A stretch of DNA of 64,000 nt from Paraburkholderia sp. SOS3 (GTDB taxonomy: Bacteria; Pseudomonadota; Gammaproteobacteria; Burkholderiales; Burkholderiaceae). This document shows positions 1 to 64,000 of this stretch, piece after piece. The position numbers and the translations under genes are program-made. How positions within the stretch are numbered: position 1 is the stretch's first letter; each line of letters starts with the position of its first letter. Under the pieces are notes generated by a model. That model had not been told where the DNA came from. It made no database searches and was given only the letters and a program-made list of their open reading frames with translations. The stretch covers positions 2,294,001-2,358,000 of the forward strand of contig NZ_CP018812.1 of NCBI RefSeq assembly GCF_001922345.1, in the 5' to 3' direction.

Positions 1-435
1 CACTTCGTCGAACACGGCCGGCATGTCCTCGTAGTCGACCATGATCAGATGCGTGGCTTCCTCCGCGATATGCGGATCGGTCGCGAGCACGACGGCGACC
101 GGTTCGCCGATATAGCGCACTTTCTCGAGCGCGAGGATCGGCTGGTCGTGAAACGCGGGTCCGTAATACGGCTCCGGAATCACCTTGACGATATCCTGGG
201 CGGTATAAACGCCGAATACGCCCGGCAACTCACGCGCCGCGCTCGTATCGATGCCGGTTATCTTTCCATGCGCGACCGTGCTGCGCAGAATCTTGCCGTG
301 CAGCATGCGCGGCAGCACGAGGTTGTGAATGTAATCGGCGCGTCCGGTAACCTTCGAACGCGCCTCGAGCCGGTTCAGTGAGCGGCCTATCTGCTTCTGC
401 GCCGGCTGTTCGTCCAGCTTCGTTTCAATCTTCAT
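1..435 (-). CDS. Molybdenum hydroxylase large (molybdopterin-binding) subunit, 5' part only
   Basis: This is the N-terminal 145 codons of a CoxL/XdhB-type large subunit, cut by the left window edge. The start ATG (433-435) follows the stop of the FAD subunit directly (TAA then ATG), which implies translational coupling. The protein begins MKIETKLDEQ and contains the typical opening GRSLNRLEARSKVTGRADY, followed by HGKILRSTVAHGKI and LEKVRYIGEPVAVVLATD. These match the aldehyde oxidase/xanthine dehydrogenase a/b hammerhead domain of the family. The subunit would carry the Mo-pterin cytosine dinucleotide cofactor and hydroxylate an aromatic or heteroaromatic substrate or a CoA ester. The 2Fe-2S subunit is not visible and may lie beyond the edge. 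Substrate cannot be deduced. Confidence 0.85.
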   Translation of the reverse strand, partial: MKIETKLDEQPAQKQIGRSLNRLEARSKVTGRADYIHNLVLPRMLHGKILRSTVAHGKITGIDTSAARELPGVFGVYTAQDIVKVIPEPYYGPAFHDQPILALEKVRYIGEPVAVVLATDPHIAEEATHLIMVDYEDMPAVFDEV

Positions 436-1332
436 TTAGGCGTGGCCCTCGAATGCGGTACCGCGCGAGTTCGCGGCGGCAAGCGCCGTGCGCACCGCGC
501 GGCCCAGGTAGACCTTCAGCAACTGTTTCTTGTAGCTCGCCGTGCCGTGCGAATCGCCGACGATGTCGAGTTGCGCGGCACCCGCTTCGCCCGCTTCACG
601 CAAAGTCTTTTCGTCGTTCGGCTCGGCGCCGCGCAAGAGCGTTTCGGCTTCGGTGAGGCGGGTCGGCCGGTCGGTGGCCGCGCCGACGATCACGCTCGCC
701 TGTGCGATCGCGGCGCCCTGCATGTCGAGCACGACGGCCACGCCAAGCGCGGGCCAGTCGTGCGACGCTCGCGTCGTCACCTTCATATAGGCGGCGGGCC
801 GGCCCGCTTGCGGCGGCACGATCACGCGCGAAATCAGTTCGTCGCGCGCCAGCACGGTTTCGTAGTAGCCGGTGCACAACTGCTCGACAGGCACCGTTCG
901 CTCGCCGTTCGGACCTTTGATCGTCACGCGTGCGCCGAGCGCACTGAGCACGGGCGGCATGTCCATATGCGGGTCCGCATGCGCCAGGTTGCCGCCGATC
1001 GTCGCGACGTTGCGCACGCGCACATTGGACAGCGTGCGCAAGGTGCGCGCGAGCATCGGCCAGCCTTCCTTCACGAGCGGCGCATGTTCGAGCGTGGCGA
1101 GCCGCGCGAGGCCGCCAATCTGCAATTCGCCGTTGTTGCCGATGCCGATCTGCGCGTACTCGGGTTCGACGTCGCGCAGACTCACGAGACGCGTCGGCCG
1201 CAGCACGCCGGCTTTCATCATCAGCATCACCGCCGTGCCGCCGCCCATCGGTCGGATATCGGGGTCTTCCGGATCCAGCAGGGCGATCGCTTCGGTCAGC
1301 GAGCGGGGCTTTGCGAGCTCAAACGGAATCAT
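436..1332 (-). CDS. Molybdenum hydroxylase FAD-binding (medium) subunit, CoxM family
   Basis: A 298-residue protein of the usual length for CoxM/HcrB-type medium subunits. It passes electrons between the 2Fe-2S subunit and an acceptor through FAD. Visible FAD motifs are MGGGTAVMLMMKAG (about residues 29-42) and the hallmark ATIGGNLAHADPHMDMPP (about 110-127); the C-terminal half fits the CO-dehydrogenase flavoprotein C-terminal domain. An AAGGGAGC ribosome site lies 7 nt before the ATG at 1332. It lies 52 bp downstream of the alpha/beta hydrolase and abuts the large subunit without a gap, so the three form one leftward operon. Family is certain; substrate (for example a pyridine, furan or hydroxybenzoyl-CoA compound) is not. 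Confidence 0.92.
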   Translation of the reverse strand: MIPFELAKPRSLTEAIALLDPEDPDIRPMGGGTAVMLMMKAGVLRPTRLVSLRDVEPEYAQIGIGNNGELQIGGLARLATLEHAPLVKEGWPMLARTLRTLSNVRVRNVATIGGNLAHADPHMDMPPVLSALGARVTIKGPNGERTVPVEQLCTGYYETVLARDELISRVIVPPQAGRPAAYMKVTTRASHDWPALGVAVVLDMQGAAIAQASVIVGAATDRPTRLTEAETLLRGAEPNDEKTLREAGEAGAAQLDIVGDSHGTASYKKQLLKVYLGRAVRTALAAANSRGTAFEGHA

Positions 1333-1384
1333 CGGGTGCGCTCCCTTTTGTTTGTCATGCCGGTATCACACTTGTATCCCGCGT

Positions 1385-2221
1385 TTATCGCGCGCAGCCG
1401 GCGCGATCGAGCAGCTTGTGCAGTTCGTTCGCGACGATGTCCGGCGTTTCGAGCGGCGTCAGATGGCGCGCCTTCGGGATCTCGACGAATGTCGATCCGG
1501 CGACGCCCGCGTGCAGCGCGCGCGCCATCGCAGGCGTCGCCGCATAATCTTCTTCGCCGACGATCACGCATGCAGGCACCTTCACGTCCTTCATCAGCGC
1601 GCGGCCGTCGAACGCGCCGAGCATGCGGCCCGTCGCGGCGAACTGCGCGACGCCGTTGCGCAGGAACGTATCGACGCAGCGCTGCACGACTTCGGGGTTG
1701 GCGGCACGAAACGCATCGCTGAACCAGCGCGTCGTCTGGAATTCGACGAGCGGCGCCATGCCGCCCGCTTCCGCTTTTTTCATGCGCTCGTCCCAGTCCT
1801 GCGGCGCAGTCTCGCCGTACCACGCGGTCGTATCGATGAGTCCGGCGGCGATCGCGTCGGGATAGGTCGCGGCGAACTCGAGCGCGACGCACCCGCCCAT
1901 CGATGCGCCCGCGATCAGCACATTGCGAAAGCCGGTTCCGCTCACGACGTCGAATACGTCTTCGGCGAACTGCGTCACGGTGTACGGCCCCGGGGCCTTG
2001 TCGGACGAACCGTGGCCGCGCGCGTCGATCGCCAGCACGGATGCGCGCGGCAGCAGGCGCTCGACGACAGGCGTCCAGAAGTAGCGGTCCATCGCAAGCG
2101 AATGGACGAGCACGACGCGCACCGTGTTCTGCATTCCGCCGTAGAGGCTGTAGCCGATGCGCGTGCCGTCCCGTACGACGACGTGGGATGAAACGACATC
2201 GGGGCTGGTCGGTTGATTCAT
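1385..2221 (-). CDS. Alpha/beta hydrolase, 3-oxoadipate enol-lactonase-like
   Basis: A 278-residue alpha/beta hydrolase. The nucleophile elbow is AGASMGG (Ser), with HSLAMDRYFW as oxyanion loop, IDARGHGSSD after strand beta4, GEEDYAAT as the acid region and KARHLTPLE carrying the catalytic His. This order resembles PcaD and other small lactone or ester hydrolases. The start at 2221 is chosen because GCGGAGC lies at proper distance; an in-frame extension to 2374 is Arg-rich and overlaps the regulatory region. First gene of the leftward operon with the molybdenum hydroxylase, and divergent from the ABC importer. In a catabolic pathway it would open a lactone or hydrolyse a ring-cleavage product; this is inference. 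Confidence 0.85.
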   Translation of the reverse strand: MNQPTSPDVVSSHVVVRDGTRIGYSLYGGMQNTVRVVLVHSLAMDRYFWTPVVERLLPRASVLAIDARGHGSSDKAPGPYTVTQFAEDVFDVVSGTGFRNVLIAGASMGGCVALEFAATYPDAIAAGLIDTTAWYGETAPQDWDERMKKAEAGGMAPLVEFQTTRWFSDAFRAANPEVVQRCVDTFLRNGVAQFAATGRMLGAFDGRALMKDVKVPACVIVGEEDYAATPAMARALHAGVAGSTFVEIPKARHLTPLETPDIVANELHKLLDRAGCAR

Positions 2222-2370
2222 TGCATTGCTCCGCTGGCCGAAAGGTAAATTCAAGGCGGGCTCGACGCTGCGCGTCTGAATGGTCTGCGTTTCAGATCGA
2301 CTGCGAGGTCTGCTGCGAGCCGGTAAGCGGATATTGCGGGGCCGCTGCTGGCGCGGCAAACGACGATCAT

Positions 2371-2385
2371 TCATGCCCCATATGA
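2371..2385. promoter_or_regulatory. Candidate operator, TCAT-N7-ATGA type, copy 1
   Basis: TCATGCCCCATATGA followed by AAAC. It lies in the 341-bp divergent region between the hydrolase (start 2221) and the importer permease (start 2563). It shares the TCAT-N7-ATGA arms with three further sites at 2474, 8605 and 8687. Interpretation as a regulator site is inference from recurrence and placement. Confidence 0.45.
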
Positions 2386-2473
2386 AAACTATTCATTGCC
2401 TTGCGAAGAGGCGTTTTGCGTGATCCAGGCGGCCTGCGAGCCGGCGATGCAAACGGCCGCGGATGAATTTCTC

Positions 2474-2490
2474 TCATGTTCGGCATGAAC
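2474..2490. promoter_or_regulatory. Candidate operator, TCAT-N7-ATGA type, copy 2
   Basis: TCATGTTCGGCATGAAC contains a perfect TCATG-N5-CATGA inverted repeat and is followed by AATT. It is 73 bp upstream of the GTG start of the importer permease. The tail GGCATGAACA is also found in the copy at 8605. Confidence 0.5.
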
Positions 2491-2562
2491 AATTAGCGTT
2501 TGCCCACTGCCGGTCACGCGGTCAATCTCTGTGGCAACCACTCACCACAGAGGTTTAATGCC

Positions 2563-3261
2563 GTGAATGTCACGAGGAAAATCCTGAACTCGCAGTGGGT
2601 CCGTCCTCTGCTCCTGATCGTCGTCGTGCTCGTCGCGTGGGATCTCGTGATCCGCGTGTTCAAGATTCCGCCTTACCTCGTGCCGACGCCCGAGGCGATC
2701 GGCCAGCAGATCGCCGCGCAATGGCAGATGCTGCTGCAGGAATCGCTGCCGACGCTCTATGCGACGCTCGGCGGATTTGCCCTCTCGGTGCTGATCGGCG
2801 TGCCGATCGCGATGCTCGTCGCCGCGTCGCCGCTGATCGAAAGCTATCTCTATCCGCTCGTCGTGTTCTCGCAGAGCATTCCGAAAGTGGCGATCGCGCC
2901 GCTGTTTGTCGTCTGGTTCGGCTTCGGACTCTTTCCGCGCATGCTCGTCGCGTTTCTGCTCGGCTTCTTTCCCGTCGTCGTTTCGACCGTGCTCGGCTTC
3001 AAGTCCGTCGAGAAGGACCTGATCGATCTCGCGAAATCGATGGGCAGCTCGCCGGTCAAGACCTTCTTCAAGATCAGCCTGCCGCATGCGCTGCCGTCGA
3101 TTTTTTCGAGCATGAAGGTGTCGATCACGCTGGCCGTGGTCGGTGCGGTGGTCGGCGAATTCGTCGGCGCGAATTCGGGGCTCGGTTTCGTGCTGCAGCG
3201 CGCGAACGGCAATTTCGATCAGCCGCTGATCTTTTCGGCGCTCGTCGTGCTGTCCGTGTAA
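2563..3261 (+). CDS. ABC importer permease, SsuC/TauC type, frameshifted near the C-terminus
   Basis: Inner-membrane permease of the nitrate/sulfonate/taurine class. It begins with a transmembrane stretch (PLLLIVVVLVAWDLVI) and has PPYLVPTPEAI typical of SsuC. The EAA-loop region reads KDLIDLAKSMGSSPVKTFFKISLPHALPSI, where the ATPase docks. The GTG at 2563 is chosen because AGAGG sits 9 nt upstream; a TTG at 2500 is less likely. Reading stops at SALVVLSV with TAA (3259-3261). The expected C-terminus continues in another frame from about 3262 to 3356, so the coding frame is broken by a net -1/+2 change. The lost tail is about 32 residues including the last membrane helix. Function may be impaired, or this may be a sequencing error. 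Confidence 0.85.
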   Translation: MNVTRKILNSQWVRPLLLIVVVLVAWDLVIRVFKIPPYLVPTPEAIGQQIAAQWQMLLQESLPTLYATLGGFALSVLIGVPIAMLVAASPLIESYLYPLVVFSQSIPKVAIAPLFVVWFGFGLFPRMLVAFLLGFFPVVVSTVLGFKSVEKDLIDLAKSMGSSPVKTFFKISLPHALPSIFSSMKVSITLAVVGAVVGEFVGANSGLGFVLQRANGNFDQPLIFSALVVLSV

Positions 3262-3356
3262 TAGGCGCGCTGCTGTTCGTCGCGATCGACATGCTCGAGC
3301 GCGTCGCGATTCCGTGGCACTCGTCGCATCGCGCGCGGCTGCTCGGCAAGACGTAA
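3262..3356 (+). other. Out-of-frame C-terminal coding remnant of the ABC permease
   Basis: Read in the third frame, this stretch encodes IGALLFVAIDMLERVAIPWH and ends RARLLGKT with TAA at 3354-3356. This is the standard SsuC-type C-terminus (membrane helix, then ERxxIPWH). Joined to the upstream frame as LVVLSV-IGALLF it restores a full-length permease of about 264 residues. The sequence at the junction is GTG-TA-ATAGGC, consistent with two inserted bases or one missing base. Confidence 0.8.
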
Positions 3357-3370
3357 CGCACCTGCGTGAA

Positions 3371-3398
3371 GTACTACGCGAGGTACTACGCGAAGTAC
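3371..3398. repeat. Short 12-bp tandem repeat
   Basis: Two copies of GTACTACGCGAR (3371-3382 and 3383-3394) plus a partial third GTAC, in the spacer between the permease and the substrate-binding protein. No function is evident. Confidence 0.6.
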
Positions 3399-3470
3399 GG
3401 CGCCGGCGGCATGGCGCGATGCCGCACGCGCGCGATCTGAATTTCTACATCATAAAAGGCAGGAGACGAT

Positions 3471-4463
3471 ATGAAGCTAAAACGGCTATTGCGTGCGGCA
3501 GCGGCGCTCGGTTTCGCCGCGTTCTGTTGCGCAAGCGGCAGCGCCTATGCGAAAGATTCGTTGAGCATGATGCTCAATTACACGGTCACGGGCGCGGTCG
3601 CACCGTTCTATCTCGGCAAGGTACGCGGCTATTACGACGCCGAAGGCATCGACCTGAAGCTCATCGAAGGCCACGGCTCGGGTCCGACCGTGCAGGCCGT
3701 CGCCACGCATAACGTCGATATCGGCTATGCCGATTTCAGCACGATGGTCAAGGTGGCCGCGATGGGCGCGCCCGTCAAGGCGATCGGCGTGCTGATGCAG
3801 GAAAACCCGACCTCGGTGGTCGGCCTCGCGGAAAAGAACATCAAGACGCCGCAGGACATCAAGGGCAAAACCGTAGCCGTCGCACCGGGCGATGCATCGT
3901 CGCAGATCTGGACGATGTTCATGAACAAGGTCGGCTTGAAGGACTCCGATTTCAAAACGATTACCGGCAATCCGCAAACGACGATCAATGCGGTTATCAC
4001 CGGGCACGCCGATCTGCTCGTTGGCTTCGCGACGATCCCGCTGATCACCGTCGAAGAAGTCACCCGAAAGCCGGCTCGCGCGATTCGCTTCGCCGACTAC
4101 GACGTCAATGTCGCGACGCTCAGCATCATCGCGCGCGACGACATGATCAAGGACAATCCCGATCTGCTCAGGCGCTTCATGCGCGCCACGGCGAAGTCGG
4201 TCGACGCAGCCGAAAAAGACCCGGCCGCGGCTGTCGACGCGCTGCTGAAAACGCTGCCGGCAGCGGGTTCGCGCGACACGATGATCCGCACGCTGCAGGC
4301 GACGATTCCGTTCTACCGGACGCCGGAAACGGAGAGCCAGCCGATTTTCCACGTCAGCGCGAAGAATATCGACGATTCGGTCGCGTCGATCGTTCAGTAC
4401 AGCAAGCTCGATGCGTCCGCGAATGCGCCGGCGAAGTACTACACGGGTGCATTCGTGCCTTGA
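3471..4463 (+). CDS. ABC importer periplasmic substrate-binding protein, SsuA/NMT1 type
   Basis: A 330-residue exported protein. A signal peptide spans residues 1-27 (MKLKRLLRAAAALGFAAFCC...SAYA, cleavage before KDS). The mature part starts MMLNYTVTGAVAPFYLGKVRGYY, typical of the NMT1/SsuA-like family, with HGSGPTVQAVATHNVDIGYADF and KTVAVAPGDASSQIWTMF. It would capture the substrate in the periplasm and deliver it to the permease. GGAGACGAT precedes the ATG at 3471. Located between permease and ATPase genes in the same direction, so it belongs to one importer operon. The family is used for sulfonates, pyrimidine precursors, aromatic acids and others; the ligand cannot be predicted from sequence alone. 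Confidence 0.9.
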   Translation: MKLKRLLRAAAALGFAAFCCASGSAYAKDSLSMMLNYTVTGAVAPFYLGKVRGYYDAEGIDLKLIEGHGSGPTVQAVATHNVDIGYADFSTMVKVAAMGAPVKAIGVLMQENPTSVVGLAEKNIKTPQDIKGKTVAVAPGDASSQIWTMFMNKVGLKDSDFKTITGNPQTTINAVITGHADLLVGFATIPLITVEEVTRKPARAIRFADYDVNVATLSIIARDDMIKDNPDLLRRFMRATAKSVDAAEKDPAAAVDALLKTLPAAGSRDTMIRTLQATIPFYRTPETESQPIFHVSAKNIDDSVASIVQYSKLDASANAPAKYYTGAFVP

Positions 4464-4513
4464 GCACCGCACGCTCTGGTCCCTCTCCTTCCTCCATTGA
4501 GACCCGTTCCGCC

Positions 4514-5347
4514 ATGACCACCGTACTGAAGCTCGACGAAACCCATTATCGAACGCCCGCGGCGTCGCCGGCCCGGCCGCTGATCGAGTTGCGCAACGTA
4601 AGCAAAAGCTATAGCAGCCGGCAAGGCATGATGCAGGCGCTCAGGCCGCTCGACTTCGAGATCCGCGAGCGCGAGTTCGTGTCGATCGTCGGCCCGTCGG
4701 GCTGCGGCAAGAGCACCCTGCTCAAGATGGTCGCGGGACTCGAGCCGATCTCGTCGGGCTCGATGACGCTATCGGGCCAGACCATCAGCGGTCCGCAGAA
4801 GAACGTCGGCATCGTGTTCCAGAGCGCCGTGCTGCTTGCGTGGCGCAATGTGCTCGGCAATATCCTGCTGCAAGCCGAAATGCGTCATATGCCGAAGCGC
4901 GAAGCGCGCCAGAAGGCGCGCAAGCTCATCGAAATGGCCGGTCTGGTCGGCTTCGAGGAGAAGTACCCGTGGCAACTGTCGGGCGGCATGCAGCAGCGCG
5001 TCTCGATCTGCCGCGCGCTGCTTCACGAGCCGTCGGTGCTGCTGATGGACGAGCCTTTCGGGGCGCTCGATGCGATGACGCGCGAAAGCATGAATATGGA
5101 ACTGCAGCGCATCTGGCTCGAATCGAAGAAAACCGTGCTGCTGATCACGCATAGCATTCCCGAGGCGGTGTTTCTGTCAGACCGCGTGCTCGTGATGTCC
5201 GAGCGCCCCGGCGGCATCGCCGCGATCTACGATATCGACCTGCCGCGGCCGCGGCCGCTCGAAGTGATGGCGACGCCTGCATTTCTGCACTACACGAAGA
5301 CGATTCGCGCGCACTTCAACGCGCAAGGCTCGCTCGACGATCACTGA
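4514..5347 (+). CDS. ABC importer ATPase, SsuB/TauB type
   Basis: A 277-residue ATP-binding subunit. Walker A is GPSGCGKST, the Q-loop is in VFQSAVLLAWRNV, the signature is LSGGMQQR, Walker B is LLMDEPFGALD, and the switch His is in LITHSIPEA. All are intact, so the ATPase is expected to be active. The LLxWRxVxxN segment after the Q-loop is typical of the sulfonate/nitrate branch. The ATG at 4514 is preferred; a TTG at 4460 overlapping the upstream stop would add 18 residues. Last gene of the importer operon and followed by a strong terminator. It energises uptake through the frameshifted permease, unless another permease substitutes. Confidence 0.9.
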   Translation: MTTVLKLDETHYRTPAASPARPLIELRNVSKSYSSRQGMMQALRPLDFEIREREFVSIVGPSGCGKSTLLKMVAGLEPISSGSMTLSGQTISGPQKNVGIVFQSAVLLAWRNVLGNILLQAEMRHMPKREARQKARKLIEMAGLVGFEEKYPWQLSGGMQQRVSICRALLHEPSVLLMDEPFGALDAMTRESMNMELQRIWLESKKTVLLITHSIPEAVFLSDRVLVMSERPGGIAAIYDIDLPRPRPLEVMATPAFLHYTKTIRAHFNAQGSLDDH

Positions 5348-5380
5348 TTGCGTTGGGAGGACGGCAGGCGCCCCAAAAAA

Positions 5381-5413
5381 GCGGCAGGAATCGCGAGATT
5401 CCTGCCGCTTTTT
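5381..5413. terminator. Strong bidirectional Rho-independent terminator
   Basis: A perfect 12-bp stem (GCGGCAGGAATC / GATTCCTGCCGC) with a GCGA loop at 5381-5408. It is followed by five T on the plus strand and preceded by six A (5375-5380), so it can also terminate the leftward porin transcript. It separates the rightward importer operon from the convergent porin gene. Confidence 0.93.
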
Positions 5414-5484
5414 CGTTTGGCCTCGGCTGAAGCCGGAAGGCAGAAGGAGAGTAAGGCGAGCGCCGCTTGCGCCCGCCCAAAGCG

Positions 5485-6585
5485 CTAGAACCAGTGGTTG
5501 ATACCGAACGAGATACCGGTCTGCTTTTCATGCCCCGATGCGTTGAGCGACGCGTTTTTCAAGTACACGCCGCTAAAGTGCGTATAGTCGATGTCCGCAT
5601 AAAGCTCGGTGCGTTTGGACAGCAGATAAACGATGCCGAGAATTGCCACGTCCTTGCGCCCGTCGACGCCGGCCGTCCGGTTCGTGTCATCGTAATACGC
5701 AGCTGTCGCATTGAAGAACCGCGTGACCTGATAGCGCACGCCGCCCCACAAATACTGGTTGCGCGTCTTGCTCTTCGCCCCGGCCGGCACGTCCTGCATA
5801 TCGAGCGAATAGCCGGCCATCATGTCGACGGGGCCGACCGACAGCGTGCCGCCCGCCGTGTACTGATCGTTGCTGAAGAACTGGTTCGATGTCGCCGTTA
5901 GCGGATTCGAGCGATGCGTGTAGCCGGCACCGAACTTCACCGTCTGCGTTCGGTAATTGAAGCCGCCGGCAAGCACCGAGCCGTGCGACACGCTGCCCGG
6001 CACGCCGCCGACCGCCACTTCGCCGCGCAGCACCCACGGTCCGAAAATGCCGTGATAGTTGATGTCGTTATCGTCGCGGCCCGTGTTCCCGCCCGATACG
6101 CCTGTCGCTTCCGTGATTCCCAGATAATGAAAGTCGAACGGCTCGAAATCCTTGATGACGAAGTGCTGCAGCGTGAACTGGCGGCCGATGTCGACCTGCC
6201 CGAACGGTCCGCCAAATCCAACCGTCGACGTGCGCTGGAACAGCTGGTTGTTCGAGTTGTTGTTCTGGCCTGTCGAAAGCACATAGCCTGCCTCGAGATT
6301 GAAACGCACGTAGTACCCGCCGCCCAGATCCTCCTTGCCGATAAAACCCCAGCGGTTCGAGTTATACGTGCCGTTCGAAGCCATCGAGAGCGCGGCGCCG
6401 CCCGCTTTCGTCCCGTTGACGAGATTGCGCAAGCCGCCATCGAGCGAACCGTACAGCGTCACGCTGCTTTGCGCATGCGCGGTGCCGCCCGCCGTACAAC
6501 CGATCCCAACCACTGTCATTGCCGCCAGCGATCGCGTCAACATGACGACGCGCGTAGCGCCAACCGCTCCTCCTTTTTTATACAT
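5485..6585 (-). CDS. Outer-membrane porin, Gram-negative trimeric general porin family
   Basis: A 366-residue beta-barrel porin of the Burkholderia OpcP/Omp38 type. The signal peptide runs to about residue 38 (AAMTVVGIGCTAGGTAHA, cleavage before QSSVTLYG). The mature N-terminus SSVTLYGSLDGG and the ending SFGINHWF, with the C-terminal aromatic needed for BAM recognition, are diagnostic. GRQFTLQHFVIKDFEPFDFHY belongs to the constriction-loop region. The ATG at 6585 has only a close AGGTGAG; an ATG at 6543 would still leave a complete signal peptide. Convergent with the importer and lying between importer and decarboxylase genes, so it may admit the same substrate across the outer membrane (inference). 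Confidence 0.93.
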   Translation of the reverse strand: MYKKGGAVGATRVVMLTRSLAAMTVVGIGCTAGGTAHAQSSVTLYGSLDGGLRNLVNGTKAGGAALSMASNGTYNSNRWGFIGKEDLGGGYYVRFNLEAGYVLSTGQNNNSNNQLFQRTSTVGFGGPFGQVDIGRQFTLQHFVIKDFEPFDFHYLGITEATGVSGGNTGRDDNDINYHGIFGPWVLRGEVAVGGVPGSVSHGSVLAGGFNYRTQTVKFGAGYTHRSNPLTATSNQFFSNDQYTAGGTLSVGPVDMMAGYSLDMQDVPAGAKSKTRNQYLWGGVRYQVTRFFNATAAYYDDTNRTAGVDGRKDVAILGIVYLLSKRTELYADIDYTHFSGVYLKNASLNASGHEKQTGISFGINHWF

Positions 6586-6774
6586 ATCTCACCTGTTGAT
6601 GTCGTTCTATTCGTGAGGCCGGACGTGTAAAGCCGATGCGCAGGCAAGGCCCGATGACGAACGGCGCCGCATGCGGCCGGCCGCTCGACGCGCCGCTGTC
6701 TCCAGTCGACGGCGCTTCGATACACACACGGGGCACGCATTTCCTTCAGCCTGTCGCGCAAATGAGAAGAGTGC

Positions 6775-8451
6775 TTACATGTGGTTTTTTTCCTCGCTCG
6801 CTTCGTCGTGCTTTTCGTCGCGCCTTTCTTCAAAATACCAGGCCGAATCCTTGTTGATCCACTCGGGGCCTACGCGTTGACGCGTCTGCTCTTCGCCAGT
6901 CGCGAAGTACTCGCTCTTCACCGCGCGCTGCGCCATTGCTTCGTTACGCTCGTCCCAGTCCCCCATCGAAACGCCGTACCACGGCCATTCGGGGCGCAGC
7001 GCCGGCAGGCCGAGTTCTTCCCAGATCGCCTTGGCGTTTTCCATGTATGGCTGCGTCGGCAGCGACATCGGCGGCAGCTTTTCCTTGAGCGTCGCGTTCA
7101 TCAGGATCACGCCGTCCACCGCGTCGTCGCCGCGCTGTGCGCCCGACGTGCGCGGACCGTGGCCCGTATCGCGGCCGTGCAGGATCTGCACGTCCTTGAC
7201 CGCGTTCATCCGGTAGCTCATCGACCAGAAAATCGCGTCGCTGTTTTCGGGGTTGATGTCGTTGCTGACCGCGACCACGAGCTTGCCGACCGCCGGCTGC
7301 AACGACGCTGCGCCCATCAGTGCGCGCCAGATCTCCGTTTCGGTGGCCTTTTCATTGAAGACGACGATGACGAGCTTGCGCAGATTCGTGAGCGGCTCGT
7401 GCATGACGACCTTCTCGACGCTCGAAATACGCAGCGCGTTACGCAGATGGTCGAGAAACAGCGGCTCGAAGGCGACTTTCTTCACGAGCGAGCTTTCGCT
7501 CGGCGTAACCTGACTGATGATCGAAACGAGGTGTGCGTTCTTGCGCCGCGTGATCGCGGTCACATTCATATACGGATTGAATTCCTGCAGGTTCACGTGA
7601 CCGTGCGATTCGCCGAACGGCCCTTCCGGCTCGAGCGAATCGGTCGGCACGAAGCCTTCGATGACGATTTCCGCGTCGGCGGGCACGAGCAGATCGTTGG
7701 TCCTGCATTTCACGACGCGCAGCGGCTCGCCGAGAATCGCACCGGCCACGCCGAGTTCGTCGACGTCGATCGGCAGCTTTTGCACCGAGCAGAACGACAC
7801 GGCCGGATGGCCGCCGATCACGAGCGCGGCCGGCATCGGCTTGCCCATCGCCTTGTACTTGAGCCAGTGCTGGTAGATGCCCTGTCCCATTTCGATCGAC
7901 GGATTGCAGCCGACGCGGCGCTTGCCCTTGATCTGCCCGCGATACGTGCCCATGTTCTGCACGCCGTTCTCCGGATCGACCGAGATGTACTGCGAGCACG
8001 TCGTGTACGGCGCGTTGTCGAAGCCCGGCGTCGAAATCGGAATCGGCAGATGCTCGAGCCCCTGGCCGTCCACGTCGAGGTCGTCGCCGATAAAGCACAC
8101 TTCCTGGCATGGCGCTTCGTCGACGACCACCGGCTTCAACGGGTTGCTCTTCGCCTGCTGCCACTTCTTGCCGATCTGATCGACAGGCACGCCCATCCCG
8201 ATCGAATACACCTCGCGGTTGATCGATAGCGCGCCCACCACCACCGGCAATGCGTAGCGACGGCCCTTGCTGTCGACGACGTTGTGGAACACGAACGCCT
8301 TGCGGTCCGATTCGGGAATGCCGCCGCGCAATTGCCAGCGCACCAGTGGATGCAACTCGGTATCCTTGTTGATCTCTCGGTGCACGTGCACAACGAGCCC
8401 TTTTTCGTCGAGGGCTTGCAGATGTGTCTGGAATGAAGGGAAATTCTTCAT
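6775..8451 (-). CDS. UbiD-family prenylated-FMN-dependent (de)carboxylase
   Basis: A 558-residue UbiD-like enzyme counted from the ATG at 8451. It contains NMGTYRGQIKGKRRVGCN with an Arg at 171 and EPEGPFGESHGHVN with Glu 276 and Glu 281. These correspond to the R and E-E residues that bind prFMN and act in catalysis in Fdc1/UbiD. It is longer than UbiD proper (about 490), with a charged C-terminal tail (residues about 535-558). These enzymes reversibly decarboxylate aromatic or alpha,beta-unsaturated acids and need the cofactor made by UbiX, encoded divergently at 8838. Upstream in-frame codons to 8586 enter the regulatory region and are not included. A role in quinone biosynthesis is unlikely in this catabolic setting; the substrate is unknown. 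Confidence 0.9.
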   Translation of the reverse strand: MKNFPSFQTHLQALDEKGLVVHVHREINKDTELHPLVRWQLRGGIPESDRKAFVFHNVVDSKGRRYALPVVVGALSINREVYSIGMGVPVDQIGKKWQQAKSNPLKPVVVDEAPCQEVCFIGDDLDVDGQGLEHLPIPISTPGFDNAPYTTCSQYISVDPENGVQNMGTYRGQIKGKRRVGCNPSIEMGQGIYQHWLKYKAMGKPMPAALVIGGHPAVSFCSVQKLPIDVDELGVAGAILGEPLRVVKCRTNDLLVPADAEIVIEGFVPTDSLEPEGPFGESHGHVNLQEFNPYMNVTAITRRKNAHLVSIISQVTPSESSLVKKVAFEPLFLDHLRNALRISSVEKVVMHEPLTNLRKLVIVVFNEKATETEIWRALMGAASLQPAVGKLVVAVSNDINPENSDAIFWSMSYRMNAVKDVQILHGRDTGHGPRTSGAQRGDDAVDGVILMNATLKEKLPPMSLPTQPYMENAKAIWEELGLPALRPEWPWYGVSMGDWDERNEAMAQRAVKSEYFATGEEQTRQRVGPEWINKDSAWYFEERRDEKHDEASEEKNHM

Positions 8452-8604
8452 GGTGGTCCGGTTAGTGAACGGGGAAATATCAATCGGCGCTACGGCGGAT
8501 CGTCTATTGCGTAGTACACCGACAGGTAGCGGGCGCGCGGCGGATCGCGCAAGACGGTCAGCGCAGACTGAGGCAGAACCGCTCACGTCGCAAACGGTGA
8601 TTTC

Positions 8605-8621
8605 TCATATAAGGCATGAAC
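8605..8621. promoter_or_regulatory. Candidate operator, TCAT-N7-ATGA type, copy 3
   Basis: TCATATAAGGCATGAAC followed by AGATTTC, in the 386-bp divergent region between the UbiD gene (start 8451) and the UbiX gene (start 8838). The last ten bases match the copy at 2474, and the AGATTTC tail matches the copy at 8687. Confidence 0.5.
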
Positions 8622-8686
8622 AGATTTCATCCGATCAGGCATCGAGGCACCCTCGCAGCGGCGCGCACGCAGACGATGAATCGCGC

Positions 8687-8703
8687 TCATGCCTTGCATG
8701 AAC
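8687..8703. promoter_or_regulatory. Candidate operator, TCAT-N7-ATGA type, copy 4
   Basis: TCATGCCTTGCATGAAC, a perfect TCATG-N5-CATGA inverted repeat, followed by AGATTTC exactly as the copy at 8605. The two sites are 82 bp apart, close to eight helical turns, and could be bound cooperatively on one face (inference). Confidence 0.5.
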
Positions 8704-8719
8704 AGATTTCGTTTGAGCG

Positions 8720-8737
8720 GCATGACGTCCGTCATGC
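8720..8737. promoter_or_regulatory. Perfect inverted repeat in the ubiD-ubiX divergent region
   Basis: GCATGAC-GTCC-GTCATGC, seven-base arms with a 4-bp spacer, about 100 bp before the UbiX start. It uses the same CATGA words as the neighbouring sites but in opposite order. It may be a second operator or an accessory half-site. Confidence 0.35.
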
Positions 8738-8837
8738 AACCTTCAAACTGGAGACGGGGATATTCGACGCGTTTAGCGGCGCATGTCCTCTCAAGCGGAC
8801 CTCGACGCGGGATAACCGCTCAAACAAGAGAACGATC

Positions 8838-9443
8838 GTGACAAACCGACGCAAACGTATCGTGGTGGGAATCAGTGGCGCTTCGGGCGTGATTTACGGC
8901 ATCCGGCTGCTCGACATGCTGCGCGAGCTCGATATCGAGTCGCATCTCGTGATGACGCGCTCGGCGCAGATGACGCTCGCCTACGAAACGCAGTGGCGTT
9001 CGGCCGACGTTCAGGCGCTGGCCCACCAACACTATCCGAACGCCGACATCGGCGCGGCGATCTCGAGCGGCTCGTTTCCCGTCGACGGGATGATCGTCGC
9101 GCCGTGTTCGATGAAAACGCTTGCCGAAATCGCGACCGGCAACACGGGTTCGCTGCTGTCGCGTGCCGCCGATGTGATGCTGAAGGAACGCCGCCGTGTG
9201 GTGCTGATGGTGCGCGAAACACCGCTGCATCTCGGGCACCTGCGCAATATGACGAGCGTCACCGAGATCGGCGCGATCGTCTATCCGCCCGTGCCGGCAT
9301 TCTATGCGCGGCCCGATGGCCTCGAATCGATGATCGACCATACGCTCGGGCGCGTGCTCGATCTGTTCGATATCGACGCAGGCACCGTCAAGCGCTGGAC
9401 GGGCCAGTTCGAAGTGGATGTGGCGCGGCTTGCGACGGTTTGA
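8838..9443 (+). CDS. ubiX: UbiX-like flavin prenyltransferase
   Basis: A 201-residue flavoprotein that attaches dimethylallyl to FMN to make prFMN, the cofactor of UbiD enzymes. FMN-binding signatures are VGISGASGVIYGIRLL at the N-terminus and the family block PCSMKTLAEIATGNTGSLLSRAADVMLKERRR, followed by RETPLHLGHLRNM. The GTG at 8838 is chosen because AAGAG lies 8 nt before it and because the family starts just before this strand. It is divergent from the UbiD gene, and the pair shares candidate operators, which suggests a dedicated cofactor supply for that decarboxylase. It is probably a paralogue of the housekeeping UbiX, which would be elsewhere in the chromosome (inference). Confidence 0.93.
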   Translation: MTNRRKRIVVGISGASGVIYGIRLLDMLRELDIESHLVMTRSAQMTLAYETQWRSADVQALAHQHYPNADIGAAISSGSFPVDGMIVAPCSMKTLAEIATGNTGSLLSRAADVMLKERRRVVLMVRETPLHLGHLRNMTSVTEIGAIVYPPVPAFYARPDGLESMIDHTLGRVLDLFDIDAGTVKRWTGQFEVDVARLATV

Positions 9444-9715
9444 GCGCAGCGCGTAAGCGCCGGCGGTCTGCTCCGCCCGAGCCGATACGACATGGCATCG
9501 CGCCCGTCAATGCGCCGCCAGCTCACAGCAATGCATGCGACCCTATTCGAGCAACACGTCTCCCGTCTTCGACATATGCGTCGGGAAAATGCGAACGCGC
9601 TGCGCCGCGCCTCCGCGTTCCGGTCGAAGCCAGGCTTGCGATAAACTGAGAGTTCAGTCCGGAAGGTTTTCGACGTATGCGCAACGTCAAGTTCAACCAC
9701 CGTGGAGAACCCGCC

Positions 9716-10486
9716 ATGCAGCTTGCCGAGAATCGATTCAAACGCGCGATCGCGGCGCGCAAGCAGCAGATCGGCTTATGGTCGAGTCTGGCTCATCATG
9801 GGTCGGTCGAACTGCTGGCGGGCGTCGGCTTCGACTGGCTCGTGCTCGATATGGAACACGCCCCGAACGAGCTGCATATGGTGCATGGCCAGTTGCAGGC
9901 GATGCTCGGCTCGCCCACGCAGCCCGTGGTGCGCCCGCCGTGGAACGACATGGTGACGATCAAGCGCCTGCTCGACGTCGGCGCGCAAACCTTACTGATT
10001 CCCTACGTCGAGACCGAAGACGATGCACGCCATGCGGTTGCCTATACGCGTTATCCGCCCGACGGCGTGCGCGGCTACGCATCGGCGCCGCGCGCGTCGG
10101 GCTTCGGACGCATCGCGGATTACGTGAAACACGCCGCGAACGAGCTCTGCGTGCTCGTGCAGGTGGAAAGCCGGCTCGGTCTCGAGAACCTCGAGCGCAT
10201 CGCCGCCGTAGACGGTGTCGACGGCGTGTTCATCGGCCCCGGCGACCTCTCCGCGGCGCTCGGGCATATCGGCAATCTCAAGCATCCGGACGTGGTCGAC
10301 GCAATCGAGAAGACGCTTGCGCGCATCGTGGCGGCCGGCAAGCCCGCCGGCATTCTCGCCAGCGATGAAACCCTGGCGCGGCGCTGCATCGAACTGGGCA
10401 GCACGTTCACGGCGGTCGGATCGGATGTCGGTATTCTGACGCGCGGCGCCGAACAGTTGCTGACGAAGTACAAGGCAGGCGTCTAA
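9716..10486 (+). CDS. HpcH/HpaI-family class II aldolase
   Basis: A 256-residue aldolase/citrate-lyase-family protein, the usual length for HpaI (4-hydroxy-2-oxoheptanedioate aldolase). Visible elements are GLWSSLAHHGSVELLAGVGFDWLVLDMEHAPNE, with the metal-binding acidic/His region. VRPPWNDMVTIKRLLDVGAQTLLIPYVE carries the substrate-binding Arg. VQVESRLGLENLERIA holds the metal-ligand Glu, and VFIGPGDLSAALG the metal-ligand Asp. GTGGAG lies 9 nt upstream of the ATG at 9716; the upstream ATG at 9677 is less well placed. The reaction is retro-aldol cleavage of a 4-hydroxy-2-oxo acid, giving pyruvate and an aldehyde. It follows the UbiX gene in the same direction after 272 bp, as the last enzyme of a possible degradation route. 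Confidence 0.9.
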   Translation: MQLAENRFKRAIAARKQQIGLWSSLAHHGSVELLAGVGFDWLVLDMEHAPNELHMVHGQLQAMLGSPTQPVVRPPWNDMVTIKRLLDVGAQTLLIPYVETEDDARHAVAYTRYPPDGVRGYASAPRASGFGRIADYVKHAANELCVLVQVESRLGLENLERIAAVDGVDGVFIGPGDLSAALGHIGNLKHPDVVDAIEKTLARIVAAGKPAGILASDETLARRCIELGSTFTAVGSDVGILTRGAEQLLTKYKAGV

Positions 10487-10690
10487 CGTAGCAAACTCGG
10501 CAACCATGTCGAGAATGACGCAAAGCACATGACGATATCGATCGCACTGAAGATGGCGAGGTAATACGGCGGCGCCGTCTTCGACGTCTCGCCGATCGCG
10601 CAACCGATCAACTGCACCAACCCGATCGGCGGATGCACGAGCCCGAGCGAGCAGTTGAGCAGTACGAGGCCCATCACCCATGTCTGCCGC
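10483..10690 (-). pseudogene. C-terminal remnant of a TRAP transporter large permease (DctM/SiaT family)
   Basis: Reading leftward from about 10690, the frame gives VMGLVLLNCSLGLVHPPIGL, then QLIGCAIGETS and ends STWLPSLLR with TAG at 10485-10483. This matches the last 60-70 residues of DctM-type permeases (LNxxxGLxxPPxG, then GCAIG, and the LPSLL end). Such proteins are normally about 425 residues, so at least 85% is absent, and upstream codons are antisense to the pseudopilin gene. An ATG at 10674 could give a 63-residue peptide. Its stop overlaps the stop of the aldolase on the opposite strand. Probably the scar of a deleted TRAP importer. Confidence 0.7.
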
Positions 10691-11551
10691 TTACGGCGAT
10701 GCGTGCGCCTTGTCGAATGGCGAACCGTCGAACGAAGAACCATCGGACGACGGCCCGCCCATAGGCAAAACACTCGACGAACCACTGCCGAACGAACCGC
10801 CATTCGACGATCCATCGTTGAACGAACCGCTGACCGATGCACCGCCGCCAAACGGCGTGCTGCCCGGCTGCGTTCCACCGGGCGGCGCGCTGCCGCCGTT
10901 CCCCGTTCCGGACGCATCGCCGTTCGGCGTCACCGGGCCATCGGGTGGACGCTGCCCCTGCGTGAGCGTCGGAAAGCGCGCGACGAACACCCAGTCCGAA
11001 TAACTCTTCCTGTTCGCGAAGCCCTGAAACGCTGCGGGAAAATGCGAGATCTGGATCGGACGCGCATGCGATGCGCTATGAATGCCCACGATCGTCTGCC
11101 CATCGGGAGACATCACGAGTACCCAATCGCCCTTGCCCGTCATCGGATCGTCATAGACTCTGCGCAGATGGCGCACGACATTCGGGTAGCGCGGATCGCG
11201 CAGCAGGTCTTCGAGCGTGCGCGGCTGCGTCGGCTGGCCGATCGGCGTGGCGGACGCATAGCTTTGCAGCGCGCGCTGGAATTGCGCGCCGACCGCGAGC
11301 AGTTCCTTTTCCGCCATGCGCCGCTGATAGATCGCACCGAGTTGCGCCGACGCCGCCGCCGTGATGCTGATGATCGCCAGCAGAATCAGCAGCGCAAGAT
11401 ACGTGTAGCCACCTTGCGAAGTGCGGCGGCGCGGCGCGTGCGCGCGAACGTCAGCGCGAACGTCAGCGCAGACCTCAGCGCAGACCTCAGCGCGAGCGCA
11501 ACTGCGCGCAAGGTAACGCGGCCTCGTGCGGGAACGCGTCTCGCCCATCAC
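10691..11551 (-). CDS. Atypical minor pseudopilin lacking Glu5, with long leader and Gly/Ser tail
   Basis: A 286-residue prepilin-like protein, last of the secretion operon. After an unusually long leader of about 48 residues comes QGG-YTYLALLILLAIISITAAA, a prepilin N-terminal helix. Residue +5 is Ala, not the usual Glu; in type II systems only the tip pseudopilin GspK normally lacks this Glu. The middle part (about 75-200) contains LEDLLRDPRYPNVVRHLRRVYDDPMTG, seen in GspG/K-like minor pilins of hybrid systems. The last 80 residues are Gly/Ser/Asn rich (for example GGGASVSGSFNDGSSNGG) and probably disordered. GTG 11551 or ATG 11548 are the only starts upstream of the helix. The start overlaps the upstream stop. 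Likely a tip component; exact counterpart not assigned. Confidence 0.75.
   Translation of the reverse strand: MMGETRSRTRPRYLARSCARAEVCAEVCADVRADVRAHAPRRRTSQGGYTYLALLILLAIISITAAASAQLGAIYQRRMAEKELLAVGAQFQRALQSYASATPIGQPTQPRTLEDLLRDPRYPNVVRHLRRVYDDPMTGKGDWVLVMSPDGQTIVGIHSASHARPIQISHFPAAFQGFANRKSYSDWVFVARFPTLTQGQRPPDGPVTPNGDASGTGNGGSAPPGGTQPGSTPFGGGASVSGSFNDGSSNGGSFGSGSSSVLPMGGPSSDGSSFDGSPFDKAHASP
11444..11491. repeat. Four 12-bp tandem repeats encoding part of the pseudopilin leader
   Basis: Four consecutive units, two of GCGAACGTCAGC and two of GCAGACCTCAGC (plus strand). On the coding strand they give AEVC-AEVC-ADVR-ADVR within the leader of the minor pseudopilin. The unit length is a multiple of three, so copy-number change would keep the frame. 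Confidence 0.85.
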
Positions 11552-11952
11552 ATCGCCCCGTAGGCCTTGCCCTCGGCATCGGTGCCCTCCGCACCGCTTT
11601 TGATGTCGTAGACATTGCCGGGAAACTGCTCGTCAGGCGCGACGATCTGCCAGGTCGTCGCGCTGTCGGCCACCGGATCGAACGGCAGCGAGCGCAGATA
11701 GTGCTTGTCGACGAGTTCCTGCAGCGAATCCGGATAACGCCCCTGGTCGCCGTAGAACTGATCGATCGCCACGCGCGTGACGTGCAGATTCTGCACGAGC
11801 ACTTTCTCCTTCGACGAATCGATCGAATGGAAATACTCGGGCAATGCGAGCGTCAGCATCAACGCGATAATCGCGAGCACGATCAGCAGTTCGATCAGCG
11901 TAAAGCCCGCCGCGGTCTTCGCATGTCTCGCGCCTTGCATCGGTGTCACCAT
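11548..11952 (-). CDS. Type II secretion-like pseudopilin (GspG/GspH class)
   Basis: A 134-residue pseudopilin. The leader MVTPMQGARHAKTAAG ends in Gly and is followed by FTLIELLIVLAIIALMLTLALP with the conserved Glu at +5. Then come the alpha1-C segment SSKEKVLVQNLHVTRVAIDQFYGDQGRYPDSLQELVDKHYLRSLPFDPV. The latter resembles GspG (YPxSLQxLV and PxDP), as in calcium-binding major-type pseudopilins. ATG 11952 overlaps the preceding stop by 7 nt (ATGGTGA); ATG 11940 is an alternative. It would be processed by a prepilin peptidase encoded outside the window and assembled in the inner membrane by the gspE/gspF machinery. Confidence 0.88.
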   Translation of the reverse strand: MVTPMQGARHAKTAAGFTLIELLIVLAIIALMLTLALPEYFHSIDSSKEKVLVQNLHVTRVAIDQFYGDQGRYPDSLQELVDKHYLRSLPFDPVADSATTWQIVAPDEQFPGNVYDIKSGAEGTDAEGKAYGAM

Positions 11953-12428
11953 TTCCGGTAAGGAATGCCGTTCAGGCCAATGCCGTTCGACAGCGAATAG
12001 ACGTCGTAGACGTCGTCGCCCTCCTGCGGATCGTCGGCTTCGCTCGCATAGGCCCGCTTGCCCCAGGTCGCCGAATCGGCAAGCTGCGGGTCGTTGTCGT
12101 TCATCGGATCGCGCGGAATGCGCCGCAGGAAGTACATCTTGTGCGCCTTCGGGTCCTGCTGGTCGGGCACGCCCTGCACCAGCAGTTCGAGATTGGCCGG
12201 ATAGTCGGTGGCGCCCGCCTCTTTCTGGATGCGCCCATCCTTGCTCGCCGTGTGATACGCGTCGATCGCGTCGCGTATTTCATGCAGCGCCGCGCGCAGG
12301 TCCTGTTCGCGTTCGCGCTGACGCATCACCTGTGCGACGGGCACGGTCATGCACGCGAGCACGCCGAGAATCGCCAGCGTGACGAGCAGTTCGATCAGCG
12401 TGAAACCGCGCGCGCGCGCCTGCGTCAT
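11946..12428 (-). CDS. Type II secretion-like pseudopilin (GspG class)
   Basis: A 160-residue pseudopilin with a short leader MTQARARG and the processed N-terminus FTLIELLVTLAILGVLACMTVP, Glu at +5 present. The soluble part has REREQDLRAALHEIRDAIDAYHTASKDG, then YPANLELLVQGVPDQQDPKAHKMYFLRRIPRDPMND. This is the GspG-like YPxxLxxLV and RIPxDP pattern. The start overlaps the stop of the secretin gene by the ATGA arrangement, which implies translational coupling. It is one of four pseudopilins in the operon; the one at 21028 is the closest to canonical GspG, so this is probably a minor one. Confidence 0.88.
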   Translation of the reverse strand: MTQARARGFTLIELLVTLAILGVLACMTVPVAQVMRQREREQDLRAALHEIRDAIDAYHTASKDGRIQKEAGATDYPANLELLVQGVPDQQDPKAHKMYFLRRIPRDPMNDNDPQLADSATWGKRAYASEADDPQEGDDVYDVYSLSNGIGLNGIPYRKW

Positions 12429-15019
12429 TTCGGATTCACCGTCAGGTCGTACGGCGTCGGCGGCAGCGCCGTCACCGGAATGCCGGTCAATCCGAGCAGC
12501 GTGCCCGGCTGCACCTGGATCGAGGTCTGCGAAGACGGTGCGATCGCGCGGAACGACAGCACCGCATACGTCGCGGACGCCGTGGCGCCCGTTCCGCCCG
12601 ATGCGGAATCGGACAGGCTCAGCTGGCCGTTCTGCCCGACGCGGCTCGAGAAATTCGTCTGCGCGCCGCCCTGCTTCAGGAAATCGCCTTCGGTCACGCC
12701 CGTGAATTGCAGCTTCGAGCTGTCGTAGGTCACGTTCGCGGGCACGATCAGCAGCGGCTGGTCCGCCTGCATCGTCACCGTGACCGTGACCGAGTCGCCG
12801 ACCTTCACCTGCTGCGGCCCCTGCACCGTCATCTGGGCCGTGCCCGTACCCGGCGCACCGCCGGCGACGACCGGATCGCCCTCGCCGCCGGCAAAACCGC
12901 CCGCGCCGCCGCCCACCGTGCCGCTACCCGCGCCGCCGTAGTTCGAGCCGAGCCCGTTCGTGCCCTGCGCGCTGTTGTTGCCGAACCCCGACGATGGCGC
13001 TTTGCCCGGCGTGGCCGACGTCGACGACGAACTGCTGCCCGGCGAGAACGACGCGCTGCTGATGCCGTTCGATTGCATCAGACCCTGCGAATTGGTCTCG
13101 GTGCCCGCCGAAAAATACGCCGCAGCGGCGTCGGGGCGCTGGATATTGCGGATCAGATGCGGCGTGATCGCAAGCACGATTTCGGTGTTCTTGTCGTCGT
13201 CGGTCGTCGCGCCGAACAGGCGGCCCAGCACCGGCAGCTGGCCGAAGCCCGGAATCTTGTTGCCCGACGTGCGCTCTTCGCTGTCGATCAGGCCCGCCAG
13301 CACGTCGGTTTCGCCGTTCTTCAGCTGCAGCACCGTGCTCGCGGTGCGCGTGCCGATTTCATAGGCGGTCGTGCCCGAGTTGCCGCCCGATACGACATTG
13401 AGCAGGCTGCTCACTTCGAGCGCGACCTTGATGCCGACCGAGTTGTCGAGATAGATCGACGGCTCGACGTTCAGCGTGAGGCCGACGTCGATATAGTTGA
13501 CCGACTGCGAGACGAAGCCGGTCGAGGTCGCCGTCGACGTGATGTTCGGCACGCGCTCGCCGATCAGGATCTTTGCCTTCTCGTGATTGCGCACGCGAAT
13601 GCGCGGATTGGTCAGCAGCTTCGCATTCGAATCGACGAGGTTCGCCTGCGCGGTCGCCTGGATCTGCGATACGCCGAGCGTCTTCGACGTCTGGTGAAAC
13701 AGGTCGTTCAGCGACAGCGCCGGCGGGTTGCTGCCGCCCGAGGACGGGATGCCGAACGATCCGCTGTTGAACGGGTTGCCGAATCCGTTGCCCGTGTTGT
13801 TGCCCGAGCCCGTATTCGAGATCACGCTGCCGACCGGCAGCGGCGTCACCGTGAGCGAATCGGGCCACTGTATGCCGAGACTTTGCGTGCTGTTGCGCTG
13901 CACCTCGAGCACTTCGACTTCGAGCATGACTTCCGGCTCCGCGACATCTTCGAGTGCGACGAGCTTTTCGGCCATATGGATCACATCGGGCGTGTCGCGC
14001 ACGATCACGAGATTGAGCTTCTCGTCGACGACGATGTCGTGCGCCTTGAGGATCGTCTTCAGCGTATTCGCGACTGTCTTCGCTTCGGCGTTCGACAGGA
14101 AGAACGTGCGCACCGCGAGCTCCTGGTAGTCCTTGAGCTTGGCCGGCGTATTCGGGTAGATCAGCACGGTGTTTTCGTCGAGCACCTGTTGCGCGAGCTG
14201 GTTCGTCGCGAGCACATAGCGAACCGCGGCTTCGATCGTGCTGTTTCTGAGGAAGATCGACGTGTGCTGGTCGGTGCGCACGTCCTTGTCGAACAGAAAG
14301 TTCATGTTGGCGCTGCGCGAGATCACATCGAATACCTGCTTGAGCGATGCGTCCTTGAAATCGATATGGATCGGCCGGCGGTAGGCCGCGGCGAGCGCCG
14401 CCTCGATGCGCGTCGCGCCCGAATCGAGCGTGAGCCGGCGCTGCAATGCGAGCGCGCGCGGCTGCTCGGGCGCTTCGGTCAACACCTGCTCGACGAGGCG
14501 GCGTGCGCCGGCCACGTTCTGCTTCGCCGCCATCGCTTCGGCTTGCGCGACGAGCGCATCGAGTCGCGCGGCCTGATCGAGCGCGGCCAGTCCGGCCAGT
14601 GCCCGTTCGTTTTCCGGGTCGAGCGTCAACGCATGCTGATAAGACTTGCGCGCCGCATCGCGTGCGCCGCTGGCGGCGAGACGGTCGCCCTGCTCGTTGT
14701 CGTGCGTCAGCGTGCTCGCGCGCACGGCGAGCCAGGTCGCGCGATATTGCGCGTCGTGCGGCTCCTGCGTCATCGCTTCCTGCATTTTCGCGAGCCCTTC
14801 GTCGACCTTGCCCTGCGCGACGAGATCTTCGCCCGCGCGATAGGCCTTCTGCGCCGCGCAACCGGCCAGCAGCACCGGCAAGGCAACGGCGAGCACGAGC
14901 GGCGCCAGCCACTGCAAGGAGGCGCGCCGCGCCCGCCGTTGCCGGCGCGGCATCTCGCCCGACGCGGCACCGCCGCCCGGACCCCGATGGCCATGTTGTT
15001 CTAGTGATTGCGTATGCAA
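12425..15019 (-). CDS. Outer-membrane secretin lipoprotein with N-terminal TPRs and C-terminal cohesin domain
   Basis: An 864-residue secretin. The N-terminal hydrophobic stretch ends in the lipobox LLAGC, with Cys54 predicted as lipidated. Residues about 55-195 form TPR-like helices (YRAGEDLVAQGKVDEGLAKMQEA; SYQHALTLDPENERALAGLAALD). The short secretin/TonB domain is at about 215-300 (IHIDFKDASLKQVFDVISRS), and N1-type domains follow. The secretin core is about 440-640, including VPNITSTATSTG, IDVGLTLNVEPSIY and DVLAGLIDSEERTSGNKIPG. A Ser/Gly-rich linker leads to a cohesin-like domain (about 735-864, VKVGDSVTVTVTMQADQPL to TGIPVTALPPTPYDLTVNP). The combination differs from GspD, which has neither TPRs nor cohesin. 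It forms the outer-membrane gate of the system. Confidence 0.93.
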   Translation of the reverse strand: MHTQSLEQHGHRGPGGGAASGEMPRRQRRARRASLQWLAPLVLAVALPVLLAGCAAQKAYRAGEDLVAQGKVDEGLAKMQEAMTQEPHDAQYRATWLAVRASTLTHDNEQGDRLAASGARDAARKSYQHALTLDPENERALAGLAALDQAARLDALVAQAEAMAAKQNVAGARRLVEQVLTEAPEQPRALALQRRLTLDSGATRIEAALAAAYRRPIHIDFKDASLKQVFDVISRSANMNFLFDKDVRTDQHTSIFLRNSTIEAAVRYVLATNQLAQQVLDENTVLIYPNTPAKLKDYQELAVRTFFLSNAEAKTVANTLKTILKAHDIVVDEKLNLVIVRDTPDVIHMAEKLVALEDVAEPEVMLEVEVLEVQRNSTQSLGIQWPDSLTVTPLPVGSVISNTGSGNNTGNGFGNPFNSGSFGIPSSGGSNPPALSLNDLFHQTSKTLGVSQIQATAQANLVDSNAKLLTNPRIRVRNHEKAKILIGERVPNITSTATSTGFVSQSVNYIDVGLTLNVEPSIYLDNSVGIKVALEVSSLLNVVSGGNSGTTAYEIGTRTASTVLQLKNGETDVLAGLIDSEERTSGNKIPGFGQLPVLGRLFGATTDDDKNTEIVLAITPHLIRNIQRPDAAAAYFSAGTETNSQGLMQSNGISSASFSPGSSSSSTSATPGKAPSSGFGNNSAQGTNGLGSNYGGAGSGTVGGGAGGFAGGEGDPVVAGGAPGTGTAQMTVQGPQQVKVGDSVTVTVTMQADQPLLIVPANVTYDSSKLQFTGVTEGDFLKQGGAQTNFSSRVGQNGQLSLSDSASGGTGATASATYAVLSFRAIAPSSQTSIQVQPGTLLGLTGIPVTALPPTPYDLTVNPK

Positions 15020-15056
15020 CGACTTGCTTCCTGTAAATGCTTTCTCTTATTGCATG

Positions 15057-15614
15057 TCAATCGGCGCTGCCGATATCGATGGTCTGGACCAGCTTGAGCG
15101 GCAGGTACGTCAACGTCAAAACAGGCGGCTTGATCGAGTCGACGCGATAGGTCGCATCGATCACGGATTTGTCGTGCACGATCACGGTCTCGTCGCCGTG
15201 CGCGAGATAAACCTCCCACGCACCGTCCGACGCCTGTTTCCCGATATAGGTGAACGGCAGGGTCGGCGCGATCGGCGCGGACGGCAGCGGCGGCACCTGC
15301 GCACCAGCCGGTGCGACCGACGGCAACGCGGGCGCCCATGTCTGGCTGCCGAACAACGCGTGATGGCCGCCGCCGGCCGAGCCGAACAGTTCCTTGCGCG
15401 AGCGCAGCGCGCCGACCGCGACGAGCGCTCCGTTGTCGGGATTCGCGGCCGATGTCGCGTCGGTGCCGCGCCCGGCCGGGGCGGCTGTGCGGGCCGCCGC
15501 GGCCGCGCGCGGCGAGGCTTCGACAACCTGATCGGGCGCGTCGTGACGACCGAAGATCAGCAGGCCGCCGCACACGACGAATGCGACCGCGAGCACCGCG
15601 TGCAGAGGCTTCAT
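15057..15614 (-). CDS. PilP/GspC-like inner-membrane periplasmic linker protein
   Basis: A 185-residue protein with one N-terminal membrane helix (HAVLAVAFVVCGGLLIFG), then an Ala/Pro-rich linker. The C-terminal domain LPFTYIGKQASDGAWEVYLAHGDETVIVHDKSVIDATYRVDSIKPPVLTLTYLPL is the small beta-domain found in PilP and GspC homology-region proteins. Such proteins join the inner-membrane platform to the secretin. The start ATG at 15614 overlaps the stop of the preceding gene (ATGA). The secretin gene follows after 37 bp. The assignment rests on size, topology and operon position; the primary-sequence match is modest. Confidence 0.75.
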   Translation of the reverse strand: MKPLHAVLAVAFVVCGGLLIFGRHDAPDQVVEASPRAAAAARTAAPAGRGTDATSAANPDNGALVAVGALRSRKELFGSAGGGHHALFGSQTWAPALPSVAPAGAQVPPLPSAPIAPTLPFTYIGKQASDGAWEVYLAHGDETVIVHDKSVIDATYRVDSIKPPVLTLTYLPLKLVQTIDIGSAD

Positions 15615-16228
15615 CGTTGCGCCTCGCCCGCCGCGACCAGTGCGGCGGTATTCGCGGCGCCCTCGCCCTGCTGCACGGGCCGCAGGAATACCGTAAACCG
15701 CAGGCTCGCCTCGACGGTCTGGTCGTTCGCGGAACTGCGCTTGAAGCGCATGTCGTCGAGCGCGGCGTAAGGCACTGTCAGCAGCACTTTTTCGCAGAAG
15801 CGGCGCAATTGCGCATAGTCGCCCTTGACGGGCAGCACGATCGAGTAGGTCTCGAAGCGCCCGGCCGCATCGCGCGCCGGCTTGTATTCGGTCTTGTCGA
15901 GCACGACGCCGGTCTCGCTTGCGGCGTCGAACAGATGCATGACGACCTGCTCCGTGTGACCCGCATCGCCGAGCGCGGCGTAAAACGCATCGAGCCGCTG
16001 GGCCGCGAGCGCCTGCGGAGAAATCACCGGCGCGGGCGGCGGCGCCGATCGCGCGCGCGCGACGGCGCGGGCTTCGTCGGCGATACGCACGGTCAGACCC
16101 GGCAGCAGCACGAACCACATCGTCGCGGCGCCGATCGCGAGCCCGCCCGCCGCGAGCGCGTCGATACCGGTGCGGCGCAGCGCGAGCCGGGTCCACAACA
16201 GCGCACGCATCAGATCCGGCATCTTCAT
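15611..16228 (-). CDS. PilO/GspM-like inner-membrane platform protein
   Basis: A 205-residue bitopic protein: cytoplasmic N-terminus, one membrane helix (IDALAAGGLAIGAATMWFVLLPG, about residues 22-44), a short coil (VRIADEARAVARARS) and a periplasmic ferredoxin-like domain. That domain contains HLFDAASETGVVLDKTEYKPARDAAGRFETYSIVLPVKGDYAQLRRFCEKVL, typical of PilO (KTEY; Y-IxxPVxGxYxxLRxF). The ATG at 16228 overlaps the previous stop by ATGA. It would dimerise with the PilN-like partner and link the ATPase side to the PilP-like protein. Confidence 0.82.
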   Translation of the reverse strand: MKMPDLMRALLWTRLALRRTGIDALAAGGLAIGAATMWFVLLPGLTVRIADEARAVARARSAPPPAPVISPQALAAQRLDAFYAALGDAGHTEQVVMHLFDAASETGVVLDKTEYKPARDAAGRFETYSIVLPVKGDYAQLRRFCEKVLLTVPYAALDDMRFKRSSANDQTVEASLRFTVFLRPVQQGEGAANTAALVAAGEAQR

Positions 16229-16776
16229 GACGCGCTCCTGCGCCATCGCGCTTCGATCTGGAAGCGGATCACGCCGTCCATATGGTCTTTCGACATCTCG
16301 TGACGCACGAGATCGACGCGTCCGAACAGCGGCTGCTGCTCGAGCGCCTGTAGATAACCGATCATCGCGTCGCTGCCGGCGCCCTCGGCTTCGATGCGCA
16401 ACAGCGCACGGCTCGCGTCGGGCGTGATCGACAGCAATGCGACCTTCGGCGGCGTCGCCGCTTCGACTGCGTCGAGAATGTCGTCCCAAGGCAAGTTCAG
16501 GCGCGCGACCGCTGCGTTGACGGCGGCGCCCTGCTTCGCGTCGACCGGACGGCTCGCGACGCTCGCGCGTGCGCGCGCCGCTTGCGCGTGATGCGAGGCA
16601 ATGCGCTCCTGCTGGCGCTCGAGCACGTCGAGGCGGCCCAGCAGTTTGTGCGCGCGCACGCCGGCGATCACGCATGCGATCAGCGCGGCGAGTGCAAGCA
16701 CGCGCATCACCGGATGGCTGCGGTACAGCTGACGGCGAGCGCTGAGCGGCGCGAGATCGATATGCAGGCGCTTCAT
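16225..16776 (-). CDS. PilN/GspL C-terminal-like inner-membrane platform protein
   Basis: A 183-residue protein starting MKRLHIDLAPLSARRQLYRSHP, which resembles the PilN cytoplasmic peptide (xxINLLP...R). It is followed by one membrane helix (VLALAALIACVIAGV), a coiled segment (LDVLERQQERIASHHAQAARARAS) and a periplasmic domain with LPWDDILDAVEAATPPKVALLSITPDASRALLRIEAEG. The ATG at 16776 overlaps the stop of the upstream gene by ATGA. Together with the PilM-like and PilO-like neighbours it replaces GspL/GspM, which marks this system as a type IV pilus/MSHA-like hybrid. Confidence 0.82.
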   Translation of the reverse strand: MKRLHIDLAPLSARRQLYRSHPVMRVLALAALIACVIAGVRAHKLLGRLDVLERQQERIASHHAQAARARASVASRPVDAKQGAAVNAAVARLNLPWDDILDAVEAATPPKVALLSITPDASRALLRIEAEGAGSDAMIGYLQALEQQPLFGRVDLVRHEMSKDHMDGVIRFQIEARWRRSAS

Positions 16777-17909
16777 CGCGAGGCACCGCCCTGGCTGCCG
16801 AATACCAGTTGCGCGGCGGAAGACCACGTCGCGATCGCGCCTTCAGGCGATGCGAACGCCGCCTGAACGGCAGTGCATGCGCGGACCTCGATGAAGCTGT
16901 CGATCGGGTTCGGGCTGGGGTCCAGGCTCGGGTTCAGGCTCGAGCTCGCGTTCGTGCTGCTGTTGCCGGACATCGCCGCGCGCGGCGTTTGCTGCCAGGC
17001 CGGCGGCAACGGGCCGTACACATGCAGCAGTTTCGGTGCGTGCACATTGTCCAGCAGCGCCGTACGCACAAGCTGCTCATGCAGCCATGCGAGCGGCGGC
17101 GCTTCTTCGACGAGCTTTAGCGTGCGTATCGCCGCAAGGCGCGCACGCCGCCCGGCGCCGTCGATCACGCCGAGCGTCAGCGCGCCATCATGCAGCGTGG
17201 CGAGCCACGCATCGCCGGTCACGCGGCGGCGCCAGCGGTTCCAAGCGCCGATGAAATTGGGCGCTGCCGAAACGAGACAACTGCGCCGTGCACGCGCCGC
17301 GAGTCGCAGCGCCATATGCATGCGCAGCGGCACCGCGCACGCGAGAAATGGCCGCGCCGCATGCCAGTCCGCGACGAGATGCCATGCCGCCGCCGATTCG
17401 CCATAGAGCACCTGGAAGCGCACCTCGGCCGCGGTGCGCAGGTCCTGCACGCGCGTGCCGTTCGGCGGCGGCGTCACGATGAAGTAGCGCACGAGGTCAT
17501 CACCGAAGGTCGCGTGGATCGGCAATCCGCCGCATCCGGACTCGTCGAGCGCATCGCCGATCGCGGCGGCGAGTTCGTCGGGCGTCAGGGCGGGCGATGT
17601 CGCGCGCAGCGAACGTTCCGCGAGAAGCGGCGGTGCCGCTGCCTGACGTAACGCAACCGCATTTGTCACGCTGCTCGCCGCTGGGCCGACGCTCGAATTC
17701 GCGCGAGCATCGGCGAGCAGCCCTGTTCCCCCATGCCGCGCGCCCAAAGCGTTCACTCCGTCACCGCGTCCGCCGTTCGTGCGCAATATCGCCACGCCGT
17801 CTCGCGACAACCCGATGCGGCACACGCCGCGCCGCCACTTCAGCGAAACGCGCGGCAGCCCCGGTATCGAAACCGGCGTTGTGCTCCACCGCTTCAACAC
17901 ATCACGCAT
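16773..17909 (-). CDS. PilM/GspL-like cytoplasmic platform protein
   Basis: A 378-residue protein without membrane helices, placed between the ATPase gene and the PilN-like gene, where PilM or the GspL cytoplasmic domain is expected. Weak actin-fold features can be seen: VCRIGLSRDGVAILRTNGG at the start, LTPDELAAAIGDALDESGCGGLPIHATFGDDLVRYFIVTPPPNGTRVQDLR in the middle, and GDAWLATLHDGALTLGVIDGAGR as a second subdomain. A low-complexity stretch (SGNSSTNASSSLNPSLDPSPNP, near residues 315-336) interrupts the C-terminal part. The start overlaps the gspE stop by 8 nt. Assignment is positional plus weak similarity; it is much more divergent than its neighbours. Confidence 0.65.
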   Translation of the reverse strand: MRDVLKRWSTTPVSIPGLPRVSLKWRRGVCRIGLSRDGVAILRTNGGRGDGVNALGARHGGTGLLADARANSSVGPAASSVTNAVALRQAAAPPLLAERSLRATSPALTPDELAAAIGDALDESGCGGLPIHATFGDDLVRYFIVTPPPNGTRVQDLRTAAEVRFQVLYGESAAAWHLVADWHAARPFLACAVPLRMHMALRLAARARRSCLVSAAPNFIGAWNRWRRRVTGDAWLATLHDGALTLGVIDGAGRRARLAAIRTLKLVEEAPPLAWLHEQLVRTALLDNVHAPKLLHVYGPLPPAWQQTPRAAMSGNSSTNASSSLNPSLDPSPNPIDSFIEVRACTAVQAAFASPEGAIATWSSAAQLVFGSQGGASR

Positions 17910-19752
17910 TGAGAGTCACCCGTTTCACTTCGGCGAGCGTCGTTTCGCCGCGCTTCACCTGGGCCAGCGCAACCTCGCGCAAATGGCGCGTGCCGTTGCG
18001 GCGCGCGACTTCCTTGATCAGGCGGATCGGCTGCTTCTCGACGACCATATCGCGGATCTCGTCGTCGAGAATCAGAATCTCGGCAATCGCGCGGCGCCCG
18101 CGATAACCGGTGCCGCGGCAATCGCCGCAGCCCGCGCCCTGGCGGAAATCGAAATCGGCGACCTCGGCGCGCGTGAGACCGACGCGCGCGAGTTCCGCGT
18201 CGGTCGGCGTATAAGGCGTCGCGCAATGCGAGCAGTTCACGCGCAACAGCCGCTGCGCCCAGATGCCGTTCAACGCGGACACGAACGCGTACGGATCGAT
18301 ACCCATATGGCTAAAGCGGCCGAACACGTCGAACACGTTGTTCGCGTGCACCGTCGTCAATACGAGGTGGCCCGTCAGCGCGGATTGCACCGCGATCTCG
18401 GCCGTCTCGCGGTCGCGGATTTCGCCGACCATGATCTTGTCCGGGTCGTGCCGCAGAATCGAGCGCAAGCCGCGCGCGAAGGTCAACCCCTTCTTCTCGT
18501 TGACTGGAATCTGCAGGATGCCCGGCAGCTGATATTCGACCGGGTCTTCGATCGTAATGATCTTGTCGCGGCCGTTATGAATTTCGGTGAGCGCCGCATA
18601 CAGCGTCGTCGTCTTTCCCGAGCCGGTCGGACCCGTGACGAGCAGCATGCCGTATGGCTCCTCCGCGAGACGGCGCAATGCTTCGAGCGATTCGCCGTCG
18701 TAGCCGAGCGCTTCGAGCGTCAGCGACCCGTACGCTTCGATCATCGCGCGCTTGTCGAGAATACGGATCACCGCATCTTCGCCGTGAATGCTCGGCATGA
18801 TCGACACGCGCAAGTCGATATCGCGCCCGCCGGCCGCGACGCGGAAACTGCCGTCCTGCGGCACGCGGCGCTCGGCGATATCGAGTTCCGCGAGCACCTT
18901 CAGGCGCGAGATGACCTGCTCCGCGGTTTCGACGCCGTGTATCGTCGCCGCCGCATCGAGCACGCCGTCGACGCGGTATTTCAACGCGAGGCCGGTCGCC
19001 GTGCTTTCCATATGGATGTCCGATGCGCCTGCCTTGAGCGCATCGTAGAGCGTCGAATTGACGAGCTTGACGGCGGGGCTCGCGGCCTCGCTGACCGTCT
19101 CGAACGACAGCACCTGCGCGGTGCGCCCGTCGGCGCGCGTGTCGCCGCCGTCGGTCACGAGGCTGTCCACCGCGCGCGCCGATTCCTCCATGCGCGTGTG
19201 GTAAGCCTGCAGATCGGACGGCAGCGTGACGCGGATCTCGATCGGGCCGCCTGCCTGCGCGGCCAGCCACGTCTGCAGGTCGAGATCGAACGGACTCGTC
19301 ACGACGCCGATCAGCGTGCCGCAGAGGCTCGCTACGCGATCGTTCGCGTCTTCCGGCAGATTTTGCGCCGCGTGTTTGACAGTATTGTCCACATCGCGCA
19401 GCAACGCGCAGCGTCGCTGCATCGCGCGCGATAACGGCACGCGGTCGAACGCGGGCTGCATCGCGAGCATCGCAGGCGTTTCGATCACCTGCATCGCAAG
19501 CTGCTGCGCGAGCGTCTGCAGCAGCTCGCGCGGCTCGCTGCCGGTCATCGCTTCGAGCTCCACGATCAGATGACGCTGCGTCGCGGAGGCAGCCGCGCGC
19601 GCACGCGCGAGCAGTTCGGCATCGAGCTTCAATACCGGCCGCGCGAGCGAAACCGGTTGCGCGGACAACGATCCGGCCGGCGCATCGGACACATCGGACG
19701 CATCGGGCACACCCGGCACCCCGGCGGCCAGCGGCACCACATTCGCGGGCAT
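17902..19752 (-). CDS. gspE: Type II secretion/type IV pilus assembly ATPase
   Basis: A 616-residue GspE/PilB-family ATPase. Walker A is GPTGSGKTTTLYA (about residues 374-386) and the Walker B region KIMVGEIRD (about 437-445). The Asp box contains ITIEDPVEYQLPGILQ and the His box LTTVHANNVFDVFGRF. A zinc-binding CxxC...CxxC module (NCSHC and GCGDC, about 504-545) is typical of GspE/PilB. The N-terminal part (LSRAMQRRCALLRDV... ) is a GspE-N-like domain. ATG 19752 lies 2 nt after the gspF stop. It hydrolyses ATP to drive pseudopilus extension through the GspF platform. All catalytic motifs are intact. Confidence 0.95.
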   Translation of the reverse strand: MPANVVPLAAGVPGVPDASDVSDAPAGSLSAQPVSLARPVLKLDAELLARARAAASATQRHLIVELEAMTGSEPRELLQTLAQQLAMQVIETPAMLAMQPAFDRVPLSRAMQRRCALLRDVDNTVKHAAQNLPEDANDRVASLCGTLIGVVTSPFDLDLQTWLAAQAGGPIEIRVTLPSDLQAYHTRMEESARAVDSLVTDGGDTRADGRTAQVLSFETVSEAASPAVKLVNSTLYDALKAGASDIHMESTATGLALKYRVDGVLDAAATIHGVETAEQVISRLKVLAELDIAERRVPQDGSFRVAAGGRDIDLRVSIMPSIHGEDAVIRILDKRAMIEAYGSLTLEALGYDGESLEALRRLAEEPYGMLLVTGPTGSGKTTTLYAALTEIHNGRDKIITIEDPVEYQLPGILQIPVNEKKGLTFARGLRSILRHDPDKIMVGEIRDRETAEIAVQSALTGHLVLTTVHANNVFDVFGRFSHMGIDPYAFVSALNGIWAQRLLRVNCSHCATPYTPTDAELARVGLTRAEVADFDFRQGAGCGDCRGTGYRGRRAIAEILILDDEIRDMVVEKQPIRLIKEVARRNGTRHLREVALAQVKRGETTLAEVKRVTLNA

Positions 19753-19754
19753 GC

Positions 19755-20942
19755 TCACGACAGACTCTCCGCCAGATCGAAGATCGGCATGTACAGCAGG
19801 ATAACGATGGTCCCGACGACGAGACCGATCGCCGACATCAGCAACGGCTCGAACAGACGCGTAAAGCGGTCGATCCACCGGCTGATCTCGCCGTCATAGA
19901 ACGCCGCCGATTTGGTCAGCATGTCGCCGAGTTCGCCTGAGCGCTCGCCCACGCGCAGCATGCGCAGCGAGATCGGCGTCGTGAGGCCTTCGTTGTCGAA
20001 CGCACTCGATAGATTCGTGCCGGCCTGCACCGCGATGCGCGCCTGCATCAGCCGCTCGCGCAGTGCGGGCGAGATCGTGCCGCCGGCGGTTTCCATCGCC
20101 GGCACGATCGGAATACCGCCTTCGAGTAGCATGCCGAGCGTCAGATACAGACGCGACAGCTGATAGATGCGCAGGTGCGGTCCGATCACGGGAATGCGCG
20201 CGAGCAGCGTCGCGAGACCCGCCTTCGCGATCGCCGCGCGCAGCACCGTGCCGCCCGCGAAGACGATGCCGAGCGTCGCGCCCGCGAGCGGCAGGCCATG
20301 CGCGGCGGCGAACTTGCCCCAGTCGAGCAGCAGCTGCGACATCCACGGCAGCGAGCGCCCTGTGCCCTCATAGATCGTCGCAAAGCGCGGCACCACATAC
20401 GCGATCAGAAACGCCGCCACGCCGCCGCCGACGCATAACAGAATGCATGGATAGATCGCGGCGCTGACCAGCTTGTTGCGCACGAGGTCGATGCGCGACT
20501 GATAGTCGATATAGCGTTGCAGCGAGCGCGGCAAGTCGCTCGTGCCTTCGGCGGCGCGCACGATGCCGATATAAAGCGGCGGAAACACATCGGGTTGCTC
20601 GGCGAGCAGGCTCGAAAAGCGCTTGCCTTCGCGCAGCCCCGAAAGCAGCCGCTCGAGCACACCGCGCAAACGTCCGCTGCCCTCGCGCTCGAGCAGCGCC
20701 TCGAGCCCCTCGACGATCGACAGCCCCGCCGTCAGCAGCGCCAGCAGTTCCTCGCTGAACAGCACGAGCGACAACGCGCCGCGCGACGCCGCCGGGCGGC
20801 GCAGCGAACGGCGCGGCGCAAGCCGCGTCGCATGCAGTCCGCGCGCTTCGACCTGACGCCGCGCATCGTTCTCGTCGTGCGCATCGATGACGAGCGCGAC
20901 GATCTGATTGTCGGGCGCCAGCGCTCTGACTTCGTATTGCAT
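19755..20942 (-). CDS. gspF: Type II secretion/type IV pilus inner-membrane platform protein
   Basis: A 395-residue GspF/PilC-family polytopic protein. It begins MQYEVRALAPDNQIVALVIDAHDENDARRQVEARG, the standard N-terminal domain. Two GspF domains follow: LVLFSEELLALLTAGLSIVEGLEALL (first) and LYLTLGMLLEGGIPIVPAMETAGG with RMLRVGERSGELGDMLTKSAAFYD (second). Three membrane helices are seen, including YPCILLCVGGGVAAFLIAYVVP and the C-terminal LLMSAIGLVVGTIVILLYMPIF. The ATG at 20942 is chosen over 20999 because it fits the family N-terminus. Located between gspG and gspE in one transcription unit. Confidence 0.94.
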   Translation of the reverse strand: MQYEVRALAPDNQIVALVIDAHDENDARRQVEARGLHATRLAPRRSLRRPAASRGALSLVLFSEELLALLTAGLSIVEGLEALLEREGSGRLRGVLERLLSGLREGKRFSSLLAEQPDVFPPLYIGIVRAAEGTSDLPRSLQRYIDYQSRIDLVRNKLVSAAIYPCILLCVGGGVAAFLIAYVVPRFATIYEGTGRSLPWMSQLLLDWGKFAAAHGLPLAGATLGIVFAGGTVLRAAIAKAGLATLLARIPVIGPHLRIYQLSRLYLTLGMLLEGGIPIVPAMETAGGTISPALRERLMQARIAVQAGTNLSSAFDNEGLTTPISLRMLRVGERSGELGDMLTKSAAFYDGEISRWIDRFTRLFEPLLMSAIGLVVGTIVILLYMPIFDLAESLS

Positions 20943-21027
20943 GGTGTATCGCCAGGGTTTACAGACGATGCCGGTGGCCCATTTCGGGTGCACCGGCATC
21001 GCACGTGATGATCAGTAGTCCGTCTGT

Positions 21028-21558
21028 CTATTCGCTGCTGATCTGCGCGCTTTCTCCGTTCGTGCCCGACTGGCTGTCGGGCCCGTTCGAAATGATCGCG
21101 TAGTCGCTTTTCGTACCGGGAATCCTGTAGATATACGGATGCCCCCACGGATCGAGCGGCACTTCCTTCTTCAGATACGGCCCCGCCCATTTGTCCGCGT
21201 TGGCGGGCTTCACGACGAGCGCCGCGAGTCCCTCCTGGGTGGTCGGATAACGGCCGACGTCGAGCCGGAAGTTGTCGACCGCCTTCGTGAACACGTCGAT
21301 CTGTGCGCGCGCCACCGTCACCTGCGACTTGCCCAGTTGCGCGAAGTAGCGCGGACCGACCAGCGCCGCAAGCATGCCGATGATCACGAGCACAACGAGC
21401 AATTCGAGCAGCGTGAAGCCGCCTTGCCGGCGTGCCTGCTCTCGCCTCTGCACTTGCTCCTGCCTGTGCCCTTGCCTGTGCCGCTGTGCGACGCACCGCG
21501 TTTGCCCTGCCTGCGGGCTGCGCATCACCGCCGTGCTACTCATGCCATGCCGCCACAT
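21028..21558 (-). CDS. gspG: Type II secretion major pseudopilin GspG, with long leader
   Basis: GspG-type major pseudopilin. The mature sequence FTLLELLVVLVIIGMLAALVGPRYFAQLGKSQ has Glu at +5. The family-defining soluble part has TKAVDNFRLDVGRYPTTQEGLAALV, then WAGPYLKKEVPLDPWGHPYIYRIPG and DYAIISNGPD (the calcium site). The leader counted from ATG 21558 is about 47 residues, rich in Gln/Arg, against 6-10 in typical GspG. This start is supported by GAGGAGAG placed 5 nt before it. A GTG at 21453 (leader 12 residues) is possible but its GGAG is only 3 nt away. First gene of the secretion operon, 60 bp after the giant glycosidase gene. Confidence 0.93.
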   Translation of the reverse strand: MWRHGMSSTAVMRSPQAGQTRCVAQRHRQGHRQEQVQRREQARRQGGFTLLELLVVLVIIGMLAALVGPRYFAQLGKSQVTVARAQIDVFTKAVDNFRLDVGRYPTTQEGLAALVVKPANADKWAGPYLKKEVPLDPWGHPYIYRIPGTKSDYAIISNGPDSQSGTNGESAQISSE

Positions 21559-21574
21559 CGATACTCTCCTCGAT

Positions 21575-21594
21575 GCGCCCGCGGATGCGGGCGC
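21575..21594. other. Perfect GC hairpin between the giant glycosidase gene and gspG
   Basis: Eight-base arms GCGCCCGC/GCGGGCGC around a GGAT loop, without a T-run on either side. It sits just ahead of the gspG ribosome site. It may attenuate transcription or stabilise mRNA ends between the two genes. It is not a canonical Rho-independent terminator. Confidence 0.5.
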
Positions 21595-21618
21595 CCTTTC
21601 GCTTTACTGATTGCGTGC

Positions 21619-24600
21619 TCAGAAACCGATGCCGAGCACCACATGCTCCGGCTGCGGCGCGACGATCGTCGAGCTCGCATCGTTCACGTCGTCATACGCG
21701 AAGCCGTAGTCGAGTCCGCTGATGCCGTGGTCGTGGAAGAACCGCGCGTACTCGTTCGACGGCGAAGCTGCATACCACGCGGCCGGGTTCGCCCACTTGC
21801 TGACGTCTTCCGCTACGTGGCGATTCAACGCCGCGCACAGTTGCGCCTCGATCGCCAGCTCCGTCGAATTGCCGGTTGCGAGCGCACCGCTGCCCTGCAG
21901 CACGTCCTGCGTGGTCGGCTTGTTGACGACGTACGTGCCGCCGACGAACGCGCCGTTGTTCAGGTTCGTTTCGCTGAACACGAGCTGGTCGCCCTGCACC
22001 TTGCCGACGAACTGACGGCTATTGCCGAACATGTTCAACACGAGGCTGTTCGACGAGTAGTACTTCCAGACCTCGCTCACATACGCGTCGAAGTAGTTGC
22101 CGTTCGGCTGGCCGGCCGCGAAGCTGCCCTTGGCCGGCGCCATGATGCGGAACTGCGACGCCGGCTGCGGCTGGAACGCGGACGACACTTCGCTTGCGTA
22201 CGCGGCGAACAGATCCGCGCGACGCTGCGTGATACCGGTCTGCTGGTGGAACGTGTGATTCGAGCCGTACACGTCTTCGGTCAGCGGGAAGCCGAACTCG
22301 TCGACCTGCGTCGTGTTGAGCCACAGGCCCGAATCGTTGTACGTGAACTCATACCAGTCGAAGTTCACGTTCAGGTTCGGGTCGGTCGGGTTCTGCGGAT
22401 TCGGGCCGGCGAAACCGATCTGATTGTTCGCATCGGTCAGGATCTTCAGGAACACCGGGCTGCCCAGCGACACGTAAATGCGGCCCGAGAACAGCTTCGG
22501 CAATTGCAGCGTCTTGCTCTGCGCGAGCGTGAACGCATAGTTCGCGTAGTTCTGTCCGTCCGGTCCCGTCAGGTGATTCGGCGCATCGTTGTCCGACACG
22601 GCCGACGCCACAATCGTGCCGTCCGGCTTGAGCCACGCGAACTGGCCCGTCGCCGGGTCGCGCGCGATCACGAGCACATACACCTTGTCGTCCGGATACG
22701 CGCCGTTCGTGTTGTTCGCGAGATCGACGCCGACGAAGCCCGGCGTCACCGTGTAGTTCGGGAACGCACTGTTCACCGTCAACGTCGCGTCGTTCGACGT
22801 CACCGGACCGTTCGGGCCGGTCACGACGACGCTGTACACCGCGCCGCTGTCGCCGGCCGTCGTGACCGGCGTGTCGTACGTGCGGCTCGTCGCGTTTGCG
22901 ATCGGCGTGGCGTTACGGCGCCACTGATACGTGAACGGACCGTTGCCCGACGGCAGGACCGCGAAGTGGCCGTTCTGGCCGACCGGCACGGTCTGGCTCG
23001 CCGGCTGCTCGATAAAGGCAGCGACCGGCGCGCTCGTCGTGGCACCGCTGTTGTACAGCTGGAATTCGAAGATCGAGTCGCCGTACTGCGTCGAGCGCTG
23101 CGTCATGTCGATGCGCACGTAGCGTGCGGTCGCAGCCGCGAACTTCAGATCTTCGACACCGCCTTTGCCTTCGTTCTGCGTGAACACGGGCGTCCAGTTC
23201 TGGTTGTCGCTGGACGTCTGGATCTGGTACGCGGTCGCATGCGCATCCTGCCAGTTGATCACCGCACGATCGAACGTCTGTGCCGTGCCGAGATCGACTT
23301 CGAGCCACTGCGGATCGGAGAACCCCGACGAGAAGCGCGTCGTCAGGTCGCCGTCGACCGCTGCCGACGCGGGCAGCCCGTCGTTTTCGAGGCTGCTCGC
23401 CGTCGCCGTCCTGTGCAACGCGAGGTTCACGCTCGCGGCTTGCGGCACGAAGTTCACGCTGATCGTGTGCGAGCCGGTCACATTCGTGAACGTGTAAGTC
23501 GACTGCACGCCGACTTCCTGGCCGTCGACGAACATCGCACCGACACCGTAGCCTTGCGCCGGCACTGCCGTGAACGTCTGGGTGGCGCCTGCGTCGATAT
23601 TGACGGTGCCTGACGGGCTCAGCGTACCGTTCGCGTCGCCGCTCGCGGTAATCGCCACCTTCGGCGTGGTCGCGTTGTTATAGACCTCGAATTCGAACAA
23701 CGAGTAACCATACTGCGACGCACGTTTCACACCTTGCATGCGCACGTAGCGCGCGGTCGTAGCCGGTACCGTCAGGTCTTCGGTGCCGCCCTTGCCCGCG
23801 TTCTGCGTGAATACCGGCGTCCACGTCCTGTCGTCGTTCGACGCCTGCAGCTGATAAGCCGAGCCGTATGCGTTTTCCCAACGCAGCACGATGCGGTTGA
23901 ACAGCTGTGCCTGACCCAGATCGACTTCGAGCCATGCGTTGTCGTTGAAGTCCGACGACCAGCGCGAGTTCAGATCGCCGTCGACCGCGGCGGACGCGGG
24001 GTAGCCGTCACCCTGCGTGCCGCTCGCCGTCGCGAGCTTGCCGAGCGCGAGATTGCCGTTCGTCGCTTGCACCGGATTCGTGTTGTTGTTGCTGCCGGTA
24101 TTGCCGCCCGTGCTGCTGCCGGTGTTGTTCGAGCCGGTGCCCGGATCGGTTGCGCCGCCGGTGCTGCTGCCGGTGTTGCCGCCGGCGTCGCCGGTCGTCG
24201 GTATATTGAACACTTCGAACTCGAACAGCGAGTTGCCGTAGTCACTGCTGCGTTGCGTGCTGTTCATCCGCACGTAACGGGCCGTGACGGTCGCAAACGA
24301 AATGTCCTCGACGCCGCCCTTGCCGTCGTCCTGCGTGAACACCGGCGTCCAGTTGTTGCCATCGTTCGACGTCTGGATCTGGTACTTGACGGAGTGCGCG
24401 TTTTCCCAGAACAGCATCACGCGGTTGAACGTGCGCTGCGTACCGAAGTCGAGCGTGATCCACGACGGGTCGATAAAGGCCGACGACCAGCGCGTGTTCA
24501 GATTGCCGTCCACTGCATTCGACGCCGGATATCCGTCGTTCTCGAGGCCGCTCGCGGTCGCCTTCGCACCAAGCGCGAGATTCACCGCACCTGCACTCGG

Positions 24601-27600
24601 GCCGAACGTCACGTTCACCGTATGCGGCATCAACACGTCGTTGAACGTATAGCTGCTCACGAGACCGACGTTCTGGCCGTCCACCTGCACAGCCGTCACC
24701 GCATTGCCGTCAGCCGGCGTGAACGTGTAGGTCACCGGACCGCCCTGCAACACCTGCGTCGTGCCGGCCGGCGTGATCGTACCGCTGCCGGTCGAGGTTG
24801 CCGTGATTGCGAACTGCGGCGTATTCGCCGTGTTGTACACACCGAACTCGAACAGCGAGTAGCCGAACTGCGTGGCGCGCTTCGTGCCGTGCATCCGCAC
24901 ATAGCGAGCCGTGGTGGCCTTGAAGCGCACGTCTTCCGTGCCGCCCTTGCCGCCCGTTTCCGTATACACCGGCGTCCAGCTCGAATCGTCGTCGCTGCCG
25001 TCGTTCGACACCTGGATCTGATAGTCGACCGCGAACGAATCCTGCCACTGCAGCACGACTCGATCGAAGGTCTGGGCCGAACCGAGATCGACCTTGATCC
25101 ACTGCGGATCGGCGAAGGCCGACGACCAGCGCGTACCGTCGTTGCCGTCCACCGCCTGCTGCGGCTGGTAGCCGTCGTTCTCGATACCGCTCGCGGTGAC
25201 CTGCTTGCCGAGCGCGAGGTTGGCCGAAGGAGCCGGCGGGGTGCCGCCGTTTCCGCCGTTTCCGCCGTTGCCTCCATTTCCACCGTTACCGCCATTGCCG
25301 CCATCACCGCCGTTAGCGGCTGCCGTGACGGTCAACGTCGCAGTGCCGCTCGACGCGCTGCCGCCGCCATTGCTGACGATCACCGAGATCGTCGCGCCGT
25401 TGTCGGTTGACGCCACCGTCGGCGCCGTGACGAAGGTCGGAATCGTCGTGATCGCGACCGGCTTGCCGTTCTCGAACCACTGGTAGCTGAACGGCCCGAC
25501 GCTCTTCGGATCGATGCCGACCGTGAACTGCGCGGACGTGCCTTCGGCGGCCGACTGGTTAGCCGGCTGCGCGATGATGACCGGCGCCACGATCGACGGA
25601 CCCGCCACGCACAGCGAAGCGCCCGGCGTGTTGTTCTTGATGCCGAACGTCGCGTTGCCTTGCGAGTCGACGATAAATGCGTCGCCCGGCGTCGACTGCA
25701 CGTCGGTCGTCGTCCACGTGGTCCACGGCAACGGGAATGCACATTGTGCGTAGTTCGCGCGAGCGATCGTCAATGCCTCGGCCTGCGTCGGCAGACGCAT
25801 GCCGATCGAGTTGCAGTACTCGGCTGCGAGATCCTGCGTGAACTGCGCGCCTTGCTGGCGGAACGTCGTCGAGAACTGCTGCCACGTCTGGCCGCTCACG
25901 TTGTCGCGCACGGTCGGCACGAACGGGCCCGAACCGAGTTGCGACAGATCCGACGGCGGCACATAGGTGCCCGACTTCGCCGGAATCGGCGTGAAGCGCT
26001 CGGTGTTGCTTTGCGCATCGCATTGCGGCACATCGTAGACGCCGAACTCGAACAGCGAATAACCGAAATCCGTATGGCGATGCTCACCGAGCATGCGCAC
26101 GAAACGCGCCGACGTGCTGCGCAGCGGGATCGTTTCCGTGCCGCCCGTACCCGCGGACTGTGTGTGAATCGACGTCCATTGTTTGTTGTCGCCCGTATCG
26201 TTCGATACCTGGATTTCGTACTGATCGGCGTACGCGTTTTCCCACGCGAGCACGATCTGGTCGAACGTGCGCACGGTGCCGAGGTCGAGCTGGATCCACT
26301 GCGGGTCCACGCCGGCCTGCGACGACCAGCGCGTCGCGAAGCTGCCGTCGTTGACGAACTTCGGTCCTAGACCGTCGTTCTCGACGCTGCTCGAGGTCGC
26401 CGTCGCGCCGATCGCGAGGTTCGTCGCGCCGCCGCCGCTCACGCTCAGCGTGACCGGACCGGCGGTCACGCTGCCAGCGCCGTTGCTGACAGTGACCGTA
26501 TAGTCGCCGTTATCGCTATCGGTCGCCGACGTGATCACGAGGCTCTTGCTGTTCGTGCCGACCACCGTGCCGTCGTGCTTCCACTGGTAGGTGAGCGGGT
26601 CCGAGCCGCTCGCGCTGACGCTGAACGTCACGTTCTGGCCGAGCGTCACGCTCTGGCTGCGCGGCGGGATCAGGATGCTCGGGAACGTGCCCTGACCGAC
26701 CGTCAGCGACGCGCTGTTCGACGTCACCTGGCCCGCGCTGTTCTTCACGAGCACGCTGTAGGCCGTGTTGTTATCGGCAAGCGTCGTGACCGGCGTGATA
26801 TAGGTCGGACGCGTCTCGCCCTGGATCGCTGCGCCGTTTTTCATCCACTGATAGCTGAGCACGGGCGAGCCGTCCGCGATCACGTCGAATTCCGCGGTCA
26901 GACCGACCGTGACGGACTGCGGCACCGGCTGCGCGACGATCTTCGGCATCGACGGCTGCACCACGGTAAGCGTGGCCGGATTCGACGTCTGACTGTCGGT
27001 GCCGTTGCTGACCGCGACCGAATAGCTCGACTGGTCGTCGCTCGCCTGCAGCGTCGGCGTCGTATAGCTGAAGCCCGTGGCGCCCTGAATCGGCGTGTTG
27101 TTCTTCATCCACTGGAAGTGCAGCGGCGTCGCGCTCGCGGCGAGCACGTTGAAGGTCGCCGTGAGACCGACGGTCGACTTCTGGTCGAGCGGCTGGTTGA
27201 TGATCTGCAGTCCCGATGCCTGCTGCGCACCGATGAGCAGATCCTTGCCGTCAAACGTTTGCGCGCTGCCCGTCGGCGCGACGTCGAAGCTCACCGTGCC
27301 GCTGCCGAGGTTCGGCGAGCTCGCCGTGACGGTCACCGTGCCCGGAGTAAACGTGCTCCTGACGACGATTTGCGTCTGGCCGCCCTCGGCGTAGAGGCTC
27401 GGCCAGCCCGGCGAGTGGAAATGCAGATCCTGGCCGTCCGATACGTAGTGATCGCTTCCGCCGCGGTACTCGCCTGCCGCCCCGCTCACATTGAACGTGA
27501 TTTCCTGGTTCGCATCGGGTACCACGATGCCGTTCCTGTCGACCACGGCAACATGGATGATTTCAGCATCCGAGCCGTTCGCCTTCATTTCGAACTGCGT

Positions 27601-29841
27601 ACCGTCCGGCTTCACGAGTTGCGGTTCGGCGCTCAGCACGATGTGGTCGGCTGCGCCGGCAGTCACGAGCTGATCCTGCGCGACCACTTCCTGCCGGTCG
27701 TTCAGACACTGGGCCACGAGCGTGCCCGCCTGAAACTGCACGTTATCCCAGTGCACCTGCCCGGGCAGCAGCGTCGTACTCTGCGTCAGATTCGCGCTCG
27801 AATCCGAAGACGTCGGATTCGGCACCTGCGGCGCGCCGACCGGCTGTCCGTTGAGCATAAGGCCGACCTGCGGACAGTTACTGAACGCATTCACGGTCAC
27901 GAGACCCGAGCGGTTCCACGTGTGCGCGAGTTTAACGACCGGTTTGCGATCGAACGGCGTCCAGGCCGCTTCGTAGATGTAGTACAGCAGGCGCGGCAGG
28001 CGGTTCTGGTCCATCATCGATGCGCCGTTGCCGCGCACTTCGGAATTCAGCGTACCGTCGACCTGGTCGACGATTTCGCCCGGCGTGTCCGCAAGATACC
28101 AGTGTGCGATACCCATCGACTGGATCGCCACGCTCTGCACCCAGTTGTTCACGTATGGCGCGGCAAACGCAAGCTCGAAGTCGTACTTCGCGCGGCCAAC
28201 GCCGTTACCCCAGTATTCGGAGCCGACCGATGGCGTATCGGGGAAGTCGCGCTTCACGCCGATGTCGCAGCCGTCGCCGCTACAGCCGAGCAGCCCGCCG
28301 TTCGCCGGATTCGGCGTACGGTCGGCCTGAACGCGCGTGTTGACCGGATCCCAGGTCTGCGCGATCTGCGCGAGATCCTGCGCGAGCGAGGTGACCATCG
28401 CGCCGTTGTTCGCTTCCCACGCGAGCACCGACGGGTGGTTGCGGCCGTTGATGATCATGTCGCGATGCAGTTCTTTCTTCAGCGCGACGTCGTTCGGCGT
28501 CTCGAGACAGCCGGTCTTATCCTCCGTCTGGCACAGCGAACCGAAGCCGCCCTCGCCGTCGCCGCTCGGCTGCAACATCATGATGCCGTATGCGTCCGAA
28601 CCGTCGAGCCAGCCGGGAGCTTGCGACGAGTGACCCGGACGGTACAGTGCGCCGCCCGCCTGCGCGAGCAAGCTCAGATCGCGCCATTGCAGCGCTTCCG
28701 GCACGGCCGATCCAAGCGCCGGGAAGTCGTAACGCCCCGACGCGCCCCATAGATAGCGCGCGTGCCCGTTGAAGATCGGGAAATTCTTGTCCCACGTGAG
28801 CGTGCGGATACCGAGCGGCGTTTCCTTTGCGTCGACCACCGTGCCGTTCACGCTGATCGTGTGGATCACGTGGTACAGGTACGGACCGCCGTTCGGATCA
28901 TTGTTCGGATACCAGAGCGTCGGGTTCTTGACCGTCATGATCTGCGTGAACGTCGTCGGGTTCAGACCCGGCGGCGCGTTGGCAGCCACGTTATTGGTCT
29001 GCTCGTCGCGCGCGACGACCACACCGTTCGCATCGACGATCTGCGTCGTCAGCGTCACGGGCTGGTCGGTCGAGTACTCGTTAAGCACGTTCGTCTGCAC
29101 CTGGATCGTGGCCGAGGACGGACTCGCTGCCGTCGTCGCGACATAGGTACCCCACGTCTGCAGCACCGAGTAGACGTTCTCGGGAATGTGCAGGCGGTCC
29201 GTGATGTGCATGATCACCGGCCGAAACAGACCAGAGTCGCTCTGGCCGAAGCGAAACGCGGTGCTGAAGCCCGGCGCCTGAAAGAACGTGTCGTTGCGCG
29301 CGACCTTCACGGCGATCACGTTATCCCCGCCGTTGAAATCGAGGTACGGAGTCGCATCGACGATAAACGGGATGAAACCGACCACGTGCGTCGCGTTCGG
29401 GTTGATCGCGCTGTTGCCGTGAATCAGGTTGCCGTTGATGTACACCTGCGCACCGACATGCGCGCCCTGGAACTCGATCAGCACCTTGCGATTCTGGAAC
29501 GAGGAATCGATCTTGAAGTGCTTGCGGTACCAGGTGATGTTGCCGGTCAGCTCGCCCTCGCCGCCGCCCGACTGTTCGTTGATGAACGTGTCGTTATCGG
29601 ATGGCGACTGCGGCACGCCTTTGAAGGCCCAGCTGGAGTCGTCAAACGTTTGCGTCGAATAGAGAGCGTTGTCGCTGTCCTTGATGTACCGCCAGGGTGT
29701 CTCGCCAAGATTGATGTCGAGACGATTGGATGCCGGTACGACGACGCCCGCGACAGCGTGTGTCGCGGCGAATACCAGCAATAGCCAAAGAAGTGCAAGC
29801 CGGCCCGTGAGCCCCGATAAATGCCCAATGCGTTCGCGCAT
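21619..29841 (-). CDS. Giant secreted multidomain glycosidase: GH2-like, Ig-like, five F5/8-type C domains, GH64
   Basis: A 2740-residue exported protein; signal peptide about residues 1-32 (LALLWLLLVFAATHAVAG). Residues 35-640 are a GH2-type glycosidase (sugar-binding, Ig-like and barrel domains). Its acid/base motif reads WEANNG, with Gly480 where Glu is expected, while Glu542 in SEYWG is kept. Several Ig-like domains follow. F5/8-type C (CBM32-like) domains start near residues 1140, 1540, 1750, 1927 and 2135, each opening NLAxGxxATASxxEND. Between the first two lies an RLPTQAEA domain with three or four Cys and a Gly-Asn-rich linker. The C-terminus (about 2357-2740) is GH64 laminaripentaose-producing beta-1,3-glucanase: DWYEFT (Glu2498) and TQVDEFG (Asp2514), with the same 16-residue spacing as the catalytic pair of the Streptomyces enzyme. 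AAGGGA precedes the ATG. Probably exported by the adjacent secretion system (inference). Confidence 0.9.
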   Translation of the reverse strand: MRERIGHLSGLTGRLALLWLLLVFAATHAVAGVVVPASNRLDINLGETPWRYIKDSDNALYSTQTFDDSSWAFKGVPQSPSDNDTFINEQSGGGEGELTGNITWYRKHFKIDSSFQNRKVLIEFQGAHVGAQVYINGNLIHGNSAINPNATHVVGFIPFIVDATPYLDFNGGDNVIAVKVARNDTFFQAPGFSTAFRFGQSDSGLFRPVIMHITDRLHIPENVYSVLQTWGTYVATTAASPSSATIQVQTNVLNEYSTDQPVTLTTQIVDANGVVVARDEQTNNVAANAPPGLNPTTFTQIMTVKNPTLWYPNNDPNGGPYLYHVIHTISVNGTVVDAKETPLGIRTLTWDKNFPIFNGHARYLWGASGRYDFPALGSAVPEALQWRDLSLLAQAGGALYRPGHSSQAPGWLDGSDAYGIMMLQPSGDGEGGFGSLCQTEDKTGCLETPNDVALKKELHRDMIINGRNHPSVLAWEANNGAMVTSLAQDLAQIAQTWDPVNTRVQADRTPNPANGGLLGCSGDGCDIGVKRDFPDTPSVGSEYWGNGVGRAKYDFELAFAAPYVNNWVQSVAIQSMGIAHWYLADTPGEIVDQVDGTLNSEVRGNGASMMDQNRLPRLLYYIYEAAWTPFDRKPVVKLAHTWNRSGLVTVNAFSNCPQVGLMLNGQPVGAPQVPNPTSSDSSANLTQSTTLLPGQVHWDNVQFQAGTLVAQCLNDRQEVVAQDQLVTAGAADHIVLSAEPQLVKPDGTQFEMKANGSDAEIIHVAVVDRNGIVVPDANQEITFNVSGAAGEYRGGSDHYVSDGQDLHFHSPGWPSLYAEGGQTQIVVRSTFTPGTVTVTASSPNLGSGTVSFDVAPTGSAQTFDGKDLLIGAQQASGLQIINQPLDQKSTVGLTATFNVLAASATPLHFQWMKNNTPIQGATGFSYTTPTLQASDDQSSYSVAVSNGTDSQTSNPATLTVVQPSMPKIVAQPVPQSVTVGLTAEFDVIADGSPVLSYQWMKNGAAIQGETRPTYITPVTTLADNNTAYSVLVKNSAGQVTSNSASLTVGQGTFPSILIPPRSQSVTLGQNVTFSVSASGSDPLTYQWKHDGTVVGTNSKSLVITSATDSDNGDYTVTVSNGAGSVTAGPVTLSVSGGGATNLAIGATATSSSVENDGLGPKFVNDGSFATRWSSQAGVDPQWIQLDLGTVRTFDQIVLAWENAYADQYEIQVSNDTGDNKQWTSIHTQSAGTGGTETIPLRSTSARFVRMLGEHRHTDFGYSLFEFGVYDVPQCDAQSNTERFTPIPAKSGTYVPPSDLSQLGSGPFVPTVRDNVSGQTWQQFSTTFRQQGAQFTQDLAAEYCNSIGMRLPTQAEALTIARANYAQCAFPLPWTTWTTTDVQSTPGDAFIVDSQGNATFGIKNNTPGASLCVAGPSIVAPVIIAQPANQSAAEGTSAQFTVGIDPKSVGPFSYQWFENGKPVAITTIPTFVTAPTVASTDNGATISVIVSNGGGSASSGTATLTVTAAANGGDGGNGGNGGNGGNGGNGGNGGTPPAPSANLALGKQVTASGIENDGYQPQQAVDGNDGTRWSSAFADPQWIKVDLGSAQTFDRVVLQWQDSFAVDYQIQVSNDGSDDDSSWTPVYTETGGKGGTEDVRFKATTARYVRMHGTKRATQFGYSLFEFGVYNTANTPQFAITATSTGSGTITPAGTTQVLQGGPVTYTFTPADGNAVTAVQVDGQNVGLVSSYTFNDVLMPHTVNVTFGPSAGAVNLALGAKATASGLENDGYPASNAVDGNLNTRWSSAFIDPSWITLDFGTQRTFNRVMLFWENAHSVKYQIQTSNDGNNWTPVFTQDDGKGGVEDISFATVTARYVRMNSTQRSSDYGNSLFEFEVFNIPTTGDAGGNTGSSTGGATDPGTGSNNTGSSTGGNTGSNNNTNPVQATNGNLALGKLATASGTQGDGYPASAAVDGDLNSRWSSDFNDNAWLEVDLGQAQLFNRIVLRWENAYGSAYQLQASNDDRTWTPVFTQNAGKGGTEDLTVPATTARYVRMQGVKRASQYGYSLFEFEVYNNATTPKVAITASGDANGTLSPSGTVNIDAGATQTFTAVPAQGYGVGAMFVDGQEVGVQSTYTFTNVTGSHTISVNFVPQAASVNLALHRTATASSLENDGLPASAAVDGDLTTRFSSGFSDPQWLEVDLGTAQTFDRAVINWQDAHATAYQIQTSSDNQNWTPVFTQNEGKGGVEDLKFAAATARYVRIDMTQRSTQYGDSIFEFQLYNSGATTSAPVAAFIEQPASQTVPVGQNGHFAVLPSGNGPFTYQWRRNATPIANATSRTYDTPVTTAGDSGAVYSVVVTGPNGPVTSNDATLTVNSAFPNYTVTPGFVGVDLANNTNGAYPDDKVYVLVIARDPATGQFAWLKPDGTIVASAVSDNDAPNHLTGPDGQNYANYAFTLAQSKTLQLPKLFSGRIYVSLGSPVFLKILTDANNQIGFAGPNPQNPTDPNLNVNFDWYEFTYNDSGLWLNTTQVDEFGFPLTEDVYGSNHTFHQQTGITQRRADLFAAYASEVSSAFQPQPASQFRIMAPAKGSFAAGQPNGNYFDAYVSEVWKYYSSNSLVLNMFGNSRQFVGKVQGDQLVFSETNLNNGAFVGGTYVVNKPTTQDVLQGSGALATGNSTELAIEAQLCAALNRHVAEDVSKWANPAAWYAASPSNEYARFFHDHGISGLDYGFAYDDVNDASSTIVAPQPEHVVLGIGF

Positions 29842-30624
29842 CGTGATTCCCTTCTTCTGGTTTTACTACGCGTGGCTTTCTTTCGCCCCATTCGGCACAG
29901 CCGGTCGAAAGCGGACGTCGAAGTGATTGAGGCGCCATTGAGAGCGCTATTCCCCGGGGCGCTATGATCCGGTGTTCATTTCATCGTAAAGATTTCAACG
30001 CGAAGAACAGATGCGAAATACGAAGTTATTTCTTTCGTTGTTAATCCACCGGTACACGTTATGCAGTAACCAGAGATGGAATGGAATTTTCAGATGCGCC
30101 GGGCGTTCCCGCGCCAAGCCTTCACCGGCAAGGGGTTCCGGCGAGACGGCCAATGTCCGGCCGGTGTGTATGCAGCATGCGCATTCAGGCGACCGGCCCA
30201 GTCGTCTTTTCTTGGTGACCGGGACGAAAATTACGTGTAGAAAGGCTTTCATACACGTTTAGTAATATTTGAGAAAGAAAAGTATTCATCCAGGTGAACC
30301 CGTTGTGGTCACCGGTTTGTCATAGTCTTGTCTGCCTTTGTTATCCAACGGTTAAGCGGCGGAAATACGTCGCCTCTACCAGATCCTTTAAATTTCTTTC
30401 ATCTTATTTACGAGCCGCGCTAATGAACTCAGGTGAGGCCTTTTAAAAACAATTAAACAATTCACGCGAGGCCAGGCCGCGCTCGCTCGGCGAACTAACA
30501 GGTTTGTCCATTACCCGCTGCGCGCGATGCGCGGGAAGATGAGCAAGGCGCACTCATGCCGCGCCGCGCGCGGACGAAATCCATCGTCCCGTCGTGACTC
30601 ACATTTCGTTATCCATATTTAAAA
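29842..30624. other. 783-bp AT-richer intergenic region
   Basis: No convincing gene. It holds the upstream regions of the leftward glycosidase and the rightward metallopeptidase-like gene, both of which start at its edges. The stretch 30250-30460 is notably AT-rich for this genome (for example CTTTAAATTTCTTTCATC). An 85-codon leftward frame (29995-30252) has no recognisable features and is not called. Confidence 0.6.
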
Positions 30625-32250
30625 ATGAACACAACTATCACGGGATCGAGCCCTTGGCCGACCTCATCCAGCTTTGCCGACGCCCCGCCGCACACAAAAA
30701 TCACGCAAGACAGAAGCAGCCGCGCAGCGCAGACGAACCATGCGTTACGGCAACCGCCGCGAGCGAGGCGCGACGACCCAAGCATCCCCACCAGGACATC
30801 CGATGCGTTCGCGGATTACGTGCTGCGTGCCGGCTCCCAGGCACCCATGACCGAGGAACAGATGTTTTCCGCGCGCATCGGCATCCTGCGTTCTATTTCG
30901 GCGAGCCGCCCGCGACTGGCCGATCGGCAAACGGCCGACATGATCGGCAACACCTTGCTCGACGCGATGAACCGGTCGCCGACTTTCCGTTCGGTGGTCA
31001 GTTACAGCTTCGCCCGCAACGGCGGACGCTTCGACAACCTCACCTTCAGGAACGAATACATCCACAACGCTACCTACCTGGGTGCCATGACACCGATCGG
31101 CAGCATGACGATTTCCTACCTGCAGTCGCATGGAACGAATCCGCTGCCGGTCACTGCGGAATCCGACGCGAATCGCGCATGGAGAAACATTGGACCCTAT
31201 GTGAATCTCGGCGTGGCGCCGAACCCGGACACACCCGCTTCGCAGGCCTGGCAAGCCGTATTGATGCACGAGATCACCCATCATCTGACCGGCGCGGACG
31301 ATCCCCCCGCAAGTTCACAGGGCAGTCACCTGGGGCCGACCGAGATCATTGCGCGACGTATAGCCGGCGAGATGGGTTGGGCGCTGCCGACATTCCGCGG
31401 CTACGGCGATCCGGCTCGCGTCGCGTATCACCTGCAAGCCAACTGGACCGGGCTCCTCGAAGCGGCGCAGCGCAATGGCGCACATGAGCACTCGTTTTTC
31501 GAGCGCCTGGAAAACATCAGCGATGCGCACGACGCGAGTGCCGATTTTCATGAACTGGACCCGCCGGGCGCAGCGGGCAGCGCGACCCATAACGCCTCGG
31601 TGCTTGCGGATATGGAACCGGACGATCTCGAGCGCGTGCGCTTCCACGACGGCGAGGTATCGTTCTTCCCGTTCGCCGACAGCGCACCGGCGGGCAAACC
31701 CGACGGATACCAGAGTGCGTATGCGGCAAGCAGCGCAAGCTGGAATACGCAGGGCCGGTTTTTTCGTTACGGCGAACCGGTGGGCGGCAACCCGCACGTC
31801 CGGCAGTTCGATTTTCCCGACGGCAGCAAGGCCGTCATCACCGCGCATCAGCCGACGCTGGCCGCGAGTGACCTGACCGGATTCGAGACGGCCATGGCGG
31901 TGGGCGGCGCAGCGCTGGGCGGCGCCGTCATCGGCTTTGTCGGCAGCGGCGGCAACCCGGCCGGCGCATACCTCGGAGGCGCGGCCGGTGCTGCCGCGGG
32001 ATCGGCAATCGCAGCGAAGTTTCCCTACGACCGCATCTGGCAGGGTTACACGCTCGAGTATTTCAACCAGGGCGAGACGGCTCCGTTCTACACGCAGTCC
32101 ATGTATGCGTGGGACAGCGGCTGGAGCCGGGTCGGCTTGCTATCGAGACAGCGCGATTCGAACCTTTGGCCCGATTACGCCGATACCAACCCGGACAAGA
32201 ACTGGAACTGGTGGACGTGGAGAACGGGCAACGCGCCCAAACGCACGTGA
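30625..32250 (+). CDS. Putative HExxH zinc metallopeptidase effector with glycine-zipper segment
   Basis: A 541-residue protein of unknown family. The N-terminal 60 residues are Ser/Thr/Pro-rich and have no signal peptide (MNTTITGSSPWPTSSSFADA), the composition seen in type III effectors. Residues 214-219 read MHEITH, an HExxH zinc motif (His215, Glu216, His219). GPTEIIARRIAGEMGW follows with Glu240 as a candidate third ligand. This layout recalls the M91 (NleD-like) effector peptidases but is not a clear match. Residues about 423-462 form a Gly-zipper hydrophobic hairpin (GGAALGGAVIGFVGSGGN...GGAAGAAAGSAIAA). The C-terminus is Trp-rich (NWNWWTWRTG). No ribosome site is evident at 30625 and the real start could be further in, for example the ATG at 30847. 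Function is inferred. Confidence 0.6.
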   Translation: MNTTITGSSPWPTSSSFADAPPHTKITQDRSSRAAQTNHALRQPPRARRDDPSIPTRTSDAFADYVLRAGSQAPMTEEQMFSARIGILRSISASRPRLADRQTADMIGNTLLDAMNRSPTFRSVVSYSFARNGGRFDNLTFRNEYIHNATYLGAMTPIGSMTISYLQSHGTNPLPVTAESDANRAWRNIGPYVNLGVAPNPDTPASQAWQAVLMHEITHHLTGADDPPASSQGSHLGPTEIIARRIAGEMGWALPTFRGYGDPARVAYHLQANWTGLLEAAQRNGAHEHSFFERLENISDAHDASADFHELDPPGAAGSATHNASVLADMEPDDLERVRFHDGEVSFFPFADSAPAGKPDGYQSAYAASSASWNTQGRFFRYGEPVGGNPHVRQFDFPDGSKAVITAHQPTLAASDLTGFETAMAVGGAALGGAVIGFVGSGGNPAGAYLGGAAGAAAGSAIAAKFPYDRIWQGYTLEYFNQGETAPFYTQSMYAWDSGWSRVGLLSRQRDSNLWPDYADTNPDKNWNWWTWRTGNAPKRT

Positions 32251-32733
32251 CCTCGCCGGCGAAACGCCACGGCGTGTCGGTTTCTCTTCAACGCATGCGC
32301 GCCCGATACTGTGGATTCCAGATCATTCTCCTGATCGACGCCGTGAAGCGCCGGCCACTACTTCCCATCCGCCTCGTTGCACCCGAAGACACGCGAGAGC
32401 GCGCGCGTGCCGCACGGCGTCATAGCGAGCGGCATCGATGTGTTCGATCACGCGGCCTCGATCCTGTTTGCGTTCCGGCGTGAGGACGAACGGCTGACGC
32501 TGCCCCGACTCTCGGAACGTAAGGGCTCTACAAAAGCACGCTGTAACGGCACGCGCAGGCGCTGTGTCACCACAATCAGCTGAACCGCCGTCACGACGGG
32601 CGCTACTGGCGCCATATCGACCGAACTGCTCGTGCCGGATCAGACCGCAAGACCCGGAGTGCGCGTGCCTCACGGCATCGGTAAGCTAGTCTTTCGACAT
32701 TGAAAGGCTGCACAACGATACGAGGGATTGAAG
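32251..32733. other. 483-bp spacer without a supported gene
   Basis: Several short overlapping frames exist here, none with homology I can recognise or a good ribosome site. The region separates the metallopeptidase-like gene from the oxygenase gene. I see no strong hairpin with a T-run. Confidence 0.5.
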
Positions 32734-33504
32734 ATGAAAATCGCCATGCACGGGGCACGGCACGCCACTGACGCGGGGGCAAGCGTTTTGCCGGACCGGC
32801 CCGTCGACGAACGCGTCGCGTCGCTTGACTGGCCGCGCATCGAAGACGAGCTCGACAGCTTCGGCTGCGCGACCGCCGCGGGCCTTCTGGACCCGCAAGA
32901 GTGCGATCGGCTCGCGGGACTTTACATGCAAGACGCTATCTTCCGCTCGCGCGTCGTCATGGAGCGGCACGGCTTTGGGCGCGGCGAATACAAATATTTC
33001 GCCTACCCGCTGCCCGACATCGTCGGCACCCTGCGCGGCGCGCTCTACCCTCACCTCGTCGCCGTCGCGAATCGCTGGAACGAGGCACTGCGAATCGGCG
33101 TGCGCTATCCGTCATTGCATCGCGACTTCATCGAGCGCTGTCATCGTGCCGGGCAGACGCGGCCGACGCCGCTGCTGCTTCGATACAAGGCCGGCGACTA
33201 CAACTGTCTGCACCAAGACCTCTATGGCGAGCATGTATTTCCGATTCAGGCGGCAATTCTGCTCTCGGAACCCGGCAAGGACTTCACGGGCGGCGAATTC
33301 GTGATAACCGAGCAGCGACCGCGTATGCAGTCGCGCGCGGAAGTGGTAACGCTCAACAAGGGCGATGCCGTCATCTTTACCGTGAACAGCCGGCCCGTGC
33401 AGGGCACGCGCGGCATCTATCGCGTGAATTTGCGGCATGGGGTCAGCCGCCTTCGTTCGGGGTATCGGCACACCGTCGGCGTGATCTTTCACGACGCGCT
33501 GTGA
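32734..33504 (+). CDS. 2OG-Fe(II) oxygenase, PF09859-type
   Basis: A 256-residue protein of the bacterial oxygenase family PF09859. The double-stranded beta-helix ligands are visible: His and Asp in NCLHQDLYGEHVFPIQ, and the distal His/Arg set in VNLRHGVSRLRSGYRHTVGVIFHDA. The N-terminus DWPRIEDELDSFGCATAAGLLDPQECDRLAGLY and RYKAGDYNCLHQDLYG are characteristic of the family. In related bacteria these genes are often found near DNA alkylation repair genes such as ada/alkA, but none is adjacent here. GAGGG is 9 nt before ATG 32734; TTG 32728 is in frame just upstream. Fe(II)- and 2-oxoglutarate-dependent hydroxylation is predicted; the substrate is unknown. Confidence 0.88.
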   Translation: MKIAMHGARHATDAGASVLPDRPVDERVASLDWPRIEDELDSFGCATAAGLLDPQECDRLAGLYMQDAIFRSRVVMERHGFGRGEYKYFAYPLPDIVGTLRGALYPHLVAVANRWNEALRIGVRYPSLHRDFIERCHRAGQTRPTPLLLRYKAGDYNCLHQDLYGEHVFPIQAAILLSEPGKDFTGGEFVITEQRPRMQSRAEVVTLNKGDAVIFTVNSRPVQGTRGIYRVNLRHGVSRLRSGYRHTVGVIFHDAL

Positions 33505-33695
33505 TCGGGTGCAGCCGTTTCGTCTCACGAAAGGTAAGTGGACATTCTGCCACCGGAACAAAGGCGGCCGACAATACAAGCGATGGCAGCGATTAGCCAG
33601 CTCGCTTTGCAATTCCATTCGTCCCGGAATAGGACGGGGTGTTCGCCCGTTTGGCACTTGATACACGGCAACGTGTTTTAACGGGAGCACCCCAT

Positions 33696-34937
33696 ATGTC
33701 AAACGCTCCGCTCAGTCCTGGGAACAGCATGGCTCAAGTCACGGAAACACCCGCGTTCGATCGCCGCGTATGGCTGTTGGCGCTTGCCTTTTTCGCCATC
33801 GGCACGGATTTCAACGTCGTTTCAGGCATTTTGCCGTCGCTCGCGCAAAGCCTCGACGTCAGCGTGCCCGCTGCGGGCCAGGTCGTCAGCTCTTACGCGC
33901 TGTTCTATGCAGTATGCGCACCGGTGCTCGCGGGGCTAACGGCGCATATCCCGCGCAAACCGCTAGTCGTTATATCGCTGACGGCGTTCGCCGCCGCCAA
34001 CGCGGCGTCCGCGCTGTCTCCAACCTACGCATTCCTGATCGGCACGCGCATCGTCGCGGCTTTCGCCGCCAGCGTGTTCTCGCCGGCCGGTTACGGACTC
34101 GCCGCAACGCTCGCGAGAGCGGATCGAAGGGGCGTCGCGCTGGCCGCGGCCTTGTCGGGCATCACGATCTCGCTCGTCGTGGGTGTGCCGATCGGCGCCT
34201 ACATCGGCAACCGCTTCGGCTGGCCCAGCAGCTTCTGGTTTGTCACCGCGCTCACGCTAATCGGCGCCGCGGGCCTCGCGATGCGTTTGCCGCAAATCGA
34301 TGCGCCGGCCGCAGCGCAAGCGCCCGGTCTCGCTGCCCGCTTTGCGCCCCTGGCCAATCGCGAGGTACTGCTCGGCATGACGCCCTCGCTCGTCTGGTAC
34401 GTGGCAATGTTTTCGCTATATACGTATCTGGGCGCCGCAATGACCGAGCGCGGCATGACAAAGGAAGAACTCAGCGCCATTTATGGTGCGCTCGGCGTGG
34501 GATGCATCGCGGGCAACCATATCGGCGGCAAGCTAAGCGACCGGATCGGATCGCAGCGCGTCGTCGCCGTCGCGCTCGTCATCCAGATTGCGAACCTCGT
34601 GTGGCTTGGTCTTGCCGGGTCGTCGATGGTCGCCAATGCGTGCTCGATTGCGATTTTCGGCATGAACATGTGGTTCCTGTTCCCCGCACAGCAAAGCCGG
34701 CTCCTTTCGATCTCGCCACAGCACGGGCCGCTTGTGCTCGCCTTGAACAACTCGACGATGTACCTCGGCGGCGCCATCGGATCGGCCGCAAGCGCACTGT
34801 TGATTCGACACGGCATTGCGACGTCGAATCTGCCTTGGGTGTCGTGCGTGTTCTTCTTTGCAGCGCTCGTGCTGTTCGCGCTATGTTCGTGGGCACTGAA
34901 GCGCAGCGCCGCATCCGGACAGCAAGGCGTGGCATGA
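33696..34937 (+). CDS. MFS exporter, DHA1 family
   Basis: A 413-residue major facilitator protein with about 12 membrane helices. N-terminal half: RVWLLALAFFAIGTDFNVVSGILPSLAQSLDVSVPAAGQVVSSYALFYAVCAPVLAGLTAHIPRK, where the G-X3-D-X2-VV segment and the loop before helix 3 are typical of AraJ-like drug/sugar efflux proteins. Motif C-like SGITISLVVGVPIGAYIGNRFGW lies in helix 5. ACGGGAG before ATG 33696 supports this start rather than 33639. It could export a small molecule made or encountered by the neighbouring pathway. No adjacent enzyme gene is co-oriented except the first CGNR regulator 234 bp downstream. Confidence 0.9.
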   Translation: MSNAPLSPGNSMAQVTETPAFDRRVWLLALAFFAIGTDFNVVSGILPSLAQSLDVSVPAAGQVVSSYALFYAVCAPVLAGLTAHIPRKPLVVISLTAFAAANAASALSPTYAFLIGTRIVAAFAASVFSPAGYGLAATLARADRRGVALAAALSGITISLVVGVPIGAYIGNRFGWPSSFWFVTALTLIGAAGLAMRLPQIDAPAAAQAPGLAARFAPLANREVLLGMTPSLVWYVAMFSLYTYLGAAMTERGMTKEELSAIYGALGVGCIAGNHIGGKLSDRIGSQRVVAVALVIQIANLVWLGLAGSSMVANACSIAIFGMNMWFLFPAQQSRLLSISPQHGPLVLALNNSTMYLGGAIGSAASALLIRHGIATSNLPWVSCVFFFAALVLFALCSWALKRSAASGQQGVA

Positions 34938-35009
34938 GCGGCAGCGAGCCGTCGAGCCAACCGGTGCCCCGGTCGCACTAGCTCCCTGCTACCGCTACAC
35001 CTCGGATCT

Positions 35010-35035
35010 GGTGCCGGCCGTCAAACGCCGGCGCC
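35010..35035. other. GC-rich hairpin after the MFS gene
   Basis: Nine-base arms GGTGCCGGC/GCCGGCGCC around an 8-nt loop, 73 bp after the MFS stop. There is no T-run, so it is at best a weak terminator. Confidence 0.4.
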
Positions 35036-35108
35036 CTTCATCACCCTCCCCGCCTCCGCCATACCGCGCTCTCTGTCCGCACTCCGCACTTCCGCGAAGC
35101 GGCTTTTA

Positions 35109-35142
35109 GTAACTTGTCATATTTTCATTCAGTAGTTACGCT
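35109..35142 (+). promoter_or_regulatory. CGNR-cluster promoter/operator 1: GTAAC-TTGTCA-N15-GTTAC
   Basis: Inverted repeat GTAAC-N21-GTTAC (35109-35139). It embeds TTGTCA (-35, 35114-35119) and, 17 bp on, TACGCT (-10, 35137-35142). The implied transcript start near 35149 gives a short leader to the CGNR gene at 35172 and argues against the upstream ATG at 35145. Same architecture at 36414 (minus) and 38881. Confidence 0.6.
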
Positions 35143-35171
35143 TCATGGGTGATCTGTCCCGGAGAACCCCT

Positions 35172-35759
35172 ATGCCCGCCCAATTCCTGACGCTATCCGA
35201 CGATATGGTGCTTGATTTTCTCAATACGTCTTCCGCCGAAGATACGCACTTGCACGAATATTTCGCCAGCGACCAGCATGTTATCGATTGGATGCAGGCG
35301 CATCGGCTTATCGGCACGAGAAAGCTGCCGCTATTTGCGGACGGCGCATTGGTCAACGCCGCACATGCGCTTGGAGAAGCGATCAGAAAGGCACTGTTCG
35401 AGCGCAAAGCAGGAGAGAAAGTGCAAGTCGGATCGCTGAACGCATGCCTGGCACAAGGCCGCTATCGGCTCACTCTGGTCAGACAATCGAACGGCCAGCT
35501 ACAACTCATGCACGAATACGAGCATTCGACACCTGAACAGTTTCTTGCGCAAATCGCCAGCGCGGCAGCCGAACTGCTGGCCGCCGGAGACTTCGCCCTA
35601 ATCAGGAAATGCGAGTCCGATACATGCTCGCTATGGTTCTACGATCGAACCAAGGCTCACCGGCGTCGCTGGTGCAGCATGGCGAGGTGCGGCAATCGCC
35701 GCAAGGTGGCCGCGTATCGCGCGCGCCGCAAAGGCCGCGCCGGCGCCGGAATCGCCTGA
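35172..35759 (+). CDS. CGNR zinc-finger regulator 1 (ABATE domain)
   Basis: A 195-residue protein of the CGNR family. The N-terminal ABATE-type domain (LSDDMVLDFLNTSSAEDTHLHEYFASDQHVIDWMQAHRL) is followed by a helical region and the C-terminal zinc finger KCESDTCSLWFYDRTKAHRRRWCSMARCGNR. The four Cys (Cx4C...CxxxxC) and the CGNR signature are intact, and the basic TKxHRRRW segment is expected to contact DNA. CGGAGA precedes ATG 35172 at 8 nt. Its closest relative in the window is the CGNR protein at 43808 (same LWFYDRTKAHRRRWCSM block). It converges with the CGNR gene at 35797. Members are predicted transcription factors; this one may bind its own promoter repeat (inference). Confidence 0.9.
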   Translation: MPAQFLTLSDDMVLDFLNTSSAEDTHLHEYFASDQHVIDWMQAHRLIGTRKLPLFADGALVNAAHALGEAIRKALFERKAGEKVQVGSLNACLAQGRYRLTLVRQSNGQLQLMHEYEHSTPEQFLAQIASAAAELLAAGDFALIRKCESDTCSLWFYDRTKAHRRRWCSMARCGNRRKVAAYRARRKGRAGAGIA

Positions 35760-35796
35760 CGCCTTCATCCTCCGCGGTTTCGAGCTCGCTCATTCA

Positions 35797-36384
35797 TTAT
35801 TCGACGAGGCCGCCACACAGTAATCGCGTGCGAAAACGAGCCGCTTTCTGGCGGTTCCCGCAAATCGTCATGTTGCACCAGCGCCGCCTGTGCGATTTCG
35901 TTCTGTCGTAAAACCATAGCGGACAGTCTGGCGATTCGCACTGACGAATCAGCAGGAAATCTCCGCGAGCGAGCAGTTGCGCTGCCGCGATCGCGACAGG
36001 CACGAGCACCTGCATCGCCGATTGCGCCGGAAACCGGTATAACGCGTTCAAATTGCCTTCGCCATCCTCCGCGAGCTCGATTTGATAGCTGCCGGCGCTC
36101 AACACCCGATTGAGCAGTTCGGCGTCCACGCACTGTCCCAGCTTTTTCTGCAATACCAGTTGACGCACGTCCTCCCTCAACTGCCGCGCCTCTAATGCAA
36201 GATCGCAATAGAGACCGTCACCACGCATCTCGATCATATCGAGCAGCCCCGCTCCTTCGAGCCAGGCAAGCACATCGCTGTCGGATTGAAAAAGATCCAG
36301 CAACTGACCATTCCGCGGTACGACGGTATTCAGGAATTCGAGCACCGCGTCCTGAGCGCGTACTGATGCCAATGGCGAAGCCAT
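35797..36384 (-). CDS. CGNR zinc-finger regulator 2 (ABATE domain)
   Basis: A 195-residue CGNR protein, convergent with regulator 1, leaving 37 bp between stops. N-terminal AQDAVLEFLNTVVPRNGQLLDLFQSDSDVLAWLEGAGLLD is the ABATE-like start. The zinc finger reads QCESPDCPLWFYDRTKSHRRRWCNMTICGNRQKAARFR, with all four Cys kept. GTGGAGG lies 5 nt before ATG 36384; the GTG of that same motif (36396) would be an alternative start. Its promoter on the minus strand carries the shared GTAAC-N21-GTTAC motif. A regulatory role is predicted from the family; targets are unknown. Confidence 0.9.
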   Translation of the reverse strand: MASPLASVRAQDAVLEFLNTVVPRNGQLLDLFQSDSDVLAWLEGAGLLDMIEMRGDGLYCDLALEARQLREDVRQLVLQKKLGQCVDAELLNRVLSAGSYQIELAEDGEGNLNALYRFPAQSAMQVLVPVAIAAAQLLARGDFLLIRQCESPDCPLWFYDRTKSHRRRWCNMTICGNRQKAARFRTRLLCGGLVE

Positions 36385-36410
36385 TGAATCCTCCACAAAA
36401 ATGAACCGTG

Positions 36411-36444
36411 ACTGTAACTTCTAACACCACACTTGACAAGTTAC
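36411..36444 (-). promoter_or_regulatory. CGNR-cluster promoter/operator 2: GTAAC-TTGTCA-N15-GTTAC
   Basis: On the minus strand, GTAAC-N21-GTTAC spans 36444-36414. It has TTGTCA (36439-36434) and, 17 bp later, TACAGT (36416-36411). The implied start of transcription is about 20 nt before the ATG of CGNR regulator 2. Spacing is identical to the sites at 35109 and 38881. Confidence 0.6.
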
Positions 36445-36925
36445 TCTCATAATGAATCACTCCCATGCGCATGATTTCTTTAGCATAGGTCGACGGCTCA
36501 TCTCAACAGGAAGATTCAGGTCTGCTCTTCAGGTATGAGCGCGCGCTCATACCTGCCACTCATACCTCGTCGTGCAATAACGGGAGATAACGGAGCGAGG
36601 CCTTGGAGGAACAGAGATAAGCCCACGAAAACGCTACCGCGGGAAAGCATGCCTCACATGCCGTGTCCTCACCGCTGCATAACGGTGATGCGGACCGACA
36701 GGCGATCTCAAACTCTATTCGACGGCGACACACAAATGACCGATGCTCACAACTGTCCGATTGCGGCGAATCAGAATGGTATTGTCTTTGTTAGTTTTCC
36801 CATTCATTTCATACCTTCGGCTCTCTCGGTACTGGCGTCGAAAGCCAACACGAACGACGAAACATTCGCGATTCGACCGTCGCGACAGCTAAACGTCAAT
36901 CTGGCTGGCTTCGACGCTCCCTCTT
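36445..36925. other. 481-bp spacer, no supported gene
   Basis: A 155-codon rightward frame (36535-37002) exists but shows no family features and runs into the SDR gene antisense. The sequence is more AT-rich near 36770-36830. I see nothing else definite. Confidence 0.5.
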
Positions 36926-37696
36926 TCAAAGGCCCTTCACTTCGCCGCCATCCATCCGCAACGCCGCGCCGATCAGCCATTCACCCGCTGGGGACAACAT
37001 GAACGCCATCAGCTCCGCGATATCGTCGGGCTTGCCATAGCGCGTGATGCCGGCTAGCCCCGGGAATTTGTCGAGCGCCTCTTCCACTGTCATACCGTGA
37101 GAAGCCGCATACTTTTCCATATACGAGCGGCGCCGATCGGTCATCACGGGGCCTGGAAGCACGCTATTTACGCGTATGCCGTCGCCAATGCCGCGATCCG
37201 CAAACGCCTTCGCCATGGCGACGATCGCCGCATTAACGGTCGCAACGGCGGCAAAGCCCGATTTGGGCGCTTCGGCCGAATTGCCGGACGTAAAAATAAC
37301 CGCACCGCGCGTTGCCTTCAGCGCATCCCACGCGTGAATTGCAAGCCTTCTCGCGCCGTGCAGCTTCAGTGCAAATCCGTCGTCCCATTGTTCGTCGGTC
37401 ATTTCGAGCACGTCGATTTGCGGTACAGCACCGGCGATGTTGACCACCGCGTCGATTCGACCGAACCGGTCGAGCGTCTTCGCAACCACGGCTTCGGCGG
37501 CGATCGGCTCGCGCAGATCGATGCAGATATCGAGCGATTCCGCGCCGGCCGCGACGACGTCTCTCGCCGTCGCCTTCAGCAGTTCCGCGTCGCGTGCCGC
37601 GATCGCGACGCCGCCAAAGTCTTGCGCAAGACGAATCGCCGTGGCACGCCCGATACCGCGGCTCGCGCCAGTCACGATGGCAATTTTCTTTTCCAT
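36926..37696 (-). CDS. SDR-family protein with altered catalytic residues
   Basis: A 256-residue short-chain dehydrogenase/reductase fold protein. The cofactor motif TGASRGIG (residues 9-16), the NAG-like VNIAGA (85-90) and the C-terminal LSPAGEWLIGAALRMDGG are classical. Ser137 (FTSGNS) aligns with the catalytic Ser. Where YxxxK is expected the sequence reads VATVNAA, so the Tyr position is Val151 and the Lys position Asn155. The protein may bind NAD(P) without the standard chemistry, or use other residues. TGAGG is 9 nt before ATG 37696. It lies leftward, downstream of the intact LysR gene (37911-38810) and in the same direction, so it may be co-transcribed. Confidence 0.85.
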   Translation of the reverse strand: MEKKIAIVTGASRGIGRATAIRLAQDFGGVAIAARDAELLKATARDVVAAGAESLDICIDLREPIAAEAVVAKTLDRFGRIDAVVNIAGAVPQIDVLEMTDEQWDDGFALKLHGARRLAIHAWDALKATRGAVIFTSGNSAEAPKSGFAAVATVNAAIVAMAKAFADRGIGDGIRVNSVLPGPVMTDRRRSYMEKYAASHGMTVEEALDKFPGLAGITRYGKPDDIAELMAFMLSPAGEWLIGAALRMDGGEVKGL

Positions 37697-37910
37697 TTCT
37701 AATACCTCAGCAAGGTGGATGGCCAGGTTCGCGTCATGCGAACTTCACATTGTTTCGCATGACATATCGTTGCGTGCAGGATCGCCGCGTCTCGACAACG
37801 ACGGGGTACCCGAGCGCTGCTTCGCTGAATGCAGTATTGGCCAATCCTGGCGGACAAGCCATAGAGCGGGCGAGATAGCTGCTATGACCTGGTTCCCATA
37901 AGATCGGGAA

Positions 37911-38810
37911 CTAAGCCTCGCTCATCACTTTCGATGCGCTCTCACGCGCGATTTCGAGCATCAGCGCGGTCATGGCCGACAACGGACGGCCGCGGCGCGT
38001 CACCGCCACGACCCAGCGGCGCATCATCGGCTGCTCGATCTTCACGCTCACGAGCTGATACTCCTGCAACAGTTTCTCCGGAATCAGATCCGGCAGAATG
38101 CATTGGCCATTTGTCATCGACACGAGCTTCAGCATCGCGTCGACGGTTTCGACTTCGGCGGTAACCGTCGCATCGAATTCCTTCGTGTGCAGCATCTTGC
38201 GCAATGCGTAGCCTGCCGGAAACGCAACAAGCGGCACCGACTCGCTGCGCAAGTCGACGCTCGCCTTCGTAGCAAATCGTGAACGCTCATGTACGACCAG
38301 GCACATCGTGTCTTCGAATAAAGGCGTGATCTCGAGCTGGTCGGATGCGACTGCCGAGTCGTATGCGAAACCTATCTCGGCCCTTCCGCTTTCGACCAGT
38401 TCCACGACGCCGGGCGAACTGCGCCCGAGCAACGCGAGGCTCGCGCTCGGCCTTTGCGCCATGAACCTCGCGGCCACTTCCGCCATGAAGTAATAGCTCA
38501 GCGTGTGGATCGTCGCGATGTGAATGCTGCCGTCCGTCACGCCGTGTTCGTTGCGCAATTGCAGCATGGTGTTGTCCACCAGTTGATACGCGGCGCTGAC
38601 CACTTCCAGCAGCTTGCGGCCCGCTTCGGTCAATTCCACCCCACGCCCATGGCGAATGAAAAGCGGTTGCCCGATGAATTCTTCGAGGCTCGCGAGATGA
38701 CGGCTCAATCCCGATTGCGTGAGCGACATCGCCTCCGCTGCGGCGGAAAGCGATTTATGGGCAGCTATTTCTATGAAGAGCCTGGCCTGATAGTCAACGT
38801 TGGATTTCAT
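37911..38810 (-). CDS. LysR-family transcriptional regulator
   Basis: A 299-residue LysR protein of normal length. The HTH is AHKSLSAAAEAMSLTQSGLSRHLASLEEFIGQPLFIRHGRGVELTEAGR, followed by the linker helix and the effector-binding domain (SIHIATIHTLSYYFMAEVAARFMAQRPSASLALLGRS... to NGQCILPDLIPEKLL). It is closely related to the shortened LysR at 44849 (shared AAYxLVD, xxATxHxxS, RHGRGxELT). Its upstream region has the GTAAC-N21-GTTAC element 71 bp before the start. Likely regulates the SDR and/or the hydrolase upstream of it; the effector is unknown. Confidence 0.92.
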   Translation of the reverse strand: MKSNVDYQARLFIEIAAHKSLSAAAEAMSLTQSGLSRHLASLEEFIGQPLFIRHGRGVELTEAGRKLLEVVSAAYQLVDNTMLQLRNEHGVTDGSIHIATIHTLSYYFMAEVAARFMAQRPSASLALLGRSSPGVVELVESGRAEIGFAYDSAVASDQLEITPLFEDTMCLVVHERSRFATKASVDLRSESVPLVAFPAGYALRKMLHTKEFDATVTAEVETVDAMLKLVSMTNGQCILPDLIPEKLLQEYQLVSVKIEQPMMRRWVVAVTRRGRPLSAMTALMLEIARESASKVMSEA

Positions 38811-38880
38811 GGTTGCACGGTGCGTTGCTTTGTCGGTCGGCTCGTTGCCGAATGCGGTAAAAATAGTTGCACGAACACAT

Positions 38881-38911
38881 GTAACTTGTCAAATGCATTA
38901 TTAACAGTTAC
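38881..38911. promoter_or_regulatory. CGNR-cluster operator 3: GTAAC-TTGTCA-N15-GTTAC
   Basis: GTAAC-TTGTCA-N15-GTTAC with exactly the spacing of the sites at 35109 and 36414, 71 bp upstream of the LysR gene. On the plus strand it would drive transcription antisense to the hydrolase at 39009, so here it more likely acts as an operator for the leftward LysR. The complementary strand offers TTGACA. Confidence 0.5.
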
Positions 38912-39008
38912 GCCAACAAAGTGCACGCAGCAAGGCACACACGTGTACCTTGTATCCGTGAAATTGCCGGCCCGCGGCGCGCGAGCCAGGCAATCCGCGG
39001 CGTCGCGA

Positions 39009-39896
39009 TCAGGGCTTCAGATGCTCCGCCAGAAAATCCCGCATCGCCGCAGCGATTTCATCGACATGCGTTTCCAGAGCAAAATGCCCAGTGTCGAGCA
39101 TCCTGACCACCGCGCCCGGATTGTCGCGACGGTACGCTTCGGCGCCGGGCGGGATGAAGAACGGGTCGTTCTTTCCCCAGATGGCGAGCGTCGGCGGCTG
39201 CTTTTCGCGGAAAAACTGCTGGAATACCGGATAGAGTTTCAGGTTTGATCGATAGTCGAGGAACAGGTCGAGCTGGATGTCCTTCTGGCCAGGGCGCTCG
39301 AGCAGCGCCGCGTCGAGCGTGTACGATTCCGGCGGCACCGAATCGGGGCTCGATACGCCGTGCAAATATTGAAAGCGCGTGCCCTCGAAGTTCAGGATCG
39401 CGTCGTGAACGGTCTTGCGGTGAGCCGGTGTCGGCTCCGCCCAGTACTTGCGAATAGGATCCCACGCGTCACCGAGCCCTTCTTCATACGCGTTGCCATT
39501 CTGCGAGATCAATGCGCTCACGCGCTCCGGAAACTTCACGGCGAGCCGGAGGCCGACCGGTGCACCATAGTCGAATACGTAGACTGCATAACGCTTCAAT
39601 CCGAGCTTGTCGACAAACGCGGCCATCGTCTGCGCGAGCGCATCGAAGGAGTATTTGTAGCCACGCGCGTCGGGGACATCGGTGAAACCGAACCCGGGCA
39701 AGTCCGGCGCGATCACCCGGTACGTATCTGCGAGACGTGGCATCAGTCGACGATACATGTGCGACGAAGAAGGAAAACCGTGCAACAGCAAAACGACCGG
39801 TGCCGTTGCAGGGCCGGCTTCCCGATAAAAGACGCCGACGCCGTCGGCCTCGATACGCTTGACGGAAACGGCTGGGACGTTATGACCTTTCGACAT
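39009..39896 (-). CDS. Alpha/beta hydrolase with Asp nucleophile (haloalkane dehalogenase/epoxide hydrolase superfamily)
   Basis: A 295-residue alpha/beta hydrolase. The nucleophile elbow VFDYGAPVG has Asp109 instead of Ser, as in haloalkane dehalogenases and epoxide hydrolases. The oxyanion region is HGFPSSSHMYRRLM. The acid is probably in WGKNDPFF and the base His in LDTGHFALETH. However, haloalkane dehalogenases carry Trp after the nucleophile (DWG) and usually Asn in HGNP, both for halide binding; here these are Tyr and Phe. A true dehalogenase is therefore doubtful. ATGGAG lies 9 nt before ATG 39896, which supports this start. The family block SQNGNAYEEGLGDAWDPIRKYW is distinctive. Leftward, upstream of the LysR gene. 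Confidence 0.85.
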   Translation of the reverse strand: MSKGHNVPAVSVKRIEADGVGVFYREAGPATAPVVLLLHGFPSSSHMYRRLMPRLADTYRVIAPDLPGFGFTDVPDARGYKYSFDALAQTMAAFVDKLGLKRYAVYVFDYGAPVGLRLAVKFPERVSALISQNGNAYEEGLGDAWDPIRKYWAEPTPAHRKTVHDAILNFEGTRFQYLHGVSSPDSVPPESYTLDAALLERPGQKDIQLDLFLDYRSNLKLYPVFQQFFREKQPPTLAIWGKNDPFFIPPGAEAYRRDNPGAVVRMLDTGHFALETHVDEIAAAMRDFLAEHLKP

Positions 39897-39966
39897 TGAA
39901 ATCTCCATGAACCACTGATCAACGGGCTGGCCGCGTGCTGCCGGTGCTTCGCGGCAACCAGTCAAT

Positions 39967-39997
39967 CCAACCTTTTATTCAATTTTTTATTGGTTAC
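39967..39997. promoter_or_regulatory. Degenerate CGNR-cluster motif upstream of the Asp-nucleophile hydrolase
   Basis: CCAAC-N21-GTTAC: one arm intact and the other matching 3 of 5, with the same 31-bp overall length as the three perfect sites. It is 71 bp upstream of the hydrolase start, the same distance as in the LysR gene, within an AT-rich stretch. Confidence 0.3.
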
Positions 39998-40147
39998 ACT
40001 GACTGATTGCTTTCCGGGCGGCCTGACGATCGGTTCCGACTCGTCAGTTATGGTCGGTATCCTATCTAATAAAATGTATTGCAAATCACACGGCGCGCTT
40101 GTTCAATTCGCCCGCTACGGCGCCCTATGGGATTCGGCACGCGCTGC

Positions 40148-40822
40148 CTACCGGATCAGCGTAGCGAGTTCGACGAGCGACCGATGCTCGCTATGCAATC
40201 CCGCGAACTCGTATTCCGGCGGCAACTGTGACCGGTTGATACGTGCAGCCTTGAAGCCGAAAGACGACGCGCCCGCGAGATCCCATGCGTTGCTCGATAC
40301 GAACACCACCTGACTCGGCTTCACGTTCAACGTGTCGCAAGCGTACTGGTAAACACGCGGGTCCGGCTTGTAGACCTTCAGATCATCAACCGACAACGCC
40401 GCGTCGATAAATTCCAGCAATCCACCCGCCTCGAGCGCCGCCTTGATCATCTGGTTTGTGCCATTCGACAGCACCGAAATTTTGACTTGCGAATCTTTCA
40501 AACGAGCGAGCGCTTGCCGGGCCTCCGGATGCGCATCGAGCACGAAATACGCGCTCAACAGCCGCGCTTTCAAGTCCTCGTCGTGATCGAGCCCGAACGT
40601 GCGCAAGGTATAGACGAGCGCTTCCTCCGTCACGGTCCAGAAATCTTCATAGCGATTCATCATCGTGCGCGTCCAGCAATACTCGAGCTGGCGCGATCGC
40701 CACATCGCAGCGAAGGCATCGGCCTTCTCTCCCATTGACGCCGCGTTGCGTTTCACCGCTGCGTTGACGTCCAGCAGCGTTCCGTATGCGTCAAACACAA
40801 AAGCTCGAATTCCGTCCGACAT
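40148..40822 (-). CDS. L-2-haloacid dehalogenase (haloacid dehalogenase type II)
   Basis: A 224-residue HAD enzyme that converts L-2-haloacids to D-2-hydroxyacids by an Asp-ester mechanism. All residues known from L-DEX YL are present at a constant offset of one: Asp11 and Thr15 (DAYGTLLDV), Arg42 (WRSRQLEYCW), Ser119 and Asn120 (LSNG), Lys152 (KVYKPDPRVY), and Ser176, Asn178 and Asp181 (SSNAWDLAGA). TGGAGCG sits 6 nt before ATG 40822; the longer frame to 40903 is not needed. Length fits the family. Together with the two Asp-nucleophile hydrolases nearby it suggests breakdown of halogenated or epoxide compounds, but no alcohol/aldehyde dehydrogenase pair is next to it. Confidence 0.93.
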   Translation of the reverse strand: MSDGIRAFVFDAYGTLLDVNAAVKRNAASMGEKADAFAAMWRSRQLEYCWTRTMMNRYEDFWTVTEEALVYTLRTFGLDHDEDLKARLLSAYFVLDAHPEARQALARLKDSQVKISVLSNGTNQMIKAALEAGGLLEFIDAALSVDDLKVYKPDPRVYQYACDTLNVKPSQVVFVSSNAWDLAGASSFGFKAARINRSQLPPEYEFAGLHSEHRSLVELATLIR

Positions 40823-41245
40823 ATCGCGCTCCAGTTCATAGGTCAAGGTGCAGTCCATATTAACCGGTTGATATGGTTTATCCAAACGCTGACTTGTCTC
40901 CATCTGACGAAAACACTTTTCTATTTCCGACCTGAAAAGAAGCGGACGTGCTTGAATGCGGAACTTCGTCGTAGAACGCTAAGGACTGCATTTGTCCCGC
41001 TAGCAGAGACGGGATCTCCGAGCGCGCCTCGACGCGATTCTGCGCGAGATCCGGGACATCACATAACAGCTATGCACGCGTCGCATCGGCGACGCGAGAA
41101 TTGACCTATGGGATTCGACGGCAGACCGGTTCGACAAGGCCACGGTGGCCATGGGTATGGGCTTCGTGTTCTCGCGGAGCGGGACACGACGATGCGACCC
41201 GACGGGCGGCCGACTCTGAGGATTCGCCTAGCCGTCCCGGACAAA
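40823..41245. other. 423-bp spacer with a perfect hairpin, no supported gene
   Basis: Between the haloacid dehalogenase and CGNR regulator 3, both leftward. It contains an 8-bp perfect hairpin CGCGTCGC-ATCG-GCGACGCG (41077-41096) without a T-run. Frames covering 41101-41390 are antisense to CGNR regulator 3 or lack features. Confidence 0.5.
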
Positions 41246-41830
41246 TCAACGCATATGCGCCGCTCGCGCGTGCTTGCGCTTGAATGCGTGAACCTTTGCG
41301 CGGCTCCCGCAGCGCTGCATCGAACACCAGCGGCGTTGGCCGCTCGGTGATGTGTCGACGAACAGCATTCGGCAATCGGGCTGGTCGCAAGTCTTGACGC
41401 GCAATTTCAATGCCCCGGTGACGAGGTCGATCGCATCTCGCGCAATGATAGAGAGGGCCGTGGCCAACGGGTCGTCGGAAACCACCGATACGGTGCCGGT
41501 GGTACTGTCGAGCTGCGGCATTCCGAGCGGATACTTCGCCGCACGATTGACGATGCTCACGGCCCGCTCCGGCAACCTGCCGTGCATCGCTCCCGTGACC
41601 ATCTGCCAGATCGCTTCGCGCAGCTCGACAAGGCGAGCTTCTTCGCTTCTGGATAGCGCCGGCACGTCGGAGAACAGACCCGCTGCTTTAAGCCATCTGC
41701 CGCTCGCGCCTGCCGACGCCATGATGTCGAGCGGTTTGGAGGCACGCCGCCGGATTGTCGCTGCAAGGTCTAACGAGACCCGTCCGGAATTGAAACGGAA
41801 CTCCGGTTCCATTGCTCTCGCAATCGCCAT
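41246..41830 (-). CDS. CGNR zinc-finger regulator 3
   Basis: A 194-residue CGNR protein, more divergent than the other three. The N-terminal FRFNSGRVSLDLAATIRRRASKPLDIMASAGASGRWLKAAGL is ABATE-like. The zinc finger is TCDQPDCRMLFVDTSPSGQRRWCSMQRCGSRAKVHAFKRKH, with four Cys and the final CGNR as CGSR. The sequence VDTSPSGQRRW is the pattern of the larger CGNR subfamily, whereas the other three here have YDRTKxHRRRW. ATG 41830 or 41812 are possible starts. The promoter region has clustered AACCGG words rather than the exact GTAAC-N21-GTTAC element. Divergent from the TetR gene. Confidence 0.9.
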   Translation of the reverse strand: MAIARAMEPEFRFNSGRVSLDLAATIRRRASKPLDIMASAGASGRWLKAAGLFSDVPALSRSEEARLVELREAIWQMVTGAMHGRLPERAVSIVNRAAKYPLGMPQLDSTTGTVSVVSDDPLATALSIIARDAIDLVTGALKLRVKTCDQPDCRMLFVDTSPSGQRRWCSMQRCGSRAKVHAFKRKHARAAHMR

Positions 41831-41952
41831 ACAAATAACCCTGAAACTCGAGACGAGTGCAACCAGTATATCCGGTTATACCGGTTTCCACCCGGTTCGA
41901 ACCAGGGATGATCCGGGCGCGCCTTGACCCTGCGTTTTGTACTTAATAGTAT

Positions 41953-41969
41953 GTACGCAACAAGCGTAC
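41953..41969. promoter_or_regulatory. Candidate TetR operator
   Basis: Perfect inverted repeat GTACGC-AACAA-GCGTAC, 29 bp upstream of the TetR start, in the divergent region with CGNR regulator 3. Position and symmetry fit autoregulation by the TetR protein (inference). Confidence 0.5.
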
Positions 41970-41997
41970 GTACATCTCGATCAGGAGGCGAAAGGCA

Positions 41998-42600
41998 ATG
42001 GGGCCGCGGGAAGACATCATCGAGGCGGCGAAAGACCTGCTCTGGGAGAAAGGGTACGAAGCGACGAGCCCGCGCGATATTCAACTGAAAAGTCATTCTG
42101 GCCAAGGCAGCTCTTATCATCCCTTCCCGAGCAAGCAGGCGTTAGCGTATGCCGCTATTGTCGAAGTCGTCGATGAGCGCATCGCAGATTTCGAAAAAGC
42201 AATGTCGCATGACGGACGCTTCAGGGACCGCCTGCTTACCTTTCTCGAGCAGAACACGAGGCCGTTGTCGGGTTGCCGCGTAGGCCGGCTCGTTTGGGAT
42301 TGTGCAATTCAGGACGAAACGTTGCGGCTTCCTTTATCACGCTATTTCGAACACCTCGAAACGCGGCTGCGAGCAATTCTCGAAAACGAACAGGCAGCGG
42401 GTTCGATCCGCTTGAGCCTGCCTGCCGCCCACATAGCATTGACCATCGTCACCGTCGTTCAGGGCAGCTTCGCGGTGAGCCGCGCCATGAACCGGTCACG
42501 CGCCGACGATTCGCGCACCGCGCTGGCTGCCTGTCTCGACCTTGCAATCGTGGATTGCGGCGATTCGCACACGGCGTTCGCGGGTTCGTCCAACCACTGA
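41998..42600 (+). CDS. TetR-family transcriptional repressor
   Basis: A 200-residue TetR protein. The N-terminal HTH is REDIIEAAKDLLWEKGYEATSPRDIQLKSHSGQGSSYHPFPSKQALAYAAI, which fits the family helix-turn-helix (normally GxGxxYxxFxSKxxL; here QGSSYHPFPSKQAL). The C-terminal ligand domain RLLTFLEQNTRPLSGCRVGRLVWDCAIQDETLRLPL resembles the TetR_C_16/LmrA-YxaF group. AGGAGG precedes ATG 41998. The hydrolase gene begins 8 bp after its stop, so the two form an operon in which the repressor probably controls the hydrolase. A perfect inverted repeat lies just upstream. Confidence 0.9.
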   Translation: MGPREDIIEAAKDLLWEKGYEATSPRDIQLKSHSGQGSSYHPFPSKQALAYAAIVEVVDERIADFEKAMSHDGRFRDRLLTFLEQNTRPLSGCRVGRLVWDCAIQDETLRLPLSRYFEHLETRLRAILENEQAAGSIRLSLPAAHIALTIVTVVQGSFAVSRAMNRSRADDSRTALAACLDLAIVDCGDSHTAFAGSSNH

Positions 42601-42608
42601 GGCCAGCC

Positions 42609-43445
42609 ATGCAAATGCCGCTCAAAGGCTCGATCAGCGTCGCAAATCAGCGGATCGCCTATACGCGCTCCGCTCAGACGCCTACGGTCGCATTGCTGCA
42701 CGGCATTCCGACAAACCGCCATCTCTGGCGTCACGTCACGCCGGAGCTGTCAGCGAAACAATGCGGCTGGATTGCATTCGACCTCGTCGGATACGGCGAT
42801 TCGTCAAAGCCGGCAACGCTCGACATTGGCGTGCGCGCGCAGGCGCATTTCATTGCGGGCGCCATGCATGCAGCAGGATGGCGGCGCGGCACGGTAGTCG
42901 GCCACGATATCGGCGGCGGAGTGGCACAGTTACTTGCGCTCGATCCGTCGCTAAGGATCAATCGAATGGCATTGATCGATAGCGTGGCCTACGACTCGTT
43001 TCCCGAACCGGGCATTGCGCGCCTTAAAGACCCGGCATGGGATGCGATCCTCGGCGCGGAAGATTTCGACCTGAAGCGCGGCTTTGCCAAGGGCCTGAAG
43101 CAAGGATTAGTAAAAGGCGAACTCGTGACGCCCGAGCTGATAGCCGCGTATGAACGCCCGTTCCAGGGCGTATCTGGGCGGCTCGCCTATTTACGCGCGG
43201 CACGCGCGCTGCGCAGCGAAGACCTCATGGCGCGAATCGCCGACATCGAGGCGCTTGACATTCCGGTCCTGATGATCTGGGGTGCGCACGATCATTTTCA
43301 GCCCGTTGAATATGGCCATCGGCTCGCAAATGCGTTGCAAAACGCGCAGATCGAGATCTTGGAGACAGCCGGGCACTTTCTGCCCGAAGACGAGCCCGCG
43401 CTGCTGGGCAAGCGGTTGGCCGATTTCGTATCGCACGCGCGCTGA
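42609..43445 (+). CDS. Alpha/beta hydrolase with Asp nucleophile (epoxide hydrolase/dehalogenase-like)
   Basis: A 278-residue alpha/beta hydrolase. The nucleophile elbow VVGHDIGGGVA has Asp100, the GHDxGG pattern found in epoxide hydrolases and fluoroacetate/haloacetate dehalogenases. HGIPTNRHLWRHV is the oxyanion loop, IAFDLVGYGDSSKP follows strand beta4, WGAHDHFQP holds the acid and ETAGHFLPEDEP the His. A GAGG overlapping the TetR stop serves ATG 42609. Directly downstream of the TetR gene in an operon. It is only distantly related to the hydrolase at 39009. Dehalogenase versus epoxide hydrolase cannot be decided from motifs. Confidence 0.88.
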   Translation: MQMPLKGSISVANQRIAYTRSAQTPTVALLHGIPTNRHLWRHVTPELSAKQCGWIAFDLVGYGDSSKPATLDIGVRAQAHFIAGAMHAAGWRRGTVVGHDIGGGVAQLLALDPSLRINRMALIDSVAYDSFPEPGIARLKDPAWDAILGAEDFDLKRGFAKGLKQGLVKGELVTPELIAAYERPFQGVSGRLAYLRAARALRSEDLMARIADIEALDIPVLMIWGAHDHFQPVEYGHRLANALQNAQIEILETAGHFLPEDEPALLGKRLADFVSHAR

Positions 43446-43745
43446 GACGCCGCCCGCGGCCTCGCCCTCGCCGTTGCCCCTCGCCGCAAGGCCATTCTCG
43501 AACACGAATGGCGCTCGCGCAGACGGGTCGTCGCGCCAACCATCACCCAATACGTATTCGCACCCGCCGCTGCGGCGTCGACGCTTGAGATCACGCTTGC
43601 ACTGGCATTCACTTACGCCATCAACCGAAAGCTGACTTGCTTGCCAGGTTGGGCGGCAAGCCCGCGAACTCGCAGACTCCTGTATATTACGAATGCGGGT
43701 TACCGGTACTGCAAGCGCCCTACGCCACGTATTTTCGACTGACCG

Positions 43746-43780
43746 ATAACTTGTTCAATTTCCATTTTACCGGTTACAAT
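43746..43780 (+). promoter_or_regulatory. CGNR-cluster promoter/operator 4 (variant)
   Basis: ATAAC-TTGTTC-N16-GTTAC, a variant with one extra base between the arms (N22) and one mismatch in the first arm. -35 TTGTTC (43751-43756) and -10 TACAAT (43775-43780) are 18 bp apart. The implied transcript start is about 20 nt upstream of CGNR regulator 4. A second CGGTTAC follows at 43789-43795. Confidence 0.5.
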
Positions 43781-43807
43781 CGGCTTCCCGGTTACTGGAG
43801 AAGACTG

Positions 43808-44395
43808 ATGGTTGCCCCTTCCCAAGCGTTTCTGCAGCTTGCTGACGACCCTGCGCTCGACTTCGTCAATACGGTCGCGACCAACGAGGGCGAGCTATTC
43901 GATTACCTCGAAACCGATAGCGATGTGATCGCCTGGCTACAGGCGATGCAGTATCTCGACGCGAAGGAGCAGCCCTCGTTCAGAAAGGGAGCGCTGCTCG
44001 CCGCTGCCCGCCACCTGCGAGATGTCATCAAGAAGCTCGTCATACAGAAAAAAGAAGGAAAGCGAGTGGATGTGGCGGCGCTCAACGCGTTTCTGGGCCA
44101 TGCGCGCTATCACGTGAACCTTGTTCGCAAGGCACACGGGCATCTCGATGTCGTTCACGAATACGAGCGCTCGTCGCCGGAGCAACTGCTGGCGCCCGTC
44201 GCGCAAGCGGCTGCGGAACTGCTTGCAACCGGAGACTTCGAGCTGGTCAGGAAATGCGAGGCCGACGATTGCGTGCTGTGGTTTTACGATCGAACCAAGG
44301 CGCATCGGCGCCGCTGGTGCAGCATGGCAATGTGCGGAAATCGCCATAAAGTTGCGAACTTTCGTGCCCGCCAGAAGTACGCCGCGAGCGAATGA
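43808..44395 (+). CDS. CGNR zinc-finger regulator 4 (ABATE domain)
   Basis: A 195-residue CGNR protein, paralogue of regulators 1 and 2. N-terminal QAFLQLADDPALDFVNTVATNEGELFDYLETDSDVIAWLQAMQYLD is the ABATE domain. The zinc finger reads KCEADDCVLWFYDRTKAHRRRWCSMAMCGNRHKVANFRARQ with all four Cys. TGGAGAA lies 9 nt upstream of ATG 43808; the 57-codon extension to 43637 would run through the promoter and is rejected. All three related CGNR proteins here (1, 2, 4) have 195 residues and a promoter of the same design. Regulatory role predicted. Confidence 0.9.
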   Translation: MVAPSQAFLQLADDPALDFVNTVATNEGELFDYLETDSDVIAWLQAMQYLDAKEQPSFRKGALLAAARHLRDVIKKLVIQKKEGKRVDVAALNAFLGHARYHVNLVRKAHGHLDVVHEYERSSPEQLLAPVAQAAAELLATGDFELVRKCEADDCVLWFYDRTKAHRRRWCSMAMCGNRHKVANFRARQKYAASE

Positions 44396-44848
44396 TCGCG
44401 ACGCACCTTCGTGCAGCAACGTCGACAAGACACCCTATCATCAGCCCTCGCAGAGCGCACGCGGACAAAAAGTAGAAAATCCGTGGCGCGCATTGCGCCG
44501 GGACCCGCCAACTCAACGCACACACCATCGTGCAATAGCGCGTAACAGAACACCGTGGCGCTATCGAAGTCGCTTGCACGGTGACTTGTTGCAGGCGTAA
44601 GCGCCAACACATAGAAGTTCATCGTCCCGTTGCGGGCAGTCGAGGCATCGCAGCAACCGCACCGCAGCAGCCGTCTGCACGCTATCCCACGCCGCTCCCG
44701 TCATATCAGCTATTCCAAGCCTGGTGCAGCGTTGACGCTCCTACTCCGTACCTACTACTATGCACGAACGTCGAGTGCTGTTGCATTGGGTCCGTTTCAG
44801 CAGGAGTTCTGTTCATCCTGGCATCTCACGGATCTGTTTTAGCCGCAC
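44396..44848. other. 453-bp spacer, no supported gene
   Basis: Short frames on both strands without recognisable features. It includes the upstream region of the shortened LysR gene. No strong hairpin with a T-run seen. Confidence 0.5.
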
Positions 44849-45598
44849 ATGAGCAAAACCGGTATGAAGAACATCGATTACCAACTGCGTCAATTCGTTA
44901 AGGTTGCTTCTTATAAATCTTTGTCCGAAGCCGCTGTCGCACTGAATGTCACGCAGTCGGCATTGAGCAAGCAGTTGAGGGAAATCGAGCTTGCGGTTGG
45001 GCATCGGGTCTTTCGCCGCCACGGCCGCGGTATCGAACTGACGAAACAGGGCGATGCGCTCCGGCGCGCGGTGCGGGCCGCTTACAACCTGGTGGATGCA
45101 ACGATCGGCCAGATCCGCGCGACGCATGACCGCACACCGGGCATGACATTGCGAGTCGCGACGTTGCATGGCCACTCACAGCGCGTCGTAAACGAACTTC
45201 TCGCGACCACGCCGGGCAAGCAGCCCGAAATGAATCTAACAGTAATGGAGGGTTCGGCAGCCGACGTGTACCGCCTCGTCGAAACAGGTATCGCCGACGT
45301 GGGCTTTATCGAAAGCGCCACAGAAATACCGGATACGCTCGAGCTAAGCAGCGCAGCGCCGGATCGCGGCGATTCATCCCGGTACGCTCATGGCGAGCGC
45401 TCGGCGCGTGCTGCGATTAGCGATGATATACCGGTTACACGCGTGAGTTGTGTTTCCGCCATCGGCAGCAGCGACATCGCCGCGAATTCTCCGATCGCTG
45501 AAACGATCGACCGAACCATGGGCCAGCGCAATTGCGAAGTCGCGAGGACATTCCTGCGCCTCGTCGCCGTTACCCGAAAAGCGAAGCGCGCGGCGTGA
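44849..45598 (+). CDS. LysR-family regulator with eroded effector domain (probable pseudogene)
   Basis: A 249-residue frame whose first 160 residues are clearly LysR. The HTH is SYKSLSEAAVALNVTQSALSKQLREIELAVGHRVFRRHGRGIELTKQGD, then AAYNLVDATIGQIRATHDRTPGMTLRVATLHGHSQ and VETGIADVGFIESATEIPDTLEL. After that the sequence (SSAAPDRGDSSRYAHGERSARAA...) no longer fits the effector domain, and only FLRLVAVTRKAK at the end resembles the last strand. Normal length is about 300, so about 50 residues of the second subdomain are missing or scrambled. It is a relative of the intact LysR at 37911. DNA binding may persist without ligand control. Start is ATG 44849 or 44864. Confidence 0.75.
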   Translation: MSKTGMKNIDYQLRQFVKVASYKSLSEAAVALNVTQSALSKQLREIELAVGHRVFRRHGRGIELTKQGDALRRAVRAAYNLVDATIGQIRATHDRTPGMTLRVATLHGHSQRVVNELLATTPGKQPEMNLTVMEGSAADVYRLVETGIADVGFIESATEIPDTLELSSAAPDRGDSSRYAHGERSARAAISDDIPVTRVSCVSAIGSSDIAANSPIAETIDRTMGQRNCEVARTFLRLVAVTRKAKRAA

Positions 45599-45781
45599 CG
45601 CCGGCTCGCCGAACCTCCCTTCGACACAACCGTTTGCCGCATTCATACGCATTCCTTTTCATGGCGAGTTCCATCCATGGTTTCTCGATCATCGCGCTGT
45701 CCGTGACAACATATCTGTCATTGAGTAGACTTCTTGCCATTCACAGGTATCGCTGGACCATGACAGAGCAAGCCGCGAACT

Positions 45782-45813
45782 GTAACCAGTAAATCAGATA
45801 TATCCGGTTTTAC
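45782..45813 (+). promoter_or_regulatory. Imperfect CGNR-cluster-like motif upstream of the response regulator
   Basis: GTAAC-N20-GTTTTAC immediately upstream of the response-regulator ATG at 45821. The words AACCAGTA and TATCCGGTT also occur together upstream of CGNR regulator 3 (41861-41880). Spacing differs from the three exact sites, so assignment is tentative. Confidence 0.3.
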
Positions 45814-45820
45814 AGAATTT

Positions 45821-46522
45821 ATGAGCGACACAGCCAGCCGCGGCTCGGCGAGCAATGACAGCAGCGGAATCGTCTATGTGATCGATGACGATTCGCCGAT
45901 CTGCCAGGCAGTCGAATCCCTGTTCCGTTCCGTCGGAATCCACGCGAAGACATTCTCGAGCGCCGTGGATTTTCTGACGAGCGAGATGCCCGACACGCCA
46001 TCGTGTCTGCTCCTCGACGTGCGCTTAAGGGGCCCTAGCGGCTTCGTCGTCCAAAGCCAGATGCGCGAGCGGCACATTCATATTCCGATCATCTTCATGA
46101 CGGCCCACGGCGACGTCGCAATGTCGGTCAAGGCGATGAAAGCCGGTGCGTTCGATTTTCTGACAAAACCCATACGGGATCAGGAATTGCTTGACGTGGT
46201 CGCGGAAGCGCTGAAAGTCGACGAGAAACGCTTGCGCTACCAGCGTTCGCTGGCGGCACTGCGTTACCAATACGATTCGCTTACGCCAAGGCAACGCGAA
46301 GTGATGACGCTCGTCGTAAGCGGTCTGATGAACAAACAGATTGCCTCCCAGATGTGCCTGAGCGAGATCACGGTGAAGATCTACCGGAGGGAGGCCATGA
46401 AGAAGATGGGGGCGGCGACCGTGGCGGATCTCGTTCGCAAAGCGGTTCAGCTCGGCATACAGGATCCCGTGCCCGACGACCTCGCGCACTGCGTCCAGCT
46501 CGCGAAGGACACGGCCGTCTGA
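45821..46522 (+). CDS. Orphan FixJ/NarL-type two-component response regulator
   Basis: A 233-residue regulator. The receiver domain has the acidic pocket IDDDSP (Asp22-24), the phospho-acceptor Asp66 (LLLDVRLRG), Thr94 (FMTAHGD) and Lys116 (LTKPI). A coiled linker leads to a LuxR-type HTH: LTPRQREVMTLVVSGLMNKQIASQMCLSEITVKIYRREAMKKMGAATVADLVRKAV. This is the FixJ/TtrR/StyR-like arrangement. No histidine kinase gene is adjacent on either side, so it is an orphan within this window. It begins right after an AT-rich segment with a CGNR-cluster-like motif, and may be regulated with the cluster. Confidence 0.92.
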   Translation: MSDTASRGSASNDSSGIVYVIDDDSPICQAVESLFRSVGIHAKTFSSAVDFLTSEMPDTPSCLLLDVRLRGPSGFVVQSQMRERHIHIPIIFMTAHGDVAMSVKAMKAGAFDFLTKPIRDQELLDVVAEALKVDEKRLRYQRSLAALRYQYDSLTPRQREVMTLVVSGLMNKQIASQMCLSEITVKIYRREAMKKMGAATVADLVRKAVQLGIQDPVPDDLAHCVQLAKDTAV

Positions 46523-46643
46523 GCACATTCCATCGGTCCGCAATGACATTGCCGGAATAGAAACCATCGGTCGCGTGTCCAGTAAGGGTGCAACTGCGCA
46601 AAGCAGATAGGAACGGCGCAGTTGCCTTCACCGAGACACTGCG

Positions 46644-47627
46644 ATGACCACACCGTCCCACCATCTGTCCTATCGCCGCGGACCCGCCGTCGAATACGAG
46701 TGGCAGCAGGGTTTGCGCTCGCTCGGCATCCACTGCAGGATGGATCCGCTGCGTTCGATCGATGCCGGCTTTACCAGCTGGAGCGCCGGGCAGATCGCGA
46801 TCATGTCCGCTGATTTTCGCCATCAGACGATTACCCCGGTTTCCCCCGACGAATCGGTACTAACGCACGATCATCTGTTTCTCAAGGTCGTGAAAAGCGG
46901 TTGGGCCACGATCGAGCAGCGCGGACAAACGCGCGTGATTCGCGAAGGCGACGTCGTTGTTCTCGATCCCAAGGAGCCTTACCGCGAAATCGTCACGGAA
47001 CGCGCGTCCGGCCTGGGCCTGCGCTTTCCGCGTTCCGCGTTGCGCGAACGCGGCTTTCGCTGCGCATTGCGCGGTCTCTATCTGCCCGATGTGTCTTCGC
47101 CGGATGTGCAGGCAGTGCGCGCGCTAATCGAGTGTCTTGGTCAGCGATCGGGCGCGTCCAGCACCGAGGTCAGGCGCCGTCTCGGCGATCAGTTGCTCGA
47201 TCTGCTCGATATCGTCATCGACGATCCGACCGTGGCTCGCACAGGACGCGGGGCGGCCGCCATTCTCTTCAAGGCCAGGCAGTTTATTTCGCGCAACGCC
47301 GGCAATGCGGACCTCTCGCCATCGCAGATTGCCGCGCACGCGTGCGTCTCCGAAAAGCATTTGAGCCGCATTTTCTCGGCGCAAGGGACGTCGTTGATGC
47401 GCTACGTGCAGTCGGTGCGTCTCGAACGCGCCGCGCGGCTGCTTGCGGCAACGCCATGGAAACGCAATCTCGTCGTACAGGTTGCATTCGAGTGCGGATT
47501 TACGACCGCTTCACATTTCAGCCGCGCGTTCAAGGAGCGATTCGGTGTCGCGCCAAGCGAAGCGCAGACGCTTGGTCTGCTATCGCCGGACGGCGCGTAC
47601 GGGCTCGAGGCGACGGAAAAGCGCTAG
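46644..47627 (+). CDS. AraC-family transcriptional regulator (AraC_binding_2 type)
   Basis: A 327-residue regulator. The N-terminal cupin-like domain (QIAIMSADFRHQTITPVSPDESVLTHDHLFLKVVKSGWATIEQRGQTRVIREGDVVVLDPKEPYREIV) matches the AraC_binding_2 type of FeaR/NphR-like activators. The C-terminal double HTH is DLSPSQIAAHACVSEKHLSRIFSAQGTSLMRYVQSVRLERAARLLAA followed by VVQVAFECGFTTASHFSRAFKERFGVAPSEAQ. Length is normal. Convergent with the suf operon (27 bp between stops). Such regulators often control aromatic or amine catabolism; the target here is not evident. Confidence 0.92.
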   Translation: MTTPSHHLSYRRGPAVEYEWQQGLRSLGIHCRMDPLRSIDAGFTSWSAGQIAIMSADFRHQTITPVSPDESVLTHDHLFLKVVKSGWATIEQRGQTRVIREGDVVVLDPKEPYREIVTERASGLGLRFPRSALRERGFRCALRGLYLPDVSSPDVQAVRALIECLGQRSGASSTEVRRRLGDQLLDLLDIVIDDPTVARTGRGAAAILFKARQFISRNAGNADLSPSQIAAHACVSEKHLSRIFSAQGTSLMRYVQSVRLERAARLLAATPWKRNLVVQVAFECGFTTASHFSRAFKERFGVAPSEAQTLGLLSPDGAYGLEATEKR

Positions 47628-47653
47628 CGCGATAAACAATCGGCACGCGGCCG

Positions 47654-47992
47654 CTAGAACATCCCAAGTTGAAGACGCGCGGCTTCGGTCATGCGTGCCT
47701 TTGTCCAGGGCGGGTCCCATACGAGGTCGATCCGGACATCGCGCACGCCCGCTAGCGAGAAGACCTCCTCCTCGACTACCGATGGAAAAGTTTCGGCGAC
47801 CGGACACGCGGGCGCGGTCAACGTCATCTGGATTTCCACGCGCCCTTCTTTTTCGTCGACTTTCAGGTCGTAAATCAGCCCCAGATCGTAGATGTTCACC
47901 GGAATCTCCGGATCGTACAGCGTGCGCAATCCCTCGATCACGCGGTCTTCGAGCGCACGCGCGCTTTCGCCGCTAAACGATTCGCCGCTCAT
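47654..47992 (-). CDS. sufT: SufT, Fe-S cluster maturation protein (MIP18/DUF59)
   Basis: A 112-residue SufT. It contains RVIEGLRTLYDPEIPVNIYDLGLIYDL, the DUF59 signature DPEIPVNIxDLGLIY, and MTLTAPACPVAETFP with the conserved reactive Cys. VRDVRIDLVWDPPWTKARM ends the domain. Its ATG overlaps the sufU stop as ATGA, so it is the last gene of the suf operon. SufT acts late in Fe-S protein maturation. AAGGAGC within the end of sufU serves as ribosome site. Confidence 0.94.
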   Translation of the reverse strand: MSGESFSGESARALEDRVIEGLRTLYDPEIPVNIYDLGLIYDLKVDEKEGRVEIQMTLTAPACPVAETFPSVVEEEVFSLAGVRDVRIDLVWDPPWTKARMTEAARLQLGMF

Positions 47993-48438
47993 TCTTCGTG
48001 CTCCTTGCGGCCTTGCAGCGCAGCCGATAACGTGTGCCATGCGAGGGTCGCGCATTTCACGCGTGCCGGATAGTCGCGCACGCCGGCTAGCACACGGGTT
48101 TTGCCGAGACCTTCGGTATCGTGTTGCGCGGGTTCGCGATCACTCGTCACCATACCCTGAAAGCGCTCGATCAGCCGTTGCGCCTCTTCCAGCGTTTTGC
48201 CCTTGACGAGATCGGTCATCATCGACGCCGATGCGGTCGCAATCGCACAGCCCTCGCCATCGAATCCGACCTCGATCACGACGCCATTCTCGACGCGCAG
48301 CGCAAGCTCGACACGATCGCCGCACAGCGCGTTATACCCTACCGCCGCGTGACTTGCGTGTTCGACCTCATGCCGGTTATGCGGCCGGCGATAGTGATCG
48401 AAGATCACTTCCTGATACAGCTCGCGTATGTCGCTCAT
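47989..48438 (-). CDS. sufU: SufU, zinc-dependent sulfurtransferase/scaffold
   Basis: A 149-residue SufU/NifU-N family protein. The three conserved Cys are in NALCGD, GEGCAIATAS and RVKCATLAWHTL, and the Asp of CGD is present. The insertion between the second and third Cys (QGMVTSDREPAQHDTEGLGKTRVLAGVRDYP) is typical of SufU rather than IscU. It takes sulfur from SufS to feed SufBCD. The start ATG 48438 overlaps the sufS stop as ATGA. Its presence replaces SufE in this operon. Confidence 0.95.
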   Translation of the reverse strand: MSDIRELYQEVIFDHYRRPHNRHEVEHASHAAVGYNALCGDRVELALRVENGVVIEVGFDGEGCAIATASASMMTDLVKGKTLEEAQRLIERFQGMVTSDREPAQHDTEGLGKTRVLAGVRDYPARVKCATLAWHTLSAALQGRKEHEE

Positions 48439-49679
48439 GATCCAAACAGCTCCTTCACACGCGCGAGTCCCTTCACGAGGGCATCGATTTCGCCGTGCGT
48501 GTTGTAAAGCGCGAGCGACGCACGCACCGTTGCGGGGACGTTGAAACGCGCCATCGCCGGCATTGCGCAATGGTGACCGGCGCGCACCGCAATGCCGGCG
48601 TCGCTCAGAATCGAGCCGACGTCGTGCGCATGGATGCCGTCGACGACGAAGGACAGAATGCCGGATTTCTCCGCCGCAGTGCCGATGAGCCGCACGCCGT
48701 CGACGCGCTGCAATTCGCCTGTCGCATACTCGAGCAACGCATGCTCGCATGCTTCGATCGCCTTGAAGCCGAGCGAGCCGATATAGTCGATCGCCGAAGC
48801 AAGCGCAATGGCGCCCCCGATATTCGGCGTGCCCGCCTCGAACTTCCATGGCAGCTCGTTGTACGTGGTCGTTTCGAACGAGACGGTGCGGATCATGTCG
48901 CCGCCGCCCTGCCAGGGCGGCATTGCATCGAGCCACGTCGCCTTGCCGTACAGCACGCCGATGCCGGTCGGACCATACAGCTTATGGCCTGAAAACGCGT
49001 AGAAGTCGCAGTCGAGCGACCGTACGTCGACGGGCATGTGTGCGATTGCCTGCGCGCCGTCGAGCAGCACGGGAATACCGTGCTCGTGCGCGGCCTCGAT
49101 CAGCCGCTTAACCGGATTGACCGTACCGAGCGCATTCGATACATGTGCAAGCGCAACGAGTTTCGTGCGCGGGCCAAGCAGGCGTTGGTAGGCCTCCATA
49201 TCGAGCGTGCCGGTATCGTCGACGGGCACGACTTTCAGTACCGCGCCCGTCTGTTCGCACACGAGCTGCCACGGTACGATATTCGAATGATGCTCGATCG
49301 CGGAAAGCACGATCTCGTCGCCCATCTGCAAACGCGGCCGTGCGAAGCTGTGGGCCACGAGATTGATTGCTTCGGTCGTGCCGCGCACGAAGACGATTTC
49401 CGATGTGTGTGCCGCGTTGATAAACTTCGCGACCGTTGCACGCGAGCGCTCGTACGCTTGCGTTGCACGTTCGGCCAGCCAGTGCACGCCGCGGTGCACG
49501 TTCGAATTCGTGCTGCGGTAATAGTCTGCTTCCGTCGCAATCACGCGATACGGTTTCTGGGTGGTCGCGGCATTGTCGAGATAGATGAGCGGCTTCCCGT
49601 CCGGATGGGTGTCGAGAATCGGAAAATCGCGCCGCCATACGCGCACGAGGTCTTCGCGTTCCAGATCGATGCGTTTCAT
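48435..49679 (-). CDS. sufS: SufS, group II cysteine desulfurase
   Basis: A 414-residue PLP enzyme releasing sulfur from L-cysteine. The PLP Lys is Lys233 (FYAFSGHKLYGPTGIGVLYG), His130 is in SAIEHHSN, and the catalytic Cys371 is in VRAGHHCAMP, the group II signature. The N-terminal LIYLDNAATTQKP is standard. AGGGAG precedes ATG 49679. Downstream sufU overlaps it and sufD is 25 bp upstream. Confidence 0.96.
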   Translation of the reverse strand: MKRIDLEREDLVRVWRRDFPILDTHPDGKPLIYLDNAATTQKPYRVIATEADYYRSTNSNVHRGVHWLAERATQAYERSRATVAKFINAAHTSEIVFVRGTTEAINLVAHSFARPRLQMGDEIVLSAIEHHSNIVPWQLVCEQTGAVLKVVPVDDTGTLDMEAYQRLLGPRTKLVALAHVSNALGTVNPVKRLIEAAHEHGIPVLLDGAQAIAHMPVDVRSLDCDFYAFSGHKLYGPTGIGVLYGKATWLDAMPPWQGGGDMIRTVSFETTTYNELPWKFEAGTPNIGGAIALASAIDYIGSLGFKAIEACEHALLEYATGELQRVDGVRLIGTAAEKSGILSFVVDGIHAHDVGSILSDAGIAVRAGHHCAMPAMARFNVPATVRASLALYNTHGEIDALVKGLARVKELFGS

Positions 49680-49704
49680 ATGCGCTCCCTATGCCTATGC
49701 CTGT

Positions 49705-51039
49705 TCAGGCGTTGTTTGCGTCAGCCGGCGCCTCGTTCATCCGCGTCAGCAATGTGGCTTCGAGACGCGCTTTCAATGCGTCGATCGCCACGCGGTCGAT
49801 CACGTCGCGCGCAAAGGCAAACGTCAGCAGCGCGCGTGCAGCCCGTTCGTCGATGCCGCGCGCACGCAGATAGAACAGTTGCGTTTCATCGATCTGTCCG
49901 ACGGTCGTGCCGTGCGTGCAGCGCACGTCGTCGGCAAAGATTTCGAGTTGAGGCTTGGTGTCGACTTCCGCATTGCGCGACAGCAGCAGGTTGTGATTTG
50001 CCTGATCGGCATCGGTCTTTTGCGCATCCTGGCGCACGACGATGCGTCCGTTGAATACGCCGTGCGCGGCGCCGTCGAGCACGCCACGATAGGTTTCGCG
50101 GCTCGCACATAGCGGGTGCGCATGGTCGATCATCGTGTAGTGGTCGAGATGCTGCTTGCCGTTGCCGACGTAAAGCCCGTCGAGCGATGTCCGGCTGCCC
50201 GGCGCCGCGAGCTCTACGGCGATGGTCGAACGTGCGAGCGCGGCGCCGAACGAAAACGCATACGACGAAAAGCAGCTCGCGTTGCGCTGCTCGGCAATCA
50301 CCGTTCCGGTATGAACGCTGCCTGGCGCCTCGTCCTGCACGCGGTAGTGCTGCACGTCCGAATTGTCGTCCGCATGAATATGCGTCACCGCGTTCGTGTA
50401 ATACCAGTCGCCCTGCGTGCCGACGTACTGTTCTACGACCGCGCAGCGCGCATGTGCACCTGCAACGATCAGGTTCAAAGGTTGAACGGTCAGATCACGC
50501 TTGCCGCCGTCGACAAAGAGCACGTGCAGCGGCCTGTTCAGCTCCGTGCCCGGCGGCACCAGCATGACATAGCCATCGCGTGCGAATGCCGCGTTGAACG
50601 CAGTCAGGCCGTCGAACGCATCTTCGCGTTCCAACCGCTCACGGATCCGCTCTGGAATCTGCTCGAGCGCGTTTGCGAGGCTGCCGATAAACACGCCGGG
50701 CGGCAACGCGCCGAGGTCGGACAATTGTCGAGCCCACACGCCGTTGACAAACACTAACCGGCTCACTCCTTCGAGCGCATGCGCTTTCACAAGCTGTTCA
50801 GCTGCCCTCGGATGAACCTCGTAATCGACGGCCGTCGCAAAGTGCAGCAGCTTGCTGCTCAATATGTCGAGGTTCGTGTACTTCCACGCTTCCTCGGCGC
50901 GCGTCGGAAAGCCCTGAACGCGAAACTGCTCGAACGCGCGCAAGCGCCACTCGTTCACCCACGGCAGTGTTGCACCGGGTAAAGCCGGGGCAAGTGCCGT
51001 GAAGCGGTGCGTCAGATGGTCGAGGGACTCGCTCTTCAT
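49705..51039 (-). CDS. sufD: SufD, Fe-S cluster scaffold complex subunit
   Basis: A 444-residue SufD. Features are FPTRAEEAWKYTNLDIL near the N-terminus, and SRTSLDGLYVGNGKQHLDHYTMIDHAHPLCASRETYRGVLDGAAHGVFNGRIVVRQDAQKTDADQANHNLLLSRNAEVDTKPQLEIFADDVRCTHGTTVGQIDE, which is the beta-helix core with the conserved His of CTHG. It partners with SufB and SufC in the scaffold. ATG 51039 overlaps the sufC stop as ATGA. Confidence 0.96.
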   Translation of the reverse strand: MKSESLDHLTHRFTALAPALPGATLPWVNEWRLRAFEQFRVQGFPTRAEEAWKYTNLDILSSKLLHFATAVDYEVHPRAAEQLVKAHALEGVSRLVFVNGVWARQLSDLGALPPGVFIGSLANALEQIPERIRERLEREDAFDGLTAFNAAFARDGYVMLVPPGTELNRPLHVLFVDGGKRDLTVQPLNLIVAGAHARCAVVEQYVGTQGDWYYTNAVTHIHADDNSDVQHYRVQDEAPGSVHTGTVIAEQRNASCFSSYAFSFGAALARSTIAVELAAPGSRTSLDGLYVGNGKQHLDHYTMIDHAHPLCASRETYRGVLDGAAHGVFNGRIVVRQDAQKTDADQANHNLLLSRNAEVDTKPQLEIFADDVRCTHGTTVGQIDETQLFYLRARGIDERAARALLTFAFARDVIDRVAIDALKARLEATLLTRMNEAPADANNA

Positions 51040-51824
51040 GCGGCCACCTGCGAGGATTGCGGCGCGCGAGCGTTTTCGTCGGAGCCCTCCACGAGCCAGC
51101 CATAGCCGCGCTGTTCGAGTTCGAGCGCCAGTTCGCGCGTGCCGGACCGTACGATTCTGCCCTGCGACAGCACATGCACATAGTCCGGCACGATGTAGTC
51201 GAGCAGCCGCTGATAGTGCGTGACGAGCACGATTGCACGCTCCGGGCTGCGCATCGCATTCACGCCCTTCGCCACGAGTTGCAGTGCATCGATATCGAGG
51301 CCCGAGTCGGTTTCATCGAGAATCGCGAGCTTCGGTTCGAGCACTGCCATCTGCAGAATTTCGTTGCGTTTCTTCTCGCCGCCGGAAAAGCCTTCATTTA
51401 CGGCACGATGCAACAGATCGTCGTTCATCTGCATCATGTCCATCTTGCCGCGCAGCAGATCGAGGAAATCGATCGCGTCGAGTTCAGGCTCGCCGCGATG
51501 CCGGCGTTGCGCGTTGAGTGCCGCACGCAGCAAGTAGACGTTGCTCACACCCGGGATCTCGACCGGATACTGGAACGCGAGAAAAATGCCTTCGCGTGCG
51601 CGCTCTTCGGGTGCCAGCTCGAGCAGGTTCGAACCGAACCACAGGACTTCGCCGCCCGTAATCTCGAACTGGTCGCGGCCCGCCAGCACATTCGCAAGCG
51701 TGCTTTTTCCCGAGCCGTTCGGGCCCATGATCGCGTGTACTTCGCCGGGCCTTACGTCGAGATCGATACCGCGCAGAATGTCCTTGCTTTCAACACTTGC
51801 GCGCAGATTTCTGATTCTCAGCAT
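51036..51824 (-). CDS. sufC: SufC, ABC-type ATPase of the Suf scaffold
   Basis: A 262-residue soluble ABC ATPase. Walker A GPNGSGKST, Q-loop FLAFQYPVEIPGV, signature FSGGEKKRNEI, Walker B LAILDETDSGLDIDAL and switch His LVTHYQRLL are intact and in the SufC-specific form. It drives conformational change in SufBCD. It lies between sufB (57 bp upstream) and sufD (overlap). Confidence 0.97.
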   Translation of the reverse strand: MLRIRNLRASVESKDILRGIDLDVRPGEVHAIMGPNGSGKSTLANVLAGRDQFEITGGEVLWFGSNLLELAPEERAREGIFLAFQYPVEIPGVSNVYLLRAALNAQRRHRGEPELDAIDFLDLLRGKMDMMQMNDDLLHRAVNEGFSGGEKKRNEILQMAVLEPKLAILDETDSGLDIDALQLVAKGVNAMRSPERAIVLVTHYQRLLDYIVPDYVHVLSQGRIVRSGTRELALELEQRGYGWLVEGSDENARAPQSSQVAA

Positions 51825-51881
51825 GATTCAGTGCTCCTCGCTGTTTGCTGCCATTCCGTCTTGCTCGTCGCGTCAGCGTCA

Positions 51882-53330
<1,449 letters not shown>

Positions 53331-53342
53331 GCGTGCTCTCCA

Positions 53343-53370
53343 TTGATTCCCTTGCGTTGATTCCCTTGCG
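53343..53370. repeat. 14-bp tandem duplication upstream of sufB
   Basis: Two exact copies of TTGATTCCCTTGCG (53343-53356, 53357-53370) in the leader of the suf operon, just before the sufB ribosome site. The rest of the 428-bp gap to 53758 shows no gene. Confidence 0.7.
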
Positions 53371-53758
53371 TTCCTGCCACATCGAACAGTGCATGTTCCG
53401 TACCGCATCGATCAAAGTTTATGCTTTATCAGGATCCCTTATGTCGATACGGTTTTATGGTCTTCGGGCGCTATAACCCCACTTTCTTTAGCGCTTTCGT
53501 CGATAAGGTCTTTTCGCCTCGCGGCTCGCACGCGGCGAATCGCGGCAGCGAAACAGCGCTTGCAGCACGTCCGCTCAGGCGAGCCCCTATGGATGTCATG
53601 CGATTTTCAATCGCGGCGCAGCGTGACGGCTTTCGCGCGACCTGAGCCGAATGAGCATGTGTTTGAGCCATCCGGACTGCAAGCCACTACATGTTTCTTC
53701 CTAGAGTGGACCTACGCCATTGCCGATGGCCACGCGTGACGACCCTCAACAGGAGAAC

Positions 53759-54118
53759 ATGATGAAGTTCCAATTCGCCATCCCCCTCATTGCCGCGACT
53801 GCATTTGCGGTTCCCGCCTTGTCCGGCACCGCTGCGAGTGTCGCGCACGCGGATGAACTGACGCGTGCCCAGGTGCGCGCCGAACTCGCGCAATTACGAG
53901 CGACCGGCTACGACCAGTCGGTCGGCGAAGATGCGCATTATCCAGACGCATTGCAACTGGCACAGGCACGCGTCAATGCACCGCAACCCGTCGCGCAGGC
54001 GCCGTCTCACGAAATTTCAGGCTATGGTCCCGAAGCCGCGGGCATTTCGACTTCCGGCGGCAAGCGGTTCGCGCAGCCTGGCAACGACGGTATGAAGCCG
54101 ATCTACTTCGGCCAGTGA
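53759..54118 (+). CDS. Small exported DUF4148 protein
   Basis: A 119-residue protein with a signal peptide (FAIPLIAATAFAVPALSGTAASVAHA) and the DUF4148 block ELTRAQVRAELAQLRATGYDQSVGEDAHYPDALQLAQARV. This family is largely restricted to Burkholderia and relatives and is of unknown function. AGGAGA lies 5-8 nt before the paired ATG codons at 53759 and 53762. The C-terminus is Gly/Pro-rich. Located 89 bp before the DUF417 gene and in the same direction, so the two may be co-transcribed. Confidence 0.88.
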   Translation: MMKFQFAIPLIAATAFAVPALSGTAASVAHADELTRAQVRAELAQLRATGYDQSVGEDAHYPDALQLAQARVNAPQPVAQAPSHEISGYGPEAAGISTSGGKRFAQPGNDGMKPIYFGQ

Positions 54119-54207
54119 ATTCCCGCGAGCGGTTTTTAGCCCGACACGCTTTGACCAGAGCAGGCCGCTCGCGCGGCCTCGACTCACTTATCCGATGGAA
54201 GAAAACG

Positions 54208-54831
54208 ATGAACCTCTATACCGACTTTCTGCGGGTCGCGAGCCGTGGCGAAAGCCTCGGCGCGAATCTCGTCCGTATCGCCATTGCGATCGTTTTTCTG
54301 TGGATCGGCGCGTTGAAGTTCGTTCCTTACGAAGCGGACAGCATCACGCCGCTCGTCGCGCAGAGTCCCGTGATGGAGTTCTTTTACAAGCATCCGAAGC
54401 AGTATGCGCAGCATATGACGAAGGAAGGGCAGCTCGTACCCGAGCAGCGCCAATGGCAGCAGGCTAACAATACGTATGGTTTCTCGCGTGGCCTCGGCAC
54501 GCTCGAAATCATCATCGGCCTGCTCGTGCTGTCCAACTTCGTGTCGCGCAATCTCGGGCTGCTCGGCGGCGTGTTGTCGTTTCTCACGCCATTCGTGACC
54601 CTGTCGTTTCTGATAACGACGCCCGAAACATGGGTGCCCGCGCTCGGCGACGCGCAACACGGTTTCCCGTACCTGTCCGAACATGGCCGGCTAATTATCA
54701 AGGACACCGTGATACTGGCCGGCGGCGTCGTGATCATCGCCGATTCGGCGAGGCGGCTGTTGCTCGAACGCGAGTCGCTCACGCGGTCGGGCGCCCGTTC
54801 GCTGCTCGCTGAACACGCGCAGTCCCAGTAG
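54208..54831 (+). CDS. DUF417 (YkgB/RclC-like) inner-membrane protein
   Basis: A 207-residue integral membrane protein with four helices: LVRIAIAIVFLWIGALKFVPYEADSI, LGTLEIIIGLLVLSNF, LLGGVLSFLTPFVTLSFLITTPETW and LIIKDTVILAGGVVIIADSAR. The KFVPYEADSITPLVAQSP and GRLIIKDTV blocks are hallmarks of the YkgB/RclC family, which in E. coli is linked to reactive chlorine resistance. An insertion (KHPKQYAQHMTKEGQLVPEQRQWQQANNTYG) between helices 1 and 2 fits the longer version of the family. GGAAG precedes ATG 54208. Confidence 0.88.
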   Translation: MNLYTDFLRVASRGESLGANLVRIAIAIVFLWIGALKFVPYEADSITPLVAQSPVMEFFYKHPKQYAQHMTKEGQLVPEQRQWQQANNTYGFSRGLGTLEIIIGLLVLSNFVSRNLGLLGGVLSFLTPFVTLSFLITTPETWVPALGDAQHGFPYLSEHGRLIIKDTVILAGGVVIIADSARRLLLERESLTRSGARSLLAEHAQSQ

Positions 54832-54900
54832 GCATCGATGCCGCTATCTTCGCGGCCGTGCTTGTGCAAGGCGGGCAAACGGCCGCGAAGCTCGCGGTGC

Positions 54901-55446
54901 TTACTTCCAGAATACGTAGTTCGCGAAGTAAGGCGAATAAGCGATCTGATGTTCGGCCGTGCACATCTGGGCAGGTGCAGCGCCGCCCACCGTGTTCAAT
55001 CGCTGCACATAGCGCACGTTCGACAGTTCGCCGCCTTTTTCACCTTTTTCGCCTTTTCCGTCGTCGCTCTTCGTTTCGAGCAGCAACTGCGGAATACTGT
55101 CCGCCGATGCGCTGGCCATCTGCGCGATCGGATGGCCGACGATGCGGCTACCGTCCTGCGCCTGCCATGACGGTCCGGCGTCGTGTTGAATCACCGCGCG
55201 CCCGACTGGGTCGTACAGCGTCGCATGTGGGCTTCTGAAGAGCCACGTCAGATGGTGCGAGCCGTCGTACTCGCACATATAAATCTGGACGCCGGTCGCG
55301 GTAGTGGAAGCGTACGGCTTCGCGTTCGCCGGCGTAAGCAGCGACGAAGTCGGTACAGCGGATTGCGCCGGCGCCGATCCAGCCGCCAGACAGGCGGCGG
55401 CCAGTACGGTGAAGACGCGCAAATACGGTAAGCGGTTGCGGAACAT
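54901..55446 (-). CDS. Exported DUF3455 protein
   Basis: A 181-residue secreted or periplasmic protein with a signal peptide (LRVFTVLAAACLAAGSAPAQSA). The family block ATGVQIYMCEYDGSHHLTWLFRSPHATLYDPVGRAVIQHDAGPSWQAQDGSRIVG is typical of DUF3455. It ends VRYVQRLNTVGGAAPAQMCTAEHQIAYSPYFANYVFWK, which carries the paired Cys. A KGEKGEKGG charged loop is inserted near residue 135. Function unknown. Convergent with the DUF417 gene. Confidence 0.85.
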   Translation of the reverse strand: MFRNRLPYLRVFTVLAAACLAAGSAPAQSAVPTSSLLTPANAKPYASTTATGVQIYMCEYDGSHHLTWLFRSPHATLYDPVGRAVIQHDAGPSWQAQDGSRIVGHPIAQMASASADSIPQLLLETKSDDGKGEKGEKGGELSNVRYVQRLNTVGGAAPAQMCTAEHQIAYSPYFANYVFWK

Positions 55447-55636
55447 GACATGGGTCTCCTGGCAAAAAAGCCTGCTCCGGAAACATTCGAGACGCCGTTT
55501 CTATTCCGCCCGGCACAAAGCTTTCAGTTGCAAGCCAGGAAATGGCCAGCACGCCGCGCCGCGCCCCGTGACATATTCTGCACTGCGTACGCTGCGGGCA
55601 CCGCCTGGTTATTTTTTTCGCGCCGCTTTCGCGGTC

Positions 55637-56269
55637 TTACTGCTGCTGTCTCCCCGAAGCGAGCTGCTCGTTGCGCTCCGTCAGGAACTGAATGAGCCCA
55701 TCGATGCCGCTCTGTGCGATCTTCTCTCCAAATTGCTGCCGATACGTCTGCACGAGCCACGCGCCGACCACATTGAGGTCGTAGACGCGCCAGCCTGCCG
55801 GCGTCTTGTGCAGCCGGTAGTCGATTTCGACAGGCTGGGCATTCGTCAACGCGATGGTGCGCACCACGGTATCGGTATCGCTCGGCGACATCCGCATCGG
55901 CGGATACTCGATTTTCTGATCCGGGCGCAATTGCGCGAGCGCGCCCGCATACAGGTGAATCAACAGCATCTGGAACTGATGCACGAGCTTCTGCTGCTGT
56001 TCAGGTGTCGCGGTCCGCCAGTAGCGGCCGATCGCGAGCTGCGTCGTGTAACGGAAATCGATGTACGGCAGGATGTCCCGGTTCACGATATCCATGATGC
56101 GCGGGATGTCGCTCGGGTCGATCGACTGCTGGCGCACTTCGTCGAGCACTTGCTGCGTGGCGGTTTTGATCAGCGCCTGCGGGTCCGATTGATCGTCGAT
56201 CTGCGCGAACGTGCTGCCTGAAAAGATGAAGGACGTGGCGAAAGCGGCGATCAGGAATAGTTTTTTCAT
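55637..56269 (-). CDS. mlaC: MlaC/Ttg2D-type periplasmic phospholipid-binding protein, orphan
   Basis: A 210-residue periplasmic protein with a signal peptide (MKKLFLIAAFATSFIFSGSTFA). Family features are PYIDFRYTTQLAIGRYWRTATPEQQQKLVHQFQMLLIHLYAGAL, WRVYDLNVVGAWLVQTYRQQFGEKIAQSGIDGLIQFLTERN, in the MlaC order. MlaC shuttles phospholipid between outer and inner membranes. Here mlaA, mlaD, mlaE and mlaF are absent, so this is a stand-alone copy or a paralogue of one within a complete mla operon elsewhere. Confidence 0.9.
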   Translation of the reverse strand: MKKLFLIAAFATSFIFSGSTFAQIDDQSDPQALIKTATQQVLDEVRQQSIDPSDIPRIMDIVNRDILPYIDFRYTTQLAIGRYWRTATPEQQQKLVHQFQMLLIHLYAGALAQLRPDQKIEYPPMRMSPSDTDTVVRTIALTNAQPVEIDYRLHKTPAGWRVYDLNVVGAWLVQTYRQQFGEKIAQSGIDGLIQFLTERNEQLASGRQQQ

Positions 56270-56479
56270 GGGAGCGCGAATCCTGTGCGAATGCGTGGCA
56301 GCGATGCTTTACTGCGCGGGCCGATAGGGCGACGGCGCAAGCATGGCGTTGCGCTAGCTTAGCATTGCGCACGACATCGCGACCAAGGCGCGCCAAAACG
56401 CTGCCGTAGCGGCGCAGTCCGTACGCCGCAGCGCCTTCGCCGCGATGCGCAGACCGATGCGTAGACCGTTGCGCCGACC

Positions 56480-57730
56480 CTAAGCACCCGCGCGCATGGC
56501 CGCCGCGCCTGCGCTGGCCGGATGCTCGCACCACAGCGCCTCGACGCCGCGCAGCGTGTTGTGATGCCGCCAGCGCAGCGCTTGCAGGTTCAGCACACGC
56601 AAATCCGGCAGGCGCGTCAGCAGCGTCTCGAGCGCGATGTGCAGTTCGAGCAATGCAAGGCGTGCGCCAAGGCAATAGTGCAGACCGCCACCGAACGACA
56701 GAATGCGCTTGTCGTTTTCCGCACGGTCGAGAATCAGCTGGTTCGGGTCGTGAAAATGCGCGGGGTCGCGATTCGCACCGCCCAGCATCAGCGTAACGAT
56801 CGAACCGCGCGGCAATGCGATGCCTTCGATTTCGACGCCGTCTTCGAGCGTTGTGCGCAGCGCCGTCTGTACCGAACTCTCGTAGCGCATGCACTCGATA
56901 ATCGCCTTCGGCAGCAGCCGCGGTTGCTCGCGCAACTGCCTCAACTGCTCCGGATGCCGGTGCAAGCTCACCACCGCATTGCCGATCATGTTCGACGTAG
57001 TTTCATGTCCTGCAAAAAAAAGCAGCAGCACATTCGAGACGATCTCGTCGTCGGTCAGGCGCCTGCCGTCTGCTTCGACCGAAATCAGCATCGAAATCAG
57101 GTCGTTGCCCGGCTGCGTGCGGCGTGCCTCCAGCACACCGTAGAAGTACTGTTCGAGTTCGAGCGTCGCCTCGTTCGCGGCGGCGAGCGTCGGTTCGTCC
57201 ATCGCGATCGTCTCGAACGCTCTCGCAAAACGCTCCATCTTGTGCCCGATCGCAGCGGCTTCCTCGAACGGCAGGCCGAGCACGCCGGCAATCACCTGCA
57301 CAGGCAGCGGCAACGCGTAACTGCCGACGAGATCGAAAGGTCCGTCGTGCGGCAGCTCGCCGATAAGCCGTTCGGCGGTCGCGCGCGTGACCTCGCGCAG
57401 CCGCTCGACCTGGCGCGCGTTGAACGCCTGCATCAGCAATGCGCGCAGCGGCGTGTGATCGGGCGGGTCCATCGTAATGAACATGCGGCTCAGCGCCTGA
57501 AACGTCGGCTGCGTCGCACGTTCTTCGCCGTAACGGCGCACGACGCCCGGCATGTAGCGGCGCCCCATGCGGCGGTCGTCGAGCAAAGCGGTAACGACCG
57601 CGTGGCGCGCCGTCGCGAAACGCTTGCCATCCGGCGTCAACGCGACGAGCGGCCCCTGCTCGCGCAGTACTTCGTAGTACTGGTACGGATCATCGAAAAA
57701 AGCGGGTGATTGAAATGCAGGAGCGTTCAT
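56480..57730 (-). CDS. Cytochrome P450
   Basis: A 416-residue bacterial P450. I-helix FFAGHETTSN, K-helix ExxR in ECMRYES and the heme loop FGGGLHYCLGARLALLE with Cys353 are complete. ITMDPPDHTPLRALLMQAF is the C-helix heme-propionate region. GGAGG lies 9 nt before ATG 57730. It is of the soluble class I type requiring ferredoxin and reductase, neither of which is adjacent. The substrate is unknown. It stands alone between mlaC and proQ on the same strand. Confidence 0.94.
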   Translation of the reverse strand: MNAPAFQSPAFFDDPYQYYEVLREQGPLVALTPDGKRFATARHAVVTALLDDRRMGRRYMPGVVRRYGEERATQPTFQALSRMFITMDPPDHTPLRALLMQAFNARQVERLREVTRATAERLIGELPHDGPFDLVGSYALPLPVQVIAGVLGLPFEEAAAIGHKMERFARAFETIAMDEPTLAAANEATLELEQYFYGVLEARRTQPGNDLISMLISVEADGRRLTDDEIVSNVLLLFFAGHETTSNMIGNAVVSLHRHPEQLRQLREQPRLLPKAIIECMRYESSVQTALRTTLEDGVEIEGIALPRGSIVTLMLGGANRDPAHFHDPNQLILDRAENDKRILSFGGGLHYCLGARLALLELHIALETLLTRLPDLRVLNLQALRWRHHNTLRGVEALWCEHPASAGAAAMRAGA

Positions 57731-57890
57731 CAGCGAGGGCCTCCGTGAAGCGGAAACTGAGCGGAAACTGAGGACGCCCGACGACGCCCTTGTCCCGATT
57801 ACAGCGCTCGCTGTGCCTTTATTCCCTGCTGCTTTTTATTCCGTATTTATTGTGCTTTTATTTGGCCTCTCTCGAACGGCCATCTGACGG

Positions 57891-58877
57891 CTATTCAGTC
57901 GAGGCTTTTGTCGATGCCGATGCCGTTCCGTTTTCGGTTGCCGGCTGAACGGGAGCTTCGCTTTCGCTAGCGGCTGGCGCAACGACCTGCGACGCTTCGA
58001 CTGCTTGAGCGGTTTCCGGTGCTTGTGCAGTTCCCGGCGCCTGCGCGTCGCCCGCCGCCACGTCCTGCGGCTTCTCCGACGATTGCGCCGCACCTTCCGC
58101 GTTGCGCGGTCGACGCGGGCCACCGCGCTGCAAGCTGCGCGCGAACGCCGTATCGCGCGGGCTGACCTGCCCCGCCGGTTCGCCATTCAGGTTCACGCGC
58201 GCCGCGCCTTCGGTCAGGCTCGCCCAATAGCGGCTACCGCGGCACCACGTGGCAATCGCTTCGCGGATTTCGGCTTCGTTCAGCGCTAATTCCTGCGCAT
58301 GCGGCAACAGGTCTTCGAGAATGCCGATTTTCAGCGGCAGTTTCGGCGCTGGCTTCTTCGGGAAGGCAGCCGGAAAACGCTTCTGCAATTTGCCGATCGC
58401 GTGCACCACCGCATCGACCGGCTCCTGCGGCGGCCTGCTTTTCTGCCGGTTACGCGAATTTGCGTGATTTCCAGCCTGATTTTCGCCCCGATTTCCAGCC
58501 TCATGGCCGGCGTGCTGCCCGCCACGCGCCTCGCTGCGGGATTCGCCGCGTCGAGGATCCCGCTGTTCACCGCGCTGTGGCCGCCCCTGCTGCCGGCCGC
58601 GCGCATCGCCATGCCTCGCGTGCTTGTCCGGGCCGCCGGGCTGACCCGCCGACGCACCGCCGGCGCCGCGTTGTGCACCGGCTTGAGCGCCGCCGGCTTG
58701 CCCGGTCTGGCTGCCGTGTTGATCCGCCGCGCGAGCGCGGCCTTCGTCTTTGCGCGGTCGATGCGTCGAGCCATCCGCGGATTTCTCCGCCGCTCTTTCC
58801 GCAGCCTTCTGCTGCCTTTGTTGCCGCGCCTGTTGCTCGAGTTGCTTCTTCAACTCGGCCAGTTGTTCGAAACCCAT
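57891..58877 (-). CDS. proQ: ProQ/FinO-domain RNA chaperone with long disordered arms
   Basis: A 328-residue protein. The ProQ/FinO RNA-binding domain is at about residues 150-235: DAVVHAIGKLQKRFPAAFPKKPAPKLPLKIGILEDLLPHAQELALNEAEIREAIATWCRGSRYWASLTEGAARVNLNGEPAGQVSP. The N-terminal arm begins with a coiled segment (MGFEQLAELKKQLEQQARQQRQQKAAERAA), then about 100 residues rich in Gly, Arg, Gln and His. The C-terminal 90 residues are Ala/Pro/Glu/Gln rich. In E. coli ProQ the disordered part is a C-terminal linker; here both sides are extended. Binds structured sRNAs and mRNA 3' ends by family knowledge. Confidence 0.92.
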   Translation of the reverse strand: MGFEQLAELKKQLEQQARQQRQQKAAERAAEKSADGSTHRPRKDEGRARAADQHGSQTGQAGGAQAGAQRGAGGASAGQPGGPDKHARHGDARGRQQGRPQRGEQRDPRRGESRSEARGGQHAGHEAGNRGENQAGNHANSRNRQKSRPPQEPVDAVVHAIGKLQKRFPAAFPKKPAPKLPLKIGILEDLLPHAQELALNEAEIREAIATWCRGSRYWASLTEGAARVNLNGEPAGQVSPRDTAFARSLQRGGPRRPRNAEGAAQSSEKPQDVAAGDAQAPGTAQAPETAQAVEASQVVAPAASESEAPVQPATENGTASASTKASTE

Positions 58878-58997
58878 GCTGTGTCCTGCAAAAATGACGC
58901 GTGATTCTACCAGCCCCGTGCGATGCCCACGCGGTATGGCGTTACCGCACCTCGCGCCGTCCGACCCGCGGTGCGATGCCGAACCGGCGCGACGCCG

Positions 58998-60440
<1,443 letters not shown>

Positions 60441-60516
60441 CACACGTTCTCCTTGGGGACGCCCGTTGTTCGCAGCGGGCCGAGCAAGCTACGTGCCGCG
60501 GGTCCGCTACATTGCG

Positions 60517-62169
60517 TCAAAGCTGCGCCGACAGCCGCTTGATCTCGCGATTCAGCACGCGCTCATTGTCAGAGTAGTCGATCGGCAGATCGATGACGTG
60601 CACGCCGCGTGTCGCGAAGCAATCGCGCACGAGCGGTGCGAATTCGGCCGCGGACGCAATGCGATGCCCATGCGCGCCATAGCTTTTCGCGTAGTCGACG
60701 AAATCCGGATTCGACAAGGTCATCCCATAGTCCGGGAAATTCATGTTTTCCTGCTTCCAGCGAATCATGCCGAACGCGTCGTCGCGCAGGATCAGCACGA
60801 CGAGATCGAGCTTGAGCCGCACCGCTGTTTCGAGCTCCTGCGAATTCATCATGAAGCCGCCGTCGCCGCAGACGGCCATCACCTTGCGCTCCGGATGCAC
60901 GATCTTCGTCGCGATCGCCGACGGCAAACCCGCGCCCATCGACGCGAGCGCGTTGTCGAGCAGCAGCGAATTCGGCTCGTGCGCGCGGTAGTAGCGCGCG
61001 AACCAGATCTTGTACATGCCGTTGTCGAGACAGATGATGCCGTCCTGCGGCATCGTCTCGTAGACGTCGTTGACGATGCGCACCGGGTACATCGGAAAGC
61101 GTTCGTCGTGCTGGCCCTTCGCGAGATGCGCGTCGAAGTGCGCCTTGATCTCGGTGAAGCGCGCGAAATCCCAATGCTCGCCGCGCCCTTTGAGCGCCTC
61201 TTTCAACTGCCACACCGCATTCGCAATGTCGCCGACCACTTCGATTTGCGGGAAGTACACCGCATCGACTTCGGCGCCGAGAAAATTCACATGAATAACG
61301 GTCTTGTCGCCGACATCGGCGCCGCGCATGAAGAACGGCGGCTTTTCGATCACGTCGTGGCCGACATTGATGATGCAGTCCGCGTGATCGATCGCGCGAT
61401 GCACGAAGTCGCCATCGGACAACGTTGCATTGCCGAGCCACATCGGATGCGATTCGTCGATCACGCCCTTGCCCATTTGCGTCGTAAAGAACGGAATGCC
61501 GACCTGATCGACGAATTCGCGCAGCATGTTGCACGTGGTCTTGCGGTTGCCGCCCGCGCCGATCATCAGCAGCGGGTGCTTCGCCGCAGCGATCGCCTCG
61601 ACCGCGCGTTCGACCGCCTTTTCCTCGACCACCGGCCGCCGGCTGTAGCTCTTCGGAATCGGCTTGCCGTCGCCTTCTTCATGTGCGACGTCTTCGGGCA
61701 GTTCCAGATGCGTCGCACCGGGGCGTTCCTCTTCGGCACGACGGAACGCCTCGCGTACCGACGCCGGGATATTGCCGATCGATACGATCTGGCGCGTGTA
61801 CTTCGTGAGCGGCTCCATCATGCGCACGACGTCGACAATCTGGAAATGGCCCTGCTTGCTCGACTTGATCGGCTTCTGCCCCGTGACCATCAGCATCGGC
61901 ATGCCGCCTAGCTGCGCATACGCGGCCGCCGTGACGAAGTTCGTCGCGCCGGGGCCGAGCGTCGAGATGCAGACTCCCGTGCGCCCCGTCAAACGGCCGT
62001 AGGTCGCCGCCATGAAACCCGCGGCCTGTTCGTGGCGCGTCAGAATCAGCTTGATACGCGAACGGCGCAACGATTCGAGCAGGTCCAGATTTTCTTCTCC
62101 GGGAATGCCGAACACGTATTCGACGCCTTCCGCTTCCAACGATTTGACGAACAGATCCGATGCTTTCAT
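60517..62169 (-). CDS. Acetolactate synthase large-subunit-like ThDP enzyme
   Basis: A 550-residue thiamine-diphosphate enzyme. The catalytic Glu is in LTRHEQAAGFMA, and the ThDP/Mg site is GDGGFMMNSQELETAVRLKLDLVVLILRDDAFG. VFGIPGEENLDLLESL at the start and GPGATNFVTAAAYAQLGGMPMLMVTGQ fit the acetolactate synthase group. There is no regulatory small-subunit gene next to it, unlike biosynthetic ilvBH, so a catabolic role or another carboligase/decarboxylase activity is likely. GAGG is 8 nt upstream of ATG 62169; the longer frame to 62256 is not supported. Confidence 0.92.
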   Translation of the reverse strand: MKASDLFVKSLEAEGVEYVFGIPGEENLDLLESLRRSRIKLILTRHEQAAGFMAATYGRLTGRTGVCISTLGPGATNFVTAAAYAQLGGMPMLMVTGQKPIKSSKQGHFQIVDVVRMMEPLTKYTRQIVSIGNIPASVREAFRRAEEERPGATHLELPEDVAHEEGDGKPIPKSYSRRPVVEEKAVERAVEAIAAAKHPLLMIGAGGNRKTTCNMLREFVDQVGIPFFTTQMGKGVIDESHPMWLGNATLSDGDFVHRAIDHADCIINVGHDVIEKPPFFMRGADVGDKTVIHVNFLGAEVDAVYFPQIEVVGDIANAVWQLKEALKGRGEHWDFARFTEIKAHFDAHLAKGQHDERFPMYPVRIVNDVYETMPQDGIICLDNGMYKIWFARYYRAHEPNSLLLDNALASMGAGLPSAIATKIVHPERKVMAVCGDGGFMMNSQELETAVRLKLDLVVLILRDDAFGMIRWKQENMNFPDYGMTLSNPDFVDYAKSYGAHGHRIASAAEFAPLVRDCFATRGVHVIDLPIDYSDNERVLNREIKRLSAQL

Positions 62170-62356
62170 GAAAGAGCCTCGTTTGAATTCAGGATTAAAA
62201 GCGCAGGATTTCGAGTGGACTGCCAGGCCGACATGCACGGCCTGAGCCGCCATCATGGCATTGAGGTAAAGCTTACTCTTTCAGAGGCGATCGTGCGTCA
62301 AACAGGTTAGACAAATCGCATGGGGCGGCGCTGCGCAACGACGCATGCCCAACAGG

Positions 62357-62401
62357 AAAAGGCCGCTGCGCGAGATCGCCTGACGATCCGCGGCAACGGC
62401 C
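62357..62401 (-). terminator. Rho-independent terminator after the DJ-1/PfpI-like gene
   Basis: On the minus strand, an interrupted long stem, outer arms GGCCG/CGGCC and inner GATCG/CGATC with small mismatches (62401-62361). It is followed by TTTT (62360-62357). It lies 40 bp after the stop of the gene at 62441 and upstream of the ThDP enzyme gene. Confidence 0.75.
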
Positions 62402-62440
62402 AACTGTTCGACCTTCTAACGATGCGATGCCGGCGGCAAC

Positions 62441-63121
62441 TCAGCGCTTGAACTGCTTGAGCAGTTCTTTGGCAGCGGGACCTGAAGACGCCGGGTTTTG
62501 TCCCGTCGTCAACAGACCGTCGACGATCACATAAGGCGCCCAGTCCGGCCCCTTCGAATACTTGCCGCCCTTTTCCTTCAGCATGTCTTCGACGAGAAAC
62601 GGCACGACCTTCGTCAATTGCACGGCCTCTTCCTCGCTGTTCGCAAAGCCCGTTACCGACCGTCCCGAAACGAATGGCTTGCCGTCCTTGCCTTTGACAT
62701 TTTTGAAAACGCACGGGGCGTGACACACGGCCGTCACGGGTTTGTCCGTGGCGATCGCGCGTTCGATCAGCGCGGCGGAGTCTTTATCTTCGGCGAGGTC
62801 CCACATCGGGCCATGTCCGCCGGGGTAGAACACCGCATCGAAGTCGTCCATCGACATCGTCGAGAGCTTGTGCGTGTTCGCGAGTGTGTTCGTCGCTTCC
62901 GTGTCTTTTTCGAAACGGCGTGTCAGATCGGTTTGAAACTCGGGCTCGTTGCTTTTTGGGTCGAGCGGCGGCTGGCCGCCCTTTACCGAGGCAAGCGTCA
63001 GTTCCGCGCCTGCGTCCTTGAATACGTAATAAGGCGCCGCGAGTTCTTCAAGCCAGAAGCCGGTTTTCCTGCCCGTGTCGCCGAGTCTGTCGTGCGAGGT
63101 CAAAACAATCAGGATCTTCAT
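62441..63121 (-). CDS. DJ-1/PfpI superfamily protein (Hsp31-like glutamine-amidotransferase fold)
   Basis: A 226-residue class I glutamine-amidotransferase-like protein. MKILIVLTSHDRLGDTGRKTGFWLEELAAPYYVFKDAG, FDAVFYPGGHGPMWDLAED and VTAVCHAPCVFKNVK contain the family elements: the nucleophile Cys in AVCHAP and the Glu-containing N-terminal strand region (WLEELAAPY). These match the Hsp31/YajL-type group with glyoxalase III or chaperone activity. ATG 63121 is preferred to 63178 as it opens the first strand directly. It stands alone with a terminator behind it. A stress or aldehyde-detoxification role is likely. Confidence 0.88.
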   Translation of the reverse strand: MKILIVLTSHDRLGDTGRKTGFWLEELAAPYYVFKDAGAELTLASVKGGQPPLDPKSNEPEFQTDLTRRFEKDTEATNTLANTHKLSTMSMDDFDAVFYPGGHGPMWDLAEDKDSAALIERAIATDKPVTAVCHAPCVFKNVKGKDGKPFVSGRSVTGFANSEEEAVQLTKVVPFLVEDMLKEKGGKYSKGPDWAPYVIVDGLLTTGQNPASSGPAAKELLKQFKR

Positions 63122-63641
63122 GTCGATCGCTCCAGAAAGTGCCTGCCGTTGCCGCATACCCGCTGCTGCTGCCGGCATTCAAGCAGGACGCTTGAACGAC
63201 CGGCAAGCCATCTTTCGACGATCTTGTCGAATACGCAAGCGGCGTTACAACTGCCCGGACACTCGCGTATCGAGCCGTGCTTTTCCGAAATGCCCGACGA
63301 GCGATCAGGCGCATTTCATTCTGCAGCACACCGATCCATTTTTTGCGCGGCCAGATCGCGGCGCCCCGCACTTCGACACGAGCAACGGCGAGCAGTCGCG
63401 CGCGTGTGGGCATGACGGGCATCGCAGGGGCATACCTTCGTATAAGTACCGCAGACTGTGATTTGTTGATTGGACACCACCGTACGATGTTCAGTGGACG
63501 CGACCGACGTTATGTTCGAGGCGTTTAGTATTTTTCGTGGGTCTCGCGCCGGAACGGGCAGCGCGCAGGCCCGTTCGCATGCCCGGCCGCATCTGACATG
63601 ACCTGCTCGTAGTTCCGTCCTCCATGACGAGGTGATCCGCG
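63122..63641. other. 520-bp divergent spacer, no supported gene
   Basis: Contains the upstream regions of the leftward DJ-1-like gene and the rightward AraC gene. Frames here are short and lack recognisable features. Confidence 0.5.
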
Positions 63642-64000
63642 ATGTCGTCGTTCATATCCTTATCCGTAGAGTCCTCGAATCTCGCCGCAGCGGACAGCGG
63701 CATGCGCACGCCACTGTTGCCGGCTGCCCGGGCGCGCACGCCGCTGCGCCATGAAGCGAGCTGGCGCAGCATGCCGCAGGAACGCGCCGACGCGCCCGCG
63801 TTGCGCGGCGAGCACGCGATCGTGCTGGCGCGCTGGACGACGAGCGCCGAAGGCGAAGGCAACGCGCTCGGACCGCAAGGCTATTACGTGATCGCGCTCG
63901 CGCTGCGCCCGACGCTCATGCGCCTGTCGTCGAATGGCGATGTGCTGCACGACGGTCCGATCGATCGCGGCATGGTGCAGGTTACCGCGCCCGCGACGCA
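63642..64000 (+). CDS. AraC-type regulator, N-terminal part (cut by the window edge)
   Basis: An open frame of 119 codons starting at ATG 63642, with GAGGTGAT 5 nt upstream, running off the right edge without a stop. It encodes MSSFISLSVESSNLAAADSG, then HAIVLARWTTSAEGEGNALGPQGYYVIALALRPTLMRLSSNGDVLHDGPIDRGMVQVTAPAT. The cupin-like pattern (GNALGPQGYYVIALALRPT...GMVQVTxP) is that of the N-terminal domain of a Burkholderia-type AraC regulator subgroup. The HTH would lie beyond the window, so the family call is provisional. Confidence 0.65.
   Translation, partial: MSSFISLSVESSNLAAADSGMRTPLLPAARARTPLRHEASWRSMPQERADAPALRGEHAIVLARWTTSAEGEGNALGPQGYYVIALALRPTLMRLSSNGDVLHDGPIDRGMVQVTAPAT

Follow-up and report, generated by a model that had tools for sequence, protein, structure and literature searches.

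The inverted repeat GTAAC-N20/21-GTTAC probably serves as operator for a single subfamily of ABATE/CGNR proteins (zinc-finger motif H[R/A/K]RRWC), which would repress their own promoters and those of an accompanying gene module until a ligand releases them. The sequence of the element, its position, its conservation, its co-occurrence with CGNR genes and its overlap with promoters are directly supported by the data presented here. Its recurrence in distantly related bacteria makes it most likely that the element is a CGNR site that keeps the regulator's own gene and nearby detoxification-type genes off.

Candidate operators and genes of the window

The window, meaning the whole 64-kb stretch of DNA that was analysed, contains the following features.

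35109..35139, plus strand: candidate operator copy 1, exact GTAAC-N21-GTTAC
35172..35759, plus strand: CGNR gene 1, ABATE and zf-CGNR (PF11706 64.9 bits, PF07336 61.6 bits)
35797..36396, minus strand: CGNR gene 2, ABATE and zf-CGNR (PF11706 65 bits, PF07336 59.6 bits)
36414..36444, minus strand: candidate operator copy 2, exact GTAAC-N21-GTTAC
36926..37696, minus strand: SDR gene, without own site; homologue in the operon after the operators in relatives
37911..38810, minus strand: gene of a LysR-type regulator, which copy 3 may control
38881..38911, no strand assigned: candidate operator copy 3, exact, with the LysR gene on one side and the alpha/beta hydrolase gene on the other
39009..39899, minus strand: alpha/beta hydrolase gene; a homologue (one blastp cluster) is present in 69 of the 80 CGNR loci
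39967..39997, minus strand: degenerate candidate operator in front of the alpha/beta hydrolase gene, with 2 mismatches (GTAAC-N21-GTTGG)
40148..40822, minus strand: haloacid dehalogenase type II gene (TIGR01428 above cut-off), without own site
41246..41830, minus strand: CGNR gene 3, other subfamily, zinc finger without H.RRWC (PF11706 67.7 bits, PF07336 78.6 bits)
43746..43777, plus strand: candidate operator copy 4, ATAAC-N22-GTTAC, 30 bp upstream of CGNR gene 4
43808..44395, plus strand: CGNR gene 4, ABATE and zf-CGNR (PF11706 67 bits, PF07336 81 bits)

All four CGNR genes exceed the Pfam cut-offs for both the N-terminal ABATE domain (PF07336, 24.4 bits) and the C-terminal CGNR treble-clef zinc finger (PF11706, 24 bits), and genes 1, 2 and 4 are intact and of the H.RRWC type. 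LysR and TetR genes are both present in the cluster of the window.

An earlier note on this DNA had described three 31-bp elements of identical geometry, and these could be confirmed: GTAAC-N21-GTTAC has three matches in the window at up to one mismatch, all of them exact, with a mean of 0.48 in shuffled sequences, of which 2 in 100 reached three. The promoters proposed for copies 1 and 2 were also found. On the plus strand TTGTCA-N17-TACGCT spans 35114-35142, with the -35 box (35114-35119) abutting the left arm of copy 1 and the -10 box (35137-35142) overlapped by its right arm; on the minus strand TTGTCA (36439-36434) and TACAGT (36416-36411) form TTGTCA-N17-TACAGT at 36439-36411 in copy 2. 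The variant claimed for a further CGNR gene (gene 4) is present, but it extends over 43746-43777 and its gap is off by one. Similarly, an exact element does lie at 38881-38911 as proposed for the LysR gene, but its TTGTCA reads away from that gene and it is a TTGACA (38892-38887, minus strand) that points towards it. The degenerate copy at 39967-39997 had been overlooked. Upstream of CGNR gene 3 no site with up to one mismatch was found, the best word (41859-41888) having 2 mismatches and a gap of 20, and the best candidates in the SDR and haloacid dehalogenase promoters of the window have 3 mismatches and were not counted as sites.

Distribution of the element and its dependence on one CGNR subfamily

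The motif might have been absent upstream of orthologous CGNR genes, which would have spoken against the idea of the earlier note. Instead, of the 80 named loci that represent this CGNR subfamily, 75 have an exact GTAAC-N20/21-GTTAC within 260 bp upstream, and 79 of 80 have a site if one mismatch is allowed (reversed control at the same threshold, 3/80). Altogether the 80 loci contain 139 exact sites, with single-base promoter shuffles giving a mean of 0.035 loci and a maximum of 1, and gaps of 21 (86) and 20 (53) dominate among the inward arm pairs. Comparison windows elsewhere in the same loci showed a site in 5/80, 0/80, 0/79, 0/79, 1/76 and 0/75 cases; the five exact sites belong to the one at offset +700.

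The site also follows the type of zinc finger. In the genus and family panels it was found at up to one mismatch for 82 of 85 H.RRWC CGNR genes and for 5 of 25 genes of other subfamilies, one of the latter being exact (L207); the corresponding Fisher p of 1.8e-14 overstates the evidence because the panel genes are related to each other. This table started from 112 genes with upstream sequence, a subset of all listed CGNR genes from which L103 (a cut fragment) had already been excluded; two of the 112, L122 and L199, have no R-W-C triplet and dropped out. Outside the family 5 of 6 H.RRWC genes and 0 of 3 others have a site. The order-level search with a CGNR alignment gave relatives in 12 of 250 genomes with 14 matches, 11 of which were scanned for sites, the three from the own genome being left out; as their site sequences are identical, L303 from this set and L295 are not independent. 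No site was found for L263, L170, L197, L214 and L302, although their zinc finger is of the right type.

Genome-wide counts depend on what is counted. For the bare arms the objection that the motif is common at random holds: 5 exact GTAAC-N21-GTTAC in the own genome (7.5 Mb) are not above the 8 of the reversed control, and this count was dropped as a proof. The non-random features in the own genome are the places of the arms and the attached TTGTCA (4 sites with it against 0 in the control). The objection fails for the full element GTAACTTGTCA-N15-GTTAC, with 42 sites in 36 of 249 family genomes, 37 of them directly upstream of a CGNR gene, and 0 in the reversed control. A CGNR gene is present in all 36 of these genomes, a number to be read as a minimum since the CGNR places compared did not include the weaker matches from one other subfamily. 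A zf-CGNR match occurs in 93 of the 249 genomes and the full TTGTCA element in just 36; in the remaining ones the subfamily or the gap is a different one, or no site was found. Among 58 genomes of the genus, the 37 with CGNR carry 108 exact arm pairs and the 21 without carry 8. The word GTAACCTGTCAA with a gap of 20, a variant frequent in Pseudomonas, gave 0 hits in 274 class-level genomes, taken irrespective of their CGNR content and including the own one, which says only that it is not common by chance.

These data also bear on whether the repeat is recognised by another regulator encoded nearby, of LysR or TetR type, with the CGNR genes under its control. Genes of both types do stand in the cluster, and the LysR gene has one exact site in front of it, but two LysR-like clusters (assigned by eye from N-termini, not by Pfam) appear in only 18/80 and 5/80 loci and on varying sides, all full-element genomes have CGNR, most full elements precede CGNR genes, and the site tracks one CGNR subfamily far more than others. 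We therefore regard this explanation as quite improbable. The element was also considered as operator of the window's own LysR protein and this was rejected, as LysR is not regularly found beside it and 37 of 42 elements precede CGNR genes.

Two other subfamilies of the family bear their own conserved TAACC-type inverted repeats, which are hints for a broader reading. It is possible, although we hold it only tentatively, that a single half-site core (TAACC/GGTTA) is recognised throughout the CGNR superfamily, with the zinc finger of each subfamily encoding arm extension, gap (19–22 bp) and copy spacing, and that the GTAAC-N20/21-GTTAC subfamily governs a widespread hydrolase/quinone-oxidoreductase/dehalogenase system with which bacteria of several phyla respond to halogenated or electrophilic compounds.

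Promoter overlap, targets and proposed mechanism

The overlap of right arm and -10 box, claimed before and seen at copy 1, is common: in 69 of 78 gene-proximal copies the right arm forms a TACNNT. In clade A an exact proximal copy was found in all 31 genes examined, and when these were aligned on it a distal copy, which had not been selected for in the alignment, appeared 42 bp away with 1.98 bits in its arms versus 0.17 further upstream. Outside this 42-bp arrangement the spacing from an upstream copy to the next is often 54–57 bp. With its near-fixed arm distance, its overlap with -35 and -10 and a conservation beyond that of the flanks, the element has the features of an operator-type inverted repeat over a promoter.

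That the element is a mere conserved promoter of a special -35/-10 type, with no regulator site, is very improbable. TTGTCA and TACNNT do lie within it in many cases, but the distal copies of clade A have nearly invariant arms without TTGTCA, TTG directly follows the left arm in just 21 of 78 proximal copies, and the sites show symmetry and a preference for two gap lengths. We assign a minimal probability to the view that a single promoter cassette was recently duplicated or transferred and that its arms are not selected, as might be suggested by the adjacent paralogues in the window and by CGNR–hydrolase cassettes in distant bacteria: in clade A the distal-copy arms are nearly unchanged amid sequence that has diverged both between them and around them, and the arrangement varies, the hydrolase gene being divergent to CGNR in 54 of the 80 loci, otherwise placed in 15 and absent from the DNA examined in 11. 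Since many loci keep CGNR beside the hydrolase, the promoters may partly have travelled with the cassette.

Likely further targets are alpha/beta hydrolase, quinone oxidoreductase, SDR, haloacid dehalogenase, LysR and MFS genes. Among these candidates outside CGNR the alpha/beta hydrolase is the better conserved and LysR the weaker one. The hydrolase orthologues in the near relatives L118 and L119 have exact copies where the window has the degenerate one; the earlier note had drawn no connection between motif and hydrolase. LysR as a target is supported by one of these two relatives, L119, with an exact site at the place of copy 3, and no site was found before LysR in L118. In the own genome an exact site also belongs to a quinone oxidoreductase gene at a distance of more than 1 Mb, and its homologue is a member of the CGNR module in L080 and L087, where a homologue of the haloacid dehalogenase is the gene after CGNR. 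No site at up to one mismatch was found for hydrolase homologues in two genomes without CGNR (L331, L334), and the site at 6812-6842 of L213 has no evident target.

We infer a CGNR protein as the binder, acting as a ligand-responsive, dimeric repressor. A dimer, or two dimers, would occupy the two arms, 2.4–2.5 helical turns apart, with GTAACY-NN-T-N-WA as predicted half-site. At CGNR promoters the right arm of the proximal copy is part of the -10 box, with the -35 box directly following the left arm in some of them, and therefore binding would shut RNA polymerase out. This would result in negative autoregulation, and in cross-regulation in genomes with several CGNR genes. The same sites would extend control to a module of alpha/beta hydrolase, quinone oxidoreductase, SDR and haloacid dehalogenase, sometimes with LysR or MFS, and repression would end when a small molecule binds, probably to the ABATE domain. 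It is unlikely that CGNR binds the repeat and activates, or does both depending on copy and ligand: upstream copies at 42 or often 54–57 bp from the next are placed much as for an activator and need not overlap the core promoter, and the -10 box is imperfect (TACNNT), but the proximal copy reaches into the core promoter with its right arm as -10, a position typical of repressors. The earlier reading, that CGNR proteins would control each other and the LysR gene through this repeat, gains strong support from the comparison of genomes, LysR being its weaker part.

Comparison with known systems

ABATE/CGNR proteins have been considered possible transcription regulators since the 2009 structure paper on Jann_2411 (PDB 3h0n), which proposes a dimeric, ligand-sensing, DNA-binding regulator and names TetR and LacI as repressors for comparison (PMC2954205). 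According to its AlphaFold model, CGNR 4 shares this fold: 3h0n ranks first (E 1.2e-4, probability 1.00, TM 0.60/0.63, rmsd 6.1) and is the sole match at E <= 0.001 in the fold search, as well as the sole match at E <= 0.01 in a PDB sequence search; the zinc-finger part of the model is of low confidence (pLDDT about 51–64). The portion of the Jann_2411 paper available to us names no DNA site (PMC2954205), whereas the present analysis proposes for ABATE/CGNR regulators a site with a defined geometry and a target set, and a partial literature search found no CGNR operator. With exact matches in 75 of the 80 loci examined for one subfamily, the candidate site provides a 31-bp probe, predicted targets and a route to the ligand, and such regulons would become callable from sequence.

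In the CifR–cif system a TetR-type repressor is encoded beside an epoxide hydrolase gene and responds to an epoxide ligand. The system proposed here would work alike, with a repressor adjoining an alpha/beta hydrolase gene and operators in the shared promoter region. It differs in protein family and operator; as the regulators behind the sites are ABATE/CGNR and not TetR_N proteins, assignment to the CifR–cif type was rejected. TetR/LacI-type repressors in general bind inverted-repeat operators over the core promoter and control their own or adjacent genes. The candidate operators have the same placement over the core promoter of own and adjacent genes, but a treble-clef zinc finger takes the place of the helix-turn-helix, the arms are 25–26 bp apart and the copies are repeated at 42 or about 55 bp.

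Elements in the window and in its own genome

All four of the genes CGNR 1–4 in the window show the ABATE and zf-CGNR domains above the Pfam cut-off. The three GTAAC-N21-GTTAC elements claimed in an earlier note are present, and in those at CGNR 1 and CGNR 2 TTGTCA indeed abuts the left arm and the right arm makes TACNNT 17 bp on. The variant described for a third CGNR gene does precede CGNR 4, but its gap is 22 and its left arm ATAAC. The degenerate copy at the hydrolase promoter had been overlooked.

Elements and exact sites (G000, own genome; window coordinates unless marked)
35109-35139: GTAAC-N21-GTTAC, just before CGNR 1 (35172-35759, plus strand)
36414-36444: GTAAC-N21-GTTAC, just before CGNR 2 (35797-36396, minus strand)
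38881-38911: GTAAC-N21-GTTAC, before the LysR gene
39967-39997, minus strand: degenerate copy GTAAC-N21-GTTGG, before the alpha/beta hydrolase gene 39009-39899
43746-43777: variant ATAAC-N22-GTTAC, before CGNR 4
G000:C2:1233 kb: exact site at a quinone oxidoreductase
G000:C2:2403 kb: exact site at an apparently broken fifth CGNR gene

The MFS gene upstream of CGNR 1 (33696-34937) resembles Cmx/CmrA-type exporters, with 222.8 of 400 bits and under the NCBIfam cut-off.

The possibility that the motif is common at random applies to the bare arms, with five exact pairs in the 7.5-Mb genome versus eight for the reversed pattern used as control, but not after addition of TTGTCA (four matches versus none). 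Bare arms are not rare and the positions of the pairs carry the weight, the five exact pairs preceding CGNR 1, CGNR 2, the LysR gene, the fifth CGNR gene and the quinone oxidoreductase. With a degenerate consensus and up to two mismatches five places were found, four among the known sites, versus one for the control. The fifth CGNR gene (G000:C2:2403120 onward; L102 6121-7035) belongs to clade A, the frequent type with the zinc finger GHARRWC, and looks frame-broken; its promoter has kept the exact site, followed 41 bp later by a further copy bearing one mismatch.

Distribution of the site among relatives

A zf-CGNR match is present in 37 of the 58 genus genomes, which together contain 108 exact arm pairs versus 8 in the 21 genomes without CGNR. 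Clade A genes show two copies 42 bp apart, the proximal one (consensus GTAACTTGTCAAg-N-TTTTagtGGTTACgaTg) being exact in all 31 genes examined. In an alignment anchored on this copy, whose arms hence reach 2.0 bits by construction, the information content is 1.98 bits for the distal arms, 0.17 for the flank farther upstream and 0.58 for the downstream part.

Across 249 genomes of the family the full element GTAACTTGTCA-N15-GTTAC gave 42 matches and its control none; the matches are spread over 36 genomes, all of which possess a CGNR gene. Thirty-six elements are located at most 800 bp upstream of a CGNR zinc finger on the same strand, and for a 37th the start of a CGNR gene follows at the contig end. 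The other five lie at the LysR and quinone oxidoreductase genes of the own genome, before an MFS gene in L217, before consecutive hydrolase, quinone oxidoreductase and SDR genes in L212, and in L213. For the exact element in L213 (6812-6842; G074:C10:706811), no start of an obvious target gene lies within 700 bp.

As 93 of the 249 genomes show a zf-CGNR match, 57 have CGNR without the full element, which the subfamily explains in part. Among 110 CGNR genes with available upstream DNA a site (at most one mismatch, gap 19–23) precedes 82 of 85 with H[RAKS]RRWC (75 exact; reversed control 1) and 5 of 25 without it (1 exact; control 2), a difference whose Fisher p of 1.8e-14 overstates the evidence because the genes are related. 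Outside the family, an order-level search found it in 5/6 genes with H.RRWC and 0/3 without. CGNR 3 (41246-41830, minus strand), one of the 25 without H[RAKS]RRWC, has no such site upstream; in its promoter (41820-41910) AACCGG/CCGGTT words recur in place of the GTAAC operator and may form an operator of its own. Two further subfamilies in the family have their own conserved inverted repeats, TAACCACCATGCCGGTTA ... AACCGGCATGGTGGTTAG in most of L178-L186 and, in L187, L188, L191, L207 and L208, TAACCTGTT-N-AACAGGTTA, exactly or nearly, together with a second GGTTAC copy.

Using the peptide H[RAK]RRWC[SN]M for a scan of GTDB genomes we compiled the best 80 of 556 loci, whose counts therefore speak for this subfamily alone. 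They include Burkholderiales, Pseudomonas, Azotobacter, Enterobacterales, Bradyrhizobium, Afipia, Acidobacteriota and one melainabacterial MAG. Absence upstream of orthologous CGNR genes, raised earlier as a possible objection, is contradicted, as an exact site lies within 260 bp upstream in 75/80 of these loci and one with at most one mismatch in 79/80, the MAG (L263) being the sole locus without. The reversed control gave 3/80, shuffled promoters 0.035 loci on average and six control windows elsewhere in the loci 5/80, 0/80, 0/79, 0/79, 1/76 and 0/75. Inward arm pairs predominantly show gaps of 21 (86) and 20 (53), and the half-site consensus is GTAACY-NN-T-N-WA.

Candidate target genes

A homologue of the window's alpha/beta hydrolase is found in 69 of these best 80 of 556 loci; in 54 it is divergent and adjoins CGNR, with an exact site between the two in 54/54. 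The two annotated clade A loci L080 and L087 show the order HAD-CGNR, sites, hydrolase–quinone oxidoreductase–SDR. The module genes are dispersed in the window, the quinone oxidoreductase lying more than 1 Mb off with its exact site, and its homologue on another contig of G055 (L100) also has one. The window hydrolase is haloalkane dehalogenase-like, below every NCBIfam cut-off, and the HAD exceeds the cut-off for haloacid dehalogenase type II; from these names one might guess that the module handles halogenated or electrophilic compounds. For the LysR gene, suggested before to be under the same control, an exact site was found in the window and in L119 but none in L118, making it a less sure target.

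In Pseudomonas loci (L229, L236 and others) nitronate monooxygenase and ABC-transporter component genes are located upstream of the divergent hydrolase's far end; these clusters occur in 18–19 of the 80 loci (Pfam on single members). In L282 an Ada-type gene (4631-5713; Pfam on L282 only) is located downstream of CGNR and transcribed in the opposite direction; its blastp cluster covers 20/80 loci.

Promoter layout and known systems

The right arm plus three bases forms the -10 box TACNNT in 69 of 78 gene-proximal copies, and the 78 promoters have one (34), two (24) or three copies (20). Thirty-five copies, mostly from Pseudomonas, read GTAACCTGTCAA and offer TTGACA on the opposite strand; a single array may therefore act on a divergent gene as well. 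The layout is that of a repressor competing with RNA polymerase. We infer that the CGNR protein is the binder because it co-occurs with the site, because zinc-finger type and site go together, and because CGNR is the regulator found in every full-element genome; it would act as this repressor. Its predicted model shows the fold of Jann_2411 (3h0n), whose authors proposed a ligand-sensing dimer (PMC2954205).

In Bordetella pertussis the CGNR gene bp3097 is among the genes raised in presumed cysteine starvation (PMC9976334, Table 1), making a sulfur link possible for some CGNR regulators. The gene is numbered close to modABC (bp3093-3095).

No operator for the ABATE/CGNR family was found in a literature search covering few subscription journals, so that 'not described' is provisional. 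In kind, the predicted system is an autoregulated repressor-operator pair; what is provisionally new lies in its protein family, the geometry of the arms and the spread.
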